DNA from: Blastococcus sp. TBT05-19 | GTDB taxonomy: Bacteria; Actinomycetota; Actinomycetes; Mycobacteriales; Geodermatophilaceae | Reading direction: 5' to 3' | Assembly (NCBI RefSeq): GCF_003319095.1 | Contig: NZ_QOHI01000002.1 | Span: 186,001-250,000, forward strand | DNA length: 64,000 nt | Shown: piece after piece, positions 1 through 64,000 of the stretch | Position numbering within the stretch: position 1 is the stretch's first letter | Layout of the letters: every line of letters starts with the position of its first letter | Notes under the pieces: model-generated | Database searches by the model: none | Seen by the model: only the letters and a program-made list of their open reading frames with translations | What the model was told of the DNA's origin: nothing | Position numbers and translations under genes: made by a program

Positions 1-729
1 GGTGACCACAGGGGCGATGTAGCTGTAGAGCGCGAACATGCCGCCGAACCCGACGACGCCGACCCCCAGGGTCAGCAGCACCTGCGGGCGGCGCAGCGCC
101 CCCAGCTCGCCGCGGACCGTGGCCTCGGGGCGGCCGGGCATCGAGGGGACGGCGGCGAGCACCGCGGCGACGGTGGCCGCGGCGAGGACGACGACCAGCC
201 AGTACGCGCCCCGCCAGCCGACCGTCTGACCCAGCCAGGTGGCGGCGGGCACCCCGGCGACCAGCGCGACGGAGAGGCCGAGCATCACCGAGCTGACCGC
301 GCGACCGCGCAGGTGCGGGGCCACCAGGGAGGCGGCGACCAGGGAGGCGACGCCGAAGTAGGCGCCGTGCGGGAGGCCGGCGACGAACCGGGCGAGCAGC
401 AGCGTGGTGTAGCCGGGCGCCACGGCGGTCAGCACGTTGCCGGCGAGCAGGGCGCCCATGAGCCCGACCAGCAGCGCCCGCCGGGGCAGCCGCGCGCTGA
501 GCGCCGCGATCACCGGCGCTCCCACGACCACGCCCAGGGCGTAGGCCGAGATGACGTGACCGGCCGAGGGGATGTCGACGCCCACGCCGTCGGCGATGTC
601 GGGCAGCAGGCCCATCGTCACGAACTCGGTGGTGCCGATCGCGAAGCCGCCCAGCGCCAGGGCGACGACGGCGGCCACCAGCCGTCCGGTCGAGAGGGGT
701 GCGGGCGGTGCGGGCGGTGCGGTGGTCAC
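1..729 (-). CDS. MFS drug/sugar efflux permease, N-terminal part
   Basis: Reading the minus strand from a GTG at 727-729 gives an open frame of 243 codons that runs off the left edge, so only the N-terminal part is present. The translation (TTAPPAPPAPLSTGRLVAAV...) has repeated hydrophobic helices, an early 'GTTEFVTMGLLPDIA' segment and 'RLPRR' after the second helix, all typical of DHA1-type (AraJ/Cmx-like) major facilitator proteins. About six or seven membrane segments are visible. Substrate cannot be told. It lies just upstream of mftF in opposite reading order (both minus, mftF ends at 776), so this gene is the next one downstream of mftF and could be co-transcribed with it (46-nt gap). 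Confidence 0.85.
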   Translation of the reverse strand, partial: MTTAPPAPPAPLSTGRLVAAVVALALGGFAIGTTEFVTMGLLPDIADGVGVDIPSAGHVISAYALGVVVGAPVIAALSARLPRRALLVGLMGALLAGNVLTAVAPGYTTLLLARFVAGLPHGAYFGVASLVAASLVAPHLRGRAVSSVMLGLSVALVAGVPAATWLGQTVGWRGAYWLVVVLAAATVAAVLAAVPSMPGRPEATVRGELGALRRPQVLLTLGVGVVGFGGMFALYSYIAPVVT

Positions 730-775
730 CCTGGGGCGAAGCCGTGAGCACCGCTCAGCATTCCCGGCCGGCGGG

Positions 776-2194
776 TCATGCGCGCGGCGGCCGGACGGGC
801 AGCAGGGCCCGGGGGTTCCTCGCGCGGACGGCGCCGGTCCAGAGCCCCGCGCCGTAGGCGAGGTCGTCGAGCCGACGTGCCAGAACGTGACGGAACGGTC
901 CGGACCGCTCGCGGTGCGGCCACCAGGCGACCAGGCCGTCGGCCACGGCCACGGCGAGCACCCCGCGCCGGGCGCGGCGGGACAGGAGCGCGGCGGCGAC
1001 GGCGACCGGCCAGTGGTGGCGGGTGGCGGCGCGGGCCAGGGTCTGCCCGGAGGCGGCCAGCCCCCGCGCGGTGAGCGCCGCCGCGAGCGCCGCGGGCAGC
1101 GGCTCGCCCGGCCGCCGGAGCCGGCGAGCCAGCCGCAGCCCCGTCCCCCCGAGCACGCCTCCCGCCGCGACGCGCCCCCACCGCCCGCCGGCCAGGGCGA
1201 GCGCCCAGGTCAGCGCGGTCTCCGGCGCGAGCACCACCGGCGCCACCGCGCCACCGTGCCGGTCGGCCAGCAGGGCCGCGCCCGTGCCGTAGAACGCGCG
1301 GCGGCGCAGCCACTCGCCGAGCGCGGCCGGGTGCTCGTGCGCCACCTCGGCGGCCGGCTCGTAGCGCACCCGCCACCCGGCAGCGGTCAGCCGCCAGACC
1401 AGGTCGACGTCCTCCGCCACCCGCATCGCCGGGTCGAACCCGCCGCCCACGGCCGCCCGCCGCACCAGCAGGGCGGCACTGGGCACGTAGGACACCGTCG
1501 TCAGCGGGCGGACCGCCGCGGGCCGCGCACCCATGTCGAGCGCGCCGGCGACGTCCTCGTAGGCGCTCGGCCACCCGCGGGCCGCGCCGTCGAGCGGGAC
1601 GATCCGCGGGGCGACGACGGCCAGCCGGGGATCGGCGAGGTGCGGCAGCAGCCGGGCCAGCCAGCCGGGGCGCGGCACGCAGTCGGAGTCGAGGAACGCG
1701 ACGACGTCGGTCGTCGCCGCGGCCAGCCCGGCGTTGCGGGCGGCGGCCGGGCCGCGGGACGACGGGTGCCGGACCACGCGCACCCCGGCCGGCACCGCGA
1801 CCGGCGCGCGCGACCCGTCGTCGACCATGACCACCGGCAGCGCCGCCGTGGCCGGGTCCGCCCGGAGCGCGTCGAGCAGCCGGGCGAGCTCCGCGGGGCG
1901 GTCGCGCACCGGGATCACCACGGTCACCGCGGCGTCCCCGCCCGGCACGAGCGAGGGGTGGGCGACCCCGGCGTCGAGCAGGCGCGCGGCCAGGGCGGCC
2001 GTCGTCGCGTCCCGGACCTCGACCCGGTCGGCGCCCAGCAGCTCCGCCGCCCGCGGCGCGAGCCGGAGCAGCCGGAGCGGCGAGCCGCCCAGCAGGGTGG
2101 CCCCGCCGTCGCGCCGACGGGTGCGCGGGTCGAGGCGGACGGCGAACCCGTCGGGCAGCCGGCCCGCGGGCGCGGCCGGGACGGGACCGGTCAC
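776..2194 (-). CDS. mftF: Mycofactocin glycosyltransferase MftF
   Basis: This family-2 glycosyltransferase of 472 aa is the enzyme that adds glucose units to premycofactocin. The N-terminal 'LPDGFAVRLDPRTRR' and 'LLGGSPLRLLRL' (residues about 13-45) are the signature of the MftF family and not of ordinary GT2 enzymes. The catalytic domain shows 'VVIPVRDR' (about 92), 'VDDGS' (124-128), the DxD-type 'FLDSD' (167-171) and 'EDVDLVWRL' (about 256). Hydrophobic stretches in the C-terminal third suggest membrane association. It starts at GTG 2192-2194. It stands 1.1 kb from mftE and 5.5 kb from mftC, so it is not in one operon with the core genes. Identity is by family motifs; the sugar donor is from knowledge of mycobacterial MftF. 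Confidence 0.88.
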   Translation of the reverse strand: MTGPVPAAPAGRLPDGFAVRLDPRTRRRDGGATLLGGSPLRLLRLAPRAAELLGADRVEVRDATTAALAARLLDAGVAHPSLVPGGDAAVTVVIPVRDRPAELARLLDALRADPATAALPVVMVDDGSRAPVAVPAGVRVVRHPSSRGPAAARNAGLAAATTDVVAFLDSDCVPRPGWLARLLPHLADPRLAVVAPRIVPLDGAARGWPSAYEDVAGALDMGARPAAVRPLTTVSYVPSAALLVRRAAVGGGFDPAMRVAEDVDLVWRLTAAGWRVRYEPAAEVAHEHPAALGEWLRRRAFYGTGAALLADRHGGAVAPVVLAPETALTWALALAGGRWGRVAAGGVLGGTGLRLARRLRRPGEPLPAALAAALTARGLAASGQTLARAATRHHWPVAVAAALLSRRARRGVLAVAVADGLVAWWPHRERSGPFRHVLARRLDDLAYGAGLWTGAVRARNPRALLPVRPPRA

Positions 2195-2246
2195 CCGCCG
2201 AGCCTAGCGACGGCGCCCCGCCCGCAACGGCGCGATGGAGGCATGC

Positions 2247-2265
2247 TTAGGTCAGCCTTACCTGA
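2247..2265 (+). promoter_or_regulatory. IdeR/DtxR-type iron box
   Basis: The 19-bp sequence TTAGGTCAGCCTTACCTGA matches the DtxR/IdeR/DmdR consensus TTAGGTTAGGCTAACCTAA at 15 of 19 positions and has the same dyad layout. It ends 20 bases before the ATG of the siderophore-binding lipoprotein at 2286, so an iron-loaded repressor bound here would block transcription. Iron repression is inferred from the motif and from the function of the gene it precedes. Confidence 0.8.
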
Positions 2266-2285
2266 GTTCGACCGAGGAGACCACC

Positions 2286-3278
2286 ATGCACGTCCGTCCC
2301 GCCCTCCGCGGCGCCGCCGCGCTCGCCGCCGCCGCCCTCGTCCTCACCGGTTGTGGCGCCGGTGAGGAGGACACGACCGCCGACAGCGGCTCGTCCTCCG
2401 GCTCCGGCGCCTTCCCGGTGACCGTGAGCACCGCCTTCGGCGACGTCACCGTCGAGGAGGAGCCCCAGCGGGTCGTGGCGCTGGGCTGGTCGGACGCGGA
2501 GACGGCGCTGGCCCTGGGCGTGCAGCCCGTGGGCGCGAGCGACTGGCTGGGCTTCGGCGGCGAGGGCGTGGGCCCGTGGGCCGAGGGCCTCTACGACGAG
2601 GCGCCGGAGATCATCGAGACGCTGGAGCCCAGCCTCGAGGCGATCGCCGCGCTCGAGCCGGACCTGATCCTCGACACCCGGTCGTCGGCGGAGGAGGACC
2701 GCTACGAGGCGCTCAGCGCGATCGCCCCGACCATCGGTCAGCCCGAGGGCGTGGGTCCGTACCAGACGACCTGGCAGCAGCAGCTCGAGCTCGTCGGCCA
2801 GGCGCTGGGCGAGACCGAGCGGGCCGGCGAGCTGCAGGCCGAGGTCGAGCAGGCCTTCGCCGACGCCGCCGCCGAGCACCCGGAGTTCGAGGGCACCGAG
2901 GTCGCCGTCGGCGCCTTCACCTCCGAGGGCTTCGGCGCCTACGTCCGCGGCGACGCCCGGGTGGAGTTCATGGAGCAGCTCGGCTTCGAGAACAAGGCCG
3001 CGATCCAGGACCTGGCGACGGAGAGCTTCTTCGTGCCGGTGAGCGAGGAGGAGGTCTCGCTGCTCGACGCCGAGCTGACCGTGGTCTTCCCGATCTTCGT
3101 CGAGGCCTCGCAGTTCACCGGAAACCCGCTGTGGCAGGGGCTGACCTCCGTCCGGGAGGGCCGCGCCGTCGTCCTCGAGGACACCACGCTCACCAACGCG
3201 TTCTCCAGCGGCTCGTCGCTCGGCATCCGGTACGCCCTCGACAACGCCGTCCCGCTCTTCGCCGACGCGCTCGCCTGA
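2286..3278 (+). CDS. Iron-siderophore ABC transporter substrate-binding lipoprotein
   Basis: This 330-aa protein is a periplasmic-binding-protein (FepB/FhuD-like, TroA fold) that would capture ferric siderophore at the cell surface. The signal peptide ends in the lipobox LTGC, with lipidated Cys at residue 23, followed by a Ser/Gly-rich linker. 'VEEEPQRVVALGWSDAETALALG' (about 50-75) is the typical first motif of this family, and 'LEAIAALEPDLIL' follows around 120. The ATG at 2286 has a good ribosome site (GAGGAGA). An iron box precedes it. No permease or ATPase gene is adjacent, so it must use a transporter encoded elsewhere. It interrupts the mycofactocin genes mftF and mftE. Confidence 0.9.
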   Translation: MHVRPALRGAAALAAAALVLTGCGAGEEDTTADSGSSSGSGAFPVTVSTAFGDVTVEEEPQRVVALGWSDAETALALGVQPVGASDWLGFGGEGVGPWAEGLYDEAPEIIETLEPSLEAIAALEPDLILDTRSSAEEDRYEALSAIAPTIGQPEGVGPYQTTWQQQLELVGQALGETERAGELQAEVEQAFADAAAEHPEFEGTEVAVGAFTSEGFGAYVRGDARVEFMEQLGFENKAAIQDLATESFFVPVSEEEVSLLDAELTVVFPIFVEASQFTGNPLWQGLTSVREGRAVVLEDTTLTNAFSSGSSLGIRYALDNAVPLFADALA

Positions 3279-3299
3279 TCGGCGGACCCCGCCGGGCGC

Positions 3300-3995
3300 T
3301 CACCCCACGAGCCGCCCGGCGGGGTCCACCCGCCACTCCCGCACCGCCGCGACCAGCCGGCCGGCCAGGTCCGCCACCAGCGCCGCGCCCTCCGCGGCCG
3401 ACGCACCCGCCGGGTCCCCGAGCACGCCGTTCGGGCTCACCGCCCGCACGCACTCGGCCCGCATCCGGGGCAGCAGCTCCCGCAGCGGCGCCGTCTCCCC
3501 GGGCTCCGCCCGGTCCCCACGCACCCCAGCTGGTTCCACGTGCAACATCAGCGACGTCTCCAGCCGGCCGGCGTGCGCGTCGCCCCCGCGCACGGTCAGC
3601 GGCCACCACGCCGCGTCCCGGCCCTCCGCGCGCAGCAGCGGCACCGCCGCGCGCAGGGCGTCGACGTTGCCGCCGTGGCCGTTGACGACCAGCAGCCGCC
3701 CGGCCCAGCGGCCGGCGGACCGCCCGTACTCCACCAGGAGCGTGGTGAGCGCCGCGGTGCCGATCGACACCGTGCCCGGGAAGCCCTCGTGCTCCCCGCT
3801 CGCCCCGTAGGCGATCGCCGGGGCCAGCAGCGCGCCGTGGAGGCCGGGCACCGCCTCCGACGCCACCGCCTCCGCCGTGCGGGTGTCGGTGGCCAGCGGG
3901 AGGTGCGGGCCGTGCTGCTCGACCGAGCCCAGGGGCACGACGAGCAGCGGCCGCGACGGCAGCTCGGGCCAGGTCGCGCCGGCGAGGGAGGTCAC
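3300..3995 (-). CDS. mftE: Mycofactocin precursor peptide peptidase MftE (creatininase family)
   Basis: This 231-aa creatininase-fold metallopeptidase is expected to cut the modified C-terminal Val-Tyr pair from MftA after MftC has acted. Metal ligands are visible in 'GSVEQHGPHLPLATDT' (Glu26, His28, Asp37) and later in 'VNGHGGN' (His107) and 'HAGRLETSLML' (His141, Glu146). The short length and the 'VEQHGPHLPL' form match the mycofactocin-type subfamily more closely than creatinine amidohydrolases. It starts at GTG 3993-3995. It lies alone among unrelated genes, 3.7 kb from mftC. Assignment to mycofactocin rests on subfamily motifs plus the other mft genes nearby. Confidence 0.85.
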   Translation of the reverse strand: MTSLAGATWPELPSRPLLVVPLGSVEQHGPHLPLATDTRTAEAVASEAVPGLHGALLAPAIAYGASGEHEGFPGTVSIGTAALTTLLVEYGRSAGRWAGRLLVVNGHGGNVDALRAAVPLLRAEGRDAAWWPLTVRGGDAHAGRLETSLMLHVEPAGVRGDRAEPGETAPLRELLPRMRAECVRAVSPNGVLGDPAGASAAEGAALVADLAGRLVAAVREWRVDPAGRLVG

Positions 3996-4018
3996 CGCCG
4001 CACCCTAGGTGCGCCGCA

Positions 4019-4801
4019 TCAGGCAGCCGGGGTCGGCTCGTCCTCGACGACGTCCTCCACCAGGGCGTCCTCCTCGAGCTCCTGGGCCAGCTCGGCGAAG
4101 ACCTCGCAGGTCCGCGCGAGCTGCTCGGCCACCGCGGCCACCAGGTCCGCCGCGCCGGCCACGTCGCCCTCGTGCGCCCGCTCCTCGAGGCTGCGGCAGG
4201 ACGCCGCCAGCGCGTCCGCACCGAGGGTGGCCGCGCCACCGGCGAGGCGGTGCGCCACGGCCTCCAGCGCCGGGGCGTCCTGAGCGGTGGCCGCCCGCTG
4301 CACGGCGGCGGTCGCGGACGGCGCGCCGGCCACGAAGGTGCGCAGCAGCCGCGCGGTCAGCGCCCGCTCGGCCTCCTCCTCGACCCCGGCGACGTCGCCG
4401 AGCCGGCGGCGGACGACGTCCTCGAGCTCGTCGGTGCTGGTGCCGGCGGCCTCGTCGATCGCCCGGGCGAGGTCGGCGAGCGTGCACGGCTTGGCGAGGT
4501 AGGTGGCGCCGAGGGACCGGCCGGCGGAGACGTCCCCGGGCAGCGCCCGGCCGCTCAGGAAGATCACCGGCAGGTTCGCGGACGCGGGGTGCTCGCGCAG
4601 CGAGTTCGCCAGGCTCAGGCCGCTGCCGCCGGGCATGAACATGTCGGTGACGACGACGTCGGGCGCGAAGGCGCCGTCCAGCGCGTCCGTCGCCTCGTCC
4701 GCCGAGGCCGCCGCACGGACCCGGTAGCCGGCCCAGGTCAGGCGCCGCTCGAGCATCAGCCGGGTCGCATCCTCGTCCTCGACCACCAGCACCTTGACCA
4801 C
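4019..4801 (-). CDS. Response regulator with C-terminal HPt domain
   Basis: This 260-aa protein has an N-terminal receiver domain (acidic pair Glu8/Asp9, phospho-acceptor Asp53 in 'VVVTDMFMP', Lys104 in 'YLAKP') followed by a histidine phosphotransfer domain with 'AHRLAGGAATLGA' (His184). It has no DNA-binding or enzymatic output, so it would relay phosphate between a hybrid kinase and another regulator. The acidic tail 'EDALVEDVVEDEPTPAA' is unusual. No kinase is adjacent; the hybrid kinase at 40410-42851 is one possible partner (inference). It starts at GTG 4799-4801, divergent from the YchJ-like gene with an 85-base gap. Confidence 0.85.
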   Translation of the reverse strand: MVKVLVVEDEDATRLMLERRLTWAGYRVRAAASADEATDALDGAFAPDVVVTDMFMPGGSGLSLANSLREHPASANLPVIFLSGRALPGDVSAGRSLGATYLAKPCTLADLARAIDEAAGTSTDELEDVVRRRLGDVAGVEEEAERALTARLLRTFVAGAPSATAAVQRAATAQDAPALEAVAHRLAGGAATLGADALAASCRSLEERAHEGDVAGAADLVAAVAEQLARTCEVFAELAQELEEDALVEDVVEDEPTPAA

Positions 4802-4886
4802 GCGCGTTCCTCCCGCTCCACCGGACGCTCCGGTGCCACTCCCCCTGTCATCGGCAGCCCGACCGTCCGGTGGGCAGACTTCCCCC

Positions 4887-5252
4887 GTGCCCCCTCGTCG
4901 CTGCCCCTGCGGATCCGGCCTGCCCTACGACGAGTGCTGCGGCCGGCTGCACACCGGGGAGGCGACGGCGGCGACCGCGGAGCAGCTCATGCGCTCCCGG
5001 TACAGCGCCTTCGTCGTGGGTGACGCCGCGTACCTGCTCGCCACCTGGCACCCCACCACCCGGCCGCGTTCCCTGGAGCTCGACCCTCACGTCCGGTGGG
5101 CCGGCCTGGACGTGCTGGCGACAACCGGCGGCGGGATGCTGGCCGCCGAGGGCACCGTGGAGTTCGTCGCCCGGTACGCGGGCGGGGAGCAGCACGAGGT
5201 CAGCCGGTTCGTGCGCGAGGACGGCGCCTGGCGGTACCTGGACGCCGCCTGA
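4887..5252 (+). CDS. YchJ/UPF0225 family SEC-C motif protein
   Basis: This 121-aa protein begins with a zinc-binding SEC-C-like motif 'RCPCGSGLPYDECCGRLH' and continues with 'AEQLMRSRYSAFVVGDAAYLL', the hallmark of the YchJ/UPF0225 family. The rest resembles an NTF2-like fold ('GTVEFVARY', 'SRFVREDGAWRY'). Function is unknown. The GTG at 4887 is preferred because an upstream in-frame start (4794) would overlap the divergent gene's start and add residues not usual in the family. Confidence 0.85.
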   Translation: MPPRRCPCGSGLPYDECCGRLHTGEATAATAEQLMRSRYSAFVVGDAAYLLATWHPTTRPRSLELDPHVRWAGLDVLATTGGGMLAAEGTVEFVARYAGGEQHEVSRFVREDGAWRYLDAA

Positions 5253-5292
5253 GCCGGGTGTCGCGACGGTCCTCGGTGGGCACCGGACGTCC

Positions 5293-5772
5293 ATGAGCGC
5301 AGAAGACACGCACAAGGTCGCCGAGCTGCTGAAGGGTGAGCGCTTCGGCTTCCTCACCACGATCGCGCCCGGCGGCAAGCTGACCAGCCGGCCCATGACG
5401 CTGCAGGAGGTCGAGTTCGACGGCGACCTGTGGTTCTACGCCGAGCGGAGCTCCCACCCGGTGGCGCACATCGCCGCCGAGCCGCAGGTGAACGTGGGCG
5501 TGGGCTCGGGCGGCACCTGGGTGTCGCTGACCGGGCACGCGACCGTCGTGGACGACCTCGCGAAGAAGAAGGAGCTGTGGAACAGCGGCGTCGAGGCGTG
5601 GTTCCCCAACGGCCCCGAGGACCCGGAGGTCGTGCTGATCAAGGTCGACGGCGACTCGGCGGAGTACTGGGACAGCCCCGGCGGCCGCCTGGCCACCGCG
5701 TTCAGCTTCGTGAAGGCCAAGGCGACCGGTGAGCGGATCGAGGGCGGCGAGAACGAGAAGGTCGAGCTCTAG
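5293..5772 (+). CDS. Pyridoxamine 5'-phosphate oxidase-fold general stress protein
   Basis: The 159-aa product has the split-barrel flavin-binding fold of the PPOX/general stress protein 26 family: 'RFGFLTTIAPGGKLTSRPM', 'DGDLWFYAERSSHPVAHIAAEPQVNVG', 'WVSLTGHATVV' and 'AEYWDSPGG'. Such proteins bind FMN, F420 or heme; which cofactor applies here cannot be read. ATG 5293 is the clear start. Its stop overlaps by four bases the stop of the GGDEF-EAL gene on the other strand, so the two convergent transcripts share their ends. Confidence 0.85.
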   Translation: MSAEDTHKVAELLKGERFGFLTTIAPGGKLTSRPMTLQEVEFDGDLWFYAERSSHPVAHIAAEPQVNVGVGSGGTWVSLTGHATVVDDLAKKKELWNSGVEAWFPNGPEDPEVVLIKVDGDSAEYWDSPGGRLATAFSFVKAKATGERIEGGENEKVEL

Positions 5773-7571
5773 GCGCTGACCGCGACGCCGAGGGCGGCGC
5801 CGGCCTCGGCGGCCGGCTGCGGGCGGGCGAAGAAGTAGCCCTGCGCCTGCCCGCACTGGAGGTCGCGCAGCGCCAGCCGCTGGTCGTCGGTCTCCACGCC
5901 CTCGGCGACGACGTCCAGCCCCAGCGTGCGGGCCAGCTCGACGATCGAGGCGATCAGCGTGGTGGCCGACCGGCCGGCGGGCAGGTCCATGACGAAGCTG
6001 CGGTCGATCTTGAGCACGTCCGCCGGGAGCTTGCGCAGGTAGGACAGGCTCGAGAAGCCCGTGCCGAAGTCGTCGATGGCGATCCGCACGCCGAGAGCGC
6101 GCAGCGCCTCCAGCTGGGCCACGACGGCGTCGACGTCCCGGACCAGGACGCCCTCGGTGAGCTCGAGGGTGAGCAGCTCGGCCGGGAAACCGGTCTCCGT
6201 GAGCGCCGAGACGACGTCGCCGACGATGTCGGTGTCGAAGAGCTGGCGGGGCGAGAGGTTGACCGCCATCCGCAGCGAGGTGCCGCGCTCGGCGATCCAC
6301 GCGGCGCCCTGCTGGAGGGCGGTGCGGAGCACCCAGCGGCCGATGTCCACGATCGCGCCGCTCTCCTCGGCGAGCGGGATGAACTCGATCGGCGGGACCA
6401 GCCCGCGCTCGGGGTGCCGCCAGCGGACGAGCGCCTCGAAGCCGGTGGTCCGGCCGTCGGTGAGCCGCACCGTCGGCTGGTAGTGCAGTTCGAGCTGGTC
6501 GTCGGTGACCGCGGCCAGCAGGTCCTGCTGCAGGCCGGCGCGACGGCGGGCGGCCTCGGCCATCCCGTCGGCATAGCCCACGAGCCGGTTCTTGCCCTGC
6601 GCCTTGGCCAGGTGCATCGCCAGGTCGGCGTTGCGCAGCAGCGCCCCGGTGGTGCGGTCGTCGTCGGTGGCCTCGGCGACGCCCACGCTGGCGTGCACGG
6701 TCACCATCCCGTCCTCCACGGGCACCGGGAGGGACAGCGAGACCAGCACCCGCTCGCCGACGGCGTGCGCGACCTCGGCGTTCCCGGCGACGACCACGGC
6801 GAACTCGTCCCCGCCGATGCGGGCCACGACGTCGTCGGGGCGCACGCAGGCGCGCAGCCGCTCGGCGACGACGCGGAGCAGGACGTCACCGACGGCATGA
6901 CCGCGGCTGTCGTTGACGTCCTTGAAGTCGTCGACGTCGACGAACAGCACGCTGACGGGGCCACCACGACCGAGCGCGCGGGCGGTGACCTCCTCGAGCT
7001 GCGTGCGGTTGGCCAGGCCGGTCAGTGAGTCGCTGAGCTCCTGCTCCTCGTTGAGCCGCCACGAGGTGAGGTGCGCCAGGCTCGCGGCCAGGACGAACGC
7101 CGCGTGGATCCCGGCCCACAGCCACGGCTGGTGCTCGGCGGCGTCGTGCCCGAAGACCTCGTGCGGGAACAGCGTGCCGACCGCCCCGTGGTGGACGGAG
7201 ACGACGACCAGCGCGATCCCGAAGGGGATCCAGCTCTGGTACAGCGAGACGACGCCGATCATGACGAAGAAGGCGAAGTGCGCCTCGGTGACGCCACCCC
7301 ACAGGTGGGTCAGCGCCACGGAGGCGCCCATGAGCGCGAAGGTGCTGGCGGCGGCGCGGACGGCGCGCCCGAGCGTGGGAACGGCGGCGACGGCGGCGGG
7401 TCCGGCGACACCGGCGAGCACCGCGACGGCGGTCGGCTGGTCGTAGCCCCAGAACCAGGCGAGCAGCACCAGCCCGACGGCGGCGGCGAAGGACAACCGC
7501 ACGATGGCGCGGTGCCGTCCCTGCCAGACGTCCTCGGGCAGCTCGCGTCCGCGAGGGAGCACCCCACTCAT
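5769..7571 (-). CDS. Membrane GGDEF-EAL cyclic-di-GMP synthase/phosphodiesterase
   Basis: This protein of 600 aa starts at ATG 7569-7571; an upstream GTG would add four residues. The N-terminal 175 residues hold several membrane helices with conserved-looking 'GGVTEAHFAFFVM' and 'VSVHHG', a sensor layout shared by many uncharacterised GGDEF and chemotaxis proteins. The GGDEF domain keeps GGDEF (about 253-257) and an inhibitory site RPDD five residues before it. The EAL domain keeps 'FEALVRWRHPERGLVP' (EAL about 379-381), 'NLSPRQ', 'ELTEG', 'DDFGTG' and 'KIDRSFV', so both activities look intact. It sits between the mft core and the other mft genes with no clear functional tie. Confidence 0.92.
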   Translation of the reverse strand: MSGVLPRGRELPEDVWQGRHRAIVRLSFAAAVGLVLLAWFWGYDQPTAVAVLAGVAGPAAVAAVPTLGRAVRAAASTFALMGASVALTHLWGGVTEAHFAFFVMIGVVSLYQSWIPFGIALVVVSVHHGAVGTLFPHEVFGHDAAEHQPWLWAGIHAAFVLAASLAHLTSWRLNEEQELSDSLTGLANRTQLEEVTARALGRGGPVSVLFVDVDDFKDVNDSRGHAVGDVLLRVVAERLRACVRPDDVVARIGGDEFAVVVAGNAEVAHAVGERVLVSLSLPVPVEDGMVTVHASVGVAEATDDDRTTGALLRNADLAMHLAKAQGKNRLVGYADGMAEAARRRAGLQQDLLAAVTDDQLELHYQPTVRLTDGRTTGFEALVRWRHPERGLVPPIEFIPLAEESGAIVDIGRWVLRTALQQGAAWIAERGTSLRMAVNLSPRQLFDTDIVGDVVSALTETGFPAELLTLELTEGVLVRDVDAVVAQLEALRALGVRIAIDDFGTGFSSLSYLRKLPADVLKIDRSFVMDLPAGRSATTLIASIVELARTLGLDVVAEGVETDDQRLALRDLQCGQAQGYFFARPQPAAEAGAALGVAVSA

Positions 7572-7596
7572 CCGTTCGATCACACCCGGGCCATCG

Positions 7597-7614
7597 GCAA
7601 CTCGCGCGAGTTGC
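7597..7614. promoter_or_regulatory. 18-bp perfect palindrome upstream of GGDEF-EAL gene
   Basis: GCAACTCGCGCGAGTTGC is perfectly self-complementary. It lies 26 bases upstream of the GGDEF-EAL start and 40 bases beyond the mftC stop, both genes being on the minus strand. It could be an operator for the GGDEF-EAL gene or part of a transcription end after mftC. The lack of a loop favours a protein-binding site. Function is not known. Confidence 0.4.
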
Positions 7615-7653
7615 TGGAGTGCCCGGTACCGCCTTCCCCCCGAGGGGGTGCCC

Positions 7654-8877
7654 TCAGCGCAGCGGGAGCCCGGCCAGCGGCGACTCGTCGCAGGCCTTCA
7701 CCGGGATGGCCGGCATGCCGAGCAGGGTCGGCTGGCCGCGGACCGGACCCGTGTGGGAGTGGTCGACGTGGCTCTTCGGCGTGCCCAGCCCGAGGTCGCG
7801 GGCGGCCAGCGCCGTCTCGCCGTAGCCCTGCACGCACTCCGGGTCGGGGCCGTCCAGCGGCAGGCCGGTGAAGAACTTGGCCGCCATGCACCCGCCCCGG
7901 CAGGCGTCGAAGTGCGCGCACTTCGTGCAGGCGCCGCCGGTCTGCGGGCTGCGCAGGTCGGCGAACAGCTCGCTGGACTGCCACACCCGCTGGAAACCGC
8001 CCCCGTCGCGCACGTTGCCGGCGAGGAAGTTCTCGTGGATGGCGAACGGGCAGGCGTAGACGTCGCCGACCGGGTCGATCAGGCAGACGACCCGGCCCGC
8101 GCCGCACAGGTTGAGCCCGGGGAGCGACTCGCCCAGCGCCGACAGGTGGAAGAACGAGTCACCGGTGAGCACGTCGTCGCCGTTGGCCAGCAGCCACGCG
8201 TAGAGCTCGCGCTGCTGGGCCTGGGTCGGGTGCAGCTGGTCCCACACGTCGGCGCCGCGGCCCGAGGGGCGGAAGCGGGTGATGCGCAGCTGGGCGCCGT
8301 ACCGGTCGGTGAGGGCCTTGAAGTCGTCGAGCTGCGAGACGTTCTCCCGCGTGACGACGACGGAGACCTTGAAGTCCTCCATCCCCGCCTCGGCGAGGTT
8401 CTCCAGCGCGCGGGTGGCGGTGGCGAAGGAACCCGTGCCGCGCACGCGGTCGTTCACCTCGGCGGTGGCGCCGTCCAGGGAGATCTGCACGTCGACGTAG
8501 TCGGTGCGGGCCAGCTGCTGGGCGCGGGTGCGGTCCAGCTTGATGCCGTTGGTGGAGAACTTGACGCCGACGTCGTGGCCGATCGCGTAGTCGAGCAGGT
8601 GCCAGAAGTCCGGCCGCACCGTGGGCTCGCCGCCGCCGACGTTGACGTAGAAGACCTGCATCCGCTGCAGCTCGTCGATGACGCCCTCGGCCTCAGCGGT
8701 GGTGAGCTCGCGGGGGTCGCGCCGTCCCGAGGAGGACAGGCAGTGCACGCACGCCAGGTTGCAGGCGTAGGTGAGCTCCCAGGTGAGGCAGATCGGGGCG
8801 TCCAGGCCGTACTCGAACTGGTCGATCAGCCGGCCGCCCTCGGGCCGCTGCGGTCGGGCGGGCAGGACGGCGGTCAC
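7654..8877 (-). CDS. mftC: Mycofactocin radical SAM maturase MftC
   Basis: The 407-aa protein is the radical SAM/SPASM enzyme that oxidatively decarboxylates the C-terminal Tyr of MftA and then forms the Val-Tyr ring. The 4Fe-4S motif CxxxCxxC is at Cys39-Cys43-Cys46 ('CNLACVHC'), 'GGGEPTVRP' follows around 100, and the C-terminal SPASM region has the cysteines of 'LCGAGRVVCLID', 'VYACPFA' and 'CTKCAHFDACRGGC'. Its GTG start overlaps the mftB stop by four bases (GTGA), indicating translational coupling. It is the last gene of the mftA-mftB-mftC operon. Confidence 0.96.
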   Translation of the reverse strand: MTAVLPARPQRPEGGRLIDQFEYGLDAPICLTWELTYACNLACVHCLSSSGRRDPRELTTAEAEGVIDELQRMQVFYVNVGGGEPTVRPDFWHLLDYAIGHDVGVKFSTNGIKLDRTRAQQLARTDYVDVQISLDGATAEVNDRVRGTGSFATATRALENLAEAGMEDFKVSVVVTRENVSQLDDFKALTDRYGAQLRITRFRPSGRGADVWDQLHPTQAQQRELYAWLLANGDDVLTGDSFFHLSALGESLPGLNLCGAGRVVCLIDPVGDVYACPFAIHENFLAGNVRDGGGFQRVWQSSELFADLRSPQTGGACTKCAHFDACRGGCMAAKFFTGLPLDGPDPECVQGYGETALAARDLGLGTPKSHVDHSHTGPVRGQPTLLGMPAIPVKACDESPLAGLPLR

Positions 8878-9164
8878 GCGGACTCCCGGGGAGTGATCAT
8901 CTGGGAACGGGCCAGGTCGGCCAGCGCCTTGACGTAGGCGCCGTGCTGGGCCTCGGGCACGCCGCAGGCGACCAGCGCGGCCTCGGCCGAGGGGTGGTCG
9001 GCCAGCGAGGTGACGACGGCGACCAGGAGCTTCGACTTCAGGAAGGAGAGCTTCCGGTTGGCGAAGGAGTAGACCAGCGCGCCGAACGGCTCGGGCCGCA
9101 GGGCGACCGACGAGGCCTTCTGCCAGGGCAGCGCCGGGTCGAACACCGGGGCGGGCGCGGTCAC
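8874..9164 (-). CDS. mftB: Mycofactocin peptide chaperone MftB
   Basis: This 96-aa protein is the RiPP recognition element that presents the MftA leader to MftC. It contains 'FDPALPWQKASSVALRPEPFGALVYSFANRKLSFLKS', which is characteristic of MftB. The start is taken as GTG 9162-9164 because it is the only start codon in frame that respects the mftA stop, 13 bases upstream. Its last codon overlaps mftC. The length matches the family. Confidence 0.93.
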   Translation of the reverse strand: MTAPAPVFDPALPWQKASSVALRPEPFGALVYSFANRKLSFLKSKLLVAVVTSLADHPSAEAALVACGVPEAQHGAYVKALADLARSQMITPRESA

Positions 9165-9177
9165 GGCAGCGGTCGGC

Positions 9178-9300
9178 TCAGTAGACGCCGCACATGCCGT
9201 CGATCGAGACCTCCTCGACCAACGACTCCTCCACCAGGGCCTCCTCGGTGGCGGGCGCCTCGGCGGCGGCGGGGTCCACGACGACGGTCTGCTCGGGCAT
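9178..9300 (-). CDS. mftA: Mycofactocin precursor peptide MftA
   Basis: This 40-codon gene starts at ATG 9298-9300 behind an AGGAG site and encodes the precursor that is turned into the redox cofactor. The acidic leader (for example 'TEEALVEESLVEEV') ends in the invariant core IDGMCGVY, whose last Val and Tyr become mycofactocin. The stop codon lies 13 bases before mftB. It is shorter than usual gene-calling cutoffs and would be easily missed. Identification is by the core motif and by its position before mftB and mftC. Confidence 0.95.
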   Translation of the reverse strand: MPEQTVVVDPAAAEAPATEEALVEESLVEEVSIDGMCGVY

Positions 9301-9343
9301 CTGCACTCCTGGGTGAGCGAGGGGGCGTCCGGCCGAACGCTAG

Positions 9344-9358
9344 TGGCACCCAGTGCCA
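9344..9358. promoter_or_regulatory. Probable MftR operator, mftA/mftR divergent promoter
   Basis: TGGCACCCAGTGCCA is a perfect palindrome with a three-base centre (TGGCAC-N3-GTGCCA). It is 44 bases upstream of the mftA start and 68 upstream of the divergent mftR start, where a TetR repressor could control both. The same arms recur before mftD. MftR binding is inference from repetition and position. Confidence 0.8.
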
Positions 9359-9425
9359 GGAGCAAGCAGCCGCTGCCGTACCCGGGAAGCATCCCGCAGC
9401 GGCGGCGGACCGGCAGGATGGCCCC

Positions 9426-10013
9426 GTGACCTCGACCGCCGCTCCCGCCGGGGCCGCCCGCGCCCGGGTCGAGCGGGCTGCACTGGCGCTGTTCGCCAGC
9501 CGCGGCTTCGACGCCGTGACCGCCGACGAGGTCGCCGACGCGGCGGGGATCAGCCGGCGGACCTTCTTCCGCTACTACCCGACCAAGGCCGACGCCGTCT
9601 GGGGCGATTTCGCCGCGCACGTCGACCGCCTCGACGGTCTGCTGCGGGCCGCCGGACCCGACCGGCCGGTGCTCGCCACGATCTGCGCGGCCTACGCCGA
9701 GGTGAACGACTACGGGGACGACGACCTGCCGGTGCTGCGCCAGCGCATGCGGCTGATCCTCACCGAGCCCGCGCTGCAGGCGCACTCCCAGCTGCGGTAC
9801 GCGGAGATCGACCGCGTGGTGGCCGAGCACGTCGCGCGCAGCACCGGCGAGGACCCGGCCGGGCTGCTGCCTCGCCTGGTGGCGGCGAGCACCCGCGCCG
9901 CGGCGACCACCGCGTTCGCCGCCTGGCTGGCCGACGACCGCACCGACCTCGCCCGGCAGCTGCACCGCGCCTTCGACGAGCTGGCCGCCGGCTTCCCGAC
10001 GCTGCGGGGCTGA
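9426..10013 (+). CDS. mftR: TetR-family regulator MftR
   Basis: The 195-aa product has a TetR N-terminal helix-turn-helix: 'ALFASRGFDAVTADEVADAAGISRRTFFRYYPTKADAVWGDF' lies at about residues 20-62. Mycofactocin regulators have this 'ISRRTFFRYY' recognition helix. The C-terminal ligand domain is all helical and would bind an effector; long-chain acyl-CoA is reported for mycobacterial MftR. It begins at GTG 9426 and is divergent from mftABC, with an operator-like palindrome between them. It is followed after 87 bases by mftD, whose promoter holds a second palindrome. Confidence 0.9.
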   Translation: MTSTAAPAGAARARVERAALALFASRGFDAVTADEVADAAGISRRTFFRYYPTKADAVWGDFAAHVDRLDGLLRAAGPDRPVLATICAAYAEVNDYGDDDLPVLRQRMRLILTEPALQAHSQLRYAEIDRVVAEHVARSTGEDPAGLLPRLVAASTRAAATTAFAAWLADDRTDLARQLHRAFDELAAGFPTLRG

Positions 10014-10054
10014 CCCCTCCCGGCTGTGGCGTGCGTCTCCCCGCGGCCGCTACT

Positions 10055-10071
10055 GTGGCACTCAGTGCCAC
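10055..10071. promoter_or_regulatory. Probable MftR operator before mftD
   Basis: GTGGCACTCAGTGCCAC is a 17-bp palindrome whose inner arms TGGCAC and GTGCCA are identical to those of the site at 9344-9358, with the same three-base spacing. It ends 29 bases before the mftD ATG. This implies that mftD has its own promoter under the same repressor as mftA. Confidence 0.8.
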
Positions 10072-10100
10072 CGCTCGGTGGTCGACGACGGGAGACCGGC

Positions 10101-11309
10101 ATGGCGGACGCGTGGTTCGAGACGGTGGCCGAGGCGCAGCGCCGGGCGAAGAGGCGCCTCCCGAAGGGCGTCTACGGCGCCCTGCTCGCCGGCTCCGAGC
10201 GCGGCCTGACCGTGGAGGACAACACCACCGCCTTCGGCGAGCTCGGGTTCGCGCCGCACAGTGCGGGCCTGGCCAACGAGCGGAACATGGCCGTCACCGT
10301 CATGGGCCAGGAGATCTCGCTGCCCGTGCTGATCAGCCCGACGGGCGTGCAGGCCGTGCACCCCGACGGCGAGGTCGCCGTCGCCCGGGCCGCCGCCAGC
10401 CGCGGGACGGCGATGGGCCTGTCCTCCATGGCCAGCAAGCCGATGGAGGAGGTCATCGCAGCCAATCCGAAGACCTTCTTCCAGCTGTACTGGGTCGGGG
10501 ACCGCGACCAGATGGCGGCGAAGGTGGAGCGGGCCCGCAACGCCGGCGCCGCGGGCCTGATCGCCACCCTGGACTGGTCGTTCTCCCACGGCCGCGACTG
10601 GGGCAGCCCGTTCATCCCGGAGAAGATCGACTTCGAGGCGGTGCGCCGCTACGCCCCGCAGGTCGCGCTCAAGCCGCGCTGGCTGTGGGAGTTCGCGAAG
10701 ACCCGCTCGCTGCCCGACCTCACGGTCCCGAACATGGTCGCCACCCCCGGCGCGCCCGCGCCCACCTTCTTCGGCGCCTACGGCCAGTGGATGAACTCCC
10801 CCATGCCGACCTGGGAGGACGTCGCCTGGCTGCGCAGCCTGTGGCCGGAGGCGCCGTTCATGCTCAAGGGCGTCATGCGGGTCGACGACGCCCGGCGCGC
10901 CGTCGACGCCGGTGTCACCGCGATCTCGGTGTCCAACCACGGCGGCAACAACCTCGACGGCACCCCGGCCTCGATCCGGGCGCTGCCCGCGGTCGCCGAG
11001 GCCGTCGGCGACCAGGTGGAGGTGCTGCTGGACGGCGGCATCCGCCGGGGTGGCGACGTCGCCAAGGCCCTCGCCCTGGGCGCCAGGGCCGTGATGATCG
11101 GCCGCGCCTACCTGTGGGGCCTCGCGGCCAACGGCCAGGCCGGCGTGGAGAACGTCCTGGACCTGATGCGCGACGGCCTGGGCTCGGCGATGGTCGGCCT
11201 CGGCCGCCCCTCGGTGGGCGAGCTCAGCCGCGACGACCTGGTCATCCCGCCCGGCTTCGAGCAGCGTCTCGGCGACACCACCGTCGCGCGCGCGAGCGAG
11301 GAGTCCTAG
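10101..11309 (+). CDS. mftD: Mycofactocin FMN oxidase MftD
   Basis: The 402-aa protein belongs to the FMN-dependent alpha-hydroxy-acid (L-lactate) dehydrogenase fold. MftD oxidatively deaminates the ring released by MftE to give premycofactocin. The FMN/active-site motifs 'SVSNHGGNNLDGTPASI' (His at about 284), 'VEVLLDGGIRRGGDVAKALALGARAVMIGRAY' and the early 'LPVLISPTGVQAVHPDGEVAVARAAASRGT' are present. ATG 10101 is the start. The order mftR-mftD beside mftABC and the palindrome upstream support the mycofactocin assignment over a lactate enzyme. Confidence 0.93.
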   Translation: MADAWFETVAEAQRRAKRRLPKGVYGALLAGSERGLTVEDNTTAFGELGFAPHSAGLANERNMAVTVMGQEISLPVLISPTGVQAVHPDGEVAVARAAASRGTAMGLSSMASKPMEEVIAANPKTFFQLYWVGDRDQMAAKVERARNAGAAGLIATLDWSFSHGRDWGSPFIPEKIDFEAVRRYAPQVALKPRWLWEFAKTRSLPDLTVPNMVATPGAPAPTFFGAYGQWMNSPMPTWEDVAWLRSLWPEAPFMLKGVMRVDDARRAVDAGVTAISVSNHGGNNLDGTPASIRALPAVAEAVGDQVEVLLDGGIRRGGDVAKALALGARAVMIGRAYLWGLAANGQAGVENVLDLMRDGLGSAMVGLGRPSVGELSRDDLVIPPGFEQRLGDTTVARASEES

Positions 11310-11336
11310 CCCGTTCCGGATGGCAGGATCGCCGGC

Positions 11337-11756
11337 GTGGACGAGCCGGTGCGGCAGCAGGACCTCCGGGTCTCCGACGCCGAGCGCTCCGCCGTCGCCT
11401 CCGGGCTGCAGCGGGCGCACGACGCCGGCCAGCTGGACCTGCACGAGTTCGACGAGCGGGTGCGCGACGTCTGGGCCGCGCGCACCCGCGGTGACCTCGC
11501 GCGGGTCACCGCCGACCTACCGGCGCTCCCGCCGCCGCCCGGCCCACGGCGGGCGTTCACCGACGACGACGCCGGCACCGCGATGAAGGTGCTGACGATC
11601 ATCTGGCTCTGCATCAGCCTGGTGAACCTGGTGATCTGGGGGATCCTCGAGCTCACCGTCGGCGGGATCCACCCGTGGTGGCTCTACGTCGCCGGGCCGC
11701 CGGGCGCGGTGCTCGGGACGCTCTACGCGATCGGCATCGGCCGACCGACGGACTAG
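11337..11756 (+). CDS. DUF1707 SHOCT-like membrane protein
   Basis: This 139-aa protein begins with the DUF1707 motif 'RVSDAERSAVASGLQRAHDAGQLDLHEFDERVRDVWAARTRGDLARVTADL', an actinobacterial N-terminal domain of unknown role. After a Pro-rich linker come two hydrophobic segments (about 84-104 and 114-132). It starts at GTG 11337, 27 bases after mftD, so it may be read through from mftD, but no functional link is evident. Confidence 0.85.
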   Translation: MDEPVRQQDLRVSDAERSAVASGLQRAHDAGQLDLHEFDERVRDVWAARTRGDLARVTADLPALPPPPGPRRAFTDDDAGTAMKVLTIIWLCISLVNLVIWGILELTVGGIHPWWLYVAGPPGAVLGTLYAIGIGRPTD

Positions 11757-11771
11757 GAGGCCGACGGCGCC

Positions 11772-11990
11772 TCAGCCCTTGCCGAGCAGCCCTCCGAGGG
11801 CCCCGCCGATGCCGCCTCCACCGCCGAGCGCCTTCACCAGGTCCATCGGGTCGATCCCGAGCGTGGACAGCAGCCCGGCGTCGCGGTCGGTGTCCACCTG
11901 GCCGGGGAGCTCCTGCTCGGCCCGCTGGGCCTTGGCGTCGTCGCCCTGGGAGCGCAGGAGCTGCAGGATCTGGTCCTTGTCGATGTTCAT
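11772..11990 (-). CDS. Small hypothetical protein, DTDRDA family (copy A)
   Basis: This 72-aa protein has a helical N-terminus ('IDKDQILQLLRSQGDDAKAQRAEQ'), the central 'LPGQVDTDRDAGLLSTLGID' and a Gly-rich tail. It is clearly homologous to the 67-aa product at 46690-46893, sharing the pattern Lys-x3-hydrophobic, LR-x2-GD, LP-x3-DTDRDA, G(I/L)D. I do not recognise a named family. ATG 11988-11990 is preceded on the minus strand by a purine-poor region. It converges on the DUF1707 gene, 15 bases away. Confidence 0.75.
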   Translation of the reverse strand: MNIDKDQILQLLRSQGDDAKAQRAEQELPGQVDTDRDAGLLSTLGIDPMDLVKALGGGGGIGGALGGLLGKG

Positions 11991-12008
11991 GGCCGGCCGG
12001 TACCCAGC

Positions 12009-12557
12009 TCAGCCGGCCTGACCCCCGTCCGGCCCGCCCGATGGCGGTCCGAGCAGCTCGACCCGGCGTTCCAGCCTCCTCGGGAGGAGGAACGACCCGT
12101 ACACCACCAGCCCCGTGGTCGCCGCGACGCCGACCCACCACCACGGCGAGGCCTGGACGGCGAGGAAGACCTGCGACGCGAGGATGAACAGCGCGCTGAC
12201 GAGCCCGAGCACCCGGCGGCGGCGCTGCTCGGCCAGGGCCGTCCGCGCCAGCGCACGGGCGGCCGCGCGGGTCCCGGGGTCCTCGGGCACCGGGCCCCGG
12301 ACCGATGCCCGCTCCGCGGCCCGGCGGTCCGCCGCCGGGAGCGGTCCGAGCGCCTCGGCCCGGCGGCGGAGCTGCGCGTGCAGCAGCGTCCCGCCGATCA
12401 GCGCACCGCCCAGACCCGCACCGATGGCGCCGGGGAGGGCGCCGGCCCAGCCCTCACCCGCGATCACGGCGAGGCCCACCGCCCCGCCGATGCCGCAGCA
12501 CAGCCCCATGATCATGGCGAGCTGCGCTCGCGACGCCCGCGCCAGCCAGTCGTTCAC
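12009..12557 (-). CDS. Hypothetical membrane protein, four predicted helices
   Basis: The 182-aa product has two N-terminal hydrophobic helices ('LAMIMGLCCGIGGAVGLAVI' and the next Gly/Ala-rich one), a charged Arg/Ala-rich middle of about 60 residues and two more helices ('VLGLVSALFILASQVFLAV', 'WWWVGVAATTGLVVYGSFLL') ending in an Arg/Pro-rich tail. No known domain is recognised. It starts at GTG 12555-12557 and is followed after 18 bases by the DTDRDA gene in the same direction, so the two may be co-transcribed. Confidence 0.7.
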   Translation of the reverse strand: MNDWLARASRAQLAMIMGLCCGIGGAVGLAVIAGEGWAGALPGAIGAGLGGALIGGTLLHAQLRRRAEALGPLPAADRRAAERASVRGPVPEDPGTRAAARALARTALAEQRRRRVLGLVSALFILASQVFLAVQASPWWWVGVAATTGLVVYGSFLLPRRLERRVELLGPPSGGPDGGQAG

Positions 12558-12622
12558 CGGACGAGGATGGTGGTGCGGCAGCTGCGGGGACCATCTTCGG
12601 ACCCCGACCGTGACCGATCGGG

Positions 12623-14065
12623 CTAACGCGCGGCGCGGACGATCCGGTCGGGGCGGACGGTGACCTCCGTGGCCGGCCCGAACCAGCGGCGCAGCGTGCC
12701 GCCGGGGTCCACCACCTGCACCGTCGTCCCGTCCGCCCGGTGCACGCGGAGATCCGCGGCCAGGCGCGCCTCGCCGTCGCCCAGGACGTCGTCCAGCCGG
12801 CAGGACCGGCCGTCGACCAGCACCTCCGGCTGCGGCACGAGCGAGCCCGCGAGCCGGCGGCCCGCGCGGCCGCGGCGCTCCACCAGCGGTCCTCGGCGCA
12901 GCGGCGGGGTGCGGCTGTCGGTGGCCAGCCGGGCGACGGCGGGGATCCGGCGGACCGCAGCCAGCACGACCCGGCGGGCGACGGCGGCGCCGCGCCCTCC
13001 CCCGGTCATCAGCGCCCCGAGCAGCAGCGCGACGCGGATCAGCGCCCGGGCGTGCGGCTCGCGCTCGGCCCGGTGGGTGTCCAGCAGCTCGTCGGGCGCC
13101 GTCCCGGCCAGGACGGCGGCGAGCTTCCAGGCCAGCTGGTGCACGTCACGCAGCCCCAGACCGAGGCCCTGGCCGACGAACGGCGGGCTGAGGTGCGCGG
13201 CGTCGCCGGCCAGCAGGACCCGCCCCGACCGCCAGCGGTCGGCCACCTGCGCGCGGTAGGTGTACTCGACCGCCCGCAGCAGCTCCACGCCACCCAGATC
13301 CCCCAGCAGCTCCCGCAGGCGGGCCGGGGCCGTCAGCTCCGCCGCCGTCTCCCCCGGCAGCAGCCGGAACTCCCAGCGGTACCGGTCGCCGGTGACCGGC
13401 ATGAACGTCGACGCGCGGCGCGGGTCGCAGACCTGGTGCACGCCGGGCCACAGGCCGAGGTCGCGGTCGGCGCGGAGGTCGAGGACCAGCCAGCGGTCGG
13501 GCCGGCCGAGGTCGCGCATGCGGGCGCCGACCAGGTCGCGCACGGTGCTGGCGGCGCCGTCGCACCCGAGCACGGCGGCCGCCCGGACGGACCGGTCCTC
13601 CCCCGTCGTCCGGTCGCGGGCGACCACCGCGGTCCCGCCGCCGGCCAGCCCGGTGACCTCGACGCCCCGGCGGACCTCGATCCGCGGCTGGGCCGCCACG
13701 GCCGCGGTCAGAACCGCCTCCAGGTCGGGCTGGTGCACGAAGGAGCCCTGCGGCCAGCCGTTCGTGCCGGCCCCGGGCGCGCGGCGGAACTCGGCCAGCA
13801 CCCGGTGCCCGCCGTCCAGCAGCCGCAGCCCCGCCATCGGCCGGGTCATCGGAGCCAGCTCGTCGGCGACGCCGGCGTCCTGCAGCACCCGGAACACCTC
13901 GTCGTCCAGGTGCACCGCGCGCGGCAGCGGATAGGGCTCCCGGTGCCGCTCCAGGACGACGACGTCCAGGCCGCGGCGGGCCAGCAGCAGCGCCGCGGTC
14001 AGGCCGACCGGTCCGGCGCCGACCACGACCACGGGGACGCCGGACACCGGTCCAGTCTGCGGCAC
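12623..14065 (-). CDS. FAD-dependent aromatic-ring monooxygenase (MhpA/PheA-like)
   Basis: This 480-aa class A flavoprotein hydroxylase has the FAD Rossmann motif 'VVVVGAGPVGLTAALLLARRG' near the N-terminus, the mid-protein 'DG' motif 'VLGCDGAASTVRDLVG' and the second FAD motif 'VLLAGDAAHLSPPFVGQGLGLGLRDV'. 'LPRAVHLDDEVFRVLQDAGV' resembles 3-(3-hydroxyphenyl)propionate hydroxylase. It is somewhat shorter than MhpA. The start is GTG 14063-14065 or an in-frame GTG six codons later. No other aromatic degradation genes are nearby, so the substrate is unknown. Confidence 0.82.
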   Translation of the reverse strand: MPQTGPVSGVPVVVVGAGPVGLTAALLLARRGLDVVVLERHREPYPLPRAVHLDDEVFRVLQDAGVADELAPMTRPMAGLRLLDGGHRVLAEFRRAPGAGTNGWPQGSFVHQPDLEAVLTAAVAAQPRIEVRRGVEVTGLAGGGTAVVARDRTTGEDRSVRAAAVLGCDGAASTVRDLVGARMRDLGRPDRWLVLDLRADRDLGLWPGVHQVCDPRRASTFMPVTGDRYRWEFRLLPGETAAELTAPARLRELLGDLGGVELLRAVEYTYRAQVADRWRSGRVLLAGDAAHLSPPFVGQGLGLGLRDVHQLAWKLAAVLAGTAPDELLDTHRAEREPHARALIRVALLLGALMTGGGRGAAVARRVVLAAVRRIPAVARLATDSRTPPLRRGPLVERRGRAGRRLAGSLVPQPEVLVDGRSCRLDDVLGDGEARLAADLRVHRADGTTVQVVDPGGTLRRWFGPATEVTVRPDRIVRAAR

Positions 14066-14192
14066 CGCGGTCGCGGGCCGCCGACGCGGCCGAGATCTTG
14101 ACGGGCCGACCCCGCCTCAGCAGGCTGTGAGCCGGGGCACATCCGGGTGGCCCGCACCCGCGACGAGGCGGGCCTAGGGAGAGGAACTCGGT

Positions 14193-15320
14193 TTGAAGAC
14201 CAAGGGCGCGATTCTGTGGGGCGTGGGCAAGGAGTGGTCGATCGAGGAGATCGAGCTGGGGGATCCGCGCGCGGGTGAGGTGCAGGTCCAGCTCGCCGCC
14301 TCGGGGCTGTGCCACAGCGACGAGCACCTGGTCACCGGCGGCACCCCGGTCGTCTCCTACCCGGTCATCGGCGGGCACGAGGGCGCCGGCATCGTCACCA
14401 AGGTCGGGCCGGGCGTCACCGGGCTCCAGGAGGGCGACCACGTCGTCACGGCGTTCATCCCCGCCTGCGGCCAGTGCCCGCCCTGTTCGCGCGGGCAGCA
14501 GAACCTCTGCGACCTCGGCGCCAACCTGCTCGCCGGCACCTCGATCTCCGACGGCAGCTACCGCATCCAGGCCAAGGGCAAGGACGTCATCCCGATGTGC
14601 CTGCTCGGGACCTTCTCGCCCTACATCACCGTGCACCAGGCGTCCGTGGTGAAGATCGAGCCCGACATCCCGCTGGAGATCGCCGCGCTCGTCGGCTGCG
14701 GCGTCACCACGGGCTGGGGCTCGGCCACCAAGGTCGCCGACGTGCGCCCCGGCGAGAACGTCGTCGTCATGGGCGCCGGCGGCGTGGGCATGAACGCCGT
14801 CCAGGGCGCGGCCGCGGCCGGCGCCAAGCGGGTCATGGTCATCGACCCGGTCGCCGCCAAGCGCGAGTGGGCCATGGACCTGGGCGCCACGCACACCTTC
14901 GCGAACATGGAGGAGGCCGCCCCCGCCATCAACGAGCTCACCTGGGGCCGGATGGCGGAGAAGACGATCATCACCGTCGGCGACATCCAGGGCGAGGACA
15001 TCGCGGCGGCGCTGAGCGTGACCGGCAAGGGCGGCCGCGCCGTCGTCACCGGCATGGGCAACTACGCCAACGTGGACGTGAAGCTCAGCCTCTTCGAGCT
15101 CACCCTGCTGCAGAAGGACCTGCAGGGCGCCATCTTCGGCGGGCTCGCGCCGCGCAACGCCATCCCGGAGCTGCTCTCGCTCTACCAGGAGGGCCAGCTC
15201 AAGCTCGACGAGCTGGTGACGACGAAGTACAAGCTCGAGGACGTCAACCAGGGCTACCAGGACATGCGCGACGGCAAGAACATCCGCGGGATGATCATCT
15301 ACACCGACGCCGACCGGTAG
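14193..15320 (+). CDS. NDMA-dependent (mycofactocin-linked) alcohol dehydrogenase
   Basis: The 375-aa zinc-dependent medium-chain dehydrogenase carries tightly bound NAD and is thought to pass electrons to mycofactocin, or to the dye NDMA in the assay, instead of free NAD. Zinc ligands and substrate loop are visible in 'GLCHSDEHLVTG', 'GGHEGAGIV' and the structural-zinc lobe 'PACGQCPPCSRGQQNLC'. The nucleotide fold is 'VVVMGAGGVGMNAVQGAAAAGAKRV'. 'GVTTGWGSATKVADVRPGENV' and the C-terminal 'NQGYQDMRDGKNIRGMIIY' fit the NDMA-ADH family. The start is TTG 14193, with AGGGAGAGG upstream. Its place 3 kb from mftD fits use of the cofactor. Confidence 0.92.
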   Translation: MKTKGAILWGVGKEWSIEEIELGDPRAGEVQVQLAASGLCHSDEHLVTGGTPVVSYPVIGGHEGAGIVTKVGPGVTGLQEGDHVVTAFIPACGQCPPCSRGQQNLCDLGANLLAGTSISDGSYRIQAKGKDVIPMCLLGTFSPYITVHQASVVKIEPDIPLEIAALVGCGVTTGWGSATKVADVRPGENVVVMGAGGVGMNAVQGAAAAGAKRVMVIDPVAAKREWAMDLGATHTFANMEEAAPAINELTWGRMAEKTIITVGDIQGEDIAAALSVTGKGGRAVVTGMGNYANVDVKLSLFELTLLQKDLQGAIFGGLAPRNAIPELLSLYQEGQLKLDELVTTKYKLEDVNQGYQDMRDGKNIRGMIIYTDADR

Positions 15321-15349
15321 ACGGCCCGCGCCTGCAGCTGACCCCAGGA

Positions 15350-15389
15350 CAGTCGGTCTCTGCCCACCACCGTGGGCAGAGACCGACTG
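15350..15389. terminator. Bidirectional terminator hairpin
   Basis: An 18-bp perfect stem (left arm CAGTCGGTCTCTGCCCAC) closes a CACC tetraloop. It lies between the convergent ends of the alcohol dehydrogenase (15320) and the MoxR-vWA gene (15401), so it would end transcripts from both sides. There is no T-run, as is common in high-GC actinobacteria. Confidence 0.8.
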
Positions 15390-15400
15390 CGCCGGCCCCG

Positions 15401-17290
15401 TCAGGCGAGCAGCCTCGTCAGAGCCGGGCCCAGGTCTCGGAGCGAACGCACGGCGGCCACCGCGCCGCCACCGCGGGCGGCCAGCGACCGGGCGGCCGCG
15501 AGAGCCCCGTCCTCCTCGCTCCCGGGCAGCGGGCACAGCACGTCCAGCCGGTCGATGCCCGCGAGCGCGGACTCCGCCGGCTCCCCCGCCGTCGACAGGC
15601 AGTCCGACAGGAGCACCACGAGCCGCTCGTCGGCGTGCGCCGCCGTGCGCAGCTGCGCCGCGGCCGCCCGCAGCGCCGCGGCCACGTCGGTCCGGCCGTG
15701 GCCGCGCAGCCCCACCAGCGCCAGCACCAGGTCCTCCGGTGCCCGGTGCCGGCCGTGCTGCTGGAGCACCTCCACCCGGTCGGAGAAGGCCAGCACGCTG
15801 GTCTCCAGCCGCTCCCCGGCGGCCAGGACGACGCCCGCCGCGGCGACCGCGGCGATCGCGACCCCGAGCCCGCCCATCGACCCCGACCGGTCCACGACCA
15901 GGCAGACCGCCCGGCGGGACCCGGTCCACCGCCGCGCCACGGTGTCCTCCGGCGCCGGCGGCCACGGCCCGCTCCAGCGGTCCAGCGTCCGCTCCAGGTC
16001 CAGGTCGCCGTCCCCGCCGCGGGCCACCGCCAGCCGCCGGGTGCCCCGGGCGCGGGCGGCCCCCACCCGGCCCACCTGCACGAACACCCGGGCGGCCAGC
16101 CGGCGCGCGGCCGACCGGAGCTCACGGTCGGTGGCCAGCGCCAGGTCGGCCAGCAGCGCCGCGGCCGCGTCCGGGTCGGCCCCCATCAGCGCCGCGAACG
16201 CCTCCTCGTCGAGCTCCCCGACCTCCGGGCTGACGTCGTCGAAGGAGGCGTGCCGCAGCTGCAGCTCGCGCCGCGCGGTCTGCCTCGGCCCCCGCCGTCC
16301 CGGCCGCTCCGGCGGCCCGCTCCTGCTCTCCGGGCCCGCCGCCTCAGGCGGCGGGCCCCCCGCTTTTCCCGGGCCGTCCCCGGCCGGCGTCGGCGCCCCG
16401 CCCGCCGAGCCGTCGGTGGCGGGCGGCTCGGCGTCGGCCGGCCAGATGCCGTCGAGGATCTCGTCCAGCACGCTCTCCGGGGTCCGCTCCACGCCCTCGG
16501 TGACGCGGACCCGCCCGGACAGCGCCGCGTGCAGCGCGTCCCGCGTCGCCTCGCGCGCGCCGCCGTCCGCCAGCCCTGCCACGCCGCGCAGCCGCAGCAG
16601 GCCGTCGAGCAGCAGGACCAGGTCGATCGCGCCCCGCACCGAGGACCCGGTGCGCAGGTCGCGGTGCTCCCGGGTGGCCCGCACCAGCGCGACGGCGAGC
16701 GCGACCGGCCGGGCGGCGCCACCGGTGACCGCCGCGACGATCTCCCGCTCCCCCGCCTCGTCCTGGTAGCCGAGCACCACCCGGCACATGCGGTCGGCGA
16801 TCGCCTGGCCCACCCGCGCGGTGCCGATCGCGTCGAACGGGTTCATCGCCGCGATCAGCCGGAAACCCGCCGTGGCCCGCACCGTGCCCAGCCGGGGGAC
16901 GGCGATCTCGCCCTCGGTCAGCACCGTGATGAGGACGTTGAGCGTCTCCTCCGGGATCCGGTTGAGCTCCTCGAGGTACAGCAGCCCCGAGCCGCGCATG
17001 GCGGTCAGCAGCGGGCCGTCGACGAAGCTGCCGGCGACGTACCCCTCCGCCATCACCGCGGCCGGGTCGTAGGAGCCCACCAGCCGGGCGGGGGTCAGCT
17101 CGGCGTTGCCCTCGACGAACACGACGTCGTGCCCGGTCTCGGCGGCGACGGCGCGCAGCAGCGTCGACTTCCCCGTGCCGGGCGGACCCTCGAGGACGAC
17201 GTGCCGGTTGGTCCCGAGCGCGACGGTGAGCACCTCCCGCTCGCGCCGGAGCCCGATGACCGGACCGGGCAGCGCGGGACCGACGCCCAC
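15401..17290 (-). CDS. Fused MoxR-type AAA ATPase and von Willebrand A protein
   Basis: The 629-aa product joins two normally separate partners. Residues about 1-280 form a MoxR/CbbQ-like AAA ATPase: Walker A 'EGPPGTGKSTLL' (about 32), 'LYLEELNRIPEETLNVLI' as Walker B, 'AMNPFDAIGTARVGQAIADRM' as sensor/arginine finger. After a Pro/Gly-rich linker (about 300-365) the C-terminus is a vWA domain with an intact MIDAS 'VDRSGSMGG' (about 467). The architecture resembles magnesium-chelatase D/I chaperones that remodel or load metal into protein complexes. It starts at GTG 17288-17290, two bases after the upstream lipoprotein stop, hence an operon with the two lipoproteins. Confidence 0.88.
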   Translation of the reverse strand: MGVGPALPGPVIGLRREREVLTVALGTNRHVVLEGPPGTGKSTLLRAVAAETGHDVVFVEGNAELTPARLVGSYDPAAVMAEGYVAGSFVDGPLLTAMRGSGLLYLEELNRIPEETLNVLITVLTEGEIAVPRLGTVRATAGFRLIAAMNPFDAIGTARVGQAIADRMCRVVLGYQDEAGEREIVAAVTGGAARPVALAVALVRATREHRDLRTGSSVRGAIDLVLLLDGLLRLRGVAGLADGGAREATRDALHAALSGRVRVTEGVERTPESVLDEILDGIWPADAEPPATDGSAGGAPTPAGDGPGKAGGPPPEAAGPESRSGPPERPGRRGPRQTARRELQLRHASFDDVSPEVGELDEEAFAALMGADPDAAAALLADLALATDRELRSAARRLAARVFVQVGRVGAARARGTRRLAVARGGDGDLDLERTLDRWSGPWPPAPEDTVARRWTGSRRAVCLVVDRSGSMGGLGVAIAAVAAAGVVLAAGERLETSVLAFSDRVEVLQQHGRHRAPEDLVLALVGLRGHGRTDVAAALRAAAAQLRTAAHADERLVVLLSDCLSTAGEPAESALAGIDRLDVLCPLPGSEEDGALAAARSLAARGGGAVAAVRSLRDLGPALTRLLA

Positions 17291-17292
17291 GG

Positions 17293-17964
17293 TCAGGCGC
17301 CGCCCAGCGCGTCCGCGAGCTCGATCGGGTCCTCGGGCGCGGAGATGTCCTCCTCCTCGCCGAACCGGGTGAACCGGATGTCGCTGGTGGAGTCCCCGTC
17401 GTCGGTGAGCGCCAGCGGGTAGGCCGGGTCGTCGTCCCGCACGGTCAGCTCGCTGCCGTCCTCCTGCCGGACGACGACGACGTCCTCGCCGTCGACCTCC
17501 TCGGAGGTGACGTCGTCCTCCACCTCGCTCTCCGGGTTCCGGAGCTGCTCGACGATCCCGGCGAGGGAGAAGTCGGCGAAGTCGCCGGCGACGTCCTCCG
17601 GGACGATCACCCACTGGCCCTCGAGGGACGCGGCCATCTCCTCGGGCACGCCGAACGAGGCCCAGAACTCCGGGTCGGTCTGCAGGTAGGACGTGCCGCC
17701 GACGGTGAGCAGCTGCAGCTCGACCCCGCCGAAGGTGAGCGTCCCCTCGGCGTCCTCGCCCTGCAGGTGCAGGTCGACCGAGGACTCCTCGCCGCCCTCC
17801 ACGATGTCGCCGGCCATGTGCACGGCGCCGGCCTCCTCCAGGGCATCGGCCGCGGCGGCGGCCACCTCGCTGCCGGTCTTGCCCTCCAGCGGGCTGCTGC
17901 CGCAGGCGCTCAGGAGCAGGGCCGCTGCCGGGACGGCGGCGAGCCGGCGGGTGCGCGCGCCCAC
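17293..17964 (-). CDS. LppX/LprG-like lipoprotein, second of a tandem pair
   Basis: The 223-aa protein has a signal peptide with lipobox 'LLLSACGSS' and a single folded domain rich in beta strands: 'VDLHLQGEDAEGTLTFGGVELQLLTVGGTSYLQ', 'LEGQWVIVPEDVAGDFADFSLAGIVEQLR', 'VDGEDVVVVRQEDGSELTVRDDD'. It is a paralogue of the product of the next gene upstream. The fold suggests LolA/LppX-type binding of a lipid or hydrophobic ligand (inference). The GTG at 17962-17964 follows the upstream stop by two bases in nearly the same junction sequence that separates it from the MoxR-vWA gene. Confidence 0.8.
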   Translation of the reverse strand: MGARTRRLAAVPAAALLLSACGSSPLEGKTGSEVAAAAADALEEAGAVHMAGDIVEGGEESSVDLHLQGEDAEGTLTFGGVELQLLTVGGTSYLQTDPEFWASFGVPEEMAASLEGQWVIVPEDVAGDFADFSLAGIVEQLRNPESEVEDDVTSEEVDGEDVVVVRQEDGSELTVRDDDPAYPLALTDDGDSTSDIRFTRFGEEEDISAPEDPIELADALGGA

Positions 17965-17966
17965 GG

Positions 17967-18689
17967 TCAGCCCCCGAGGGTGTTCAGGTCGAACGGGTTC
18001 GGCGGGGCGGTGATCTCGGTGGGCTCGCCGAAGCCGCTGAACTCGACCGTGGCCGGGGCGTCGCCCTTGTCCTCGATCAGCAACGGGAACGGCTCGGCGT
18101 CGTCGTCGCGGGCGGTGAACGTGCTGCCGTCCTCCTGCGTGACGACGACGACCTCCTCGCCCTCGAGCTCGTCGGTGGTGACCTCGCCCTTCACCGAGTC
18201 GCCGCCGGCGGAGCGCAGCTCTGCCACCAGACCGGAGAGCGTCAGGCTGGCGAAGGACTCGGCCGCCTCGGGCGGCATGAGCACCCACTGGCCCTCGAGC
18301 TGGCCGGCGAACTCGGCCGGCATGCCGAAGGAGGACCAGAAGTCGGCCGGCGCCTGCACGTAGGCCTGCCCGCCGACGGAGATCAGCTGCACGGCGACGC
18401 CGTCCATGGTGATGCTGCCCGAGACGTCGTCGCCCTGGAGCTGCAGGTCGAGCTCCTGCAGCGAGCCGTTCTCCTCGATCGAGCCCACGACGCGCGCCGC
18501 GCCGGACTCCTCGAGCGCGGTGAAGGAGGCGTCGACGACCTCGGCGGCCTCCATCCGGCTGAGCTCGCTGCCGCTCTCGCTGGACGAGGACGCAGCCGCG
18601 CTCGAGTCGGACGCCGACTCGTCGGAGCCGCCGCAGCCGGCCAGCAGGAGGGCCGCCGCCCCGGCGAGGGCGAGTCGTCGCATGCGCAT
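17967..18689 (-). CDS. LppX/LprG-like lipoprotein, first of a tandem pair
   Basis: The 240-aa protein has signal peptide and lipobox 'LLLAGCGGSD', a Ser-rich linker and the same domain as its neighbour ('LDLQLQGDDVSGSITMDGVAVQLISVGGQAYVQ', 'LEGQWVLMPPEAAESFASLTLSGLVAELR', 'LEGEEVVVVTQEDGSTFTARDDD'). It starts at ATG 18687-18689, with a second ATG two codons in. It heads the operon with the second lipoprotein and the MoxR-vWA gene; the promoter must lie in the 121 bases before it, where I saw only short CCGGCTCA repeats. Confidence 0.8.
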   Translation of the reverse strand: MRMRRLALAGAAALLLAGCGGSDESASDSSAAASSSSESGSELSRMEAAEVVDASFTALEESGAARVVGSIEENGSLQELDLQLQGDDVSGSITMDGVAVQLISVGGQAYVQAPADFWSSFGMPAEFAGQLEGQWVLMPPEAAESFASLTLSGLVAELRSAGGDSVKGEVTTDELEGEEVVVVTQEDGSTFTARDDDAEPFPLLIEDKGDAPATVEFSGFGEPTEITAPPNPFDLNTLGG

Positions 18690-18810
18690 GGAACTCCGTC
18701 CGTCGTGGTGCCGGCCACCGGGACGTGGCGGTCCGGTCAGGCGATCCTCCCCCTCCGGGGGGCTCCCGCCCACAGCGGGTCGGCGTGTCGGCCCACCCGG
18801 CTCACCCGGC

Positions 18811-19356
18811 TCACCGACGGTGCGGCACCAGGGGTCGCACCGCACCCGCGGCGGCGGGATCGAGCGGGACGTCGGTGGTCAGCACCGCGGGGCCCAGGCG
18901 CAGCACCCCGTCCGACAGCGCGGCGCAGCGGATGCCGGCGCGACCGCGGAGCCCGCGGTGCGCGCCGGGCGCCAGCACGACGTCCATCCAGGCGCACGGG
19001 TTCGCCGGCCGGCCGCCGCGGAGCAGCACCACGCCCTCCCCGCAGTCGAGCGCGAACTCCTGCCCGCGCAGCGCCTCCACCTCCGCGCCCCGCAGCACCA
19101 CCGTGCGCCGGGTGAGCAGCGGGTCCAGCGGGCCGGTGCCGAGCTCGGCGGCCAGCGTCTCGAGGGACTCCGCCGCCAGCACGGTGAGCTGCGCGTCGCG
19201 GTGCGCGGGCCGCCCGGCGTAGCGGTCGCCGACGACGCCGTGCCCCCCGCGCACCTCCAGCCGGTCCCGCCGGTCAGCGGCCTGCTCGGGGACGTCGACC
19301 CCCGGCCGGCCGTCGTAGCGGTGCCCCGGCGAGGCCAGCAGCCCGACGACCTCCAC
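18811..19356 (-). CDS. MOSC-domain protein
   Basis: This 181-aa protein has the MOSC fold used to handle the sulfur of the molybdenum cofactor: 'GDRYAG' early, 'AQLTVLAAESLETLAAELG', and the conserved Cys in 'RPANPCAWMDV' (about 140). It probably helps to sulfurate or carry Moco for the enzyme served by the adjacent xdhC-coxE-coxD genes. The GTG at 19354-19356, 14 bases after the xdhC stop, is chosen; no other in-frame start falls outside xdhC. Confidence 0.82.
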   Translation of the reverse strand: MEVVGLLASPGHRYDGRPGVDVPEQAADRRDRLEVRGGHGVVGDRYAGRPAHRDAQLTVLAAESLETLAAELGTGPLDPLLTRRTVVLRGAEVEALRGQEFALDCGEGVVLLRGGRPANPCAWMDVVLAPGAHRGLRGRAGIRCAALSDGVLRLGPAVLTTDVPLDPAAAGAVRPLVPHRR

Positions 19357-19370
19357 CGCGTAGGTGTGCC

Positions 19371-20492
19371 TCAGCGCTCCGCCGTCCGGTGGATGGGGCC
19401 CGCGGTTCCGGCCAGCCGCTCCCCGGAGCCGCCCCAGCGCCCGGCGATGATCTCCGCCGCGATCGACACCGCCGTCTCCTCCGGCGTCCGGGCGCCGAGG
19501 TCCAGCCCGATCGGCGAGGACAGCCGGCCGATCTCGTCGGCGGTCAGCCCCGCCTCGCGCAGCCGCGCCAGGCGCTCGTCGTGCGTCCGCCGGGAGCCCA
19601 TCGCGCCGACGTAGGCCACCGGCGTGCGCAGCGCGACCTCCAGCAGCGGGACGTCGAACTTCGGGTCGTGGGTGAGCACGCACAGCACCGTGCGCTCGTC
19701 GATCCGCCCGCCCGCGACCTCGGCCTGCAGGTAGCGGTGCGGCCACTCCACCACCACCTCGTGGGCCTCGGGGAAGCGCTTGGGCGTCGCGAACACCGGC
19801 CGGGCGTCGCACACGGTCACCCGGTAGCCGAGGAAGGCGCCCACCCGCGCGACGGCCGCGGCGAAGTCGATGGCGCCGAACACGACCATGCGGGCCGCGG
19901 GCGCGAAGGAGTTCACGAACAGGGTCAGGTCGTCGGCCCGCCGCTCGCCGTCGTGCCCGACGTGCAGCAGCGCGGTGCGGCCGGCGGCGAGCATGCCCCG
20001 GGCGTCGGCGGCGACGGCGTCGTCGAGCCGCTGGGAACCGAGCGTGCCGGCAGCGCGGTCCGGCCAGAGCACCAGCCGCCGGCCGAGCCGGTCGTCGGGC
20101 CCGGCGACGACGGTGACGACGGCGACCGGCTCGTGCCGGCCCACCGACTCCGCCACCTCGCCCAGCTCCGGGAACGACTCGCGGGAGATGCGCTCGACGA
20201 AGACGTCGAGGATCCCGCCGCAGGTCAGCCCCACGGCGAAGGCGTCGTCGTCGCTCACGCCGTAGCGGCGCAGGGTCGGCTCGCCGGTCTCGACGGCGTC
20301 GCGCGCCTCCTCGTAGACCGCGCCCTCCACGCAGCCGCCGGAGACGCTGCCCACCGCACTGCCGTCGGGGCCGACCAGCATCGAGGCCCCCGCCGGCCGC
20401 GGCGCCGAGCGCCAGGTGGCCACCACCGTTCCGACGCCGACGGTCTCCCCCGCCTGCCACCAGCCCACGAGCTCGTCAAGAACGTCACGCAC
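19371..20492 (-). CDS. XdhC/CoxF-family molybdenum cofactor insertion protein
   Basis: The 373-aa product has both XdhC parts. The N-terminal CoxI-like domain contains 'SGGCVEGAV' and 'GLTCGGILDVFVE', whose cysteines are conserved. The C-terminal Rossmann-like domain contains 'VVFGAIDFAAAVARVGAFLGYRVTVCDARPVFATPKRFPEA', 'THDPKFDVPLLEVAL' and 'YVGAMGSRRTHDERLARL'. XdhC binds Moco, protects its sulfurated form and inserts it into xanthine dehydrogenase or CO dehydrogenase type enzymes. The GTG start at 20490-20492 overlaps the coxE stop by eight bases. Confidence 0.9.
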   Translation of the reverse strand: MRDVLDELVGWWQAGETVGVGTVVATWRSAPRPAGASMLVGPDGSAVGSVSGGCVEGAVYEEARDAVETGEPTLRRYGVSDDDAFAVGLTCGGILDVFVERISRESFPELGEVAESVGRHEPVAVVTVVAGPDDRLGRRLVLWPDRAAGTLGSQRLDDAVAADARGMLAAGRTALLHVGHDGERRADDLTLFVNSFAPAARMVVFGAIDFAAAVARVGAFLGYRVTVCDARPVFATPKRFPEAHEVVVEWPHRYLQAEVAGGRIDERTVLCVLTHDPKFDVPLLEVALRTPVAYVGAMGSRRTHDERLARLREAGLTADEIGRLSSPIGLDLGARTPEETAVSIAAEIIAGRWGGSGERLAGTAGPIHRTAER

Positions 20493-21609
20493 GGGTGAGC
20501 ACCTCCGACAGCCGCTCGAACGCGGCCATGCTGTGACCGGCCACGAAGTGGTCCACCGACGGCAGGGCCGCCTGCATCCCGCCGGTGAGCGGTTCGTACC
20601 CCTCCCGGCCCTTGTGCGGGTTGACCCAGACCACAGCGTGCGCCAGCCGCCGCAGCCGGGCCATCTGCTCCCCGAGCAGGGCGGCGTCCCCGCGCTCCCA
20701 GCCGTCGCTGCAGACCACCACCACCGCACCCCGGGCCGTGCCGCGCTGCCCCCAGCGGTCCAGGAACGCCTTGAGCACCTCGCCCAGTCGGGTCCCGCCG
20801 GACCAGTCCGGGATCGCCCGGCCGCCGGCCTCCAGCGCCCGGTCGGCGTCCCGCCGGCGCAGCTCGCGGGTCAGCCGGGTCAGCCGGGTGCCGACCGTGA
20901 ACACCTCCGTCGACGTCGGCCGGGACCGCACCGCCGCGTGGGCGAACCGCAGCAGCGCGTCGGCGTAGGGCGTCATCGAGCCGGAGACGTCGACCAGCAG
21001 CACCACCCGCCGCGGTCGCGGGCGGGCCCGGCGGTGCACGAGCCGGGTGATCTCGCCGCCGTCGCGCAGCGCCCGGCGCACCGTCCGGCCCGGGTGGACC
21101 GCGCCCCGCGCGGCCGGCCGCCGTCGTCGCGCCGGGCGCATCGGCGCGGCCGGCACCAGCAGCGCGAACAGCCGCCGCAGGTGCTCCCGCTCGGCCGGGG
21201 TGAGGCCCGCGACGTCCCGGTGGCGCAGCACCTCGTCGGCGCTGGCCCGGGCGGCGAGGTCGGGGACGTCGACGTCGTCGTCCCCCTCGCCCGCGCCGGC
21301 GTCCAGGGGTGCGGACGCGGCGAGCCGCGGCGGCACCGTCGCCGTCGCGCGCGGCACCCGCGGCCGCTCGCCGGAGAAGAACGCGGCGAAGGCGACGTCG
21401 TAGCGGTCGAGGTCGTCGGGCCCGCCGCAGAGGGTGAGCCGTCCCGCCCAGTAGACGTCGGAGGGCTCCAGCACCCGGAGGTGCGCGAGCGCGGTCAGCA
21501 TCGCCTCGACCCGGTCCGGTGAGGCCGGCACGCCGGCGTGCCGCAGCGTCCGCGCGAAGGCCAGCACCGTGTCGACGGCATCGCGTCCGGGCGCATTGCG
21601 TTCAGGCAC
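20485..21609 (-). CDS. CoxE-like vWA protein
   Basis: The 374-aa product matches CoxE: N-terminal 'FARTLRHAGVPASPDRVEAMLTAL', a basic middle region and a C-terminal vWA domain with MIDAS 'LLVDVSGSMTPY' (about 208), 'TEVFTVGTRLTRLTREL' and 'DWSGGTRLGEVLKAF'. CoxE works with the CoxD ATPase to build the Cu-S-Mo site of CO dehydrogenase or a similar site. Its start overlaps the coxD stop by eight bases. Confidence 0.88.
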   Translation of the reverse strand: MPERNAPGRDAVDTVLAFARTLRHAGVPASPDRVEAMLTALAHLRVLEPSDVYWAGRLTLCGGPDDLDRYDVAFAAFFSGERPRVPRATATVPPRLAASAPLDAGAGEGDDDVDVPDLAARASADEVLRHRDVAGLTPAEREHLRRLFALLVPAAPMRPARRRRPAARGAVHPGRTVRRALRDGGEITRLVHRRARPRPRRVVLLVDVSGSMTPYADALLRFAHAAVRSRPTSTEVFTVGTRLTRLTRELRRRDADRALEAGGRAIPDWSGGTRLGEVLKAFLDRWGQRGTARGAVVVVCSDGWERGDAALLGEQMARLRRLAHAVVWVNPHKGREGYEPLTGGMQAALPSVDHFVAGHSMAAFERLSEVLTRA

Positions 21610-22507
21610 CGACGAGCGCCTCCGTGCCCAGGGCCTGCACCCGCTCGGTGTCCTCCCGGTACTTCAGGACGGCACCCAGCGTCCGGGCCGCGACGTCCGG
21701 GTCGAGCTCCCGGGCGCCGAGGGTGTGCAGCGCGGTGGCCCAGTCCATGGCCTCGGCGATCCCCGGCGGCTTGAGCAGGTCGAGCGTGCGCAGGGTCGCC
21801 GTCGCCCGGGCGACCTGGCGGGCCAGCCCGTCGGTCACGTCGGGCAGCCGGCGGCGCAGGATCGCGACCTCGCGGTCGAAGTCCGGGTGCGCCAGCCAGT
21901 GGTAGAGGCAGCGGCGCTTGAGCGCGTCGTGCACCTCGCGGGTGCGGTTGGAGGTGAGGACGACCAGCGGCGGGGTCTGCGCACGGATCGTGCCGAGCTC
22001 CGGGATGGAGATCGTGAAGTCCGACAGGATCTCCAGCAGGAACGCCTCGAACTCGTCGTCGGCGCGGTCGACCTCGTCGACCAGCAGCACGCTGGGCGAG
22101 TCCTCCAGCGCCCGCAGCAGCGGCCGGGCCAGCAGGAACCGGCGGTCGTAGAGCGATGCCTCCAGGCTCTCGGTGTCGGCGTCCGCGTGCGCGGCCTCCG
22201 CGGCGCGCAGGTGCAGCAGCTGCCGGCCGAAGTCCCAGTCGTAGAGCGCCTGGGACGCCTCCAGCCCCTCGTAGCACTGCAGCCGGTGCAGCGGTCGCCC
22301 GGTGATCTCGGCCAGGGCGTGCGCCAGCGCCGTCTTGCCGACGCCCGCCTCCCCCTCCAGGAACAGCGGCCGGTGCATGGCCAGGGCCAGGTAGGCGGCG
22401 GTCGCCAGCCCCTCGTCGGGGAGGTAGCCGGTGCCCTCCAGCGCGGCGGCCAGCGCGGCGGGACTTCCCGGGGGCTGCACCGTGCGGTCGGTCACACCCG
22501 GCAGCAT
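21602..22507 (-). CDS. CoxD-like MoxR-family AAA ATPase
   Basis: The 301-aa AAA+ ATPase has Walker A 'LEGEAGVGKTAL' (about 50), 'RLQCYEGLEASQALYDWDFGRQLLHLR', Walker B 'VLLVDEVDRADDEFEAFLLE' and 'TSNRTREVHDALKRRCLYHWLAHPDF'. The 'CYEGLEASQALYDWDF' stretch is diagnostic for the CoxD branch. It is first in a four-gene operon (coxD-coxE-xdhC-MOSC). Start ATG 22505-22507; a GTG five codons in is an alternative. The divergent aminopeptidase starts 47 bases away. Confidence 0.88.
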   Translation of the reverse strand: MLPGVTDRTVQPPGSPAALAAALEGTGYLPDEGLATAAYLALAMHRPLFLEGEAGVGKTALAHALAEITGRPLHRLQCYEGLEASQALYDWDFGRQLLHLRAAEAAHADADTESLEASLYDRRFLLARPLLRALEDSPSVLLVDEVDRADDEFEAFLLEILSDFTISIPELGTIRAQTPPLVVLTSNRTREVHDALKRRCLYHWLAHPDFDREVAILRRRLPDVTDGLARQVARATATLRTLDLLKPPGIAEAMDWATALHTLGARELDPDVAARTLGAVLKYREDTERVQALGTEALVGA

Positions 22508-22554
22508 CCCACCCGGGCGGGCAGGCGCACACCGGCGCGGGAGACGATGGGCCC

Positions 22555-23862
22555 ATGCCGGACCCCCTGCCGACCGCTGCCTCCGACGCGCTCGCGCTCG
22601 GCGACGACCTGCGGGCCTTCGTCGACGCCTCCCCCTCCCCCTCGCACGCCGTGGCCGAGCTGGCCCGCCGGCTCCTGGCCGCGGGCTTCACCGAGCTGGC
22701 CGAGACCGACTCCTGGGCCCCCGCGCCCGGCGGGCAGCACTTCGTCGTCCGGCACGGCAGCCTGATCGCCTTCCGGGTCGGCACCGGCTCCCCCGCGGAG
22801 ACCGGCATGCGGCTGGTCGGCGCGCACACCGACTCCCCCACCTTCAAGGTCCGGCCGAACAACGACGTCCGGCAGGCGGGCTACCGACTGGTCGGCGTCG
22901 AGCCCTACGGCGGCGGCCTGTGGCACACCTGGCTGGACCGCGAGCTGACCGTCGCCGGGCGTCTCGCGCTGCGCTCCAGCTCCCCCGGCCACCCGGCGAC
23001 GGCGCTGGTGCGGCTGCCCGGGGCGCCGCTGCGGCTGCCGTCGCTGGCCATCCACCTCGACCGCGCGGTCCGCGAGGGGCTGACTCTGGACCCCCAGCAG
23101 CACCTGGTGCCGGTCTGGGACCGCGACCTGGGCAGCGAGCCCGGCCTCATCGAGGCCCTGGCCGCCGAGGCCGGCGTCGGAGCCGGCGACGTCGTCGGGC
23201 ACGACCTGGTGCTGGCCGACACCCAGCCCGCCGCACGCGCCGGCGCCGACGGCACGTGGATCGCGGCACCCCGGCTGGACAACCAGGCGTGCTGCCACTC
23301 CGGGCTGCTCGCGCTGCTGGCCGCGCCCGCCGGTGAGCGCACCCAGCTGCTGGTCTGCAACGACCACGAAGAGGTGGGCAGCGGGTCCATGTCCGGGGCG
23401 CGCGGCAGCTTCCTCGAGGACGTCGTCCAGCGGCTGGCGGCGGACCCCGCGGATCCGCAGTCGGTCCACCGGGCGCTCGCCCGGTCGGTGCTGGTCTCGG
23501 CCGACATGGCGCACGCCGTGCACCCCACGCGCTCCGAGCGGCACGAGCCCTTGCACCGGCCGCAGCTCGGGGGCGGCCCGGTGCTCAAGGTGAACGCCAA
23601 CCAGGCCTACGCGACGGACGCGACGACCGGGGGGTGGTTCACCGAGCGGTGCGACGAGGCGGGCGTGCCGGTGCAGACCTTCGTCACCCGCGCCGACCTG
23701 CCCTGCGGCAGCACCATCGGACCGCTGACCGCGACCCGGCTGGGCGTCCCGACGGTCGACGTCGGCGCCCCCATGCTCGCGATGCACTCCTGCCGCGAGC
23801 TCGCCTCCGCCCTCGACGTCCCGCTGATGGTCGACGCCCTCACCGCCTGCCTCGCGGACTGA
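22555..23862 (+). CDS. apeB: M18-family aminopeptidase
   Basis: The 435-aa cytoplasmic metallopeptidase removes N-terminal, mainly acidic, residues. Zinc ligands of the M18 family are visible: 'VGAHTDSP' (His about 83), 'APRLDNQACCHSGLLAL' (Asp about 242), 'NDHEEVGSGSMSGA' (Glu pair about 276), 'SADMAHAVHP' and C-terminal 'LAMHSCRE' (His about 410). The N-terminal 'ASPSPSHAVAELARRLLAAGFTEL' is typical. It starts at ATG 22555. Confidence 0.92.
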   Translation: MPDPLPTAASDALALGDDLRAFVDASPSPSHAVAELARRLLAAGFTELAETDSWAPAPGGQHFVVRHGSLIAFRVGTGSPAETGMRLVGAHTDSPTFKVRPNNDVRQAGYRLVGVEPYGGGLWHTWLDRELTVAGRLALRSSSPGHPATALVRLPGAPLRLPSLAIHLDRAVREGLTLDPQQHLVPVWDRDLGSEPGLIEALAAEAGVGAGDVVGHDLVLADTQPAARAGADGTWIAAPRLDNQACCHSGLLALLAAPAGERTQLLVCNDHEEVGSGSMSGARGSFLEDVVQRLAADPADPQSVHRALARSVLVSADMAHAVHPTRSERHEPLHRPQLGGGPVLKVNANQAYATDATTGGWFTERCDEAGVPVQTFVTRADLPCGSTIGPLTATRLGVPTVDVGAPMLAMHSCRELASALDVPLMVDALTACLAD

Positions 23863-23871
23863 GCCCCCTGC

Positions 23872-23926
23872 GCACGCGAACGGCGGCCGGCCGAGGATCC
23901 CCTCGGTCGGCCGCCGTTCGGCGTGC
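23872..23926. terminator. Bidirectional terminator hairpin
   Basis: Arms 23872-23896 and 23901-23926 form a stem of about 25 pairs with one wobble and one bulged base around the loop ATCC. It lies between the convergent aminopeptidase and PRC-barrel genes. Confidence 0.75.
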
Positions 23927-23948
23927 GAGCCCCTGCTGGGGCCTTCGA

Positions 23949-24773
23949 TCAGATGCGCCGGTCGGTGTCCCGGTCGGTGACGCCGTCCACCTCGATCTCC
24001 TCCTTGCGGAGGGTCTCGTTCACCTGCGCCTGCTCGGTCACGGTCTGGGTGTCCAGGCGGACCCGCTCGACCGGGACGGCCTCCTTCTCGACCACGGGAC
24101 GCTCGGCGTGCAGCGTTACCTCGTGCTCCTCCTCGGAGATGGCCGGGCCGTCGAGGGCGTTGCCGACGTTGGCGTCGGTGATCGGCTCGCGCTCGACGCG
24201 GACCTCTTCGCGGGCCACGGGCACGGTCTCGGTGACGTTCTCGCTCACCACGTACTTGCGCAGCCGGGCGCGGCCGACCTCCTCGGAGCGGGTGCCCACG
24301 TTGAGGTGCTCCTCCGACCGCGTCATGGCGTTGTCGGTGGTGGGCCCGGAGGTGTCGTGGCCCACGGTGCCGTGCTCGTTCGTGGTGCCGGTCTGCATCG
24401 TCTCGGTGCGCCCGGTGCCGGCCATGCCGGTCGTCGTCTCGGTCTGCATGCCGGTGTCGGTGCCGCCGAGGCCGTAGTAGCGGTAGAGCTCCTGCTCCTC
24501 CTGCGGCGAGAGGTGCCCGTCGGTGTCGATCTTCGGGGCGTCCTTCACGCGGGCCTTGGTCACCGGTACGCGGACGCCGTCGTTGGTCAGGTCGGCGTTG
24601 CGGATCGGGACGAAGGACTCCTTGGTGCCGAACAGGCCGGTGCGGACCGTGACCCACTCCGGCTGGCCGGTCTCGTCGTCGAGGTAGACCTCCGAGGCGG
24701 AGCCGATCTTCTCGCCGGCCTCGTCGTAGACGTCCTGGCCGATCACGCGGCTGATGGTGTCGGTGCCGATCAT
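23949..24773 (-). CDS. PRC-barrel and DUF2382 (YsnF/AvaK) stress protein
   Basis: The 274-aa protein starts with a PRC-barrel ('GQDVYDEAGEKIGSASEVYLDDETGQPEWVTVRTGLFGTKESFVPI', about 12-60), has a Thr/Gly-rich variable middle and ends in DUF2382 ('ARLRKYVVSENVTETVPVAREEVRVEREPI', 'EVTLHAERPVVEKEAVPVERVRL', 'ETLRKEEIEVDG'). This domain pair is common in actinobacterial stress-response proteins; its biochemical role is unknown. It starts at ATG 24771-24773, with a GAGCACC-type weak ribosome site. Confidence 0.88.
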   Translation of the reverse strand: MIGTDTISRVIGQDVYDEAGEKIGSASEVYLDDETGQPEWVTVRTGLFGTKESFVPIRNADLTNDGVRVPVTKARVKDAPKIDTDGHLSPQEEQELYRYYGLGGTDTGMQTETTTGMAGTGRTETMQTGTTNEHGTVGHDTSGPTTDNAMTRSEEHLNVGTRSEEVGRARLRKYVVSENVTETVPVAREEVRVEREPITDANVGNALDGPAISEEEHEVTLHAERPVVEKEAVPVERVRLDTQTVTEQAQVNETLRKEEIEVDGVTDRDTDRRI

Positions 24774-25118
24774 CGTGGTGGTGCTCCTATCTGAGCTCGG
24801 GTCTGTCCGTCACTCGAATGGGTGTCCGGGATGATCGCCACGAAACGAGACGATCGGGATCGACAGCTCCCCGGATAGGTGTGACGCCGGGCAACGGTCA
24901 CCATCGCGCTGCGGATCGACCGTGCTGTCGGGGTTTCGCCGCAGGTCACGGGCGAGCAGGTCGCGCACGACCGGATCGTCCGTTGGGTGCGGCAACTGCC
25001 GGACGAGTTGTCACGCTGCGTAGTTCAGCGCCCCACGGGCGTGTCGACACGGATCGGTCCCGTCCGCCGGTCGGCGCGTCGTCGCCGTCATGGCGGCTCC
25101 GTTGCCCAGCATGGAGGG
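24774..25118. other. 345-base intergenic region without a convincing gene
   Basis: This is the only stretch over 300 bases without a confident gene. It separates the divergent PRC-barrel and DUF3097 genes and is visibly less G+C rich than its surroundings. A 61-codon minus-strand frame with a TTG start (24810-24995) exists but has weak codon bias and no recognisable motif. Both flanking promoters should lie here; I found no clear sigma motif or operator. Confidence 0.5.
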
Positions 25119-25928
25119 GTGCCTCCCCGTTCTCCCTACGACAACCTCGTCCACCCGCGGACCGTCAAGAAGCCGGTGCCACAGGTGGAGGCCGAGAAGG
25201 ACCTCGTCGTCGAGGACCCGAGCTCGGGCTTCGTCGGTGCCGTGGTGCGCTGCGAGAAGGACGTCGTCCACCTCGAGGACCGCTTCGGCCGGGTGAAGGG
25301 CTACCCCCTCGGGCCGGGCTTCTGGGTCGAGGGCCGGCCGGTCGTGCTGGTGCGCCCGAAGCACGCCGTCGCCGCGGCGCCCACCCGCAGCGCGTCCGGC
25401 TCGACCTACGTCGCCAACGCCCGCGCCCGGGTCGCGCGCGAGGGCCGGATCTACGTCGAGGGCAAGCACGACGCCGAGCTGGTCGAGAAGGTCTGGGGTC
25501 ACGACCTGCGGATCGAGGGCGTCGTCGTCGAGCCGCTGCACGGCGTGGACGACCTGCCGGCGATCGTGAAGGACTTCCGGCCGGCCTCGGGGCGGCGCCT
25601 CGGCGTCCTGGTCGACCACCTGGTCACGGGCTCCAAGGAGTCCCGCATCGCCGACCAGATCACCGGCGACCACGCGCTCGTGGTCGGGCACCCGTTCATC
25701 GACATCTGGCAGGCGGTCAAGCCGTCGGTCGTCGGCATCAAGGCCTGGCCGACCGTGCCGAAGGGCGAGGACTGGAAGACCGGCGTCTGCAAGCGGCTGG
25801 GCTGGGAGAACGACACCGGCTACGTGTGGGCGCAGCGGATCCTGGCGCGGGTGCGCACCTGGACCGACCTCGAGCCCACGCTCATCGGCCGCGTGGAGGA
25901 ACTGATCGACTTCGTGACGACGGACTGA
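25119..25928 (+). CDS. DUF3097 family protein, possible Toprim-like fold
   Basis: The 269-aa product matches the actinobacterial DUF3097 family ('VVEDPSSGFVGAVVRCEKDVVHLEDRFGRVKGYPLGPGFWVEGRPVVLVRP'). 'IYVEGKHDAELVEKVWG' (about 108-124) followed by 'GRRLGVLVDHLVTGSKESRIA' resembles the Glu and Asp motifs of Toprim nucleotidyl-transfer domains; that link is inference. The GTG at 25119 is chosen because it gives the family's usual length; an upstream frame is open but its sequence is unlike a protein. Confidence 0.8.
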   Translation: MPPRSPYDNLVHPRTVKKPVPQVEAEKDLVVEDPSSGFVGAVVRCEKDVVHLEDRFGRVKGYPLGPGFWVEGRPVVLVRPKHAVAAAPTRSASGSTYVANARARVAREGRIYVEGKHDAELVEKVWGHDLRIEGVVVEPLHGVDDLPAIVKDFRPASGRRLGVLVDHLVTGSKESRIADQITGDHALVVGHPFIDIWQAVKPSVVGIKAWPTVPKGEDWKTGVCKRLGWENDTGYVWAQRILARVRTWTDLEPTLIGRVEELIDFVTTD

Positions 25929-25930
25929 TC

Positions 25931-25982
25931 GATGTCCCCGGGCGGACGTTCCCCGGCAGGGAACGTCCGCCCGAGGGACATC
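25931..25982. terminator. Bidirectional terminator hairpin
   Basis: Arms 25931-25953 and 25959-25982 pair over 23 positions with one extra base, around the loop CGGCA. It lies between the convergent DUF3097 and aldo/keto reductase genes. The inner arm GGACGTTCCC is the same sequence that forms the palindromes flanking the HNH endonuclease at 36.7 and 38.5 kb. Confidence 0.8.
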
Positions 25983-25990
25983 GTGCGGCG

Positions 25991-26830
25991 TCAGGGGATG
26001 TAGTTGAAGGTGTCCGGGTCGGGGCCGGTGCGCTCGCCGCGGTCCAGCCCGGTCAGCGAGGCGAGGTCGCCGGTCTCCAGCTCGAAGTCGAACAGCGCGA
26101 AGTTCTCGGCCATCCGCTCGCGCGAGGAGGACTTCGGGAAGACGACGTCGCCGCGCTGGATGTGCCAGCGGAGGACGACCTGCGCCGGCGTGCGGCCGAG
26201 CCGCTCGGCGATCGCGACGATCGCCGGGTCGTCGAGCACCTTGCCCTGGGCGATCGGCGACCAGGCCTCGGTCACGATCTCGTGCTCGGCGTTGAACGAC
26301 CGGAGCGCGTCCTGGGCGAGGAACGGGTGGACCTCGATCTGGTTCACCGCCGGCCGGATCTCGGTCTCCTGGATCAGGCGCCGCAGGTGGTGCTCCTGGA
26401 AGTTCGAGACGCCGATGGCCCGGCAGCGGCCGCTGGCGTAGATCTCCTCCATGGCCTTCCAGGTCTCGACGAAGTCGACGTCGATGCCCGGCAGCGGCCA
26501 GTGGATCAGGAAGAGGTCGAGCTGGTCGAAGCCGAGGTCGGCGAGCGTCTGGTCGAAGGCGCGCAGCGCGTCGTCGCGACGGTGGAAGCCGTTGTTCAGC
26601 TTGCTGGTCACGAAGATCTCGCCGCGGTCGATGCCGGAGCGCGCGACGGCCTCGCCGACGCCCTTCTCGTTGCCGTACATCTCCGCGGTGTCGATGTGCC
26701 GGTAGCCCACCTCGAGGGCGGTCGAGACGGCGTCCGCGGTCTTCTCCGGCGGGACCTGGTAGACGCCGAAGCCCAGCTGCGGGATCTGCACGCCGTTGTT
26801 CAGGTCGATGGAGGGCACTGCTGAAGCCAC
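25991..26830 (-). CDS. Aldo/keto reductase
   Basis: This 279-aa NADPH-dependent reductase of the AKR5 type (2,5-diketogluconate/glyoxal reductase-like) has the full catalytic tetrad: Asp and Tyr in 'HIDTAEMYGNE' (about 46-54), Lys in 'VTSKL' (about 76) and His in 'LIHWPLP' (about 109). 'AIGVSNF', 'NQIEVHPF' and the cofactor segment 'VFPKSSSRERM' are also present. Physiological substrate unknown. It starts at GTG 26828-26830. Confidence 0.92.
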   Translation of the reverse strand: MASAVPSIDLNNGVQIPQLGFGVYQVPPEKTADAVSTALEVGYRHIDTAEMYGNEKGVGEAVARSGIDRGEIFVTSKLNNGFHRRDDALRAFDQTLADLGFDQLDLFLIHWPLPGIDVDFVETWKAMEEIYASGRCRAIGVSNFQEHHLRRLIQETEIRPAVNQIEVHPFLAQDALRSFNAEHEIVTEAWSPIAQGKVLDDPAIVAIAERLGRTPAQVVLRWHIQRGDVVFPKSSSRERMAENFALFDFELETGDLASLTGLDRGERTGPDPDTFNYIP

Positions 26831-26905
26831 AGGGAAGATCCTTCCGGTTCGGGGGAGGGTCGCGAGCGCACGCGTTCGGTCGTACGCGATCGACCTGGGG
26901 TCCGC

Positions 26906-28171
26906 CTACCCGGTGGTGCGGCCCTCAACCAATCCGGCGGGCACCCTCCGCTCGCCGATCAGCGCCGCTCCGCCCAGGGCGAGCAGACCGGCGAGGGCGG
27001 CGGCACCCGCGGGGACGGCGAACGCCTGCTCCGCGCCCCAGGCGTCCACGGCCGCGCCGGCCAGCGCCGATCCGGCGGTGACGCCGAGCGTGAGCCCGGT
27101 GATCGTCCAGGCCAACGACTCGGTCAGCACCCCGGGGGTGACACGGGACTCGACCAGCGACGTCCCGGAGACCAGCACCGGGGCGATGGTGAGCCCGGCG
27201 AGGAACCCGCAGCCGACGAGGACCGGCAGCGACCCGACGCCCCACAGCAGCTGGGCGGCGAGGGCGAACGCGACCGCGGTCCCGACGAAGCGGGCGGCCA
27301 GCGTCCCCGGCAGCTTGGCCAGGCCGTAGACCAGCCCGGCCACCAGGCTGCCGAGGGCGAAGACGGCCAGGACGAGGCCGGAGAAGGCGTGCGCCCCCTC
27401 CTCCTCCGCGAAGCCGATCACGACGACGTCGATGGCGCCGAACACCGTGCCCACGGCCATGTAGGTGATGACGACGACCAGCAGCGTGGGGGTGAGCACC
27501 GACCGGCGCCGCTTCGGGGCGTCGGGGTCGACGCGGTGCAGCGGCGGCTCGGTGGCGTGCTGGGCGGCCAGCCACAACCCGCCGACGACGCCGAGCAGGA
27601 TGCCGGTGAGGAAGCCCACCGGCGGCGCGATCAGGGTGGCCAGCAGGGTGACCAGCGGCGGGCCGAGCACGAAGACCACCTCGTCGGCGACCGCCTCGAA
27701 CGCGTAGGCGGTCTGCCGTCCGCTGCTGTCCAGCACCGCCGACCACCGCGCGCGCACCAGCGAGCCGATGTTGGGGCTGCTGAACCCGGTCGCGGCGGCG
27801 AGCAGGAACCAGCTCCAGCGCGGGGTCCCGCCGACGACCGCGGCGAGGAAGGCGACCCCGGTCAGCAGGAACGCGGCCATGGCGATCCGGAGGACCGTCC
27901 CCTGGCCGCGCCGGTCCATGAGCCGGGCCCAGAGCGGCCCGGCCACGGCGTAGGAGAGCGCCAGGGTGCCCGAGACGGCGCCGGCCAGCCCGTAGCTGCC
28001 GGTCTCGCCCTCCACCAGGAGGACGGCGCCCAGCCCCAGCATCGGCGCGGGGAAGCGGCCCACCCAGGCGGCGAGCGAGAAGGCGGCCGAGCCCGGGACG
28101 GCGAACAGCTGGACGTACGGGCCCAAGAGGGTGCGGGGTGACACGGGCTTCTTCTCGCGCTTCCTGGCCAC
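26906..28171 (-). CDS. MFS transporter
   Basis: The 421-aa protein shows twelve hydrophobic helices with 'GPLWARLMDRRGQGTVLRI' after the second and a basic central loop 'DPDAPKRRRS', the layout of major facilitator efflux permeases. It starts with a basic 'ARKREKKP' tail at GTG 28169-28171. Substrate unknown. It is divergent from moaA with a 111-base gap. Confidence 0.85.
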   Translation of the reverse strand: MARKREKKPVSPRTLLGPYVQLFAVPGSAAFSLAAWVGRFPAPMLGLGAVLLVEGETGSYGLAGAVSGTLALSYAVAGPLWARLMDRRGQGTVLRIAMAAFLLTGVAFLAAVVGGTPRWSWFLLAAATGFSSPNIGSLVRARWSAVLDSSGRQTAYAFEAVADEVVFVLGPPLVTLLATLIAPPVGFLTGILLGVVGGLWLAAQHATEPPLHRVDPDAPKRRRSVLTPTLLVVVITYMAVGTVFGAIDVVVIGFAEEEGAHAFSGLVLAVFALGSLVAGLVYGLAKLPGTLAARFVGTAVAFALAAQLLWGVGSLPVLVGCGFLAGLTIAPVLVSGTSLVESRVTPGVLTESLAWTITGLTLGVTAGSALAGAAVDAWGAEQAFAVPAGAAALAGLLALGGAALIGERRVPAGLVEGRTTG

Positions 28172-28282
28172 GGGCGAGTGCGGTGCTTCCTCCGCCGGTC
28201 CCTCGGGTGGCCGGGGAAGCCTAACGGGGGGCCGGGCGCGGACGCCGCCGCATTTCGTCGGGCGCGCGGCTACATTCGGGCC

Positions 28283-29335
28283 GTGACCAGCAACCCGCTC
28301 CCCGATCCCCGGGTGCGCCTCGCCCAGGCGCCGGCCCCGGGCAGCGGTGGGCTGGTCGACCGGTACGGGCGGGTCGCCACCGACCTGCGGGTCTCGCTGA
28401 CCGACCGCTGCAACCTGCGCTGCACCTACTGCATGCCGCCCGAGGGGCTGGACTGGCTGCCGAAGGTCGAGGTGCTCACCGACGACGAGATCGGCCGCCT
28501 GGTGCGCATCGGCGTGGAGCACCTGGGCATCCGGGAGGTGCGCTTCACCGGCGGGGAGCCGCTCCTGCGGCCGGGGCTGGTCGGCATCGTCGCCGCCGCC
28601 ACCGCGCTGCGCCCGCGGCCCGAGGTGAGCCTGACGACCAACGCGATCGGGCTGTCCCGCGTCGCGCCGGCGCTGGCCGACGCCGGGCTGGACCGCATCA
28701 ACGTCAGCCTCGACACCCTGGACCGCGACCGGTTCAAGCAGCTCACCCACCGCGACCGGCTGGACGACGTCGTCGCCGGGCTGGCCGCCGCCCAGCGCGC
28801 GGGGCTGACGCCGGTGAAGGTCAACGCCGTCCTCATGCGCGGCATGAACGAGGCCGACGCCGTGCCGCTGCTCGACTTCTGCCTGGAGCAGGGCTACCAG
28901 CTGCGCTTCATCGAGCAGATGCCGCTGGACGCCCACCACGCGTGGACCCGCGGCGAGATGGTCACCGCCGAGGACATCCTCGAGCGGCTGTCGGCCGCGC
29001 ACACGCTGACCCCGGACACCGAGGCGCGCGGCTCGGCCCCGGCCGAGCGCTGGCTGGTCGACGGCGGCCCGGCCACCGTGGGCGTCATCGCGTCGGTCAC
29101 CCGCTCGTTCTGCGGCACCTGCGACCGCACCCGGCTCACCGCCGATGGGCAGATCCGCAACTGCCTGTTCGCCCGCGAGGAGTCCGACCTGCGCACCGCG
29201 ATGCGCGAGGGCGCCACCGACCAGGAGATCGCCGACCGCTGGCGGATCGCCACGCTCGGCAAGCTGCCCGGGCACGGCATCGACGACCCGTCGTTCCTGC
29301 AGCCGACCCGGCCGATGTCGGCCATCGGCGGCTGA
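28283..29335 (+). CDS. moaA: GTP 3',8-cyclase MoaA
   Basis: The 350-aa radical SAM enzyme catalyses the first step of molybdenum cofactor synthesis. It has the N-terminal cluster motif 'DRCNLRCTYCMPPEG', the GGEP-type 'FTGGEPLLRPGL', the C-terminal cluster 'FCGTCDRTRLTADGQIRNCLF' and the functional C-terminal GG ('SAIGG'). GTG 28283 is the start. moaD follows one base after the stop. The other early genes (moaC, moeA) are not in the window. Confidence 0.96.
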   Translation: MTSNPLPDPRVRLAQAPAPGSGGLVDRYGRVATDLRVSLTDRCNLRCTYCMPPEGLDWLPKVEVLTDDEIGRLVRIGVEHLGIREVRFTGGEPLLRPGLVGIVAAATALRPRPEVSLTTNAIGLSRVAPALADAGLDRINVSLDTLDRDRFKQLTHRDRLDDVVAGLAAAQRAGLTPVKVNAVLMRGMNEADAVPLLDFCLEQGYQLRFIEQMPLDAHHAWTRGEMVTAEDILERLSAAHTLTPDTEARGSAPAERWLVDGGPATVGVIASVTRSFCGTCDRTRLTADGQIRNCLFAREESDLRTAMREGATDQEIADRWRIATLGKLPGHGIDDPSFLQPTRPMSAIGG

Positions 29336-29336
29336 G

Positions 29337-29579
29337 ATGACCGTGACGGTGCGCTACTTCGCCGGCGCCCGGGCGGCGTCCGGCGTCGACACCGAGGCGC
29401 GCGAGGCGGCCAGCCTCGACGAGCTGGTGGGCCAGATCGTGGCCGACCACGGGGACCGCCTGGAGCGCGTGCTGACCGCCTGCTCCTTCCTCGTCGACGG
29501 CACCACGACCCGCGACCGGGCGGTCTCGCTGTCGCCCGGATCGGTGGTCGACGTCCTCCCGCCGTTCGCCGGCGGATGA
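29337..29579 (+). CDS. moaD: MoaD/ThiS-family sulfur carrier
   Basis: The 80-aa ubiquitin-like protein ends in 'LPPFAGG'; the terminal GG would be adenylated and thiocarboxylated to supply sulfur to molybdopterin synthase with MoaE (31304-31714). ATG 29337 begins one base after the moaA stop, so the two are co-transcribed and probably translationally coupled. Confidence 0.92.
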   Translation: MTVTVRYFAGARAASGVDTEAREAASLDELVGQIVADHGDRLERVLTACSFLVDGTTTRDRAVSLSPGSVVDVLPPFAGG

Positions 29580-29598
29580 CTTCCGCGAGGATGGGCGC

Positions 29599-29793
29599 AT
29601 GAGCATCTTTGACAGGGCCAAGCACAAGGCCGAGGAGCTGCTCGGCCGCGCCGAGGAGCTGTACGGCGAGTCGCACGGCGACGCCGCGGCCACGGTCGCC
29701 GGCGAGGCGCACGTGCAAAAGGCCGAGGCCGAGGAGGAGCTCGAGCGGGGTGGGCGCCGCCCGGACGACGAGGGGACCGCGGCGGCGCGCTAG
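29599..29793 (+). CDS. Small charged protein, possibly CsbD-like
   Basis: The 64-aa product is highly charged and helical: 'SIFDRAKHKAEELLGRAEELYGESHGDAAATVAGEAHVQKAEAEEELE'. The spacing of 'KAEELLGRAEELYGE' is reminiscent of CsbD-type stress proteins, but the match is weak. ATG 29599 lies 19 bases after moaD. Its stop overlaps the stop of the phosphatase relic on the other strand. Confidence 0.6.
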   Translation: MSIFDRAKHKAEELLGRAEELYGESHGDAAATVAGEAHVQKAEAEEELERGGRRPDDEGTAAAR

Positions 29794-29897
29794 GCCGCCG
29801 GCCCGTCCAGGCGGATGGCCACCAGCGCCACGTCGTCCTCCGGCCGTCCGCTGACCAGGCGGTCGATGGGCTCGACGTCGTGCGGAACGCCCGGAGC
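29790..29897 (-). pseudogene. Relic of a SpoIIE-type PP2C phosphatase C-terminus
   Basis: Reading the minus strand gives 35 residues and a TAG stop, including 'IDRLVSGRPEDDVALVAIRL', which matches the end of SpoIIE/PP2C phosphatases. The intact one at 54279-56879 has 'LVHGRPEDDVALVAVRL'. No phosphatase sequence continues upstream because the GAF gene begins on the plus strand at 29906. It is therefore the 3' stump of a gene lost by deletion or replacement. Confidence 0.75.
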
Positions 29898-29905
29898 GGG
29901 CGATA

Positions 29906-30418
29906 ATGGACGGCATGGTTCCGGCGCGCGTCGCCGATGTCGCACCGTGGCAGGACTGGACATCCGCCGCGGACGATGCCCTGCGCTTCCTGCACCACCA
30001 CGTGGGCTGGGACCTGTGGATGGTCACCCGCCTGGTCGGTGACCGGCAGGTGGTCCTGCGGGCCTGGCCCGACCGCGACGTGCGGCCCGGCGCCTCGGTG
30101 CCCTGGGCCGACAGCCTGTGCCGGCAGATGGTCGAGGGCAACGCCCCCCGGATGGCCACCGTGACCGCGATCGTGCCCGCCTACGCCGCGCACGCCCAGC
30201 AGCCGGTGGGCACGGTGGCCGCCTACGTGGGCATCCCGCTGCTCACGCGCGACCTGGAGCTGTTCGGCACGCTCTGCGGCGTCTCGGCGCGGGCCAAGCC
30301 GCGCAGCGCCGCCCGGGAGCTGACGGTGATCGAGGCGGCGGCCCGCACCCTGAGCTCGCTCATGGCGGCGGGCATGGAGCCGCCGCCGGTGCCGCCGCGC
30401 CCCGAGTCGTCGAACTGA
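29906..30418 (+). CDS. Stand-alone GAF-domain protein
   Basis: The 170-aa protein is a single GAF sensor domain: 'ALRFLHHHVGWDLWMVTRLVGDRQVVLRAW', 'PWADSLCRQMVEGNAPRMATVTAIVPAYA', 'VAAYVGIPLLTRDLELFGTLCGVSA'. It has no output domain. The same GAF type stands at the N-terminus of the hybrid kinase (40.4 kb) and the SpoIIE phosphatase (54.3 kb). Start ATG 29906, or 29915 three codons later. It abuts a phosphatase relic, which suggests a rearranged signalling locus. Confidence 0.8.
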   Translation: MDGMVPARVADVAPWQDWTSAADDALRFLHHHVGWDLWMVTRLVGDRQVVLRAWPDRDVRPGASVPWADSLCRQMVEGNAPRMATVTAIVPAYAAHAQQPVGTVAAYVGIPLLTRDLELFGTLCGVSARAKPRSAARELTVIEAAARTLSSLMAAGMEPPPVPPRPESSN

Positions 30419-30448
30419 GGACGCCGTCCTGCGGCAGGATCGGTGGGC

Positions 30449-31294
30449 ATGCGGGCCGAACAGGTGACCGGACCGGTCGCCCACCACGGGGAAGGACCGG
30501 TCTGGTGGGCCGGCTGGGGTGGGCTGCGCTTCGTCGACATGCACGCCGGCGACGTCCTGACCCTGACCGCCGACGGCGGCGTGCGGCGGACCTCCGTCGG
30601 GTCGGTCGCGGCGGCCCTGCGCCCGCGGCGGGGTGGCGGCGCCGTCCTCGCCGTCGAGCGCGGCTTCGCGCTGGAGGAGCCGGACGGGTCCGTCACGGCC
30701 CTCCCGCCGGCGTGGTCGGACGAGGGCATCCGCATGAACGAGGGCGGCTGCGACCCCGACGGGCGGTTCTGGTGCGGGTCCATGGCCTACGACCAGGCCT
30801 CCGGCGCCGCCTCGATGTACCGGCTGGACCCGGACGGCAGCGTGCGGCGGGTGTTCGGCGACGTCACCGTCTCCAACGGCCTGGAGTGGAGCCCCGACGG
30901 CTCGCTCGCGTACTACGACGACACGGCCACCCACCGGGTCGACGTCTTCGACTACAGCGCCGACGCCGGGCTGACCGGCCGCCGTCCGTTCGTGACCATG
31001 ACCGAGGAGCAGAACCCCGACGGCCTGACCGTCGACGCCGAGGGCGGCGTGTGGGTGGCGCTGTTCGGCGGCGGCGCGGTGCACCGGTACGACCCGGCCG
31101 GCCGGCTCGACGCCGTCGTGGAGGTGGCCGCCGCGCAGGTCACCGCCTGCACGTTCGGCGGGCCCGATCTGGACCAGCTCTTCATCACCACGTCGCGCCA
31201 GGGCCTGGACCCGGACGACGACCCGCCGGCGGGCAGCCTGTTCCGCATCGACGCCGGCGTGCGCGGACTGCCGGCGCGCACGTTCGCCGGCTGA
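30449..31294 (+). CDS. SMP-30/gluconolactonase-family lactonase
   Basis: This 281-aa six-bladed propeller shows the metal site of the SMP-30 family: Glu in 'HHGEGPVWW' (about 15), Asn in 'RMNEGGCDPDGRFWCGSM' (about 96), Asn in 'VSNGLEWSPDG' (about 146) and Asp in 'NPDGLTVDAEGGVWVAL' (about 190). It would hydrolyse a sugar lactone such as gluconolactone. ATG 30449 is preferred; a GTG two codons upstream is possible. Confidence 0.9.
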   Translation: MRAEQVTGPVAHHGEGPVWWAGWGGLRFVDMHAGDVLTLTADGGVRRTSVGSVAAALRPRRGGGAVLAVERGFALEEPDGSVTALPPAWSDEGIRMNEGGCDPDGRFWCGSMAYDQASGAASMYRLDPDGSVRRVFGDVTVSNGLEWSPDGSLAYYDDTATHRVDVFDYSADAGLTGRRPFVTMTEEQNPDGLTVDAEGGVWVALFGGGAVHRYDPAGRLDAVVEVAAAQVTACTFGGPDLDQLFITTSRQGLDPDDDPPAGSLFRIDAGVRGLPARTFAG

Positions 31295-31303
31295 GGCGCC
31301 CGC

Positions 31304-31714
31304 TCAGGGGCAGGCGACCCACTCCTCCTCGCCGTCGGTGAAGACCTGCCGCTTCCAGATCGGCAGCCGCTTCTTCACCTCGTCGACGAGCTCCGCGCAG
31401 GCGGTGAAGGCCTCGCCCCGGTGCGACGCGCTGACCGCGCAGGCGAGGGCGACGTCGCCGATGCCGAGCAGGCCGACGCGGTGGCTGACCGCGACGCCGT
31501 GGAGGCCCGGGCGGGCCGCGAACTCCTCGGCCAGCTCGGTGATCACCGCGGCCGCGGTCGGGTGCCCGACGTACTCGAGCTCGGTGACCGACCGACCGCC
31601 GTCGTGGTCGCGGACGACGCCGGAGAACGAGACGACCGCCCCGGCCGCCGCGTCGGCCACGGCGTCCTCGTGCTCGGCGACGGACAGCGGCTCGTCGACG
31701 ACCCTGGCGATCAC
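31304..31714 (-). CDS. moaE: Molybdopterin synthase catalytic subunit MoaE
   Basis: The 136-aa subunit combines with MoaD to add two sulfurs to precursor Z. 'GAVVSFSGVVRDHDGGRSV', 'LEYVGHPTAAAV', 'VGLLGIGDVALACAVSASHRGEAFTAC' and the catalytic-loop lysines in 'DEVKKRLPIWKRQVF' are present. Its GTG start overlaps the stop of the upstream mobA-like gene by four bases, so the pair forms an operon. Confidence 0.94.
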   Translation of the reverse strand: MIARVVDEPLSVAEHEDAVADAAAGAVVSFSGVVRDHDGGRSVTELEYVGHPTAAAVITELAEEFAARPGLHGVAVSHRVGLLGIGDVALACAVSASHRGEAFTACAELVDEVKKRLPIWKRQVFTDGEEEWVACP

Positions 31715-32304
31715 GGCGCCGAAGGTACCCCGGGCGGCGGGACGTCCAGATCGGCCGGATCGGCCAGCCCGGTGCAGTCGACCTCGGTCACCCCTCCGGC
31801 GGCGGAGTGCGCGGCCAGGTAGCGGCGGGCGCCCTCGTCACCGGTGAGCGTCTCGGCCACCCCCGCCCAGTGGTCGCGGCCGAGCAGGACCGGGTGGCCG
31901 GGCACCCCGTCGTAGGTGGCGACGGCCAGGGCGCCGGGCGCGGCGTGCGCGGCGACGGCGGTCAGAGCGGCGGAGGTCATGCCGGGCAGATCCACCAGCG
32001 TGACCAGCGCGGCGTCCACCGTGCCGGGGAATCCGCGCAGTCCGTCCAGCCCCGTGCGCAGCGAGGACGCCATGCCGGTCTCCCAGTCCTTGTTCGCCAG
32101 CACCGTGGCCCCGGTGAGGTCGGCGGTGCGCCAGACGTCGAGGGCCTGCGCGCCCAGGACGACGAGGACGACGTCGCAGGCCGCCCGCGCCGTCCGCACC
32201 GCCCGCTCGACCAGCAGGCTGCCCTCGTACTCGACCAGCGCCTTCGGCATCCCGTAGCGGCGGCCGCCCCCGGCGGCGAGGACGACGGCTCCGATGTTGG
32301 TCAT
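31711..32304 (-). CDS. MobA/MocA-like molybdenum cofactor nucleotidyltransferase
   Basis: The 197-aa protein has the pyrophosphorylase motif 'VVLAAGGGRRYGMPKALVEYEG' at the N-terminus, 'LANKDWETGMASSLRTGLDGL' and 'LVTLVDLPGMTS'. It resembles MocA, which makes the cytosine dinucleotide form of Moco used by CO and xanthine dehydrogenase-type enzymes; a MobA-like role or a CofC-like role is less likely. The link to cytosine rests on the nearby coxDE/xdhC genes and is inference. Start ATG 32302-32304. Confidence 0.8.
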   Translation of the reverse strand: MTNIGAVVLAAGGGRRYGMPKALVEYEGSLLVERAVRTARAACDVVLVVLGAQALDVWRTADLTGATVLANKDWETGMASSLRTGLDGLRGFPGTVDAALVTLVDLPGMTSAALTAVAAHAAPGALAVATYDGVPGHPVLLGRDHWAGVAETLTGDEGARRYLAAHSAAGGVTEVDCTGLADPADLDVPPPGVPSAP

Positions 32305-32341
32305 GCCCCACCCACCCAGCTCATGCCCCCACCCTCCCAGG

Positions 32342-32363
32342 GGCCGAAATGGCCATTCTGGCC
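32342..32363. repeat. Imperfect palindrome between modC and mobA-like gene
   Basis: The sequence has outer arms GGCC/GGCC and a perfect core AATGGCCATT, with two non-Watson-Crick positions per arm. It lies five bases beyond the modC stop and 38 bases before the mobA-like start, so it could end the mod transcript or bind a regulator of mobA-moaE. Function not known. Confidence 0.4.
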
Positions 32364-32367
32364 GGGC

Positions 32368-33414
32368 TCAGCGCGAGTAGACGGCGACCTCGGAGGCCTT
32401 CACCGTGGCCCACACCTCGGCGCCGACGGCAAGCCCCAGCTCGGCGAACGCGGTCGCGGTGACGTCGGCGACCAGCGGCACCTCGCCGGTCAGGTCGCAG
32501 CGCACGGTCGCGCCGTGCGGGGTGGCGCCGGCGATCGTGGCCCGCCAGACGTTGCGGGGGCTGCCCTCGGGGCGGGCGACGTACAGGGCGACCGACTCGG
32601 GCCGGATCGCGGCGAACACCGGCCCGCTCGCCTCCTCGGCGACGGCGACTGCACCGCCGTCGTCCAGGTGCACCCGGGTTCCCCGCCCGGTGCCGGGCAG
32701 CAGCGCCAGTCCGACCAGCCGGGCCACGTAGTCGGTGCGCGGGCGGCGGGCGATCTCCTGCGGCGGACCGGCCTGCACGACCCGTCCGTCCTCGACGACG
32801 ACGACGCGGTCGGCCAGCGCCATCGCGTCCACGGGGTCGTGGGTGACCAGCACCGTGCTGCCGCGGAACTCGGCGAGGTGCCGGCGCAGCTCGGCGCGGA
32901 CGGCGAGCCGGGTGCGGGCGTCCAGTGCCGACAACGGCTCGTCGAGCAGCAGCAGCGCGGGCTCCCCCACCAGGGCGCGGGCCAGCGCGGCCCGTTGCGC
33001 CTGCCCGCCGGAGAGCTCGCGGGGCCGCCGGTCGCCCAGCCCCTCCAGCCCGACCCGGGCGAGCCAGTCGGCGGCGACCGCCCGGGCCGGCGCCCTGCCC
33101 GCTCCCCGGGTGCGCAGCCCGAAGGCGACGTTGTCCGCGACGCTCAGGTGCGGGAAGAGCAGCGCGTCCTGGAAGACCATGCCCAGGGAGCGGCTGTGCG
33201 GCGGCAGGGAGGTGCCGTCGCCGTCCCAGGTGGCGCCGTCGACGACGACGCTGCCGGCGTCGGGCGGCAGCAGCCCGGCCAGGACGCGCAGCAGCGTGGA
33301 CTTGCCCGCGCCGTTGGGGCCGAGGACCGCGAGCACCTCGCCGTCGGCGACCTCGACGTCCAGCTCGAGGTCCAGCGTCCCCCGGCGGACGGCGATCGAG
33401 GCGTGCAGGCTCAT
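32368..33414 (-). CDS. modC: Molybdate ABC transporter ATP-binding protein ModC
   Basis: The 348-aa ATPase has Walker A 'GPNGAGKSTLL', Q-loop 'VFQDALLFPHLSV', signature 'LSGGQAQRAALARAL', Walker B 'LLLLDEPLSALD' and H-loop 'VTHD'. The C-terminal 120 residues form a TOBE/Mop molybdate-sensing domain ('VWRATIAGATPHGATVRCDL', 'EVWATVKASEVAVY'). Its ATG overlaps the modB stop by four bases. It energises molybdate uptake. Confidence 0.94.
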   Translation of the reverse strand: MSLHASIAVRRGTLDLELDVEVADGEVLAVLGPNGAGKSTLLRVLAGLLPPDAGSVVVDGATWDGDGTSLPPHSRSLGMVFQDALLFPHLSVADNVAFGLRTRGAGRAPARAVAADWLARVGLEGLGDRRPRELSGGQAQRAALARALVGEPALLLLDEPLSALDARTRLAVRAELRRHLAEFRGSTVLVTHDPVDAMALADRVVVVEDGRVVQAGPPQEIARRPRTDYVARLVGLALLPGTGRGTRVHLDDGGAVAVAEEASGPVFAAIRPESVALYVARPEGSPRNVWRATIAGATPHGATVRCDLTGEVPLVADVTATAFAELGLAVGAEVWATVKASEVAVYSR

Positions 33415-34217
33415 GCGGCACCTCCTCGGCCCAGCCAGCGGTCGCGGAGCAGCAGCAGGGTGGCCAGCGAGACGGCCAGCAGCAGCACCGACAGCACGAT
33501 CGCGGCGTCCGGGTCGCGCTGCAGGGCGAGGTAGACGGCCAGCGGCATCGTCTGCGTCGTCCCCGGGAAGTTGCCCGCGAAGGTGATCGTCGCGCCGAAC
33601 TCGCCCAGCGCCCGGGCCCAGCAGAGCACCGCGCCGGCGGCGATGCCCGGCGCCACGAGCGGCAGGGTGACCCGGCGGAACGTGGTCCAGCGGCCGGCGC
33701 CGAGGGTGGCCGCGACGTCCTCGAAGCGCGCGTCGGCCGCCCGGAGCGCGCCCTCGACGCTGATCACGAGGAACGGCATGGCCACGAACGTCTCGGCGAT
33801 GACCACCGCGGTCGTGGTGAACGGGATGGTGATGCCGAAGGCGTCGTCGAGCCAGCTCCCCACGATCCCCTGGCGCCCGAGCACGAGGAAGAGCGCGACG
33901 CCGCCCACCACGGGCGGCAGCACGAGCGGGACCGTGACCAGGGCCCGCAGGACCGTGCGCCCGCGCGTCCGCGAGCGGGCCAGCACCCAGGCCAGCGGGA
34001 CGCCGAGCAGCAGCGACAGCAGGGTGGCCAGAGTCGCGGAGACCAGCGACAGGCGCAGCGCCTGGCCCACGCCCGGCGCGGCGAGCTGGGTGGCCAGCTG
34101 CGACCACGGCGTGCGCACCAGCAGGCCGACCAGCGGCAGGGCCAGGAAGAGGACGCCGATCGCGGCGGGGACCAGCAGCGGGGCCGGCACCCGCGCACCC
34201 TCGCGGGTGCGCCTCAC
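33411..34217 (-). CDS. modB: Molybdate ABC transporter permease ModB
   Basis: This 268-aa membrane protein has about six helices and the cytoplasmic EAA loop 'EDVAATLGAGRWTTFRRVTLPLVAPGIAAGAVLCWARALGEFGAT', characteristic of ModB/CysT permeases. Start GTG 34215-34217. It sits between modA (10-base gap) and modC (overlap) in one operon. Confidence 0.94.
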   Translation of the reverse strand: MRRTREGARVPAPLLVPAAIGVLFLALPLVGLLVRTPWSQLATQLAAPGVGQALRLSLVSATLATLLSLLLGVPLAWVLARSRTRGRTVLRALVTVPLVLPPVVGGVALFLVLGRQGIVGSWLDDAFGITIPFTTTAVVIAETFVAMPFLVISVEGALRAADARFEDVAATLGAGRWTTFRRVTLPLVAPGIAAGAVLCWARALGEFGATITFAGNFPGTTQTMPLAVYLALQRDPDAAIVLSVLLLAVSLATLLLLRDRWLGRGGAA

Positions 34218-34227
34218 GGGGCGGTGC

Positions 34228-35001
34228 TCACGGTGCGCGGAAGCCCGCGTCGGTCAGGAGCCGGCGCCCCTCGCCCGAGAGGACCAGGTCGACGAACGCC
34301 CGGGCCGCCGCCGGGTTCGGGGCGTCGGCGAGGACGCAGACCGGGTAGTCGTTGACCGCCTGCTCGGCCTCCGGGAAGGCGATCCCCTCCACGGCGTCGC
34401 CGGCCGCGGCGACGTCGGAGGCGTAGACGAGGGCGGCGTCGACCTCGCCGAGCTCCACCTTGGTGAGCGCGGCGCGGACGTCCTCCTCGAGGGTGTCCGG
34501 GCGCGCGGTGACCCCGGCTGCGGCGAACACGTCCTCGGCGGCCGCCCCGCAGGGGACCTCGGCCGCGCACACGGCCAGCGCCGGCTCCTCGCGGGCGAAG
34601 TCGGCCAGCCCGCTGATCCCCGCGGGGTTCCCCGCCGGCACGGCGATCTGCAGGACGTTGCGGGTGAACACCTGCGTCTCGCCCTCGGCCAGGTCGGCGT
34701 CGGTGACCACGGCCATCTGGGCCTCGTTGGCGGAGGCGAAGACGTCGGCCGGGGCGCCCTGGGAGATCTGGGTGGCCAGCGCGGAGCTGCCCGCGAAGCT
34801 GAACTGCACCTGCAGCGCCGGGTTCGCGTCCTCCAGCCGGCCCCCGAGCGCGGTGAAGACCTCGGTGAGCGACGCCGCGGCGAAGACCGTCAGCGTTCCG
34901 CTCACCGCGTCGTCGGGGACGTCCGCGCCTTCCGAGGACCCGCACCCGGCGACCAGCGCCGCTGCCGCGAGCCCGGCCAGCACTCGCCGATCGATCCGCA
35001 T
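34228..35001 (-). CDS. modA: Molybdate-binding lipoprotein ModA
   Basis: The 257-aa protein has a signal peptide with lipobox 'ALVAGCGSSEG' and the ModA domain: 'GTLTVFAAASLTEVFTALG', 'FSFAGSSALATQISQGAPADVFASAN', 'CAAEVPCGAAAEDVF' and 'ELGEVDAALVYASDVAAAG'. It captures molybdate (possibly tungstate) outside the membrane. ATG 34999-35001 gives a normal signal peptide; an ATG four codons upstream is possible. Confidence 0.94.
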   Translation of the reverse strand: MRIDRRVLAGLAAAALVAGCGSSEGADVPDDAVSGTLTVFAAASLTEVFTALGGRLEDANPALQVQFSFAGSSALATQISQGAPADVFASANEAQMAVVTDADLAEGETQVFTRNVLQIAVPAGNPAGISGLADFAREEPALAVCAAEVPCGAAAEDVFAAAGVTARPDTLEEDVRAALTKVELGEVDAALVYASDVAAAGDAVEGIAFPEAEQAVNDYPVCVLADAPNPAAARAFVDLVLSGEGRRLLTDAGFRAP

Positions 35002-35041
35002 GCGCGGCACCATAACGGGTGCCCGGGTCCGCAGGTGCGGA

Positions 35042-35434
35042 TCAGGGGACGTCGACGCTCACCTGGGTGGCCTTGACCGTCGCGACCGCCCGCACCCCGA
35101 CCTCGAGGCCGAGCTCGTCGGCCGCCTCGCGCGACATCAGCGAGACGACGCGGAAGGGGCCGGCCTGGATCTCCACCTGCGCCATGACGGTGTCGCGGAC
35201 GACGTTGGTGACGATGCCGGTCAGCCGGTTGCGGGCCGACGACGGCGTGGTCCCGGGCTCGGGCGCCTCCCGCAGCTGCGTGGCCAGCGTCGCGAGCTCC
35301 GCGCCGTCGACCACGGCCGGGCCCCCGCCGTCGCGACGGGCCGGCAGCCGGCCGCTGTCGATCCAGCGCCGCACCGTGTCGTCGCTGACGCCGAGCAGGG
35401 TCGCCGCCTCGGCGATGCGGTAGGTGGCGGCCAC
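35042..35434 (-). CDS. Molybdate-responsive MerR-type HTH/TOBE regulator
   Basis: The 130-aa protein joins an N-terminal excisionase/MerR-like helix-turn-helix ('YRIAEAATLLGVSDDTVRRWIDSGRLPARR') to a C-terminal Mop/TOBE domain ('NRLTGIVTNVVRDTVMAQVEIQAGPFRVVSLMSREAADELGLEVG'). Mop domains bind molybdate, so it probably senses Mo and controls the mod operon it heads. It lies 40 bases before modA in the same direction; start GTG 35432-35434. The direct target is inferred. Confidence 0.88.
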   Translation of the reverse strand: MAATYRIAEAATLLGVSDDTVRRWIDSGRLPARRDGGGPAVVDGAELATLATQLREAPEPGTTPSSARNRLTGIVTNVVRDTVMAQVEIQAGPFRVVSLMSREAADELGLEVGVRAVATVKATQVSVDVP

Positions 35435-35514
35435 GGCCAGACCCTAGACGGATCTGTGGACGCCGCTCCGCCGTCCACAGCCGCTGCCCGACGACGTCAG
35501 CGGGGGCGGGCAGC

Positions 35515-36729
35515 ATGCCGGGGGTGATCGACGAGACCTTGCTGGCGGACCTGCTGCGGCACCGGCCCGACGCGGCGGCAGCGGCCCAGCTGGCCCCCGG
35601 GCTCGCCCAGCGCCACCCGGACGTCGACGTCGGAGGTCTCGTCACGCGGACGCTGCTCGAGGCCCTCGACGAGGTCTGGGAACGGGGCTGGCAGCCGGCG
35701 GACGTGGCCCACACGGCCCGGCGGGAGGCTCTCGCGGGGTCGGTGCCGCTGGCAGTGGCGCTGATCGCCGAGCACGCCCGCCGCACCGACGCCGCCAGGC
35801 GGGCGCCGGAGAGCTGGGTCGACCAGCTGCGAGAGCTCGACGCCCTCGGTCCGGGCGACGCCGCCGTGGTCGCCGCCTGGCAGCGAAGCGCTCGCCGGTC
35901 GCCGACCGAGGCCTGGCGGATCGCGCTCGAGCTGCTGGGCGTGCTGCGCGGCGCCTCCCGGATCGAGGTGCTCGTGCCGCCGCCGTCGCGGTGGGGCGCC
36001 GCCCGGGTGCGCGACGCGGTCGCGGCCCCGTCCGACGACCGCGCGCTGCGGCGGATCCGAGGTCTGCTGGCCAAGGCGGAGTCGACGGAGTTCCCCGACG
36101 AGGCGGAGGCGCTGACGGCCAAGGCGCAGGAGCTGATGACGCGGCACGCGGTGGACGTGGCCCTGCTCGGCGCCGGCTCCGTGCCCGGGGCGCCAGGTGT
36201 CGCCGTCGGAACCCGGCGCGTGCACGTCGCCGACCCCTACGTGCGCGCCAAGATGCAGCTCCTGGGCGCGGTCGCCGAGGCCAACGACGTGCGACTGGTC
36301 TGGTACCAGGGCCTGGGGATCGCCAACCTGGTCGGGGTCCGGGCCGATCTGGACGCCGTCGAGCTGCTGTTCACCTCGCTCCTGCTCCAGGTCTCGCAGG
36401 CGCTCACCGCCGCCGAGCGGGAGGCGGGGCGGCGCTCCGCCTCGCGGACCTTCCGCCGGGCGTTCCTGCTCGGCTACGCCCAGCGCGTCGGGGAGCGGCT
36501 ACGCAGGGCGCGCGAGTCGGCGACCGCCCGGGCAGCGGCGGAGCGCGAGGTGGACCTGCTGCCGGTGCTGCGGTCCCGGCAGGAGGCGGTCGAGACGGCC
36601 GTCGCGGAGCTCTTCCCGAGGGTCCGCGCCAGCCGCAGCCGCGCCTCGGTGGACGCCGGCGGCTGGTACGCCGGCCGGGCCGCCGCCGAGCGCGCCGATG
36701 TCGGCTCCCGCCAGGCGCCGCTGCGATGA
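35515..36729 (+). CDS. DUF2786 domain protein
   Basis: The 404-aa product has the DUF2786 motif 'LRRIRGLLAKAESTEFPDEAEALTAKAQELMTRHAVDVALL' in the middle (about 180-222), preceded by an Ala-rich helical region and followed by 'VADPYVRAKMQLLGAVAEANDVRLVWYQGLGIANLVGVRADLDAVELLFTSL'. The family is of unknown function; some members are phage or plasmid encoded. ATG 35515 follows a G-rich ribosome site. Confidence 0.85.
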   Translation: MPGVIDETLLADLLRHRPDAAAAAQLAPGLAQRHPDVDVGGLVTRTLLEALDEVWERGWQPADVAHTARREALAGSVPLAVALIAEHARRTDAARRAPESWVDQLRELDALGPGDAAVVAAWQRSARRSPTEAWRIALELLGVLRGASRIEVLVPPPSRWGAARVRDAVAAPSDDRALRRIRGLLAKAESTEFPDEAEALTAKAQELMTRHAVDVALLGAGSVPGAPGVAVGTRRVHVADPYVRAKMQLLGAVAEANDVRLVWYQGLGIANLVGVRADLDAVELLFTSLLLQVSQALTAAEREAGRRSASRTFRRAFLLGYAQRVGERLRRARESATARAAAEREVDLLPVLRSRQEAVETAVAELFPRVRASRSRASVDAGGWYAGRAAAERADVGSRQAPLR

Positions 36730-36744
36730 CGACGCTGCGCTGAC

Positions 36745-36768
36745 GGGGCGTTCCCGCGGAAACGTCCC
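36745..36768. repeat. Left palindrome flanking the HNH gene
   Basis: A 24-bp near-palindrome centred on CGCG has 12-base arms with two mismatches. It shares the core CGTTCCCGCGG and the outer GGG with the palindrome at 38537-38556, at the other end of the HNH gene. It stands 49 bases before the HNH start and 15 after the DUF2786 stop. It could be a terminator, a regulatory site or a mobility-related repeat. Confidence 0.55.
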
Positions 36769-36817
36769 ATGGCCCTGACCTGCGGTTTCTGTCAGCACCC
36801 TTGCATATCGTCCGAAC

Positions 36818-38572
36818 ATGAGTTCGAACGAGGTCGACGCCACCCCGCTGTCCGAGCTGGCCGCCGCCATCACCTCCGGCGCCGTCCGGCTCGCGGCGGC
36901 CACCGCCGCCTGGCTGCGCCTGGTGGCGGAGTTCGATGCCCGTGGCGGCTGGCACGGGGTGGGCATCCTCTCGTGCGCGCACTGGCTCGCCTGGCAGTGC
37001 GGCATGGGTCCCGGCGCCGCCCGGGAGCACGTGCGCGTCGCCCGAGCCCTGCGCGGCCTGCCGCGGATCGAGGCGGCGTTCATCGCCGGCCGCCTCTCCT
37101 ACTCGAAGGTGCGGGCGCTCACCCGCGTCGCCGAGCCGGACTCCGAGGCCGCGCTGGTCGACTTCGCCCTGTCGGCGACCGCCTCGCAGACGGAGCGGTT
37201 CTGCCGCTCGTGGCGGCGCGTCGACGACACCGCAGCCGCCGGCGGGCGCGAGCAGGCCGAGCTGGACCAGTCCTTCGAGCACTGGACCGACGACGACGGG
37301 TGGCTGACCCTCAAGATCCGGATGCGCGCCGAAGCCGGTGTCCCGCTGATCTCCGCCGTCGAATCCCGCGCCGAGACGGAGGCTCGTCGCGAGCGGGCCC
37401 AGGCGAAGAAGGCGCGACTCGGCCACGAGGCCACCCGGGCGGCAGGCGGGCGGGTCGACCCGGAACTCGAGGACCGCTGCGCGGACGACGCGTCGGTCGG
37501 GTTGGCCCGCGAGCGCATCGCCGCCCGCCGGATCGCGGCGCTGACCGCACTGGTCGACGAGGGCGCCGCCGCGGGCCGGCGCCGCCCCGGGGACCCGCCT
37601 CGGCGCGAGGTCGTCGTCCACGTCGATGCCGACGTGCTCGCCGACGACACCGCGGCCGGTCGGGCGTACTACGAAGGCGGGCCCGCGATCACCGGGGCGC
37701 AGGCCCGCCGCATGCTCTGCGAGGCCACCGTCGTGGCGATGATCGAACGGGGCCGGGAGCCGCTCGCGGTCGGGCGCAGGAAGAGGCGGGCGACGAGGGC
37801 CCAGCTCCGTGCGCTCCTGCGCCGTGACGGCGGTTGCGCCCGTTCCGGCTGCCCCGAGACCCGGATCGAACGCCTGCACGCCCACCACCTGCGGCACTGG
37901 CTGTTCGGCGGCGCCACCGACATCGACAACCTGGTCCTGCTGTGCGACGTCGACCACGGGCTGGTCCACGACCTGGACCTGGTGACGACCCGTCGGGCCG
38001 GCACGCTGGTCGCCACCACCCCGGAGGGCGTCCGCGTGTGGGGAGCCGCGGACGCCGCCTTCCCCGGTGGCCTGGACGGCGCCGCGCCCGACCCGGACCG
38101 GGCCGACGACCCGTACGCCGGCGTGCAGCCCATCGACACGACCGCCGGCCGTCGACCGACCGCCGCCTCGGCTCCCCCGTCCCGCCGGGACGCACCCCGT
38201 CCTCCGGCCGATCGCCGACACCGACGCCTGGCAGCACGACATGGCCGCCCCCGCCCGGCCGGTCCCGGCAGGAGCGGCGGTCCCGGTCGACGCGGCGCTC
38301 GGCGTGTCCGGCCCGAGCACCGGTCCGCGGTTGCCGCGAGGGCGGTGGACGTCGTCCGGGAGACCCGCCGGCTCGGCGAGGCACTGTTCCCGGACGGCCC
38401 GCCCGTGCTGGCCGCCCCCGGCGAGGCCCCCTGCGAACGGCTCGACATGAGGTACGCCATCGGCGTGCTCATGGGCAACCGCGACCTCGTCCGGCGGCTC
38501 GTGACGGACGCGGGGACGCGGTCCGCGGAGGGCCGGGACGTTCCCGCGGGAACGTCGACAGAACCGCGGTGA
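36818..38572 (+). CDS. HNH endonuclease with DUF222 (REP13E12-like)
   Basis: The 584-aa protein has the DUF222 N-terminal domain ('LAWQCGMGPGAAREHVRVARALRGLPRIEAAFIAGRLSYSKVRALTRVAEP') and an HNH nuclease motif with paired Cys/His in 'CARSGCPETRIERLHAHHLRHWLFGGATDIDNLVLLCDVDHGLVH' (about 342-386). A long Pro/Arg-rich low-complexity stretch follows, then 'MRYAIGVLMGNRDLVRRLV'. This family is present in many copies in actinobacteria and resembles the REP13E12 proteins of mycobacteria; its function is not settled. Start ATG 36818. Its ends carry related palindromes. Confidence 0.9.
   Translation: MSSNEVDATPLSELAAAITSGAVRLAAATAAWLRLVAEFDARGGWHGVGILSCAHWLAWQCGMGPGAAREHVRVARALRGLPRIEAAFIAGRLSYSKVRALTRVAEPDSEAALVDFALSATASQTERFCRSWRRVDDTAAAGGREQAELDQSFEHWTDDDGWLTLKIRMRAEAGVPLISAVESRAETEARRERAQAKKARLGHEATRAAGGRVDPELEDRCADDASVGLARERIAARRIAALTALVDEGAAAGRRRPGDPPRREVVVHVDADVLADDTAAGRAYYEGGPAITGAQARRMLCEATVVAMIERGREPLAVGRRKRRATRAQLRALLRRDGGCARSGCPETRIERLHAHHLRHWLFGGATDIDNLVLLCDVDHGLVHDLDLVTTRRAGTLVATTPEGVRVWGAADAAFPGGLDGAAPDPDRADDPYAGVQPIDTTAGRRPTAASAPPSRRDAPRPPADRRHRRLAARHGRPRPAGPGRSGGPGRRGARRVRPEHRSAVAARAVDVVRETRRLGEALFPDGPPVLAAPGEAPCERLDMRYAIGVLMGNRDLVRRLVTDAGTRSAEGRDVPAGTSTEPR
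38537..38556. repeat. Right palindrome inside the 3' end of the HNH gene
   Basis: GACGTTCCCGCGGGAACGTC is a perfect 20-bp palindrome. It lies inside the last codons of the HNH gene, 16 bases before its stop, and matches the left-side repeat at 36745-36768 in its core. The arm GGACGTTCCC also occurs in the terminator-like hairpin at 25931-25982. Confidence 0.6.
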
Positions 38573-38647
38573 CGGCGTGTTGCGGCGGGAACACGGCGTG
38601 GTCCTGCGCACCGTTTGCCGATCTCCGGGCACGGGCAGCCGGACCCG

Positions 38648-40387
38648 GTGCCACGCGCCTCCTCCCCCGCCCCGTCCGACCCCACGCCGTCCCGCGACAA
38701 CCCCGCCGGAGCCAGCCCGTCGGTGCGCACCCGCCGCATCCGCGAGTTCGCCCGCGAGGTCCTCGGCTACGAGGAGTTCCGCCCTGGGCAGGAACGGGCG
38801 ATGCAGGCCGTCGTCGGCGGGAGCGACACCCTGGCGGTGCTTCCCTCCGGCGCCGGGAAGACCGCGATCTACCAGGTCGCGGGACAGCTCCTCGACGGAC
38901 CGGTGCTCGTCGTCTCACCGCTCATCGCCCTGCAGCGCGACCAGGTCGACCGGCTCTCCGAGCTGGCCGACCGCGCCGGACGGCCGGCGCAGCTGAACTC
39001 CACGATGTCGGCCGGCGATCAGCAGGAGGCCCTGGACGGTCTGCGTGACGGAACGGTCCGCTTCCTCTTCCTCGCCCCCGAGCAGCTCACCAAGCCCGAG
39101 GTGGTCGACGCCATCGCCGAGGTGAAGCCTGCGCTGTTCGTCGTCGACGAGGCCCACTGCGTCTCGGCCTGGGGCCACGACTTCCGCCCCGACTACCTCC
39201 GCCTGGGCAGCGTGATCGAGCAGCTGGGCCGGCCGACGGTCCTGGCGCTCACCGCCACCGCCGCGCCGCCGGTCCGGGTCGAGATCGTCGAGCAGCTGGG
39301 CATGCGGGACGCGGAGGTCGTGGTCGCCGGCTTCGACCGGCCGGAGATCCGGCTCGAGGTCGACCACCACGCCGATGCACGGAGCAAGGAGCAGGGCGTG
39401 CTCGACCGCGTCCTGGCCGAGATCGGCGAGGACCGCGGCCCGGGCATCGTCTACAGCGCCACCCGCCGGGGCACCGAGGAGATCGCTCGGCAGCTCGCCG
39501 AACGCGGACTGCGCGCGCGGCACTACCACGCAGGGCTGAACAAGGCCGACCGCGAGGACACCCAGCGGGCATGGATGGACGACGACCTCGACGTCGTCGT
39601 CGCCACCACCGCATTCGGCATGGGCATCGACAAGCCCGACACCCGCTTCGTCGTCCACGCCGAGCCCGCCGACTCCGTGGACAGCTACTACCAGGAGATC
39701 GGCCGGGCCGGCCGCGACGGCCAGCCCGCGCTCGCCGTCCTGGTCTACCGGCAGGAGGACCTCGGGCTGCGCCGGTTCTTCGCCGCCGGGACCCCGGCTG
39801 AGCAGGAGCTCCAGCAGGTGGCCGGGCTGGTGCAGGCCGCCGCGGCCGCCGGGATGGAGGACGGCGTCGACATCAGGGCGCTGCGCGAGGAGACCGGCCG
39901 CGCGGCCACCCCGCTGGTGCGCGACCTGAACCTGCTCGAGCAGGTCTCCGCCGTCGTCCTGGACGAGGAGGGCGCCGCCTTCCCCGCCGAGGGAGCACCG
40001 GCCCCGGGCGTGGCGGCCGAGCGGGCCCGCGAACTGGCCGAGCACCACGAGAAGGTCGACCAGAGCCGCGTCGAGATGATGCGCGGCTACGCAGAGACCA
40101 CAGAGTGCCGGCGGCAGTTCCTGCTGGGCTACTTCGGCGAGCAGCTGGAGCAGCCGTGCGGCAACTGCGACAACTGCACGGCCGGCACCGCCCACGAGCA
40201 CGTCGCCGAGGCCGGCGGCGACGTCCCGTTCCCCGTCGGCACCGCGGTGCGGCACACCGAGTGGGGCGCCGGCGCGGTCATGCGGGTCGAGGACGACCGG
40301 ATCACCGTGCTGTTCGACGACGTCGGCTACAAGACGCTCGGACTGGCCGCCGTCCTCGAGCACGACCTGCTGAGCAGCCGCGGCTGA
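38648..40387 (+). CDS. recQ: RecQ-family DNA helicase
   Basis: The 579-aa superfamily 2 helicase has 'EEFRPGQERAMQAV', Walker A 'PSGAGKTAIYQ', DEAH box 'VVDEAHCVSAWGHDFRPDYLRLG', 'ALTATAAPP', 'VATTAFGMGIDKPDTRFVVH' and 'YYQEIGRAGRDGQPA'. A RecQ zinc-binding region has four cysteines ('CRRQFLLGYFGEQLEQPCGNCDNC'). There is no HRDC domain; the end is a small beta domain ('VGTAVRHTEWGAGAVMRVEDDRITVLFDDVGYKTL'). It unwinds DNA in repair and recombination. GTG 38648 is preferred; an in-frame TTG at 38615 is possible. Confidence 0.93.
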   Translation: MPRASSPAPSDPTPSRDNPAGASPSVRTRRIREFAREVLGYEEFRPGQERAMQAVVGGSDTLAVLPSGAGKTAIYQVAGQLLDGPVLVVSPLIALQRDQVDRLSELADRAGRPAQLNSTMSAGDQQEALDGLRDGTVRFLFLAPEQLTKPEVVDAIAEVKPALFVVDEAHCVSAWGHDFRPDYLRLGSVIEQLGRPTVLALTATAAPPVRVEIVEQLGMRDAEVVVAGFDRPEIRLEVDHHADARSKEQGVLDRVLAEIGEDRGPGIVYSATRRGTEEIARQLAERGLRARHYHAGLNKADREDTQRAWMDDDLDVVVATTAFGMGIDKPDTRFVVHAEPADSVDSYYQEIGRAGRDGQPALAVLVYRQEDLGLRRFFAAGTPAEQELQQVAGLVQAAAAAGMEDGVDIRALREETGRAATPLVRDLNLLEQVSAVVLDEEGAAFPAEGAPAPGVAAERARELAEHHEKVDQSRVEMMRGYAETTECRRQFLLGYFGEQLEQPCGNCDNCTAGTAHEHVAEAGGDVPFPVGTAVRHTEWGAGAVMRVEDDRITVLFDDVGYKTLGLAAVLEHDLLSSRG

Positions 40388-40409
40388 CCGCCCCGATCGC
40401 CCACCGGGG

Positions 40410-42851
40410 TCACGCCTGCCCCGCGGTCGCCCCCTCGAGCAGCTGGCGGAAGTCCGCCAGCCGGACCGGCTTGCTCAGGAAGCCCTGGACGCCGGCGGCT
40501 TCGAACGCGGCACGCTGGTCCTCCCCGGTGCTGGCCGTCAGCGCCACCAGCCGGGTCGCACCGGCCGGCCCGGGCAGCGCCCGGATCGCGGTCGCTGCCT
40601 GGATGCCGGACATCCGCGGCATCTGGTTGTCGAGCAGGACCAGGTCGAAGTGCTCGCGCCGGACGGCCGCGACCGCCTCGTCGCCGTCCTCGACGGTGAC
40701 CACGTCGGCGCCGATGCTGCCGAGCAGGGCCGAGGCGACCATCAGGTTGGTCTCGCTGTCGTCGGCGACCAGCACCCGCGGCGCCCGGCGTCCGGCCGGC
40801 AGCTCGTCGGTGTCGACGGCCGCCGGGGTCCCCCCTGGCGCTGCCTCCGGCGCCCGACCGGCGCGGGGCAGGTCGACCTCGACGACGAACGTGGACCCGG
40901 CGCCGGGCGCGCTCTGCACGTCGAGGCGGCCGCCCATGAGCTCGACCAGCTGCTGGCTCAGCGCCAGCCCCAGCCCGGTGCCGCCGTAGCGCTGCCCCTG
41001 CGCCCCCTGGGAGAACGGCTGGAACAACCCGGCCTGCTCGTCGGCGCTCATGCCGGCGCCGGTGTCGCGCACGGACATCCGCAGCCGCGCCCGCTCGCCG
41101 TCGGCCGGGCCGAACTCGACCGCGACCGTGACCTGCCCCTCGGCGGTGAACTTGACCGCGTTGCCGACCAGGTTCATCAGGACCTGGCGCAGCCGGCCCG
41201 GGTCACCGACGAGGCACTCGTCGACCTGCGCGTCCAGGACGACCGACAGCCCCTTGCGGGCGGCGACCGGCAGCATCGCGGCGGTCACGTCGCGGGCCAC
41301 GTCGCCGGGGCTGAACACCTCGCTGGTCAGCTCGACGGCGGTGGTCTCGGCCTTCGACAGGTCGAGGACGTCGTTGAGCAGCCGCAGCAGCGCCTCCCCC
41401 GATCGACGCGCCACCGCCACGTACTCGGTCTGCGTCGCGGTCAGCTGCTCGAGCTCCAGCAGCTCCAGGGTGCCCAGCACCCCGTTGAGCGGTGTCCGGA
41501 TCTCGTGGCTGGCAGCCGCCAGGAACGCCGTCTTCGCCCTCGTGCTGGCCAGCGCCTGGTCCCGCGCCTCGGTGAGCTCCGCCTCCGCGGCGACCCGCTC
41601 GGTGACGTCGCGGAGGAAGGCGTTGCAGCGCCAGCCGTCGCGCCCGCGGCTGCGCCAGAGCGTCAGCTCGACGGGCAGCCGGCTGCCGTCGCGCCGCTGG
41701 CCGGTCACCTGCACCTGCTTGCCCAGGATCGTCGCCGCGCCGCCGGCGCGCAGCCGGGCCAGCCCCGCGCGGTGCTGCGCCCGCATCTCCGCCGGGATGA
41801 TCAGGTCGGACAGCTCCTGACCGATCGCCTCCTCGCGGGTCCAGCCGAAGGTCTGGGTGGCCGCGGGGTTCCAGTCCACCACGGTGTTGTCCTCGTCGAT
41901 GGAGACCAGCGCATCGGCGCAGGTCTCCACGAGACCGGCCGCCTGCTCGGCGACCTGGGCGAGCTCCTGGGCGGCGCGCACCCGCTCGGTCACGTCCCGT
42001 GCCGCCGAGTGCAGCTCGGTCACCGAGCCGTCCTCGCCCCGGATCGGCGCGATCCGGGCCTCCAGCCAGCGCGTGGACCCGTCGGCGTGCCAGGCGCGGA
42101 ACAGCACCGAGGCGCTGCGCCCCCGGGAGAGCACGCGCCGCATGGCGTCCTGGACCTCGTCGAGGTCGCCGACGTGGATCCGCAGCAGGTCCGCGGCCGG
42201 GACGTCGGTGGCCGGTTCGTGGCCCAGCACGTTGCGCAGCGACGGGGAGACGTAGCGGACGGCGCCGCTCGGCGCGAGGCGGCACAGCACGTCGGCGGAT
42301 CCGTCGGCCACGAGCCGGAACAGCGCTGCCTGCCCTGCTGCCTCGCGGGCCAGCTGCGCCTGCTCGATGAGGACGGCGGCCTGCCGCGCGAGGTCGCCCA
42401 GCGCGTCCTGCTGCGTGGACGACAGGTGGCCCGGCTCGTCGGCGAAGACGCACAGCGAACCGATGGCCCGGCCATCGGTGAGCACGATGGGCGCGGAGGC
42501 GTAGAAGCGGACGTTCCCGATCCGGCCGTCGACCCAGGGGTTCCCGGCGAACGCGGGCTCGAGGCCGGCGTCCGGGACGTGCTGCAGAGCCGGCCGGCCG
42601 AGCGCGACGGCGCAGAGCGAGTCCGCCACGCTGGTGGTGGCGCCGCAGAAGCCGACCGCACCGACCTGGTGCTGGAACGACTCGTCGAGCAGGTTGACCA
42701 CAGCGGTGCCCGAGCCGCACAGCGCCGCGGCCACCCGGGTCAGCGCCCGCAGCTGGTCGGCGGGGGCGCTCTCGGGCAGACCGTAGGCGCGCAGCAGCTC
42801 CGCGGCGCCGGCCGCTCGGGACGACTCGGGCGGGACCGGGGAGGAGGACAC
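40410..42851 (-). CDS. Soluble hybrid sensor histidine kinase (GAF-PAS-PAS-HK-REC)
   Basis: The 813-aa cytoplasmic kinase has a GAF domain (about 20-165: 'SLCAVALGRPALQHVPD', 'FYASAPIVLTDGRAIGSLCVFADEPGHL'), two PAS domains ('VRYVSPSLRNVLGHEP', 'VVDWNPAATQTFGWTREEAIGQ'), a HisKA motif 'AAASHEIRTPLNGVLG' (His about 448), the ATPase boxes 'NLVGNAVKFT', 'DTGAGMS', 'GGTGLGLALSQQL' and a C-terminal receiver with 'LVLLDNQMPRMSG' (Asp about 740). No membrane segment. Start GTG 42849-42851. Phosphate would need an HPt protein, which 4019-4801 could supply. It is divergent from the carbamoyltransferase. Confidence 0.93.
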   Translation of the reverse strand: MSSSPVPPESSRAAGAAELLRAYGLPESAPADQLRALTRVAAALCGSGTAVVNLLDESFQHQVGAVGFCGATTSVADSLCAVALGRPALQHVPDAGLEPAFAGNPWVDGRIGNVRFYASAPIVLTDGRAIGSLCVFADEPGHLSSTQQDALGDLARQAAVLIEQAQLAREAAGQAALFRLVADGSADVLCRLAPSGAVRYVSPSLRNVLGHEPATDVPAADLLRIHVGDLDEVQDAMRRVLSRGRSASVLFRAWHADGSTRWLEARIAPIRGEDGSVTELHSAARDVTERVRAAQELAQVAEQAAGLVETCADALVSIDEDNTVVDWNPAATQTFGWTREEAIGQELSDLIIPAEMRAQHRAGLARLRAGGAATILGKQVQVTGQRRDGSRLPVELTLWRSRGRDGWRCNAFLRDVTERVAAEAELTEARDQALASTRAKTAFLAAASHEIRTPLNGVLGTLELLELEQLTATQTEYVAVARRSGEALLRLLNDVLDLSKAETTAVELTSEVFSPGDVARDVTAAMLPVAARKGLSVVLDAQVDECLVGDPGRLRQVLMNLVGNAVKFTAEGQVTVAVEFGPADGERARLRMSVRDTGAGMSADEQAGLFQPFSQGAQGQRYGGTGLGLALSQQLVELMGGRLDVQSAPGAGSTFVVEVDLPRAGRAPEAAPGGTPAAVDTDELPAGRRAPRVLVADDSETNLMVASALLGSIGADVVTVEDGDEAVAAVRREHFDLVLLDNQMPRMSGIQAATAIRALPGPAGATRLVALTASTGEDQRAAFEAAGVQGFLSKPVRLADFRQLLEGATAGQA

Positions 42852-42971
42852 CCGTTCCCATCGGCTCGTCGGCGGTGCAGCTGGAGCGCCCCTCGCCGTG
42901 CGGCGGCCGCACCCGCGCGTGATCCTGAACACGGACCGGGCCCCTGTCGCCCGACCGGGAGGAGCGGCGGA

Positions 42972-44627
42972 GTGAAGGTCCTGGGCATCAACGCGATCTA
43001 CCACGACCCGGCGGCGGCGCTGGTGGTCGACGGGACGATCGTGGCGGCGGCCGAGGAGGAGCGGTTCAGCCGGCGCAAGCACGGCAAGCGCCCGCTCCCC
43101 TGGAGCGCCTGGGAGCTGCCGGAGCTGTCGGCCGCGTGGTGCCTGCGGCAGGCCGGCATCCGGCCGGATGAGCTGGACGCCGTCGCCTACTCCTTCGACC
43201 CGGCGCTCATGGGGACCCCGGAGGAGTCCGGGCTCTTCGACGACGGCGACACGATGCGCAAGAAGTACGCGGAGATGGCGCCGGAGTTCCTGGCCCACGC
43301 GCTGCCCGGCCTCGACCCCGCCAAGGTCCGGTTCGTGAAGCACCACGTCGCGCACGCCGCCTCCGCCGGCAAGGCCGCCCCGCAGCGGGACAACGCCGTC
43401 CTCGTGCTCGACGGCCGCGGCGAGGCGCACAGCCACCTCGCCGGCCGCTACGTCGACGGGCAGCTGGAGGTGCTCGCCGGCCAGGCGCTCCCGCACTCCC
43501 TCGGCCTGATGTACGAGGACCTGACCGACCACCTCGGCTTCCTGCGCAGCTCCGACGAGTTCAAGGTGATGGCGATGGCCTCCTACGGGAAGCCCCGCTT
43601 CCTGGGCGAGCTGTCCGAGCTGATCCGCGCCACCGACGACGGCGGTTTCCGCACCGAGAAGATCGACTACGCCGAGTTCGCCCCGCGGCTGGGCAAGGAC
43701 CAGCCGTGGACCGAGGCGCACGCCGACCTCGCCGCCAGCGTGCAGACCCGCCTGGAGGAGGTGCTGGTCGACCTCGCCCGCTGGGTCCACGAGCAGACCG
43801 GCGAGACGACGCTCACCATGGCCGGCGGCACCGCGCTCAACTGCGTGGCCAACACCCGCATCCTGGCCGAGAGCCCGTTCGAGCACGTCTGGGTGCAGCC
43901 GGCCGCGGGCGACGCCGGCACGGCCCTCGGTGCCGCCCTGCACGTCGCCGCCGAGCTCGGCGAGCGCACGGAGCCCATGGCCGGCGCCGCGCTCGGTCGC
44001 GGCTGGAGCGACGAGGAGATCGAGCAGTACCTGACGACGGCGGCGATCGAGTACGAGCGCCCCGACGACGTCGCGGAGGCGGTGGCCGAGGTCCTCGCCG
44101 ACAACGGCATCGTCGCCTGGTTCCAGGGCCGCAGCGAGTACGGCCCGCGCGCCCTGGGCCACCGCTCGCTCCTGGCCCACCCGGGGTTCGAGGCCAACCT
44201 CGAGCGGATGAACGACGTGAAGGGGCGCGAGCAGTTCCGCCCGGTCGCGCCGATGGTGCTGCAGGAGCGGGCACCGGAGATCTTCAGCCGCGGCCCGATC
44301 CCCTCGCCGTACATGCTGTTCGTGCACGACGTCGCCGAGGAGTGGCGCGGCCGCATCCCCACGGTCACCCACGTCGACGGCACCGCGCGGATCCAGACCA
44401 TCGACGCGCAGGCCCAGCCGCTGGTGCACCGGATGATCTCGGCCTTCGAGCGCCGCACCGGTCTGCCGGTGGTGGTGAACACCAGCCTGAACACCGCCGG
44501 GCGGCCGATGGTGGACGACCCGCGGGACGCCCTCGAGTGCTTCGGCTCGGCCCCGGTCGACCTGCTCGCCATCGGGCCGTTCGTCGTCCGCCGGTCCAGG
44601 GCCACCCCCCGGACGGGGCAGGTCTGA
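42972..44627 (+). CDS. NodU/CmcH-family O-carbamoyltransferase
   Basis: The 551-aa protein has the ASKHA-type N-terminal domain ('VLGINAIYHDPAAALVVDGTIVAAAEEERFSRRKHGKRPLPWSA', 'KHHVAHAASA', 'LTMAGGTALNCVANTRI') and the C-terminal YrdC-like part ('WFQGRSEYGPRALGHRSLLAHP', 'REQFRPVAPMVLQE', 'VNTSLNTAGRPMVDDP'). Such enzymes transfer a carbamoyl group from carbamoyl phosphate to sugars or antibiotics. No glycosyltransferase or antibiotic gene is nearby, so the acceptor is unknown. Start GTG 42972 with a GGAGGAG ribosome site. Confidence 0.92.
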   Translation: MKVLGINAIYHDPAAALVVDGTIVAAAEEERFSRRKHGKRPLPWSAWELPELSAAWCLRQAGIRPDELDAVAYSFDPALMGTPEESGLFDDGDTMRKKYAEMAPEFLAHALPGLDPAKVRFVKHHVAHAASAGKAAPQRDNAVLVLDGRGEAHSHLAGRYVDGQLEVLAGQALPHSLGLMYEDLTDHLGFLRSSDEFKVMAMASYGKPRFLGELSELIRATDDGGFRTEKIDYAEFAPRLGKDQPWTEAHADLAASVQTRLEEVLVDLARWVHEQTGETTLTMAGGTALNCVANTRILAESPFEHVWVQPAAGDAGTALGAALHVAAELGERTEPMAGAALGRGWSDEEIEQYLTTAAIEYERPDDVAEAVAEVLADNGIVAWFQGRSEYGPRALGHRSLLAHPGFEANLERMNDVKGREQFRPVAPMVLQERAPEIFSRGPIPSPYMLFVHDVAEEWRGRIPTVTHVDGTARIQTIDAQAQPLVHRMISAFERRTGLPVVVNTSLNTAGRPMVDDPRDALECFGSAPVDLLAIGPFVVRRSRATPRTGQV

Positions 44628-44744
44628 ACCGCCGCGGGTGAACCGGTACGACGGCCGGCCCCGAACACCGGGACGAGGGCCTGACGGGCTCCCCCCGCGC
44701 AGATGACGGTTCGGCAACGACCGTCGCTCCAACGGGGGACGACC

Positions 44745-44770
44745 GTTACTCCTGCTCAGCCAGGGGGTAC
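44745..44770 (+). promoter_or_regulatory. Possible stress-sigma (SigB-like) promoter
   Basis: GTTACT and GGGTAC are separated by 14 bases, close to the GTTT-N14-GGGTA pattern of actinobacterial SigB/SigF-like promoters. It lies 54 bases before the DUF4383 start. The match is by eye and unproven. Confidence 0.35.
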
Positions 44771-44783
44771 AGGCCTGCCAGCC

Positions 44784-44802
44784 CCCGTCAGGACCTGACG
44801 GG
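44784..44802. promoter_or_regulatory. 19-bp palindrome in the DUF4383 leader
   Basis: CCCGTCAGGACCTGACGGG is a perfect palindrome with a single central base, between the putative promoter and the ribosome site (GGAGG at 44814). It could be a repressor operator or a leader hairpin. Confidence 0.5.
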
Positions 44803-44823
44803 ACCACCACCTTGGAGGACATC

Positions 44824-45261
44824 ATGGCCGCTTCGGGCCACAACGCCACGGGCCGGGGCAAGACCGTCCCCGAGATCCTCGGACTCGCCTTCGGCGCGAT
44901 CTACCTGCTCGTCGGGATCGTCGGGTTCTTCATCACCGGCTTCGACGACTTCTTCGCCCACGACAGCGGCGACATGCTCCTGTTCTTCGAGATCAACGGC
45001 ATGCACAACGTCGTGCACATCCTGATCGGCATCGCCGGTCTGGCGCTCTCGCAGACGCTCGCGGGTGCCCGCACCTACGGGTGGCTGCTCGCGGTCGGCT
45101 ACGGCGCCGCCTTCGTCTACGGCCTCCTCGCCATCGGCAAGGAGTGGGACTTCCTCAGCATCAACGGCGCCGACAACGTGCTGCACATCGCCACCGCGCT
45201 GGTCGGCCTCGTCATCGCCCTGCTGCCGGTCCGCAACGCCGTCGACAACCGGCGCGTCTGA
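44824..45261 (+). CDS. DUF4383 membrane protein
   Basis: The 145-aa product has four hydrophobic helices with conserved-looking '[17 protein letters not shown]' and '[17 protein letters not shown]', a duplicated N-x-LH pattern typical of DUF4383 proteins. Function unknown. ATG 44824 is chosen because GGAGG lies five bases upstream; a TTG four codons earlier would place that site inside the gene. Confidence 0.88.
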
Positions 45262-45278
45262 CCTACCCGGCACCCGGT

Positions 45279-45327
45279 GCGAGCCGGGCTCCGCACGTCC
45301 CCTCGGGGGCGGCGGGGCCCGGCTCGC
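45279..45327. terminator. Terminator hairpin after DUF4383 gene
   Basis: The arms GCGAGCCGGGC (45279-45289) and GCCCGGCTCGC (45317-45327) pair perfectly; the 27-base loop contains a second small CCCC/GGGG hairpin. It lies 17 bases after the DUF4383 stop and 71 before the next start. Confidence 0.65.
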
Positions 45328-45398
45328 GCCGTTTCCGGGGCGGGGGACGACCGACCCCCCGGTGCGACGACCGTCACGTCCGGCGCTACGTTGCGGGC

Positions 45399-46610
45399 AT
45401 GGACTTCGCTCTCTCCGCCAAGGCCGAGGACGTCTGCGCACGCGCCTGGGACTTCATGCGCGAGCACGTGTTCCCCGCCGAGGCCGTCTACGACCAGTGG
45501 CGCGCCGAGCGGGGGCACGACAACCACGAGCACCCGCCGGTGCTCGAGGAGCTCAAGGCCGAGGCGCGCAAGCGCGGGCTGTGGAACCTCTTCCACCACG
45601 AGGTCGGCGGGCTGACCAACCTCGAGTACGCCTCCGTCGCCGAGATCACCGGCTGGTCGCCCGTCATCGCCCCCGAGGCCATGAACGTGGGCGCGCCGGA
45701 CACCGGCAACATGGAGACCCTCATGCTGTTCGGCACCCCCGAGCACAAGGAGCGGTGGCTCACCCCGCTGCTGGAGGGCGAGATCCGCTCCGGCTTCGCG
45801 ATGACCGAGCCCGACGTCGCCTCCTCGGACGCCCGCAACATCCAGACGTCGATCGTCCGCGACGGCGACGAGTACGTCATCAACGGCCGCAAGTGGTGGA
45901 CCTCCGGCGCCGCCGACGAGCGCTGCCAGATCTTCATCGTCATGGGCAAGACCGACCCCGACGGCCCGCCGCACCGGCAGCAGTCGATGGTGCTGGTCCC
46001 CCGCGACACCCCGGGGCTGGAGATCATCCGCCACCTGCCGGTGTTCGGGTACCAGGACCAGCACGGCCACTCCGAGCTGCGGTTCACCGACGTGCGGGTG
46101 CCGGTGAGCAACATCCTCTCCGGCGAGGGCGACGGCTTCATGATCGCCCAGGCCCGACTGGGCCCCGGCCGCATCCACCACTGCATGCGCGCCATCGGCA
46201 TGGCCGAGCGCGCGCTGGCGCTGATGGTCGAGCGCACCAAGAACCGGGTCGCCTTCGGCCGCCCGCTGGCCGACCAGGGCACCGTCCGCGAGGCGATCGC
46301 CCTGTCGCGGATCGAGATCGACCAGGCCCGTCTCTACGTGCTCAAGACCGCGGACCTCATCGACAAGTACGGGGCCAAGGGCGCGAAGACCGAGATCTCG
46401 GCGATCAAGGTGGCCGCGCCCAAGGTCGCCCTCGACGTCATCGACCGCGCGATCCAGGTGCACGGCGGCGCCGGCGTCAGCAACGACACCGTCCTGGCCC
46501 GCTTCTACGCCAGCGCCCGCACGCTGCGGATCGTCGACGGCCCCGACGCTGTGCACATCCGCGGCGTGGCCAAGGAGGAGCTCGCCCGCGAGCGCCCCTT
46601 CACCGGCTGA
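45399..46610 (+). CDS. Acyl-CoA dehydrogenase (ACAD10/11-like)
   Basis: The 403-aa flavoprotein has '[21 protein letters not shown]' and '[29 protein letters not shown]' (FAD/acyl binding), '[17 protein letters not shown]', '[19 protein letters not shown]', and '[34 protein letters not shown]'. The last segment, with 'DGPD-VH' in place of the usual catalytic 'EGT', is typical of the ACAD10/11-like branch, so the exact substrate is open. Start ATG 45399. Confidence 0.92.
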
Positions 46611-46648
46611 GAAAGGACCCCGCTGCCCCCCACCACTCGCGAGCTCGC

Positions 46649-46673
46649 GGCGGGCCCCTGCACCGGGGCCGCC
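46649..46673. terminator. Hairpin between convergent genes
   Basis: A GGCGGGCCCC arm pairs with GGGGCCGCC, with one bulged base, around CACC-like loop sequence. It lies between the acyl-CoA dehydrogenase stop (46610) and the stop of the convergent small gene (46690). Confidence 0.55.
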
Positions 46674-46689
46674 CCGACACCTCGCCGGC

Positions 46690-46893
46690 TCAGGGCGTGA
46701 GCGTCGTCCCCAGCGAGCCGCCGGCCAGCTTGGCCATCAGCGTGGTGCGGTCCAGGCCGATGGCGGCGAGGCCCTCGGCGTCGCGGTCGGTGTCCAGCTC
46801 CTCGGGCAGCCCGCTGCCCTCGAGCTTCTCGGCCGTGTCGTTGTCACCCTCGGTGCGCAGCACGCGCACCAGCTCCTGCTTGGCCAGCTTCAT
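46690..46893 (-). CDS. Small hypothetical protein, DTDRDA family (copy B)
   Basis: The 67-aa product 'KLAKQELVRVLRTEGDNDTAEKLE...LPEELDTDRDAEGLAAIGLD' aligns without gaps over its central 20 residues with the protein at 11772-11990. Both are small, acidic and helical at the N-terminus. ATG 46891-46893 is preceded by GGAGGGG, a strong ribosome site, which argues it is a true gene. No named family is recognised. Confidence 0.75.
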   Translation of the reverse strand: MKLAKQELVRVLRTEGDNDTAEKLEGSGLPEELDTDRDAEGLAAIGLDRTTLMAKLAGGSLGTTLTP

Positions 46894-46964
46894 CGAGCCC
46901 CTCCGTCCACCCGGTCCGTCGGACGCGAGTGTGCTGCGGGTCACATGAGCCCGCAACGCCGGGT

Positions 46965-47165
46965 TCAGCGGGAGGCGCGCCTCAGCAGGACGGCGCCGAC
47001 CCCGGCGAGGAACGCGGCGACGACGACCTGGGCCACCCCGACGCCCGTCCGGTCGCTGGCGAACCAGGTCGGGGACGAGACGAGCAGCACGAAGGCGATG
47101 CCGAGCACGAGCAGCCCCACCAGGCGCTCGCGGCGGGCGGTGGGCGACGGCTGCGGCGCGGACAT
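46965..47165 (-). CDS. Small two-helix membrane protein
   Basis: The 66-aa product has two hydrophobic segments ('LVGLLVLGIAFVLLVSS' and 'VAQVVVAAFLAGVGAVLL') flanked by Arg residues. No family recognised. ATG 47163-47165 is chosen; an upstream in-frame start adds a non-conserved-looking tail. It is divergent from the desaturase. Confidence 0.6.
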   Translation of the reverse strand: MSAPQPSPTARRERLVGLLVLGIAFVLLVSSPTWFASDRTGVGVAQVVVAAFLAGVGAVLLRRASR

Positions 47166-47259
47166 GCGATCACCGTGCCAGAGCCGCCCGCGCACCGGCG
47201 GAGGGGGTTACGGTGGCGGGGACCGCGCCGGCACCGGCCGGGTCACCCCGGAGGCCACC

Positions 47260-48210
47260 ATGCCCAGGACATCCCCGGACGCAGCAGTGCTCATCGAGCT
47301 CGAGCCCGTCGTCGCCGAGAACCTGGACCGCCACATCCGGATGGCCAAAAAGTGGCACCCGCACGACTACGTCCCCTGGAACGAGGGGCGGAACTTCGCC
47401 TTCCTCGGGGGCGAGGACTGGTCGCCCGAGCAGTCCCGGCTGGACGCCACGGCCAAGGCGGCGATGTTCGTCAACCTCCTGACCGAGGACAACCTGCCGA
47501 GCTACCACCGCGAGATCGCCACCCGGTTCGGCCGGGACGGCGCCTGGGGCCAGTGGGTGGGCCGCTGGACGGCGGAGGAGGGACGGCACGGGATCGCGCT
47601 GCGCGACTACCTCGTCGTCACCCGCGGGGTCGACCCGGTCGAGCTCGAGCGCGCCCGGATGGACTACATGACCACCGGCTACGACTCCGGCGACAAGACC
47701 CCCCTGGAGGCCGTCGCCTACGTCTCGTTCCAGGAGCTGGCGACCCGCGTGTCGCACCGCAACACCGGCCGGGCCACCGGCGACCCGGTCGCCGACAAGC
47801 TGCTGGCCCGCATCGCCACCGACGAGAACCTGCACATGATCTTCTACCGCAACCTGGTGACGGCGGCGTTCGACATCGATCCCGACGCGACCATGGCCGC
47901 CGTGGCCCGCGAGGTCATGACCTTCGAGATGCCCGGCGCGAACATGGCGAACTTCCGGCGCAACTCGACGATCATCGCGAAAGCCGGCATCTACGACCTG
48001 CGCCTGCACCACGACGAGGTGGTCAGCCCCATCCTGCGCACCTGGAAGGTCTTCGAGCGCAGCGACCTCGGCCCGGCCGGCGAGCAGGCCCGGGAGCAGC
48101 TGGCCGCGTTCCTGACCGGGCTCGACGCGGAGGCCACCCGGTTCGTGGAGAGCCGCGAGCGCCTCCGCGCCCGCATGGCGGCCAGGGGAGAGACGCCGGT
48201 CCAGGTCTGA
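47260..48210 (+). CDS. Acyl-ACP desaturase (diiron)
   Basis: The 316-aa soluble diiron enzyme has the two ExxH-type metal motifs, 'TAEEGRHGIALRDYL' and 'ATDENLHMIFYRNL', plus the outer ligand in 'LLTEDNLPSYHREI'. This matches the DesA1/A2 and plant stearoyl-ACP desaturase family, which puts a double bond in ACP-bound fatty acids. Start ATG 47260. Confidence 0.93.
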   Translation: MPRTSPDAAVLIELEPVVAENLDRHIRMAKKWHPHDYVPWNEGRNFAFLGGEDWSPEQSRLDATAKAAMFVNLLTEDNLPSYHREIATRFGRDGAWGQWVGRWTAEEGRHGIALRDYLVVTRGVDPVELERARMDYMTTGYDSGDKTPLEAVAYVSFQELATRVSHRNTGRATGDPVADKLLARIATDENLHMIFYRNLVTAAFDIDPDATMAAVAREVMTFEMPGANMANFRRNSTIIAKAGIYDLRLHHDEVVSPILRTWKVFERSDLGPAGEQAREQLAAFLTGLDAEATRFVESRERLRARMAARGETPVQV

Positions 48211-48226
48211 CGGGCGCCGGCTGCAC

Positions 48227-48751
48227 TCAGAGCTGCAGCGACCGGACCAGCGAGATCTCGTCGCGGTCGTCGCCGGGGGCGACCCGGATGGCGCCGGGCA
48301 GCCGGCCCACCTCGCGGTAGCCCAGCCGGCGGTAGAAGACGTCGACCCCGGTGCCACCGCGCGCGGTCAGGTGCAGGAACTCCCAGCCGCGGGTGCGGGC
48401 GATCTCGTGCACGCCGTCCATCAGCACCCGGCCCAGGCCCTCACCCTGGCGGGACGGGTGCACCTGGACGCGCAGCACGGTCCCCCAGTGCTGCCGCAGC
48501 GGACCGGTCGCCCCGACCAGCGCGGCGAACCCCGCGGTCGCCCCGTCCACGGTGAGCACGCACAGCACGTCCCGCCTCGACCGCACACCGTCGAGCAGCC
48601 GGTCGAGCACCGGGGCGACGTCGTCCCGGGTCACCGGGGGCACGAACCCCACGGCGCCGCCGGCGTTGGAGACGTCGGTCCAGCACCCCAGCAGCTCGGC
48701 CCGCAGGGCGTCGTCGACTTCGGGAACGGGACGGACGACTGCGGCGGGCAC
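48227..48751 (-). CDS. GNAT-family N-acetyltransferase
   Basis: The 174-aa product contains the acetyl-CoA site 'VLRVQVHPSRQGEGLGRVLMDGVHEIARTRGWEFLHLTARGGTGVDVFYRRLGYREVGRLPG'. Substrate unknown. GTG 48749-48751 start. It converges on the desaturase gene, 16 bases away. Confidence 0.88.
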   Translation of the reverse strand: MPAAVVRPVPEVDDALRAELLGCWTDVSNAGGAVGFVPPVTRDDVAPVLDRLLDGVRSRRDVLCVLTVDGATAGFAALVGATGPLRQHWGTVLRVQVHPSRQGEGLGRVLMDGVHEIARTRGWEFLHLTARGGTGVDVFYRRLGYREVGRLPGAIRVAPGDDRDEISLVRSLQL

Positions 48752-48848
48752 GCGGCCATTCTCCGCCCCGTCCCGACACGCCGGGACGCCGCCCCGGGGC
48801 GCGACCCGCGCACCCCCGGTCGCGCGGCGATGGGCCTAGCGTTCCGCC

Positions 48849-49736
48849 ATGACCGCATCGGAGGCCCTGCGCCGGGACGACGACCTGTCCGACCGGCGCG
48901 GGTACGACCCCGGCTTCCTCGGCCTCCCGGTCCCCCTGCCGGCGCTCACCACCGGGCACCCGACCGTCCCGCTGCCCTACACGCACTTCACGGTGCTGCA
49001 CCGGCCCGACCGGCGGCTGGCGGCGGTGACCGCGCTGGCCATGGACGGCGCCCGGCTGCGGAGCCTCGACCGGGAGGGCATCGAGTGGTCCCTGGACCCC
49101 CGGCTGCCCGCGGAGCAGCAGGCCGGCGCCGCCGTCTACGCGCGCAACGACCTCGACCGCGGGCACCTGGTGCGGCGGGCCTCGGCGTGCTGGGGACGCG
49201 ACGAGGCCGAGGCCGAGCAGGCCAACGCGGACTCGTTCCACTACCCGAACGCGGCTCCGCAGGCGGCGCTGTTCAACCAGGGCAGGCAGCTGTGGCTGGG
49301 CCTGGAGGACCACGTCCAGGAGCACGCCGAGGTGCACGACCGGAAGCTGGTCGTGCTGGCCGGACCCGTCCTGGACCCGGCCGATCCGCCCTACCGGGGC
49401 GTCGCGATCCCGCTGCTGTTCTGGAAGGTGGTGGCGTTCGTCCAGGACGGCGCGCTCGCCGCCACCGGCTACCTGCTCGACCAGACCCCGCTGGTCGACG
49501 ACCTGGCGGCCGCCGTCGCCGAGGCGGCCGCGGCGGGCGATCCGCCGCCCCTGGGCGCCTACCGCACCTTCCAGGTGCCCATCGCCGACATCGCCGCGAT
49601 CGCCGGCGTGGACCTGGCCGCGCTGGCCGCCGTCGACCGGTTGCCGGTCCCGGCCGGCACCGACCGGGCCCCGGGTCCGGGCGGCCGCCCGGCGTCCTGG
49701 GTGCAGCTCGGCACCCTCGACGACGTGCGGCTGTGA
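48849..49736 (+). CDS. DNA/RNA non-specific endonuclease (NUC family)
   Basis: The 295-aa protein carries the DRGH catalytic motif in 'YARNDLDRGHLVRRASACWG' (His106) and the Mg-binding Asn in 'FHYPNAAPQAALFNQGRQLWLGLE' (about 143). These are the Serratia/NucA nuclease signatures. It has no signal peptide, so it appears cytoplasmic or exported by another route. No inhibitor gene is evident. Start ATG 48849. Confidence 0.88.
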   Translation: MTASEALRRDDDLSDRRGYDPGFLGLPVPLPALTTGHPTVPLPYTHFTVLHRPDRRLAAVTALAMDGARLRSLDREGIEWSLDPRLPAEQQAGAAVYARNDLDRGHLVRRASACWGRDEAEAEQANADSFHYPNAAPQAALFNQGRQLWLGLEDHVQEHAEVHDRKLVVLAGPVLDPADPPYRGVAIPLLFWKVVAFVQDGALAATGYLLDQTPLVDDLAAAVAEAAAAGDPPPLGAYRTFQVPIADIAAIAGVDLAALAAVDRLPVPAGTDRAPGPGGRPASWVQLGTLDDVRL

Positions 49737-49746
49737 GGGGCTGGGC

Positions 49747-51273
49747 TCAGCCCTGCTTGGTCGGCGGTTCCCCCGCTGCCCGGGCCTCCTGGGCGCGCAC
49801 CGGGTCGTAGGCGCACGCGTCGCCGACGTCGGTCACCGGGTCCGGCGCGGGCGGCTCCTCCCCCGGGGCCGGCGAGGGGGCGGGCTCCGGAGCCGGCTCC
49901 GGGGCGGCCGGTGGCGCGATGGCGTCCTGCACCAGCTGCCGCATCCGCTCGTAGTCCGGGTAGGCCGGGTCGATGACCTCCTCGTCGAAGACGACGCTGC
50001 GCAGCTCGGCGTCCTTCACCAGGAAGGCCAGGTCGACGAAGTCGTCCAGCACCGACCGCGGGATGTCGGTGCTCACGATGTCCTCGGTGGTGGACGCGAG
50101 CTCCTGGTAGCGCTGCAGCAGCGTCACCGGGTCCGCGGCGTCCACGATGGCGTCGATGGTGCAGCGCTGGCGCGCCATGCGGTCGTAGTCGGTGAGACCG
50201 AACCGGCCGCGGGCGAAGGCCAGCGCGGTGGCTCCGTCCATCTCCACGTCCGGCCCGGGCGCGATGTAGGCGTCCGGCAGCTCACGGCTGTCGGGGATGC
50301 CGTTGACCGGCACGTAGTAGTTGACGTTCACCGTGATGCCGCCGAGGGCGTCGACCAGCCGGCTGAACCCCTCGAGGTTGACCAGCACGTGGTAGTCGAT
50401 CGGCAGGCCGAGCGCCTCGCCGACGCCGAGCTTGAGGAAGTCCGCGCCCGGGTCGTCGGTCGGGCCGAGGATGTCGGGGAACTCGGCCGGTCCGTTCCGG
50501 TAGACGGCGTTGAGCAGGCTCTCGCTCTCGCTGCCGGCGTCGAAGCCCTCGGGGTAGACCTCGGCCAACGGGCTGTCGGCCGGGAAGGGCAGGTCCTCCA
50601 GGTTGCGGGGGAGGCTGAAGAGGACCGTGTCACCGGTCTCGGTGTCGGTGCTGGCCACGATCACCGTGTCGGTGCGCACGCCCTCGCGCCCCTCGCCGCC
50701 GTCGCCGCCCAGGAGCAGCACGTTGACCCGGTCCTTCGAGCCGAACGGGTCCGGGCCGTCCGGCACGGTCGCGGACTCCCGGTCGTCGGCGAAGACGCCG
50801 TCGATCAGGCCGCGGGAGGTGGCGACGAACTGCCCGGCCAGGACCGCCGGAGCGGCGATGCCGGCGACCAGCAGCGCCACGAGCAGGCCACCGACCACGT
50901 GCCGTCCGCCCGAGGTGGGCCGCGGCAGCAGCATCCGGTAGCCGGTCACGACGACGACGACCCACAGCAGCGCCAGGACGCCGATGCCGACGGTCGCCCA
51001 GAGCAGCACGTCGGTGTCGACCGCCGTCCGGGCGGCGAAGCGGCGCCCGCCGGTGGCCAGCCACACCACGCCGGCGACGAGCACGAGGAAGATCCCGAGC
51101 ACGACGGCGCCCAGCCGGCGGCGGCCGGCCGCGAGGTAGCCGACGCCCGGGAGGAGCGTTCCCAGCGCGGTCCAGCCCAGCGCCGACCCGAAGCTGCGGG
51201 GTGCGCGGCGGGCGCCGCCACGGGATGCCCGACCGTCCTGCTCGGGCGCGACCGGAGCCGTACCGGCGGTCAC
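49747..51273 (-). CDS. LCP (LytR-CpsA-Psr) family cell-wall glycopolymer ligase
   Basis: The 508-aa membrane protein has four N-terminal hydrophobic helices (about 30-165), then the extracellular LCP domain: 'NVLLLGGDGGEGREGVRTDTVIVASTDTETGDTVLFSLPRNLEDLPFP', 'VNLEGFSRLVDALGGITVNV', 'MDGATALAFARGRFGLTDYDRMARQRCTIDAI'. These Arg/Asp residues bind the polyprenyl phosphate. A Pro-rich tail ends in 'CAYDPVRAQEARAA'. LCP proteins join teichoic-like or arabinogalactan polymers to peptidoglycan. GTG 51271-51273 is preferred over upstream starts because of the AGAGGTGA site before it. Confidence 0.9.
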   Translation of the reverse strand: MTAGTAPVAPEQDGRASRGGARRAPRSFGSALGWTALGTLLPGVGYLAAGRRRLGAVVLGIFLVLVAGVVWLATGGRRFAARTAVDTDVLLWATVGIGVLALLWVVVVVTGYRMLLPRPTSGGRHVVGGLLVALLVAGIAAPAVLAGQFVATSRGLIDGVFADDRESATVPDGPDPFGSKDRVNVLLLGGDGGEGREGVRTDTVIVASTDTETGDTVLFSLPRNLEDLPFPADSPLAEVYPEGFDAGSESESLLNAVYRNGPAEFPDILGPTDDPGADFLKLGVGEALGLPIDYHVLVNLEGFSRLVDALGGITVNVNYYVPVNGIPDSRELPDAYIAPGPDVEMDGATALAFARGRFGLTDYDRMARQRCTIDAIVDAADPVTLLQRYQELASTTEDIVSTDIPRSVLDDFVDLAFLVKDAELRSVVFDEEVIDPAYPDYERMRQLVQDAIAPPAAPEPAPEPAPSPAPGEEPPAPDPVTDVGDACAYDPVRAQEARAAGEPPTKQG

Positions 51274-51434
51274 CTCGTCACCTCTCGCCGCCCGCTCATC
51301 CGCCCATGTTCTCACCGTCCGGCCAGGTAGGGGGCCTGGGCGGGGGGCCGCCCCCCGGGACCGCCCGATCCGGGGACACCGGGAGGGCGCCGCGCCGCAC
51401 CGACGGCGCGGGGCGCTCCGTAAGCTCGGGTCCC

Positions 51435-52238
51435 GTGCGCCTGGCGACCTGGAACGTGAACTCCATCCGTACCCGTGTCGACCGGGTGGCCGCCTTCCTC
51501 GAGCGGCACGACGTCGACGTGCTGGCGCTGCAGGAGACCAAGTGCCGCGACGACCAGTTCCCTCACGATCGGTTCACCGACCTCGGCTACCAGGTCGCGC
51601 ACGTGGGTCACTCGCAGTGGAACGGTGTCGCGATCGTCTCCCGGGTAGGCCTCGACGACGTCCGGACCGGCTTCCCGGGCATGCCGTCCTGGGCGGCCAA
51701 GGAGGGGCAGGAGCCCACGGCCGAGGCCCGCGCGCTGGGCGCCGTCTGCGGCGGGGTGCGGGTGTGGAGCCTCTACGTGCCCAACGGGCGGACGCTGGCC
51801 GACCCGCACCTGCAGTACAAGCTCGAGTGGCTGTCGGCGCTGCGGGAGAACGCGGCAGGCTGGCTGGCCGAGGACCCCGCGGCGCAGGTGGCCCTGGTCG
51901 GTGACTGGAACATCGCCCCGGAGGACGGCGACGTCTGGGACATGGCGGTCTTCGCGCACTCGACGCACGTCTCGCCGCCGGAGCGCGCCGCCTTCCGGGC
52001 GATCGTCGACGCCGGGTACGCCGACGTGGTGCGCCCGCACGCCCCCGGTCCCGGCGTCTTCACCTACTGGGACTACACGCAGCTGCGCTTCCCGAGGCGC
52101 GAGGGCATGCGGATCGACTTCGTGCTCGGCTCCCCCGCTCTCGAGGCCCGGGTGGAGCACGCCTTCATCGACCGCGAGGAGCGCAAGGGGAAGGGCGCCA
52201 GCGACCACGCGCCCGTGGTGGTCGACCTCACCCCCTGA
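51435..52238 (+). CDS. xthA: Exodeoxyribonuclease III / AP endonuclease
   Basis: The 267-aa repair nuclease shows the family motifs 'RLATWNVNSIRTRVDRV' at the N-terminus, 'LALQETKCRDDQFP', 'LYVPNGRT', 'VALVGDWNIAPEDGDVWD', 'YWDYTQLRFPRREGMRIDFVLGS' and the terminal 'GKGASDHAPVVVDL' with catalytic Asp-His. It cuts abasic sites and degrades 3' ends in base excision repair. GTG 51435 start. Confidence 0.95.
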   Translation: MRLATWNVNSIRTRVDRVAAFLERHDVDVLALQETKCRDDQFPHDRFTDLGYQVAHVGHSQWNGVAIVSRVGLDDVRTGFPGMPSWAAKEGQEPTAEARALGAVCGGVRVWSLYVPNGRTLADPHLQYKLEWLSALRENAAGWLAEDPAAQVALVGDWNIAPEDGDVWDMAVFAHSTHVSPPERAAFRAIVDAGYADVVRPHAPGPGVFTYWDYTQLRFPRREGMRIDFVLGSPALEARVEHAFIDREERKGKGASDHAPVVVDLTP

Positions 52239-52278
52239 CCGGGGTCGTCCTCGCCGGGCACAGGCGTTGCACCCTGCG

Positions 52279-53367
52279 ATGACCGCCGTCGCAGCGCCCG
52301 CCCCCACCCGCCTGTGGACCCCGGCCCGGGTCCTCGTCACCCGGTCCGCCGCCGAACGGCCCTACGGCCAGCACGTCCTGGAGCGGCTGCAGTCGGCCGG
52401 GGTGCAGGACGTCGAGCTGCTCCGCGGCGACCGCCTGCCCAACCTCCGCGGCGACGGCGACCGGGCCGCCTTCATGCGCGCGAAGAACACCCTCGCCCTG
52501 GTGGTGGGCGCACCCTCCCGCCGGCGGCTGCAGCCCATCCCGCCCTCGGCCGACTGGCGCTTCGACCTCGCGGAGGGCTGCCCGGCGCACTGCCAGTACT
52601 GCTACCTGGCCGGCTCGCTCAGCGGCCCGCCCATCACGCGGGTCTTCGCCGACCTGGACGAGGTGCTCGACGGCCTGGACCCCTACGTCGGTCGCGGCGC
52701 CATCACCTCCGGTACCGCCGAGCGCGGCGGCGAGGGGACGACGTTCGAGGCCTCCTGCTACACCGACCCGCTGGCCCTCGAGCACCTCACCGGCGGGCTG
52801 GCCCGGGCGATCACCCATGTCGGCACCCACGACTGGTCCGGTCCCGTCCAGCTACGGGCCACCACGAAGTTCGACGACGTCGCGGGCCTCCTGGAGCTGC
52901 CGCACGCCGGTCGCACGCGGCTGCGGTTCTCCGTGAACGCGGCGTCGGTGGCCCGCCGCTTCGAGGCCGCTACCAGCCCGGTCGACGGCCGCCTCGCGGC
53001 GCTGTCCGCCGTCGCCCGCGCCGGCTACCCCGTCGGCGTGGTCATCGCACCGATCATGCCCGGCGAGCAGTGGCGGGAGGAGTACGGCGACCTGCTGGAC
53101 CGGATCGCCGCCGCGGTCCCCACCGGCGCCGACCTCACGGTGGAGTGCATCACCCACCGGTTCACGCCGGGCAGCAAGGCGACGCTGACCGAGTGGTACC
53201 CGCGCAGCCGGCTGGAGATGGACGAGGAGAAGCGGACGACGAAGCGGGGCAGGTTCGGCGCCGTCAAGCACGTCTACCCGAAGGACACGATGGGCGAGCT
53301 CCGCGGGTGGTTCACCGACGCGCTGTCCGCCCGCCTCCCCGACGCCCGGCTCCTGTACTGGACCTGA
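52279..53367 (+). CDS. Spore-photoproduct-lyase-like radical SAM protein
   Basis: The 362-aa product has the SPL-type cluster motif CxxxCxxC in 'AEGCPAHCQYCYLAGSL' (about 100-108) and 'FEASCYTDPLALEHLTG', 'LRATTKFDDVAGLLEL', 'LRFSVNAASVARRFE', 'VIAPIMPGEQWREEYGDLLDRI' and 'EKRTTKRGRFG'. SPL reverses a UV-induced thymine dimer in endospores; this organism is probably not an endospore former, so the role may be another radical-SAM DNA repair or unknown reaction. Start ATG 52279. It stands next to xthA and yaaA, which are also DNA-damage related. Confidence 0.88.
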   Translation: MTAVAAPAPTRLWTPARVLVTRSAAERPYGQHVLERLQSAGVQDVELLRGDRLPNLRGDGDRAAFMRAKNTLALVVGAPSRRRLQPIPPSADWRFDLAEGCPAHCQYCYLAGSLSGPPITRVFADLDEVLDGLDPYVGRGAITSGTAERGGEGTTFEASCYTDPLALEHLTGGLARAITHVGTHDWSGPVQLRATTKFDDVAGLLELPHAGRTRLRFSVNAASVARRFEAATSPVDGRLAALSAVARAGYPVGVVIAPIMPGEQWREEYGDLLDRIAAAVPTGADLTVECITHRFTPGSKATLTEWYPRSRLEMDEEKRTTKRGRFGAVKHVYPKDTMGELRGWFTDALSARLPDARLLYWT

Positions 53368-53394
53368 GGACGGCGGGACGTACCGTTCCTCCTC

Positions 53395-54138
53395 GTGCTC
53401 GTCCTGCTCCCGCCCTCGGAGACCAAGGCCCCCGGTGGCGACGGTGCTCCGCTCGACCTCGCCGCGCTGACCGCACCCGAGCTGACCGGCGTCCGCCGCG
53501 AGCTCGCCGACGCGCTGGCGAAGCTGGCCGGCGACGTCCCGGCCGCCCGCGCCGCCCTCGGGCTGTCGCCCAAGCAGGACGGGGAGATCGCCCGCAACGC
53601 CGAGCTGTGGACCAGTCCCACCCGCCCGGCGGTGGAGCGCTACACCGGCGTCCTCTACGACGCCCTCGACGTCGGATCCCTCACCAAGGCGCAGCGCGCC
53701 CGCGCCGACCGGCGGCTGGCCGTGGGATCGGCGCTGTTCGGTCTGGTGGCCGCCGGGGACCGGATCCCGGCCTACCGGCTGTCCGCGGGCTCGGCCCTGC
53801 CCGGGCTCCCCACGCTGCGCGCGCTGTGGAAGCCGGCCCTCTCCCCGGTGCTGGCCGCCGTCGACCAGCTCGTCGTCGACCTGCGCAGCGGGTCCTACGC
53901 CGCGCTGGCCCCCGTGCCCGGGGCGGTCACGGTCGACGTGCTGAGCGAGCGCGCGGACGGGACGCGCGCCGTCGTCTCGCACTTCAACAAGGCGCACAAG
54001 GGGCGGCTGGCCCGCCTGCTCGCCACGACGACGGCCGAGCCGGCCGACGTGGTGCGGTTGCGCGCGCTGCTCCGGCGCGCGGGGTTGCACGTGGAACACG
54101 ACGGCGGCACGGCGCTGACCCTCGTGGTGCCGGCCTGA
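53395..54138 (+). CDS. yaaA: YaaA-family peroxide stress protein
   Basis: The 247-aa product matches the YaaA/DUF328 family: 'LVLLPPSETKAPGG' at the start, 'YTGVLYDALDVGSL', 'LPTLRALWKPALSPVLA', and 'SHFNKAHKGRLARLL' near the end. E. coli YaaA binds DNA and limits iron-driven oxidative DNA damage. Start GTG 53395. Confidence 0.92.
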   Translation: MLVLLPPSETKAPGGDGAPLDLAALTAPELTGVRRELADALAKLAGDVPAARAALGLSPKQDGEIARNAELWTSPTRPAVERYTGVLYDALDVGSLTKAQRARADRRLAVGSALFGLVAAGDRIPAYRLSAGSALPGLPTLRALWKPALSPVLAAVDQLVVDLRSGSYAALAPVPGAVTVDVLSERADGTRAVVSHFNKAHKGRLARLLATTTAEPADVVRLRALLRRAGLHVEHDGGTALTLVVPA

Positions 54139-54278
54139 TCACGAGACGTCGCTCGCAATCCGCCCGGTTGGTTGCGCACAACACGCGAGCCATGGCATAA
54201 CTGGTCCGGCCACTCACTCGAACAGCGCGGTGCGGCTGGTCGAGGACTCTCCGGCGACAGCCGGTCAGAAGGGCATCG

Positions 54279-56879
54279 GTGGACGGATCCACGGACCGCA
54301 CGGTCACCGCGGAGGCCTCCTCCGGCGATCGCGCGGCAGCCCAGCTCCGGCTCGACCCCTCCCGCGTGGAGGCCGCGCGCAGGATCCTCCCGGGCGGGCA
54401 CCGCCCCGGCCTCGACCGGCTCGCCGGGCTCGCCGCCCGCCTGCTGGGGACGTCGGGGAGCCAGGTCTCGCTGCTGACCGACCTCCAGCACGTCGAGGCC
54501 GGCACCGGGGCCGCCGCGGTCGGCACCACCGGTCCGCTCGAGGAGTCGCTGTGCTCGGTCACGGCAGCGATGCCGGCCGGCGAGTCCCTCGTCGTCAGCG
54601 ACGCGCGCCTGGACCCGCGCGTGCGCGACCTGGCCCCGGTCCGCGCCGGGGTGGTGGGCTCCTACCTGGGGACGGCGCTGACCGACACCGACGGCCACGC
54701 CATCGGCGCGCTCTGCGTCTTCGACGAGGACCCCCGGCCGTGGGCGCCGTCGGAGATCGCCACGCTGCGCCAGCTCGCCGGATCGGTGATGACCGAGCTC
54801 CAGCTGTCGGCGCTGCTCCGCCAGTACGAGAGCGAGCGGCTGCGCTGGGAGCTGGCCAAGGAGGCGGGCGAGGTCGGCACCTTCGACTTCGAGCCCTCCA
54901 GCGGGGTGCTCCTCTGGGACGAGCAGCTCCAGCGGATGTTCGGCTACGACCCGGCCACCTTCAGCGAGTCGCTGGAGGCCTTCAACGCCCGCGTGCACCC
55001 CGACGACGAGGAGTGGCACGCCGACGCCCTGCAGGCGAGCGTGGACACGCGCGGCGAGTACGACGTCGAGTACCGGATCGTCCTCCCCGGAGGCGAGACC
55101 CGATGGATCCACGCCCGCGGGCGGCACGTCCTGGGCCCTGACGGGCGCACCCACCACCTGATCGGTGCGGCCTACGACACCACCGGTGAGCGGGAGGCCT
55201 CGACGCGCGTGACCCGGGTGCTCGAGGCCATGCCGGCCGGCTTCTACTCCCTGGACCGCGAGTGGCGGTTCACCCACGTGAACGCGCAGGCCGAGCGCTT
55301 GCTCGGGCGCAGCCGCGACGAGCTGCTGGGCGAGGTGCTCTGGGAGGCGTTCCCCGCGGCCGTCGGCAGCGTCTTCGAGACGAGCTACCACCGGGCGGTC
55401 AGCAGCGGCGAACCCATCCTGTTCGACGCGCACTACCCCGCGCCGCTGAACGGCTGGTACGAGGTGAGCGCCTGGCCGACGCCCGACGGGCTGTCGGTCT
55501 ACTTCCTCGAGGTGACCGACCGACGGGCGGCGAAGGCCCAGGCGGAGGACGCCACCCGGCGGCTGGCGCTGCTGGCCGAGGTCAGCGCGGAGCTGGCCGG
55601 GGCGCTCGACCCGCTCGCCGCGACGGCCCACCTGCCGCAGCTGGTCGTCCCGGCGCTCGCGGACTTCTGCATCGTGACGGTCGTCGACGCCGACGGCCGG
55701 CCCCGCGACGTCGGCTGCTGGCACGCCGACCCTGAGATGCGCCCGCGGCTGGAGCGGTACACCGAGCTCCGCCTGGACGCCATGCCGCCGGACTCCCCCG
55801 CCTCCGTCGCGCTGCGGACGGGCGAGATGATCCGCCGCGACGGCCCCGAGGTGCGGGAGATGTTCCCCGACGGCGAGATCCGCGAGGTGCTGCTGCAGCT
55901 GGCCCCCCGCGAGGCCGTGGTGATCCCGCTGCGCGGCCGCAACCGGGTCGTCGGCCTGCTCACCGTGTTCTACGCCGACGGCACCCCGGTCCGGGAGGCG
56001 GACCTGCGCACGGCGCAGGACGTGGCCGACCGCGCCGGTCTGGCGTTGGACAACGTCCGGCTCTACAGCGCCCAGCAGCAGCTCGCCGAGGGCCTGCAGC
56101 GCAGCCTGCTGACCGAGCCGCCGGAGCCCGACCACGCAGAGATCGCCGTCCGCTACCTGCCGGCCGCCGAGGCCGCCCGGGTGGGCGGCGACTGGTACGA
56201 CGCCTTCATGCAGCCCGGCGGGACGACGATGCTGGTCATCGGCGACGTCGTCGGCCACGACACCGAGGCCGCCGCCGCGATGGGCCAGCTGCGCGGGCTG
56301 CTGCGCGGCATCGCCACCTACAGCGACGCGGGCCCCGTCGAGGTCCTCCGCGGCCTGGACACCTCCATGACCACCCTGCAGATGCAGACCCTGGCGACGG
56401 CGGCGGTGGCCCGGTTCGAGCAGACGCCCGACGAGCTCGCCCGCGGCGTCACCCGCATGCGCTGGGCCAACGCGGGGCACCTCCCGCCGCTGGTCATCAA
56501 CCCCGACGGCAGCGTGGCGGAGCTGGCGGAGTGGAACGGCGACCTGCTGCTCGGCGTCGACGCGGCCAGCCGGCGCCGGGAGTCGGTGATCACGCTGGAC
56601 CGCGGGTCGACCGTCCTGCTCTACACCGACGGCCTCGTGGAGCGCCGGGATGCCGATCTCGACGAGGGCATCCACCGGCTGCGCGAGGCGCTGATCGACC
56701 TCGCCGGCCTGCCGCTGCAGCAGCTGCTCGACGAGCTCCTCGAGCGGCTGGTGCACGGGCGGCCGGAGGACGACGTCGCGCTCGTCGCCGTCCGGCTGCA
56801 CCGCCAGGACCGACCGCGTCCGCGGGAGGCGGGCCCCAACCGGGTCCCGCCGACCGTGCCTGCCGAGGGCACGGTCTAG
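54279..56879 (+). CDS. GAF-PAS-PAS-GAF-SpoIIE serine phosphatase
   Basis: The 866-aa soluble protein has a GAF domain (about 40-190: 'SLCSVTAAMPAGESLVVSDARLDPRVRDLAPV', 'GALCVFDEDPRPW'), a PAS domain ('VLLWDEQLQRMFGYDPATFSES'), a second PAS ('FTHVNAQAERLLGRSRDELLGEVLWEAFP'), a second GAF ('DFCIVTVVDADGRPRDVGCWH') and a C-terminal PP2C/SpoIIE phosphatase ('VGGDWYDAF', 'IGDVVGHD', 'WANAGHLPPLV', 'LLYTDGLVE', 'RPEDDVALVAV'). Such RsbU-like proteins dephosphorylate anti-sigma antagonists. No antagonist gene is adjacent. GTG 54279 start. Its stop overlaps the convergent helicase stop by four bases. Confidence 0.93.
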   Translation: MDGSTDRTVTAEASSGDRAAAQLRLDPSRVEAARRILPGGHRPGLDRLAGLAARLLGTSGSQVSLLTDLQHVEAGTGAAAVGTTGPLEESLCSVTAAMPAGESLVVSDARLDPRVRDLAPVRAGVVGSYLGTALTDTDGHAIGALCVFDEDPRPWAPSEIATLRQLAGSVMTELQLSALLRQYESERLRWELAKEAGEVGTFDFEPSSGVLLWDEQLQRMFGYDPATFSESLEAFNARVHPDDEEWHADALQASVDTRGEYDVEYRIVLPGGETRWIHARGRHVLGPDGRTHHLIGAAYDTTGEREASTRVTRVLEAMPAGFYSLDREWRFTHVNAQAERLLGRSRDELLGEVLWEAFPAAVGSVFETSYHRAVSSGEPILFDAHYPAPLNGWYEVSAWPTPDGLSVYFLEVTDRRAAKAQAEDATRRLALLAEVSAELAGALDPLAATAHLPQLVVPALADFCIVTVVDADGRPRDVGCWHADPEMRPRLERYTELRLDAMPPDSPASVALRTGEMIRRDGPEVREMFPDGEIREVLLQLAPREAVVIPLRGRNRVVGLLTVFYADGTPVREADLRTAQDVADRAGLALDNVRLYSAQQQLAEGLQRSLLTEPPEPDHAEIAVRYLPAAEAARVGGDWYDAFMQPGGTTMLVIGDVVGHDTEAAAAMGQLRGLLRGIATYSDAGPVEVLRGLDTSMTTLQMQTLATAAVARFEQTPDELARGVTRMRWANAGHLPPLVINPDGSVAELAEWNGDLLLGVDAASRRRESVITLDRGSTVLLYTDGLVERRDADLDEGIHRLREALIDLAGLPLQQLLDELLERLVHGRPEDDVALVAVRLHRQDRPRPREAGPNRVPPTVPAEGTV

Positions 56880-58603
56880 GAGCGGTCCCGGCGGATCGTC
56901 GCCTTCCGGCCCTTGATCATGGTGGCCCGCAGGGCCTGGACGACGTCGTCGACCGCCGCCTCCGGCACCTCCACCAGCGCGAACCGCTGGTGGATCTCGA
57001 TCGAGCCGACGTCGCGGCCGGTCAGCCCGGTCTCGCCGGTGATCGCGCCGACGAGGTCGCCCGGACGGATCCCCGCCTCGCGGCCGAGACCGACGAACAG
57101 CCGGCCCGCCGGACCGGAGGAGCGCCGCGGCGGCCGTCCCGCATCGGCCCGGCCGGCACCGCCCCGGTTGCCGCCCCGGGAGTCGGGACGCCCGCCGGAG
57201 TCCGGCCGGAAGCCGACCTGGGGGATCTCCTCGTCGTCGTCGACCCCTCCCCCGGCCTCGTGCGCCAGCTTGACCGCCGCCAGGGCGACCTCCATCAGGT
57301 CGAACTCGTCGGCCAGGGTCTCGACGACGACCCGGAACCGGTCGAGCTCGTCGCCGAGCAGGCTCTCCCGCAGCGCCGCCCTGGTCAGGTCCAGCCGCCG
57401 GGCGCGCAGGTCGGCGACGGTCGGCACGGTCTGCACCGAGATCGTCGCGCCGGCGACCTTCTCGATCGTCTTGAGCTGCCGGTGCTCGCGCGGCTCCGCC
57501 AGCGTGATGGCCACGCCCTCGCGCCCGGCGCGCCCGACCCGCCCGATCCGGTGCACGTAGGACTCCGGCGCCGAGGGGACGTCGTAGTTCACGACGTGGG
57601 TCAGCTGCTCGATGTCCAGGCCACGGGCGGCGACGTCGGTCGCGATGAGGAGCTCCGCCGTCCCGCTGCGCAGCCGGCCCATCGCCTTGTCGCGCTGCTC
57701 CTGGCTCATGCCGCCGTGCAGCGGCTCGGCCCGGTAGCCGCGGCCGTTGAGCGTCTCGGTGAGGGTGTCGACCTCCTCGCGGGTGCGGCAGAACACGATC
57801 GCCGCCGTGGGCGCCTCGACGTCGAGGACCCGGCCGAGCGCGGCGGGCTTCGCGCCCCGGGGCACCACGTAGGCGGTCTGGCGCACCCGCGGGGCCTCCC
57901 CCGCCGCGGCCTTCTCCTTGGCGATGGTGATCCGCACCGGGTCGCTCAGGTGGCGGCGGGCCAGCGCGTCCAGCCGGCGCGGCATGGTGGCGGAGAACAG
58001 CACGGTCTGCCGCTCCCGCGGCGTCTCGTCGAGGATCGCCTCGAGGTCCTCGGCGAAGCCCATGTCGAGCATCTCGTCGGCCTCGTCGAGCACGACGGTG
58101 CCGATCTCGCCCAGGTGCAGGGCGCCACGGTTGAGCAGGTCCAGGGCGCGGCCCGGGGTGGCGACGACGACGTCGACCCCGGACTCGAGGCTGCGCAGCT
58201 GGCGCACGATCGGCGCGCCGCCGTAGACCGGCAGCACGCGGGCGCCGAGGTCACGGCCGTACTTGTGCAGCGCCTCGGACACCTGGACGGCGAGCTCGCG
58301 GGTGGGCACGAGGACCAGCGCCACCGGCGGCTTCTCCCGGCGGTGGGCGGACATCTGCTGGAGGACCGGCAGCGAGAAGGCCGCCGTCTTCCCGGTGCCG
58401 GTGGCGGCCTGGCCGAGCAGGTCGCGGCCCTCGACCAGCGGCGGGATCGCCTCCTGCTGGATGGGCGTGGGCTCCTCGTAGCCGAGGGCGGACAGCGCCT
58501 TCAGCAGCTCCGGGCGCAGACCGAGGGCCTCGAAGCTGGCGTGCTCGTCCGGGGCGGCGGGCTCGTCGCCGGGGGTCGTTCGTTCGTCGCTCATCGCCTC
58601 CAT
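56876..58603 (-). CDS. deaD: DEAD-box ATP-dependent RNA helicase
   Basis: The 575-aa protein shows the Q motif 'TPIQQEAIPP', Walker A 'AATGTGKTAAF', 'PTRELAVQV', 'TPGRALDLL', DEAD box 'VLDEADEMLDMGF', 'FSATMPRR', 'IATDVAARGLDIEQLTHVVNYD' and 'HRIGRVGRAGREG'. A Gly/Arg-rich stretch is followed by a DbpA/CsdA-type RNA-binding domain ('RLFVGLGREAGIRPGDLVGAITGETGLTGRDVGSIEIHQRFALVEVPE'). It remodels RNA in ribosome assembly or cold adaptation. The start is ATG 58601-58603 or the ATG three codons later. Confidence 0.94.
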   Translation of the reverse strand: MEAMSDERTTPGDEPAAPDEHASFEALGLRPELLKALSALGYEEPTPIQQEAIPPLVEGRDLLGQAATGTGKTAAFSLPVLQQMSAHRREKPPVALVLVPTRELAVQVSEALHKYGRDLGARVLPVYGGAPIVRQLRSLESGVDVVVATPGRALDLLNRGALHLGEIGTVVLDEADEMLDMGFAEDLEAILDETPRERQTVLFSATMPRRLDALARRHLSDPVRITIAKEKAAAGEAPRVRQTAYVVPRGAKPAALGRVLDVEAPTAAIVFCRTREEVDTLTETLNGRGYRAEPLHGGMSQEQRDKAMGRLRSGTAELLIATDVAARGLDIEQLTHVVNYDVPSAPESYVHRIGRVGRAGREGVAITLAEPREHRQLKTIEKVAGATISVQTVPTVADLRARRLDLTRAALRESLLGDELDRFRVVVETLADEFDLMEVALAAVKLAHEAGGGVDDDEEIPQVGFRPDSGGRPDSRGGNRGGAGRADAGRPPRRSSGPAGRLFVGLGREAGIRPGDLVGAITGETGLTGRDVGSIEIHQRFALVEVPEAAVDDVVQALRATMIKGRKATIRRDRS

Positions 58604-58656
58604 CGTTCACCGGTGACGCGGGTCGCGCGCACCCGGGTTTCTGCGACGCTGGTCCG

Positions 58657-60075
58657 GTGACCCCCGACGACGAGCTCTGCACCCGTCCCGCGACCGAGCT
58701 GACGGCACTGGTCCGGGCCGGGGAGGTGTCGGCGCGGGAGCTGCTCGAGGCCCACCTCGCCCGCATCGAGCGGCTCGATCCGCGATTCAACGCCGTCGTG
58801 ACCCTGGACGCCGAGGGTGCCCGCGCGGCCGCGGACGCGGCCGACGCCGCGCAGGCCGCCGGGGACCCGCTCGGGCCGCTGCACGGGCTCCCGGTGGCGC
58901 ACAAGGACACGCACGCCACCGGCGGCATGCGGACGACCTGGGGGTCACCGCTGCACCGCGACACCGTGCCGCTGCGCGACGAGCTGGTGGTGGCCCGGCT
59001 GAGGGCGGCGGGCGCGATCCGCGTGGGCAAGACGAACGTGCCGGAGTTCGCGGCCGGCTCGCACACCGTCAACCCGGTGTTCGGGGCGACCCACAACCCC
59101 TACCGGCACGGGCTGTCGGCCGGTGGGTCGAGCGGCGGCGCGGCGGCGGCCCTGGCCGCGGGGCTGGTGCCGCTGGCCGAGGGCAGCGACATGGGCGGCT
59201 CGCTGCGCAACCCGGCGGCGATGTGCAACGTGGTCGGGCTCCGGCCCACCCCGGGCCGGGTGCCCACGTGGCCCGCGCCGATGGGCTGGTCGACGCTGTC
59301 GGTGCAGGGGCCGATGGGCCGCACGGTCGCCGACGTGGCGCTGCAGCTGTCGGTGCTGGCCGGGCCGGATCCCCGGGTGCCGCTCTCCCTGTCGGAGGAC
59401 CCGGCGGCGTTCGCCGCGCCGCTGCCGGAACGGCTGGACGGGCTGCGGGTGGCGTGGGCGCCGTCGCTCGGTGGGCGGGTGACGGTCGACCCCGCGATCA
59501 CCTCGGTGCTGACGGCGTCCCTGCCGGTGCTCGAGTCGCTGGGTGCGACGGTCGAGGAGGCCTGCCCGGACCTGGACGGCGCCGACGAGGTGTTCGGCAC
59601 GCTGCGCGCCTGGCTGTTCGACGCCACCTTCTCCGACCTGGTGCGCCGGCATCCCGACCAGGTCAAGGAGACGATCCGCTGGAACGTCGCCCTCGGCGCG
59701 CGGCTCACCGGCGCCGACCTCGCGCGGGCGGAGCGGCAGCACACGACGCTGTTCGAGCGGATCGTCGAGTTCTTCACCCGCTTCGACGTGCTGCTCTGCC
59801 CGACGACGCAGGTGCTGCCCTTCCCGGTGGAGCTGGAGTACCCGACCGAGATCGCCGGGGAGCCGCAGGAGGACTACCTGGCCTGGATGCGCTCCTGCAC
59901 GCTGCTCTCCCCCACCGGCTGCCCGGCGCTGTCGGTGCCCGGCGGCTTCACGCCCGACGGGCTGCCGGTGGGGTTGCAGGTCGTGGGCCCGCCGCGCGCC
60001 GACCGCCGGGTGCTCGAGGTGGGGCACGCGTTCGAGCAGGCCACCCGTTTCGGCTACCGCCGCCCACCTCTCTGA
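58657..60075 (+). CDS. Amidase signature family hydrolase
   Basis: The 472-aa amidase has the full Ser-cisSer-Lys triad: Lys in 'LPVAHKDTHATGG' (about 80), cis-Ser and the Gly/Ser-rich loop 'LSAGGSSGGAAAALAAG' (about 151-167) and nucleophile Ser in 'GSDMGGSLRNPAAM'. 'CPALSVPGGFTPDGLPVGLQVVGP' closes the fold. Substrate unknown; the absence of gatB/gatC nearby argues against GatA. Start GTG 58657. Confidence 0.92.
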   Translation: MTPDDELCTRPATELTALVRAGEVSARELLEAHLARIERLDPRFNAVVTLDAEGARAAADAADAAQAAGDPLGPLHGLPVAHKDTHATGGMRTTWGSPLHRDTVPLRDELVVARLRAAGAIRVGKTNVPEFAAGSHTVNPVFGATHNPYRHGLSAGGSSGGAAAALAAGLVPLAEGSDMGGSLRNPAAMCNVVGLRPTPGRVPTWPAPMGWSTLSVQGPMGRTVADVALQLSVLAGPDPRVPLSLSEDPAAFAAPLPERLDGLRVAWAPSLGGRVTVDPAITSVLTASLPVLESLGATVEEACPDLDGADEVFGTLRAWLFDATFSDLVRRHPDQVKETIRWNVALGARLTGADLARAERQHTTLFERIVEFFTRFDVLLCPTTQVLPFPVELEYPTEIAGEPQEDYLAWMRSCTLLSPTGCPALSVPGGFTPDGLPVGLQVVGPPRADRRVLEVGHAFEQATRFGYRRPPL

Positions 60076-60123
60076 CCGCCTCTACGACTGTCTAGCGTCA
60101 GGGGTAGAGGGACGAAGAGGCGG
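60076..60123. terminator. Hairpin between convergent amidase and zwf genes
   Basis: CCGCCTCT (60076-60083) pairs with AGAGGCGG (60116-60123), and an alternative inner stem uses CCTCTAC (60079-60085) with GTAGAGG (60104-60110). It occupies the whole gap between the two stop codons. Confidence 0.55.
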
Positions 60124-61491
60124 CTAGCGCGCCGGGCCGTCCGAGCCGGCCGGGTACTCCTGGAGGGGCACCTCGCCCGCCGCCCACGCGGCGAGGATCG
60201 GCTCCACGATCCGCCACGACTCCTCCGCCTCCACGTCGCTGATCGAGAGCGCGGCCTCGCCGGCGAGCAGCTCGGCCAGCAGCAGCCCGTACGCCGACAG
60301 CCGCGCGGGCGGCAGCTCGACCTGCAGCGACCGCCGCTCCAGGTCGAACGGGTCCCCCGCGCCGTTGAGGTTGAGGTCCAGGTCGATCCCGTCGGGGTCC
60401 AGCCGCAGCCGCAGCACGTCCGGCTCGGTCGCCGGACTCTCCTCGTCCGGCTGGAAGGCCAGGTGCGGCACCGGTCTGAACCGCAGCGCGATCTCGTGCC
60501 GGTCAGCGCCCAGCGCCTTGCCCGAGCGCAGCCGGAAGGGCACCCCGGCCCAGCGCCAGTTCTCGATCGTCACGGTGTACTCGGCGTAGGTCTCCGTGCC
60601 GCGATCGGCCTGCACGCCGTCCTCGGCGGTGTAGTCGGGCAGCTCGCGCCCACCGACCCGGCCGGCGGTGTACCGCGCCCGCACGGTGTCGCGGCGCATG
60701 TCCTCCGGTGACCGGACGGCACGCAGCACGTCGGCCTTGCGTGCGGCCAGGCTGCGGGCGTCCAGCGCGGCCGGCGGCTCCATCGCCACCACGGCCAGCA
60801 TCTGCAGCAGGTGGTTCTGCAGCATGTCGCGCAGGGCACCAGCGGTGTCGTAGTAGCCGGCCCGGCCCTCCAGCCCCAGCGTCTCGTCGAAGACGATGTC
60901 CACCCGCTCCACGTGCTGGGCGTTCCACACCGGCTCGAACATCCGGTTGGCGAACCGCAGACCGAGGATGTTGAGCACGGTCTGCATCGCCAGGAAGTGG
61001 TCGGTGCGGAAGACCTGCTCCTCCGGCACCAGCCGGTGCAGGACGGCGTTGAGCCGCTGGGCGTCGGCCAGGTCGCGGCCGAAGGGCTTCTCCACGGCGA
61101 CGACGGCGCCCTCGGGCAGGCCCACCTCCGTCAGCGCCTCGAGCGTCGGGAGGAACACCGTGTTCGGCAGCGCGAGGTAGACCACCGGGGTACCCCCGGC
61201 GCGCTCGAGCCCCGCCCGCAGGTCGGCGGCGACGGTGACGTCGCCGTGCCGGTGGCCGAACCGGCCGACCAGCCGCTCTCGGGCGGGCTCGGGCACGTGC
61301 GCGGCGTGCTCGGCGAGCCGGTCGCGGGCCCAGGACCGGTACTCCTCGTCCGACCAGTCCTCCCGGCTGAGAGCGAGCAGCCGCACCCCGTCGTCCAGGA
61401 TGCCGGCGTCGACGAGCTCGGCCAGGCCGGGCAGGAGCAGCCGGCCGGTGAGGTCCCCCGTGCCACCGAGGACGACGAAGGAGCGCGTCAT
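60124..61491 (-). CDS. zwf: Glucose-6-phosphate dehydrogenase
   Basis: The 455-aa enzyme has the nucleotide motif 'VVLGGTGDLTGRLLLPGL', 'VAVEKPFGRDLADAQRLN', the catalytic stretch 'FRTDHFLAMQTVLNILGLRFANRMFEPVWN' (His about 162; the usual RIDHYL is RTDHFL here), 'QNHLLQMLAVVAMEPP' and 'GVPFRLRSGKAL'. It opens the oxidative pentose phosphate route. The ATG at 61489-61491 overlaps the GH15 stop by four bases. The RTDHFL variant and slightly short length suggest a divergent zwf paralogue. Confidence 0.9.
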   Translation of the reverse strand: MTRSFVVLGGTGDLTGRLLLPGLAELVDAGILDDGVRLLALSREDWSDEEYRSWARDRLAEHAAHVPEPARERLVGRFGHRHGDVTVAADLRAGLERAGGTPVVYLALPNTVFLPTLEALTEVGLPEGAVVAVEKPFGRDLADAQRLNAVLHRLVPEEQVFRTDHFLAMQTVLNILGLRFANRMFEPVWNAQHVERVDIVFDETLGLEGRAGYYDTAGALRDMLQNHLLQMLAVVAMEPPAALDARSLAARKADVLRAVRSPEDMRRDTVRARYTAGRVGGRELPDYTAEDGVQADRGTETYAEYTVTIENWRWAGVPFRLRSGKALGADRHEIALRFRPVPHLAFQPDEESPATEPDVLRLRLDPDGIDLDLNLNGAGDPFDLERRSLQVELPPARLSAYGLLLAELLAGEAALSISDVEAEESWRIVEPILAAWAAGEVPLQEYPAGSDGPAR

Positions 61492-63347
61492 CGTCCCGTC
61501 CCCCTCGTCGCGGCGGCCGTGGCCCGGGCGAGGTTCCACCCGCTGCTGATCACCCCGACGTGGCTGAACGCCTGCGGGAAGTTGCCGAGGAACGCCCCGG
61601 TCGACGGGTCGATCTCCTCGGCCAGCAGCCCGAGCTCGGTGGCCCGGCCGCACAGCGAGTCGTACAGCTCGGAGGCCTCCTCCAGCCGCCCCTGCCCGGC
61701 CAGGTTGTCGACCAGCCAGAAGCTGCAGAGCAGGAAGGCGCCCTCCGTGCCCTGCAGCCCGTCGGGCGACTCGGTGTGCAGGTAGCGGTAGAGCAGCCCG
61801 TCCCCCGCGTCCAGGTGCCGGCGCACCGCCGCGGTCGTGGCCACCATCCGCGGGTCGTCGGCAGCGATCAGCCGGCGCAGGGGCAGGGTGAGCAGGGACC
61901 CGTCCAGGCCGCCGCGGTCGGTCTGCCCGGGCGGGGTGAGGTGCTCGGTGAAGGTCCCCCGGTCGGGGTCCCAGGCCTGGTCCAGCAGCGTGCGGTGGAT
62001 GCGGTCGGCCTCGGCCCGCCAGCGCTCCCGAGGATGCGGCAGGCCCAGCAGGTCGGCGAGCCGCAGGGCCCGGTCCACGGCCACGTGGCACATCGCGACC
62101 GAGTAGGTGAACGGCCGGCCGGCGTCCCGGATCTCCCAGATGCCGTTGTCCGGCGTCCGCCACTTCGTGATCGCCTGCTCGGTCAGCGACGTCAGCGAGG
62201 TCCACAGGGCGCCGCTGACGTCGCCGCCGGCCCGCGCCCACTGGTAGGCGACGTCGAGCAGTTCGCCGTAGACGTCGTTCTGCACCTGCCGGGCCGCTCC
62301 GTTGCCCCACCGCACCGGGGAGGACCCGCGGTAGCCCGCCAACGAGGCGTCGATCCACTCGGTCGCCGGAGGACGGCCGTCGAGGCCGTACATGATGTCG
62401 ACGCCACCGCGCCGCTCGACGTTGCGCAGCGTCCACGCCAGGAAGGCGTGCGACTCCTCGTCCATGCCGATGCGGCGCAACGCGTAGCCGGTGAACGCCG
62501 CGTCGCGCACCCACGTGTAGCGGTAGTCCCAGTTGCGCTCGCCGCCGATGCCCTCCGGCAACGAGGAGGTGGCCGCCGCCATCACCGCCCCGGTCGGCAC
62601 GTGGTCGAGCAGCTTCAGGGTCAGCGCCGAGCGCCGCACCAGCGCGGCCTGCGGACCGGCGTAGGTGAGCCGGCCGGACCAGTCCCGCCAGGCCGCGGCC
62701 GTCTGGTCGACCAGCCGCTGGGGTTCCTCCCGGGCGCGGAGGTGGGTCTGCCCCGACCACTGCAGGGTCACGGTGAGCCGCTCCCCGGCAGCCAGTCGCA
62801 CGCGACCGGCGATCGCGCCGTCGCCGGTGAGCGTCAGCGGGTGCGAGCACCACAGGAGCAGGTCCAGGTCGGCGCGCGCGGGACAGTGGATCCGCCAGGC
62901 GCCGAGCTCGGCACGCACCCGGACGCCGTCCCTGGGCAGGAGCCGGACGTCGACCTCCACGGACCCGGCGAGCACCCGGGCGGTGCGCAGCACCTCCCCG
63001 CGGCCCGCGGGCACCGGTTCGGAGAGATCGGCGCCCGAGCGCAGGGGGAGGCAGTCGGTCAGCTCCAGCACGCCGTCGGCGGCGTGCAGCTCGGTGACCA
63101 GGACGCCGGTCTCGGGCACGTAGTGCTGGGCGGCCTCGCGCAGACCGACCGGGGTGATCGCGAAGGTGCCGCCCCGCTCGGCGTCCAGCAGCCCGGCGAC
63201 GAAGGGCTCACCGTCGAACGTGGGCAGGCACAGCCACGGGATCGCCCCGTCCCGGGCGACGAGTGCGCAGGTGACGCCGTCGCCGATCAGGCCGTGGTCC
63301 TCGATGGGGAGGTAGCCGTCGACGGGTTCGAGCGGGCGCAGCGGCAC
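61488..63347 (-). CDS. Glycoside hydrolase family 15 protein
   Basis: The 619-aa protein has an N-terminal beta domain ('GYLPIEDHGLIGDGVTCALVARDGAIPWLCLPTFDGEPFVAGLLD') and the alpha6/alpha6 catalytic domain with 'GGERNWDYRYTWVRDAAFT', the general acid Glu in 'NGIWEIRDAGRPFTYS' and the general base in 'LGLLAEEIDPSTGAFLGNFPQAFSHVG'. Bacterial members act on trehalose or short maltose-type glucans. GTG 63345-63347 with GAGGA upstream. Translational coupling to zwf suggests that released glucose feeds into G6P oxidation (inference). Confidence 0.92.
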   Translation of the reverse strand: MPLRPLEPVDGYLPIEDHGLIGDGVTCALVARDGAIPWLCLPTFDGEPFVAGLLDAERGGTFAITPVGLREAAQHYVPETGVLVTELHAADGVLELTDCLPLRSGADLSEPVPAGRGEVLRTARVLAGSVEVDVRLLPRDGVRVRAELGAWRIHCPARADLDLLLWCSHPLTLTGDGAIAGRVRLAAGERLTVTLQWSGQTHLRAREEPQRLVDQTAAAWRDWSGRLTYAGPQAALVRRSALTLKLLDHVPTGAVMAAATSSLPEGIGGERNWDYRYTWVRDAAFTGYALRRIGMDEESHAFLAWTLRNVERRGGVDIMYGLDGRPPATEWIDASLAGYRGSSPVRWGNGAARQVQNDVYGELLDVAYQWARAGGDVSGALWTSLTSLTEQAITKWRTPDNGIWEIRDAGRPFTYSVAMCHVAVDRALRLADLLGLPHPRERWRAEADRIHRTLLDQAWDPDRGTFTEHLTPPGQTDRGGLDGSLLTLPLRRLIAADDPRMVATTAAVRRHLDAGDGLLYRYLHTESPDGLQGTEGAFLLCSFWLVDNLAGQGRLEEASELYDSLCGRATELGLLAEEIDPSTGAFLGNFPQAFSHVGVISSGWNLARATAAATRGTGR

Positions 63348-63363
63348 GGCGGTTCCTCGGGTT

Positions 63364-63397
63364 GGGCGGGGCAGGACCCTCGAAGGCCTGCCCGCCC
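63364..63397. terminator. Hairpin between glutamate dehydrogenase and GH15 genes
   Basis: GGGCGGGGCAGG (63364-63375) pairs with CCTGCCCGCCCC (63386-63397), with one bulged G. On the minus strand it follows the glutamate dehydrogenase stop by about 50 bases and ends 17 bases before the GH15 start, so it is a terminator or a leader structure of the GH15-zwf operon. Confidence 0.45.
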
Positions 63398-63448
63398 CAC
63401 CCCCGGGCCAACCGCTCCCGGACATGACGCTGTGATGACGTTCGGCGG

Positions 63449-64000
63449 CTACTTCTCCTCTGCCGGCCGGGCGATGCGGCGGGCCTGACGGCGCTTGCGC
63501 AGCCCGCGCAGGGTGCGGACGGCGACCAGCAGCTCGGCCAGCTCCTGCCGGTCCCCCGACGTGATGTCGGCCAGCTGCCCGGCGGCGCGGCGCTGGGCGG
63601 TGTCCCAGCCGTCCTCCCAGCGCACGACCAGGTCGGCCGAGGACTCGGCGTCCGACGTGCGCAGACCCAGCACGTCCTCGGTGAGCGAGGACTGCTCCAT
63701 CTGCAGGTCGTCGCGCAGCGACGCCCGGGCCATCGACGGCCAGCGCCGGTCGCGGGGCAGCGCGGTCACCTGGTCGCGCAGCGGGGCCAGGCCCAGCCGC
63801 TCCGACAGCCGCTGCATCACCTGGCCGGCCAGCTCGACCGGGGCACCCGTGCGCTCGCTGACGACGGCGAGGTCGAGCGCCGCAGGCATCAAGGGCGCGA
63901 CCGACACCCGGGCGGCGAGCTCCTCGGGCATGCCGGCCTCGCGCAGCCGTGCGGCACGGGCGGCGTAGTCCTCGGCCTCCCGGCCCATGAGCCAGTCCGG
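63449..64000 (-). CDS. gdhB: NAD-specific glutamate dehydrogenase (large type), C-terminal end
   Basis: The frame is open to the right edge, giving 183 residues and the stop. 'LPRDRRWPSMARASLRDDLQMEQSSLTEDVLG', 'ERLGLAPLRDQV' and 'RWEDGWDTAQRRAAGQLADI' match the C-terminal helical domain of the about 180-kDa NAD-dependent glutamate dehydrogenases of actinobacteria. The catalytic part lies outside the window. The internal ATG at 63988 is not the real start, since the preceding codons continue the protein (P-D-W-L). Confidence 0.82.
   Translation of the reverse strand, partial: PDWLMGREAEDYAARAARLREAGMPEELAARVSVAPLMPAALDLAVVSERTGAPVELAGQVMQRLSERLGLAPLRDQVTALPRDRRWPSMARASLRDDLQMEQSSLTEDVLGLRTSDAESSADLVVRWEDGWDTAQRRAAGQLADITSGDRQELAELLVAVRTLRGLRKRRQARRIARPAEEK

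Follow-up and report, generated by a model that had tools for sequence, protein, structure and literature searches.

The window analyzed here, a stretch of 64,000 nucleotides from Blastococcus sp. TBT05-19 (contig NZ_QOHI01000002.1, positions 186,001 to 250,000), encodes genes for biosynthesis of the cofactor mycofactocin. The genes for the precursor peptide (mftA), mftB and the radical SAM maturase (mftC) lie together on the reverse strand. The gene for the TetR-family regulator MftR is divergent from mftA, and the gene for the pre-mycofactocin synthase (mftD) lies behind mftR on the forward strand. The features are as follows.

797-2140, reverse strand: mftF
3309-3986, reverse strand: mftE
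5769-7583, reverse strand: GGDEF-EAL (cyclic di-GMP) gene
7654-8877, reverse strand: mftC, radical SAM maturase (TIGR03962)
8874-9164, reverse strand: mftB (TIGR03967)
9178-9300, reverse strand: mftA, mycofactocin precursor (TIGR03969, 46.7 bits, cut-off 25)
9337-9342, reverse strand: predicted -10 box of mftA, TAGCGT
9344-9358, no strand assigned: predicted operator 1, TGGCACCCAGTGCCA, in the mftA/mftR gap
9360-9365, reverse strand: predicted -35 box of mftA, TTGCTC
9426-10013, forward strand: mftR, TetR-family regulator (TIGR03968, 227.9 bits, cut-off 224.9)
10051-10056, forward strand: predicted -10 box of mftD, TACTGT
10056-10070, no strand assigned: predicted operator 2, TGGCACTCAGTGCCA, with the mftD start codon 30 bases on
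10101-11309, forward strand: mftD, pre-mycofactocin synthase (TIGR03966, 682.9 bits, cut-off 470.85)

MftR exceeds the curated TIGR03968 cut-off by a narrow margin, and the recognition-helix stretch RRT(F/L)FR is present in all 27 aligned MftR sequences, including that of the window. The best eight named matches to mftD are all from Blastococcus (84-95% identical). The GGDEF-EAL gene is on the same strand as mftC and 70 bases behind it. Of 80 Geodermatophilaceae loci, 22 contain a homologue, and in 19 of them it lies immediately behind mftC. This cyclic di-GMP enzyme may be part of an MftR-controlled transcript together with mftC.

Two exact copies of the palindrome TGGCAC-N3-GTGCCA occur in the window, separated by 712 bases. 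The initial annotation reported two perfect palindromes with the same arms and spacing and mftR between them, and the sequence confirms this. The first site is where it had been placed; the second, given as 10055-10071, is one base shorter at each end (10056-10070). The palindrome had not been noticed elsewhere, and a scan of the genome (3,924,978 bases in 25 contigs) recovered only these two exact matches, so that the sole exact copies in the genome flank mftR. Six further places, on other contigs of the same genome, match with one mismatch. Statistics from shuffling the window alone are uninformative when mismatches are allowed: TGGCAC-N3-GTGCCA with two mismatches was found 4 times (4.30 expected) and TGGCA-N5-TGCCA with one mismatch twice (1.34 expected), and neither result is significant. 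The evidence that goes beyond chance is the exact, co-located pair, together with its conservation among relatives.

The positions of the sites relative to predicted promoter elements are also conserved. Operator 1 fills the spacer between the putative -35 and -10 boxes of mftA, which are 17 bases apart. Among 79 sites drawn from 81 loci, TTGNNN and TANNNT are present at these positions in every case, with a spacer (searched over 15-20 bases) of 17 bases in 49 and 18 bases in 30. At mftD, the last base of the candidate -10 box is the first base of operator 2. A TANNNT ending on the first T of the operator is found at all 33 loci of the Blastococcus groups (g1 and g6) and at 53 of 74 loci overall; at mftD only this -10-like box was identified, and no -35 box was established. 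Bound MftR would thus cover core promoter elements at mftA and mftD alike. Given the conserved -10-like box and the existence of relatives in which mftD is unlinked, we infer that mftD forms a separate transcript.

As the initial annotation anticipated, the palindrome is found upstream of mftA and of mftD in close relatives. We compared 220 loci, comprising 80 from Geodermatophilaceae and 60 from others of the order, identified via MftR, and 80 named loci identified via MftD; some genomes are in both the MftR-found and MftD-found sets. There are three main gene orders: mftC, mftB, mftA divergent from mftR, mftD (as in the window); mftD, mftC, mftB, mftA divergent from mftR (as in mycobacteria); and mftC, mftB, mftA divergent from mftR with mftD elsewhere. 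A site with at most one mismatch to TGRCAYYSRRTGYCA is present in the mftA/mftR gap of 79 of 81 Geodermatophilaceae loci and of 21 of 60 other loci. The two Geodermatophilaceae loci that have lost it (L029 and L058) lack the left arm of the palindrome; L029 retains an exact site at mftD.

The presence of a site at mftD varies with gene order. Where mftD lies behind mftC, a site with two or fewer mismatches was found in none of 61 cases. For detached mftD genes, 50 of 78 have a site with at most one mismatch upstream (loci fetched by protein alone, with duplicates removed). All 43 genes from Geodermatophilaceae contribute to this number, together with 7 of the 35 from outside the family (two Amycolatopsis, Pseudonocardia, Saccharopolyspora, Herbiconiux, Compostimonas and Acidiferrimicrobium); the other 28 of the 35 are without one at this threshold. 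The 78 genes exclude 25 mftD genes of loci L238-L297, which were fetched for carrying a site. With these included the count is 75 of 103, compared with 0.15 such sites per 103 mftD genes in shuffled upstream regions. Considering all mftA loci, a site with two or fewer mismatches is found upstream of mftA in 144 of 155 with MftR, in the single locus with a weak TetR and in 5 of 14 without MftR, a softer contrast than that within Geodermatophilaceae. The Blastococcus loci L027, L038 and L039 have an SDR gene divergent from mftD, and the mftD operator appears to be common to both genes.

The palindrome is not scattered at random through genomes. Using the pattern TGRCACYCRGTGYCA (TGRCAC-YSR-GTGYCA), with each site listed once and the pattern read backwards as a control, we identified 113 sites in 57 Geodermatophilaceae genomes, versus 8 for the control. 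The degenerate pattern was derived from Geodermatophilaceae mftA and mftD sites, so the counts at these genes cannot be taken as independent of the pattern; dehydrogenase sites played no part in its derivation. By hand addition, 37 sites fall in mftA/mftR gaps, 44 at mftD, 12 at alcohol dehydrogenases, 4 at SDRs, 2 at SDRs beside a second MftR gene and 14 elsewhere. Of the 113, 61 were classed from their fetched DNA; the remaining 52 are close to an MftR gene and were assigned from coordinates, some of them with a check against fetched loci.

Every one of the 42 genomes with MftR contains at least one site, and 14 of the 15 without it have none (Fisher test, about 2e-12), where MftR presence is a hit at E <=1e-50 and 7 of the 15 MftR-less assemblies are below 90% complete. 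A site precedes mftD in all 42 MftR genomes, linked to mftR in 14 and unlinked in 28. Eight of the 15 MftR-less genomes retain mftD, positioned tail-to-tail with mftC in six cases, without mftC in the fetched piece in one and behind mftC in one. None of these eight genes has a site with fewer than three mismatches in the 250 bases upstream. The site at detached mftD is thus present in 42 of 42 MftR genomes and absent in 7 of 7 MftR-less genomes (Fisher test, about 1e-8). Because detached mftD genes in MftR-less genomes are without it, the site accompanies MftR and not merely a free-standing mftD.

The 14 sites that adjoin none of the tested families include one in the MftR-less genome G341, and many of them could be chance occurrences, given the 8 matches to the reversed control. 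Four site and gene pairs recur by related genes in two genomes each (L263 and L274, L267 and L273, L269 and L279, L282 and L285), and these may be real. The recurring neighbors are a molybdopterin-type dehydrogenase, a PaaX-like regulator, a Clp-type AAA protein and an acyl-CoA dehydrogenase-like protein. For the Clp-type gene (L269 and L279), the site falls at the 3' end.

The sites are also found upstream of enzymes that use the cofactor. We fetched 60 stretches (at most 4 kb on each side) covering the 61 sites that were not classed as linked with the main mftR. The profiles place 30 of these sites before mftD, 12 before NDMA-dependent alcohol dehydrogenases, 5 before SDRs and the other 14 before none of these. 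Each of the 12 alcohol dehydrogenases scores above the TIGR03989 cut-off and each of the 5 SDRs above that of TIGR03971; a sixth mycofactocin-coupled SDR site, beside a second MftR gene in genome G120, was placed by coordinates only. TIGR03989 genes are rare, numbering 56 across 20 genomes, and TIGR03971 has 56 matches in 8 genomes. With gene counts from these 20 and 8 genomes, and with sites assumed to be confined to a tenth of the genome, a loose chance model predicts about 0.02 alcohol dehydrogenase sites and 0.05 SDR sites among the 31 sites not at mftD. Both families have been tied to mycofactocin by phylogenetic profiling, and the members identified here pass the same cut-offs as the published families (PMC3023750). 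The link described there is one of co-occurrence; in the genomes studied here, some members also have a predicted operator in common with the biosynthesis genes. Of the two TIGR03989 genes in the genome of the window, neither has a site, and TIGR03971 has no match there at E 1e-80. The exact-consensus regulon of this organism thus consists of two promoters.

In other families, we searched for TGGCA-YYCRR-TGCCA. In 60 Pseudonocardiaceae genomes there are 31 sites, versus 13 for the reversed control. The 30 site loci fetched include five mftA/mftR gaps and no mftD, alcohol dehydrogenase or SDR. In 61 Mycobacteriaceae genomes there are 21 sites versus 18 for the control, and the 21 loci include one mftA/mftR gap and, by profile, no mftD, alcohol dehydrogenase or SDR. 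Sites of this consensus thus argue against an extended regulon in Mycobacteriaceae. One Mycobacteriaceae genome (G392; L312 and L317) has two operator-like palindromes 38 bases apart, and no gene of the profiled families was found in the surrounding 3 kb.

Genes for MftR-like TetR proteins that are not MftR lie near the palindrome in 6 of the 21 Mycobacteriaceae loci (L301, L303, L305, L308, L309 and L311; 72-89 bits on our own profile) and in 5 of the 30 Pseudonocardiaceae loci (L329, L334, L340, L344 and L353; 98-107 bits). Seven that were tested on TIGR03968 score 77-103 bits, below the cut-off of 224.9. Because such genes adjoin the same palindrome, it is not exclusive to MftR, and there may be a family of paralogues that share one operator.

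The system most similar to that of the window is in Mycobacterium smegmatis. In that species a single 27-base region (TCCATTCTGGCACTCGATGCCATATAT) is protected by MftR, long-chain acyl-CoA releases the regulator, and raised mftR lowers mft transcripts, that of mftD nearly 80-fold (PMC8728441). A TIGR03968 TetR regulator is divergent from mftA in that organism too, the operator (Omft) is upstream of mftA, and its inner core, GGCA-N5-TGCC, is present at both window sites. Unlike the published logo, T-N2-GGCA-N5-TGCC-N2-A, the sites keep the outer T/A at neither of two positions (site 1) or at one of two (site 2). Single replacements in the mycobacterial operator are reported not to have stopped MftR binding (PMC8728441), and we therefore treat the window sites, despite the incomplete outer T/A, as a variant operator that would work like Omft. 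Omft is placed in the core promoter upstream of mftA; site 1 fits this placement and site 2 is upstream of mftD instead. For M. smegmatis one protected region is reported and mftD is inside the operon (PMC8728441), whereas the mftD of the window stands apart from mftABC with a site to itself.

The initial annotation took the palindrome to be the MftR operator of this lineage. The operator assignment is supported, but the inner core had already been published for mycobacteria (PMC8728441), so the motif is not special to the lineage; its distribution is the new part. Among the open-licence papers listed in our searches, we identified none reporting that MftR has a site upstream of mftD or of dehydrogenase genes. 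The window resembles Saccharopolyspora in having an actinobacterial mft cluster without an internal mftD. The mycofactocin-like clusters of Saccharopolyspora are said to lack mftD (PMC11162802). In the one Saccharopolyspora genome examined here (L223), mftD is encoded as a detached gene, and the operator-like site TGGCACCGGATGTCA precedes it by 51 bases.

Very probably, to judge from sequence comparison, both palindromes of the window are MftR operators, operator 1 at the mftA promoter and operator 2 at a separate mftD promoter. The two strong sites flanking mftR on the same DNA would also be consistent with an auxiliary role for operator 2, in which MftR occupying both sites would loop out the 712-base stretch between them and strengthen repression of mftA and mftR, with mftD not a separate MftR unit. 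This is quite unlikely, as other Geodermatophilaceae genera have mftD and its site unlinked to mftR, often on another contig, and the spacing varies where they are linked (e.g., 664 bases in L093 and 1632 in L038). The MftR-like genes of 77-103 bits near the palindrome in other families raise the alternative that a different TetR sharing the palindrome binds one or both window sites, and that MftR is not the regulator. We give this very little credence, as sites track MftR (42 of 42 versus 1 of 15 genomes) and are absent from detached mftD in genomes without MftR, and the operator core was footprinted for MftR itself in M. smegmatis (PMC8728441).

Ownership of the dehydrogenase sites is less clear-cut than the assignment of both window palindromes to MftR. 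These sites could belong to local regulators, with MftR limited to the mft biosynthesis genes. An MftR-like TetR (49-63 bits) is close to 7 of the 12 alcohol dehydrogenase sites, one of the five profiled SDR sites is flanked by the SDR gene on one side and a second MftR gene (187 bits) on the other (the G120 site is placed similarly, by coordinates only), and the two TIGR03989 genes of the window's genome both are without a site. On the other side, the DNA fetched around five alcohol dehydrogenase sites and four SDR sites (up to 4 kb on each side) contains no MftR-like TetR; these sites lie 22-49 bases from the gene, and so many of them still exceed chance (about 2e-11 and 3e-7, respectively, in the loose model). 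Local ownership is thus possible, though we consider it rather doubtful. The earlier proposal that MftR controls the mft locus is supported, with the addition that several relatives have this site in front of mycofactocin-dependent dehydrogenases as well. The best reading of these patterns is that MftR controls cofactor synthesis, the detached mftD and, in some relatives, cofactor-using enzymes. We lean, with some reserve, towards a Geodermatophilaceae MftR cofactor regulon in which the operator is found with out-of-operon mftD and cofactor-using dehydrogenases, and one acyl-CoA-sensing repressor would set both supply and use.

In the mechanism that we propose, MftR at operator 1, in the spacer between the -35 and -10 boxes, would block mftA, mftB and mftC, and perhaps mftR. 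At operator 2, overlapping the -10 box, it would block mftD. With mftD outside the mftABC operon and provided with its own MftR site, the split pathway of Geodermatophilaceae would be placed under one switch. The inducer is probably long-chain acyl-CoA, by analogy with M. smegmatis.

The mftD gene provides a natural experiment, as the site is present if the gene has its own promoter and MftR is encoded, and is missing if either condition fails. The operator can help to locate a detached mftD where the mft cluster looks incomplete. It could also mark dehydrogenases that are switched together with the cofactor, and thus the enzymes and substrates to test first for the role of mycofactocin.
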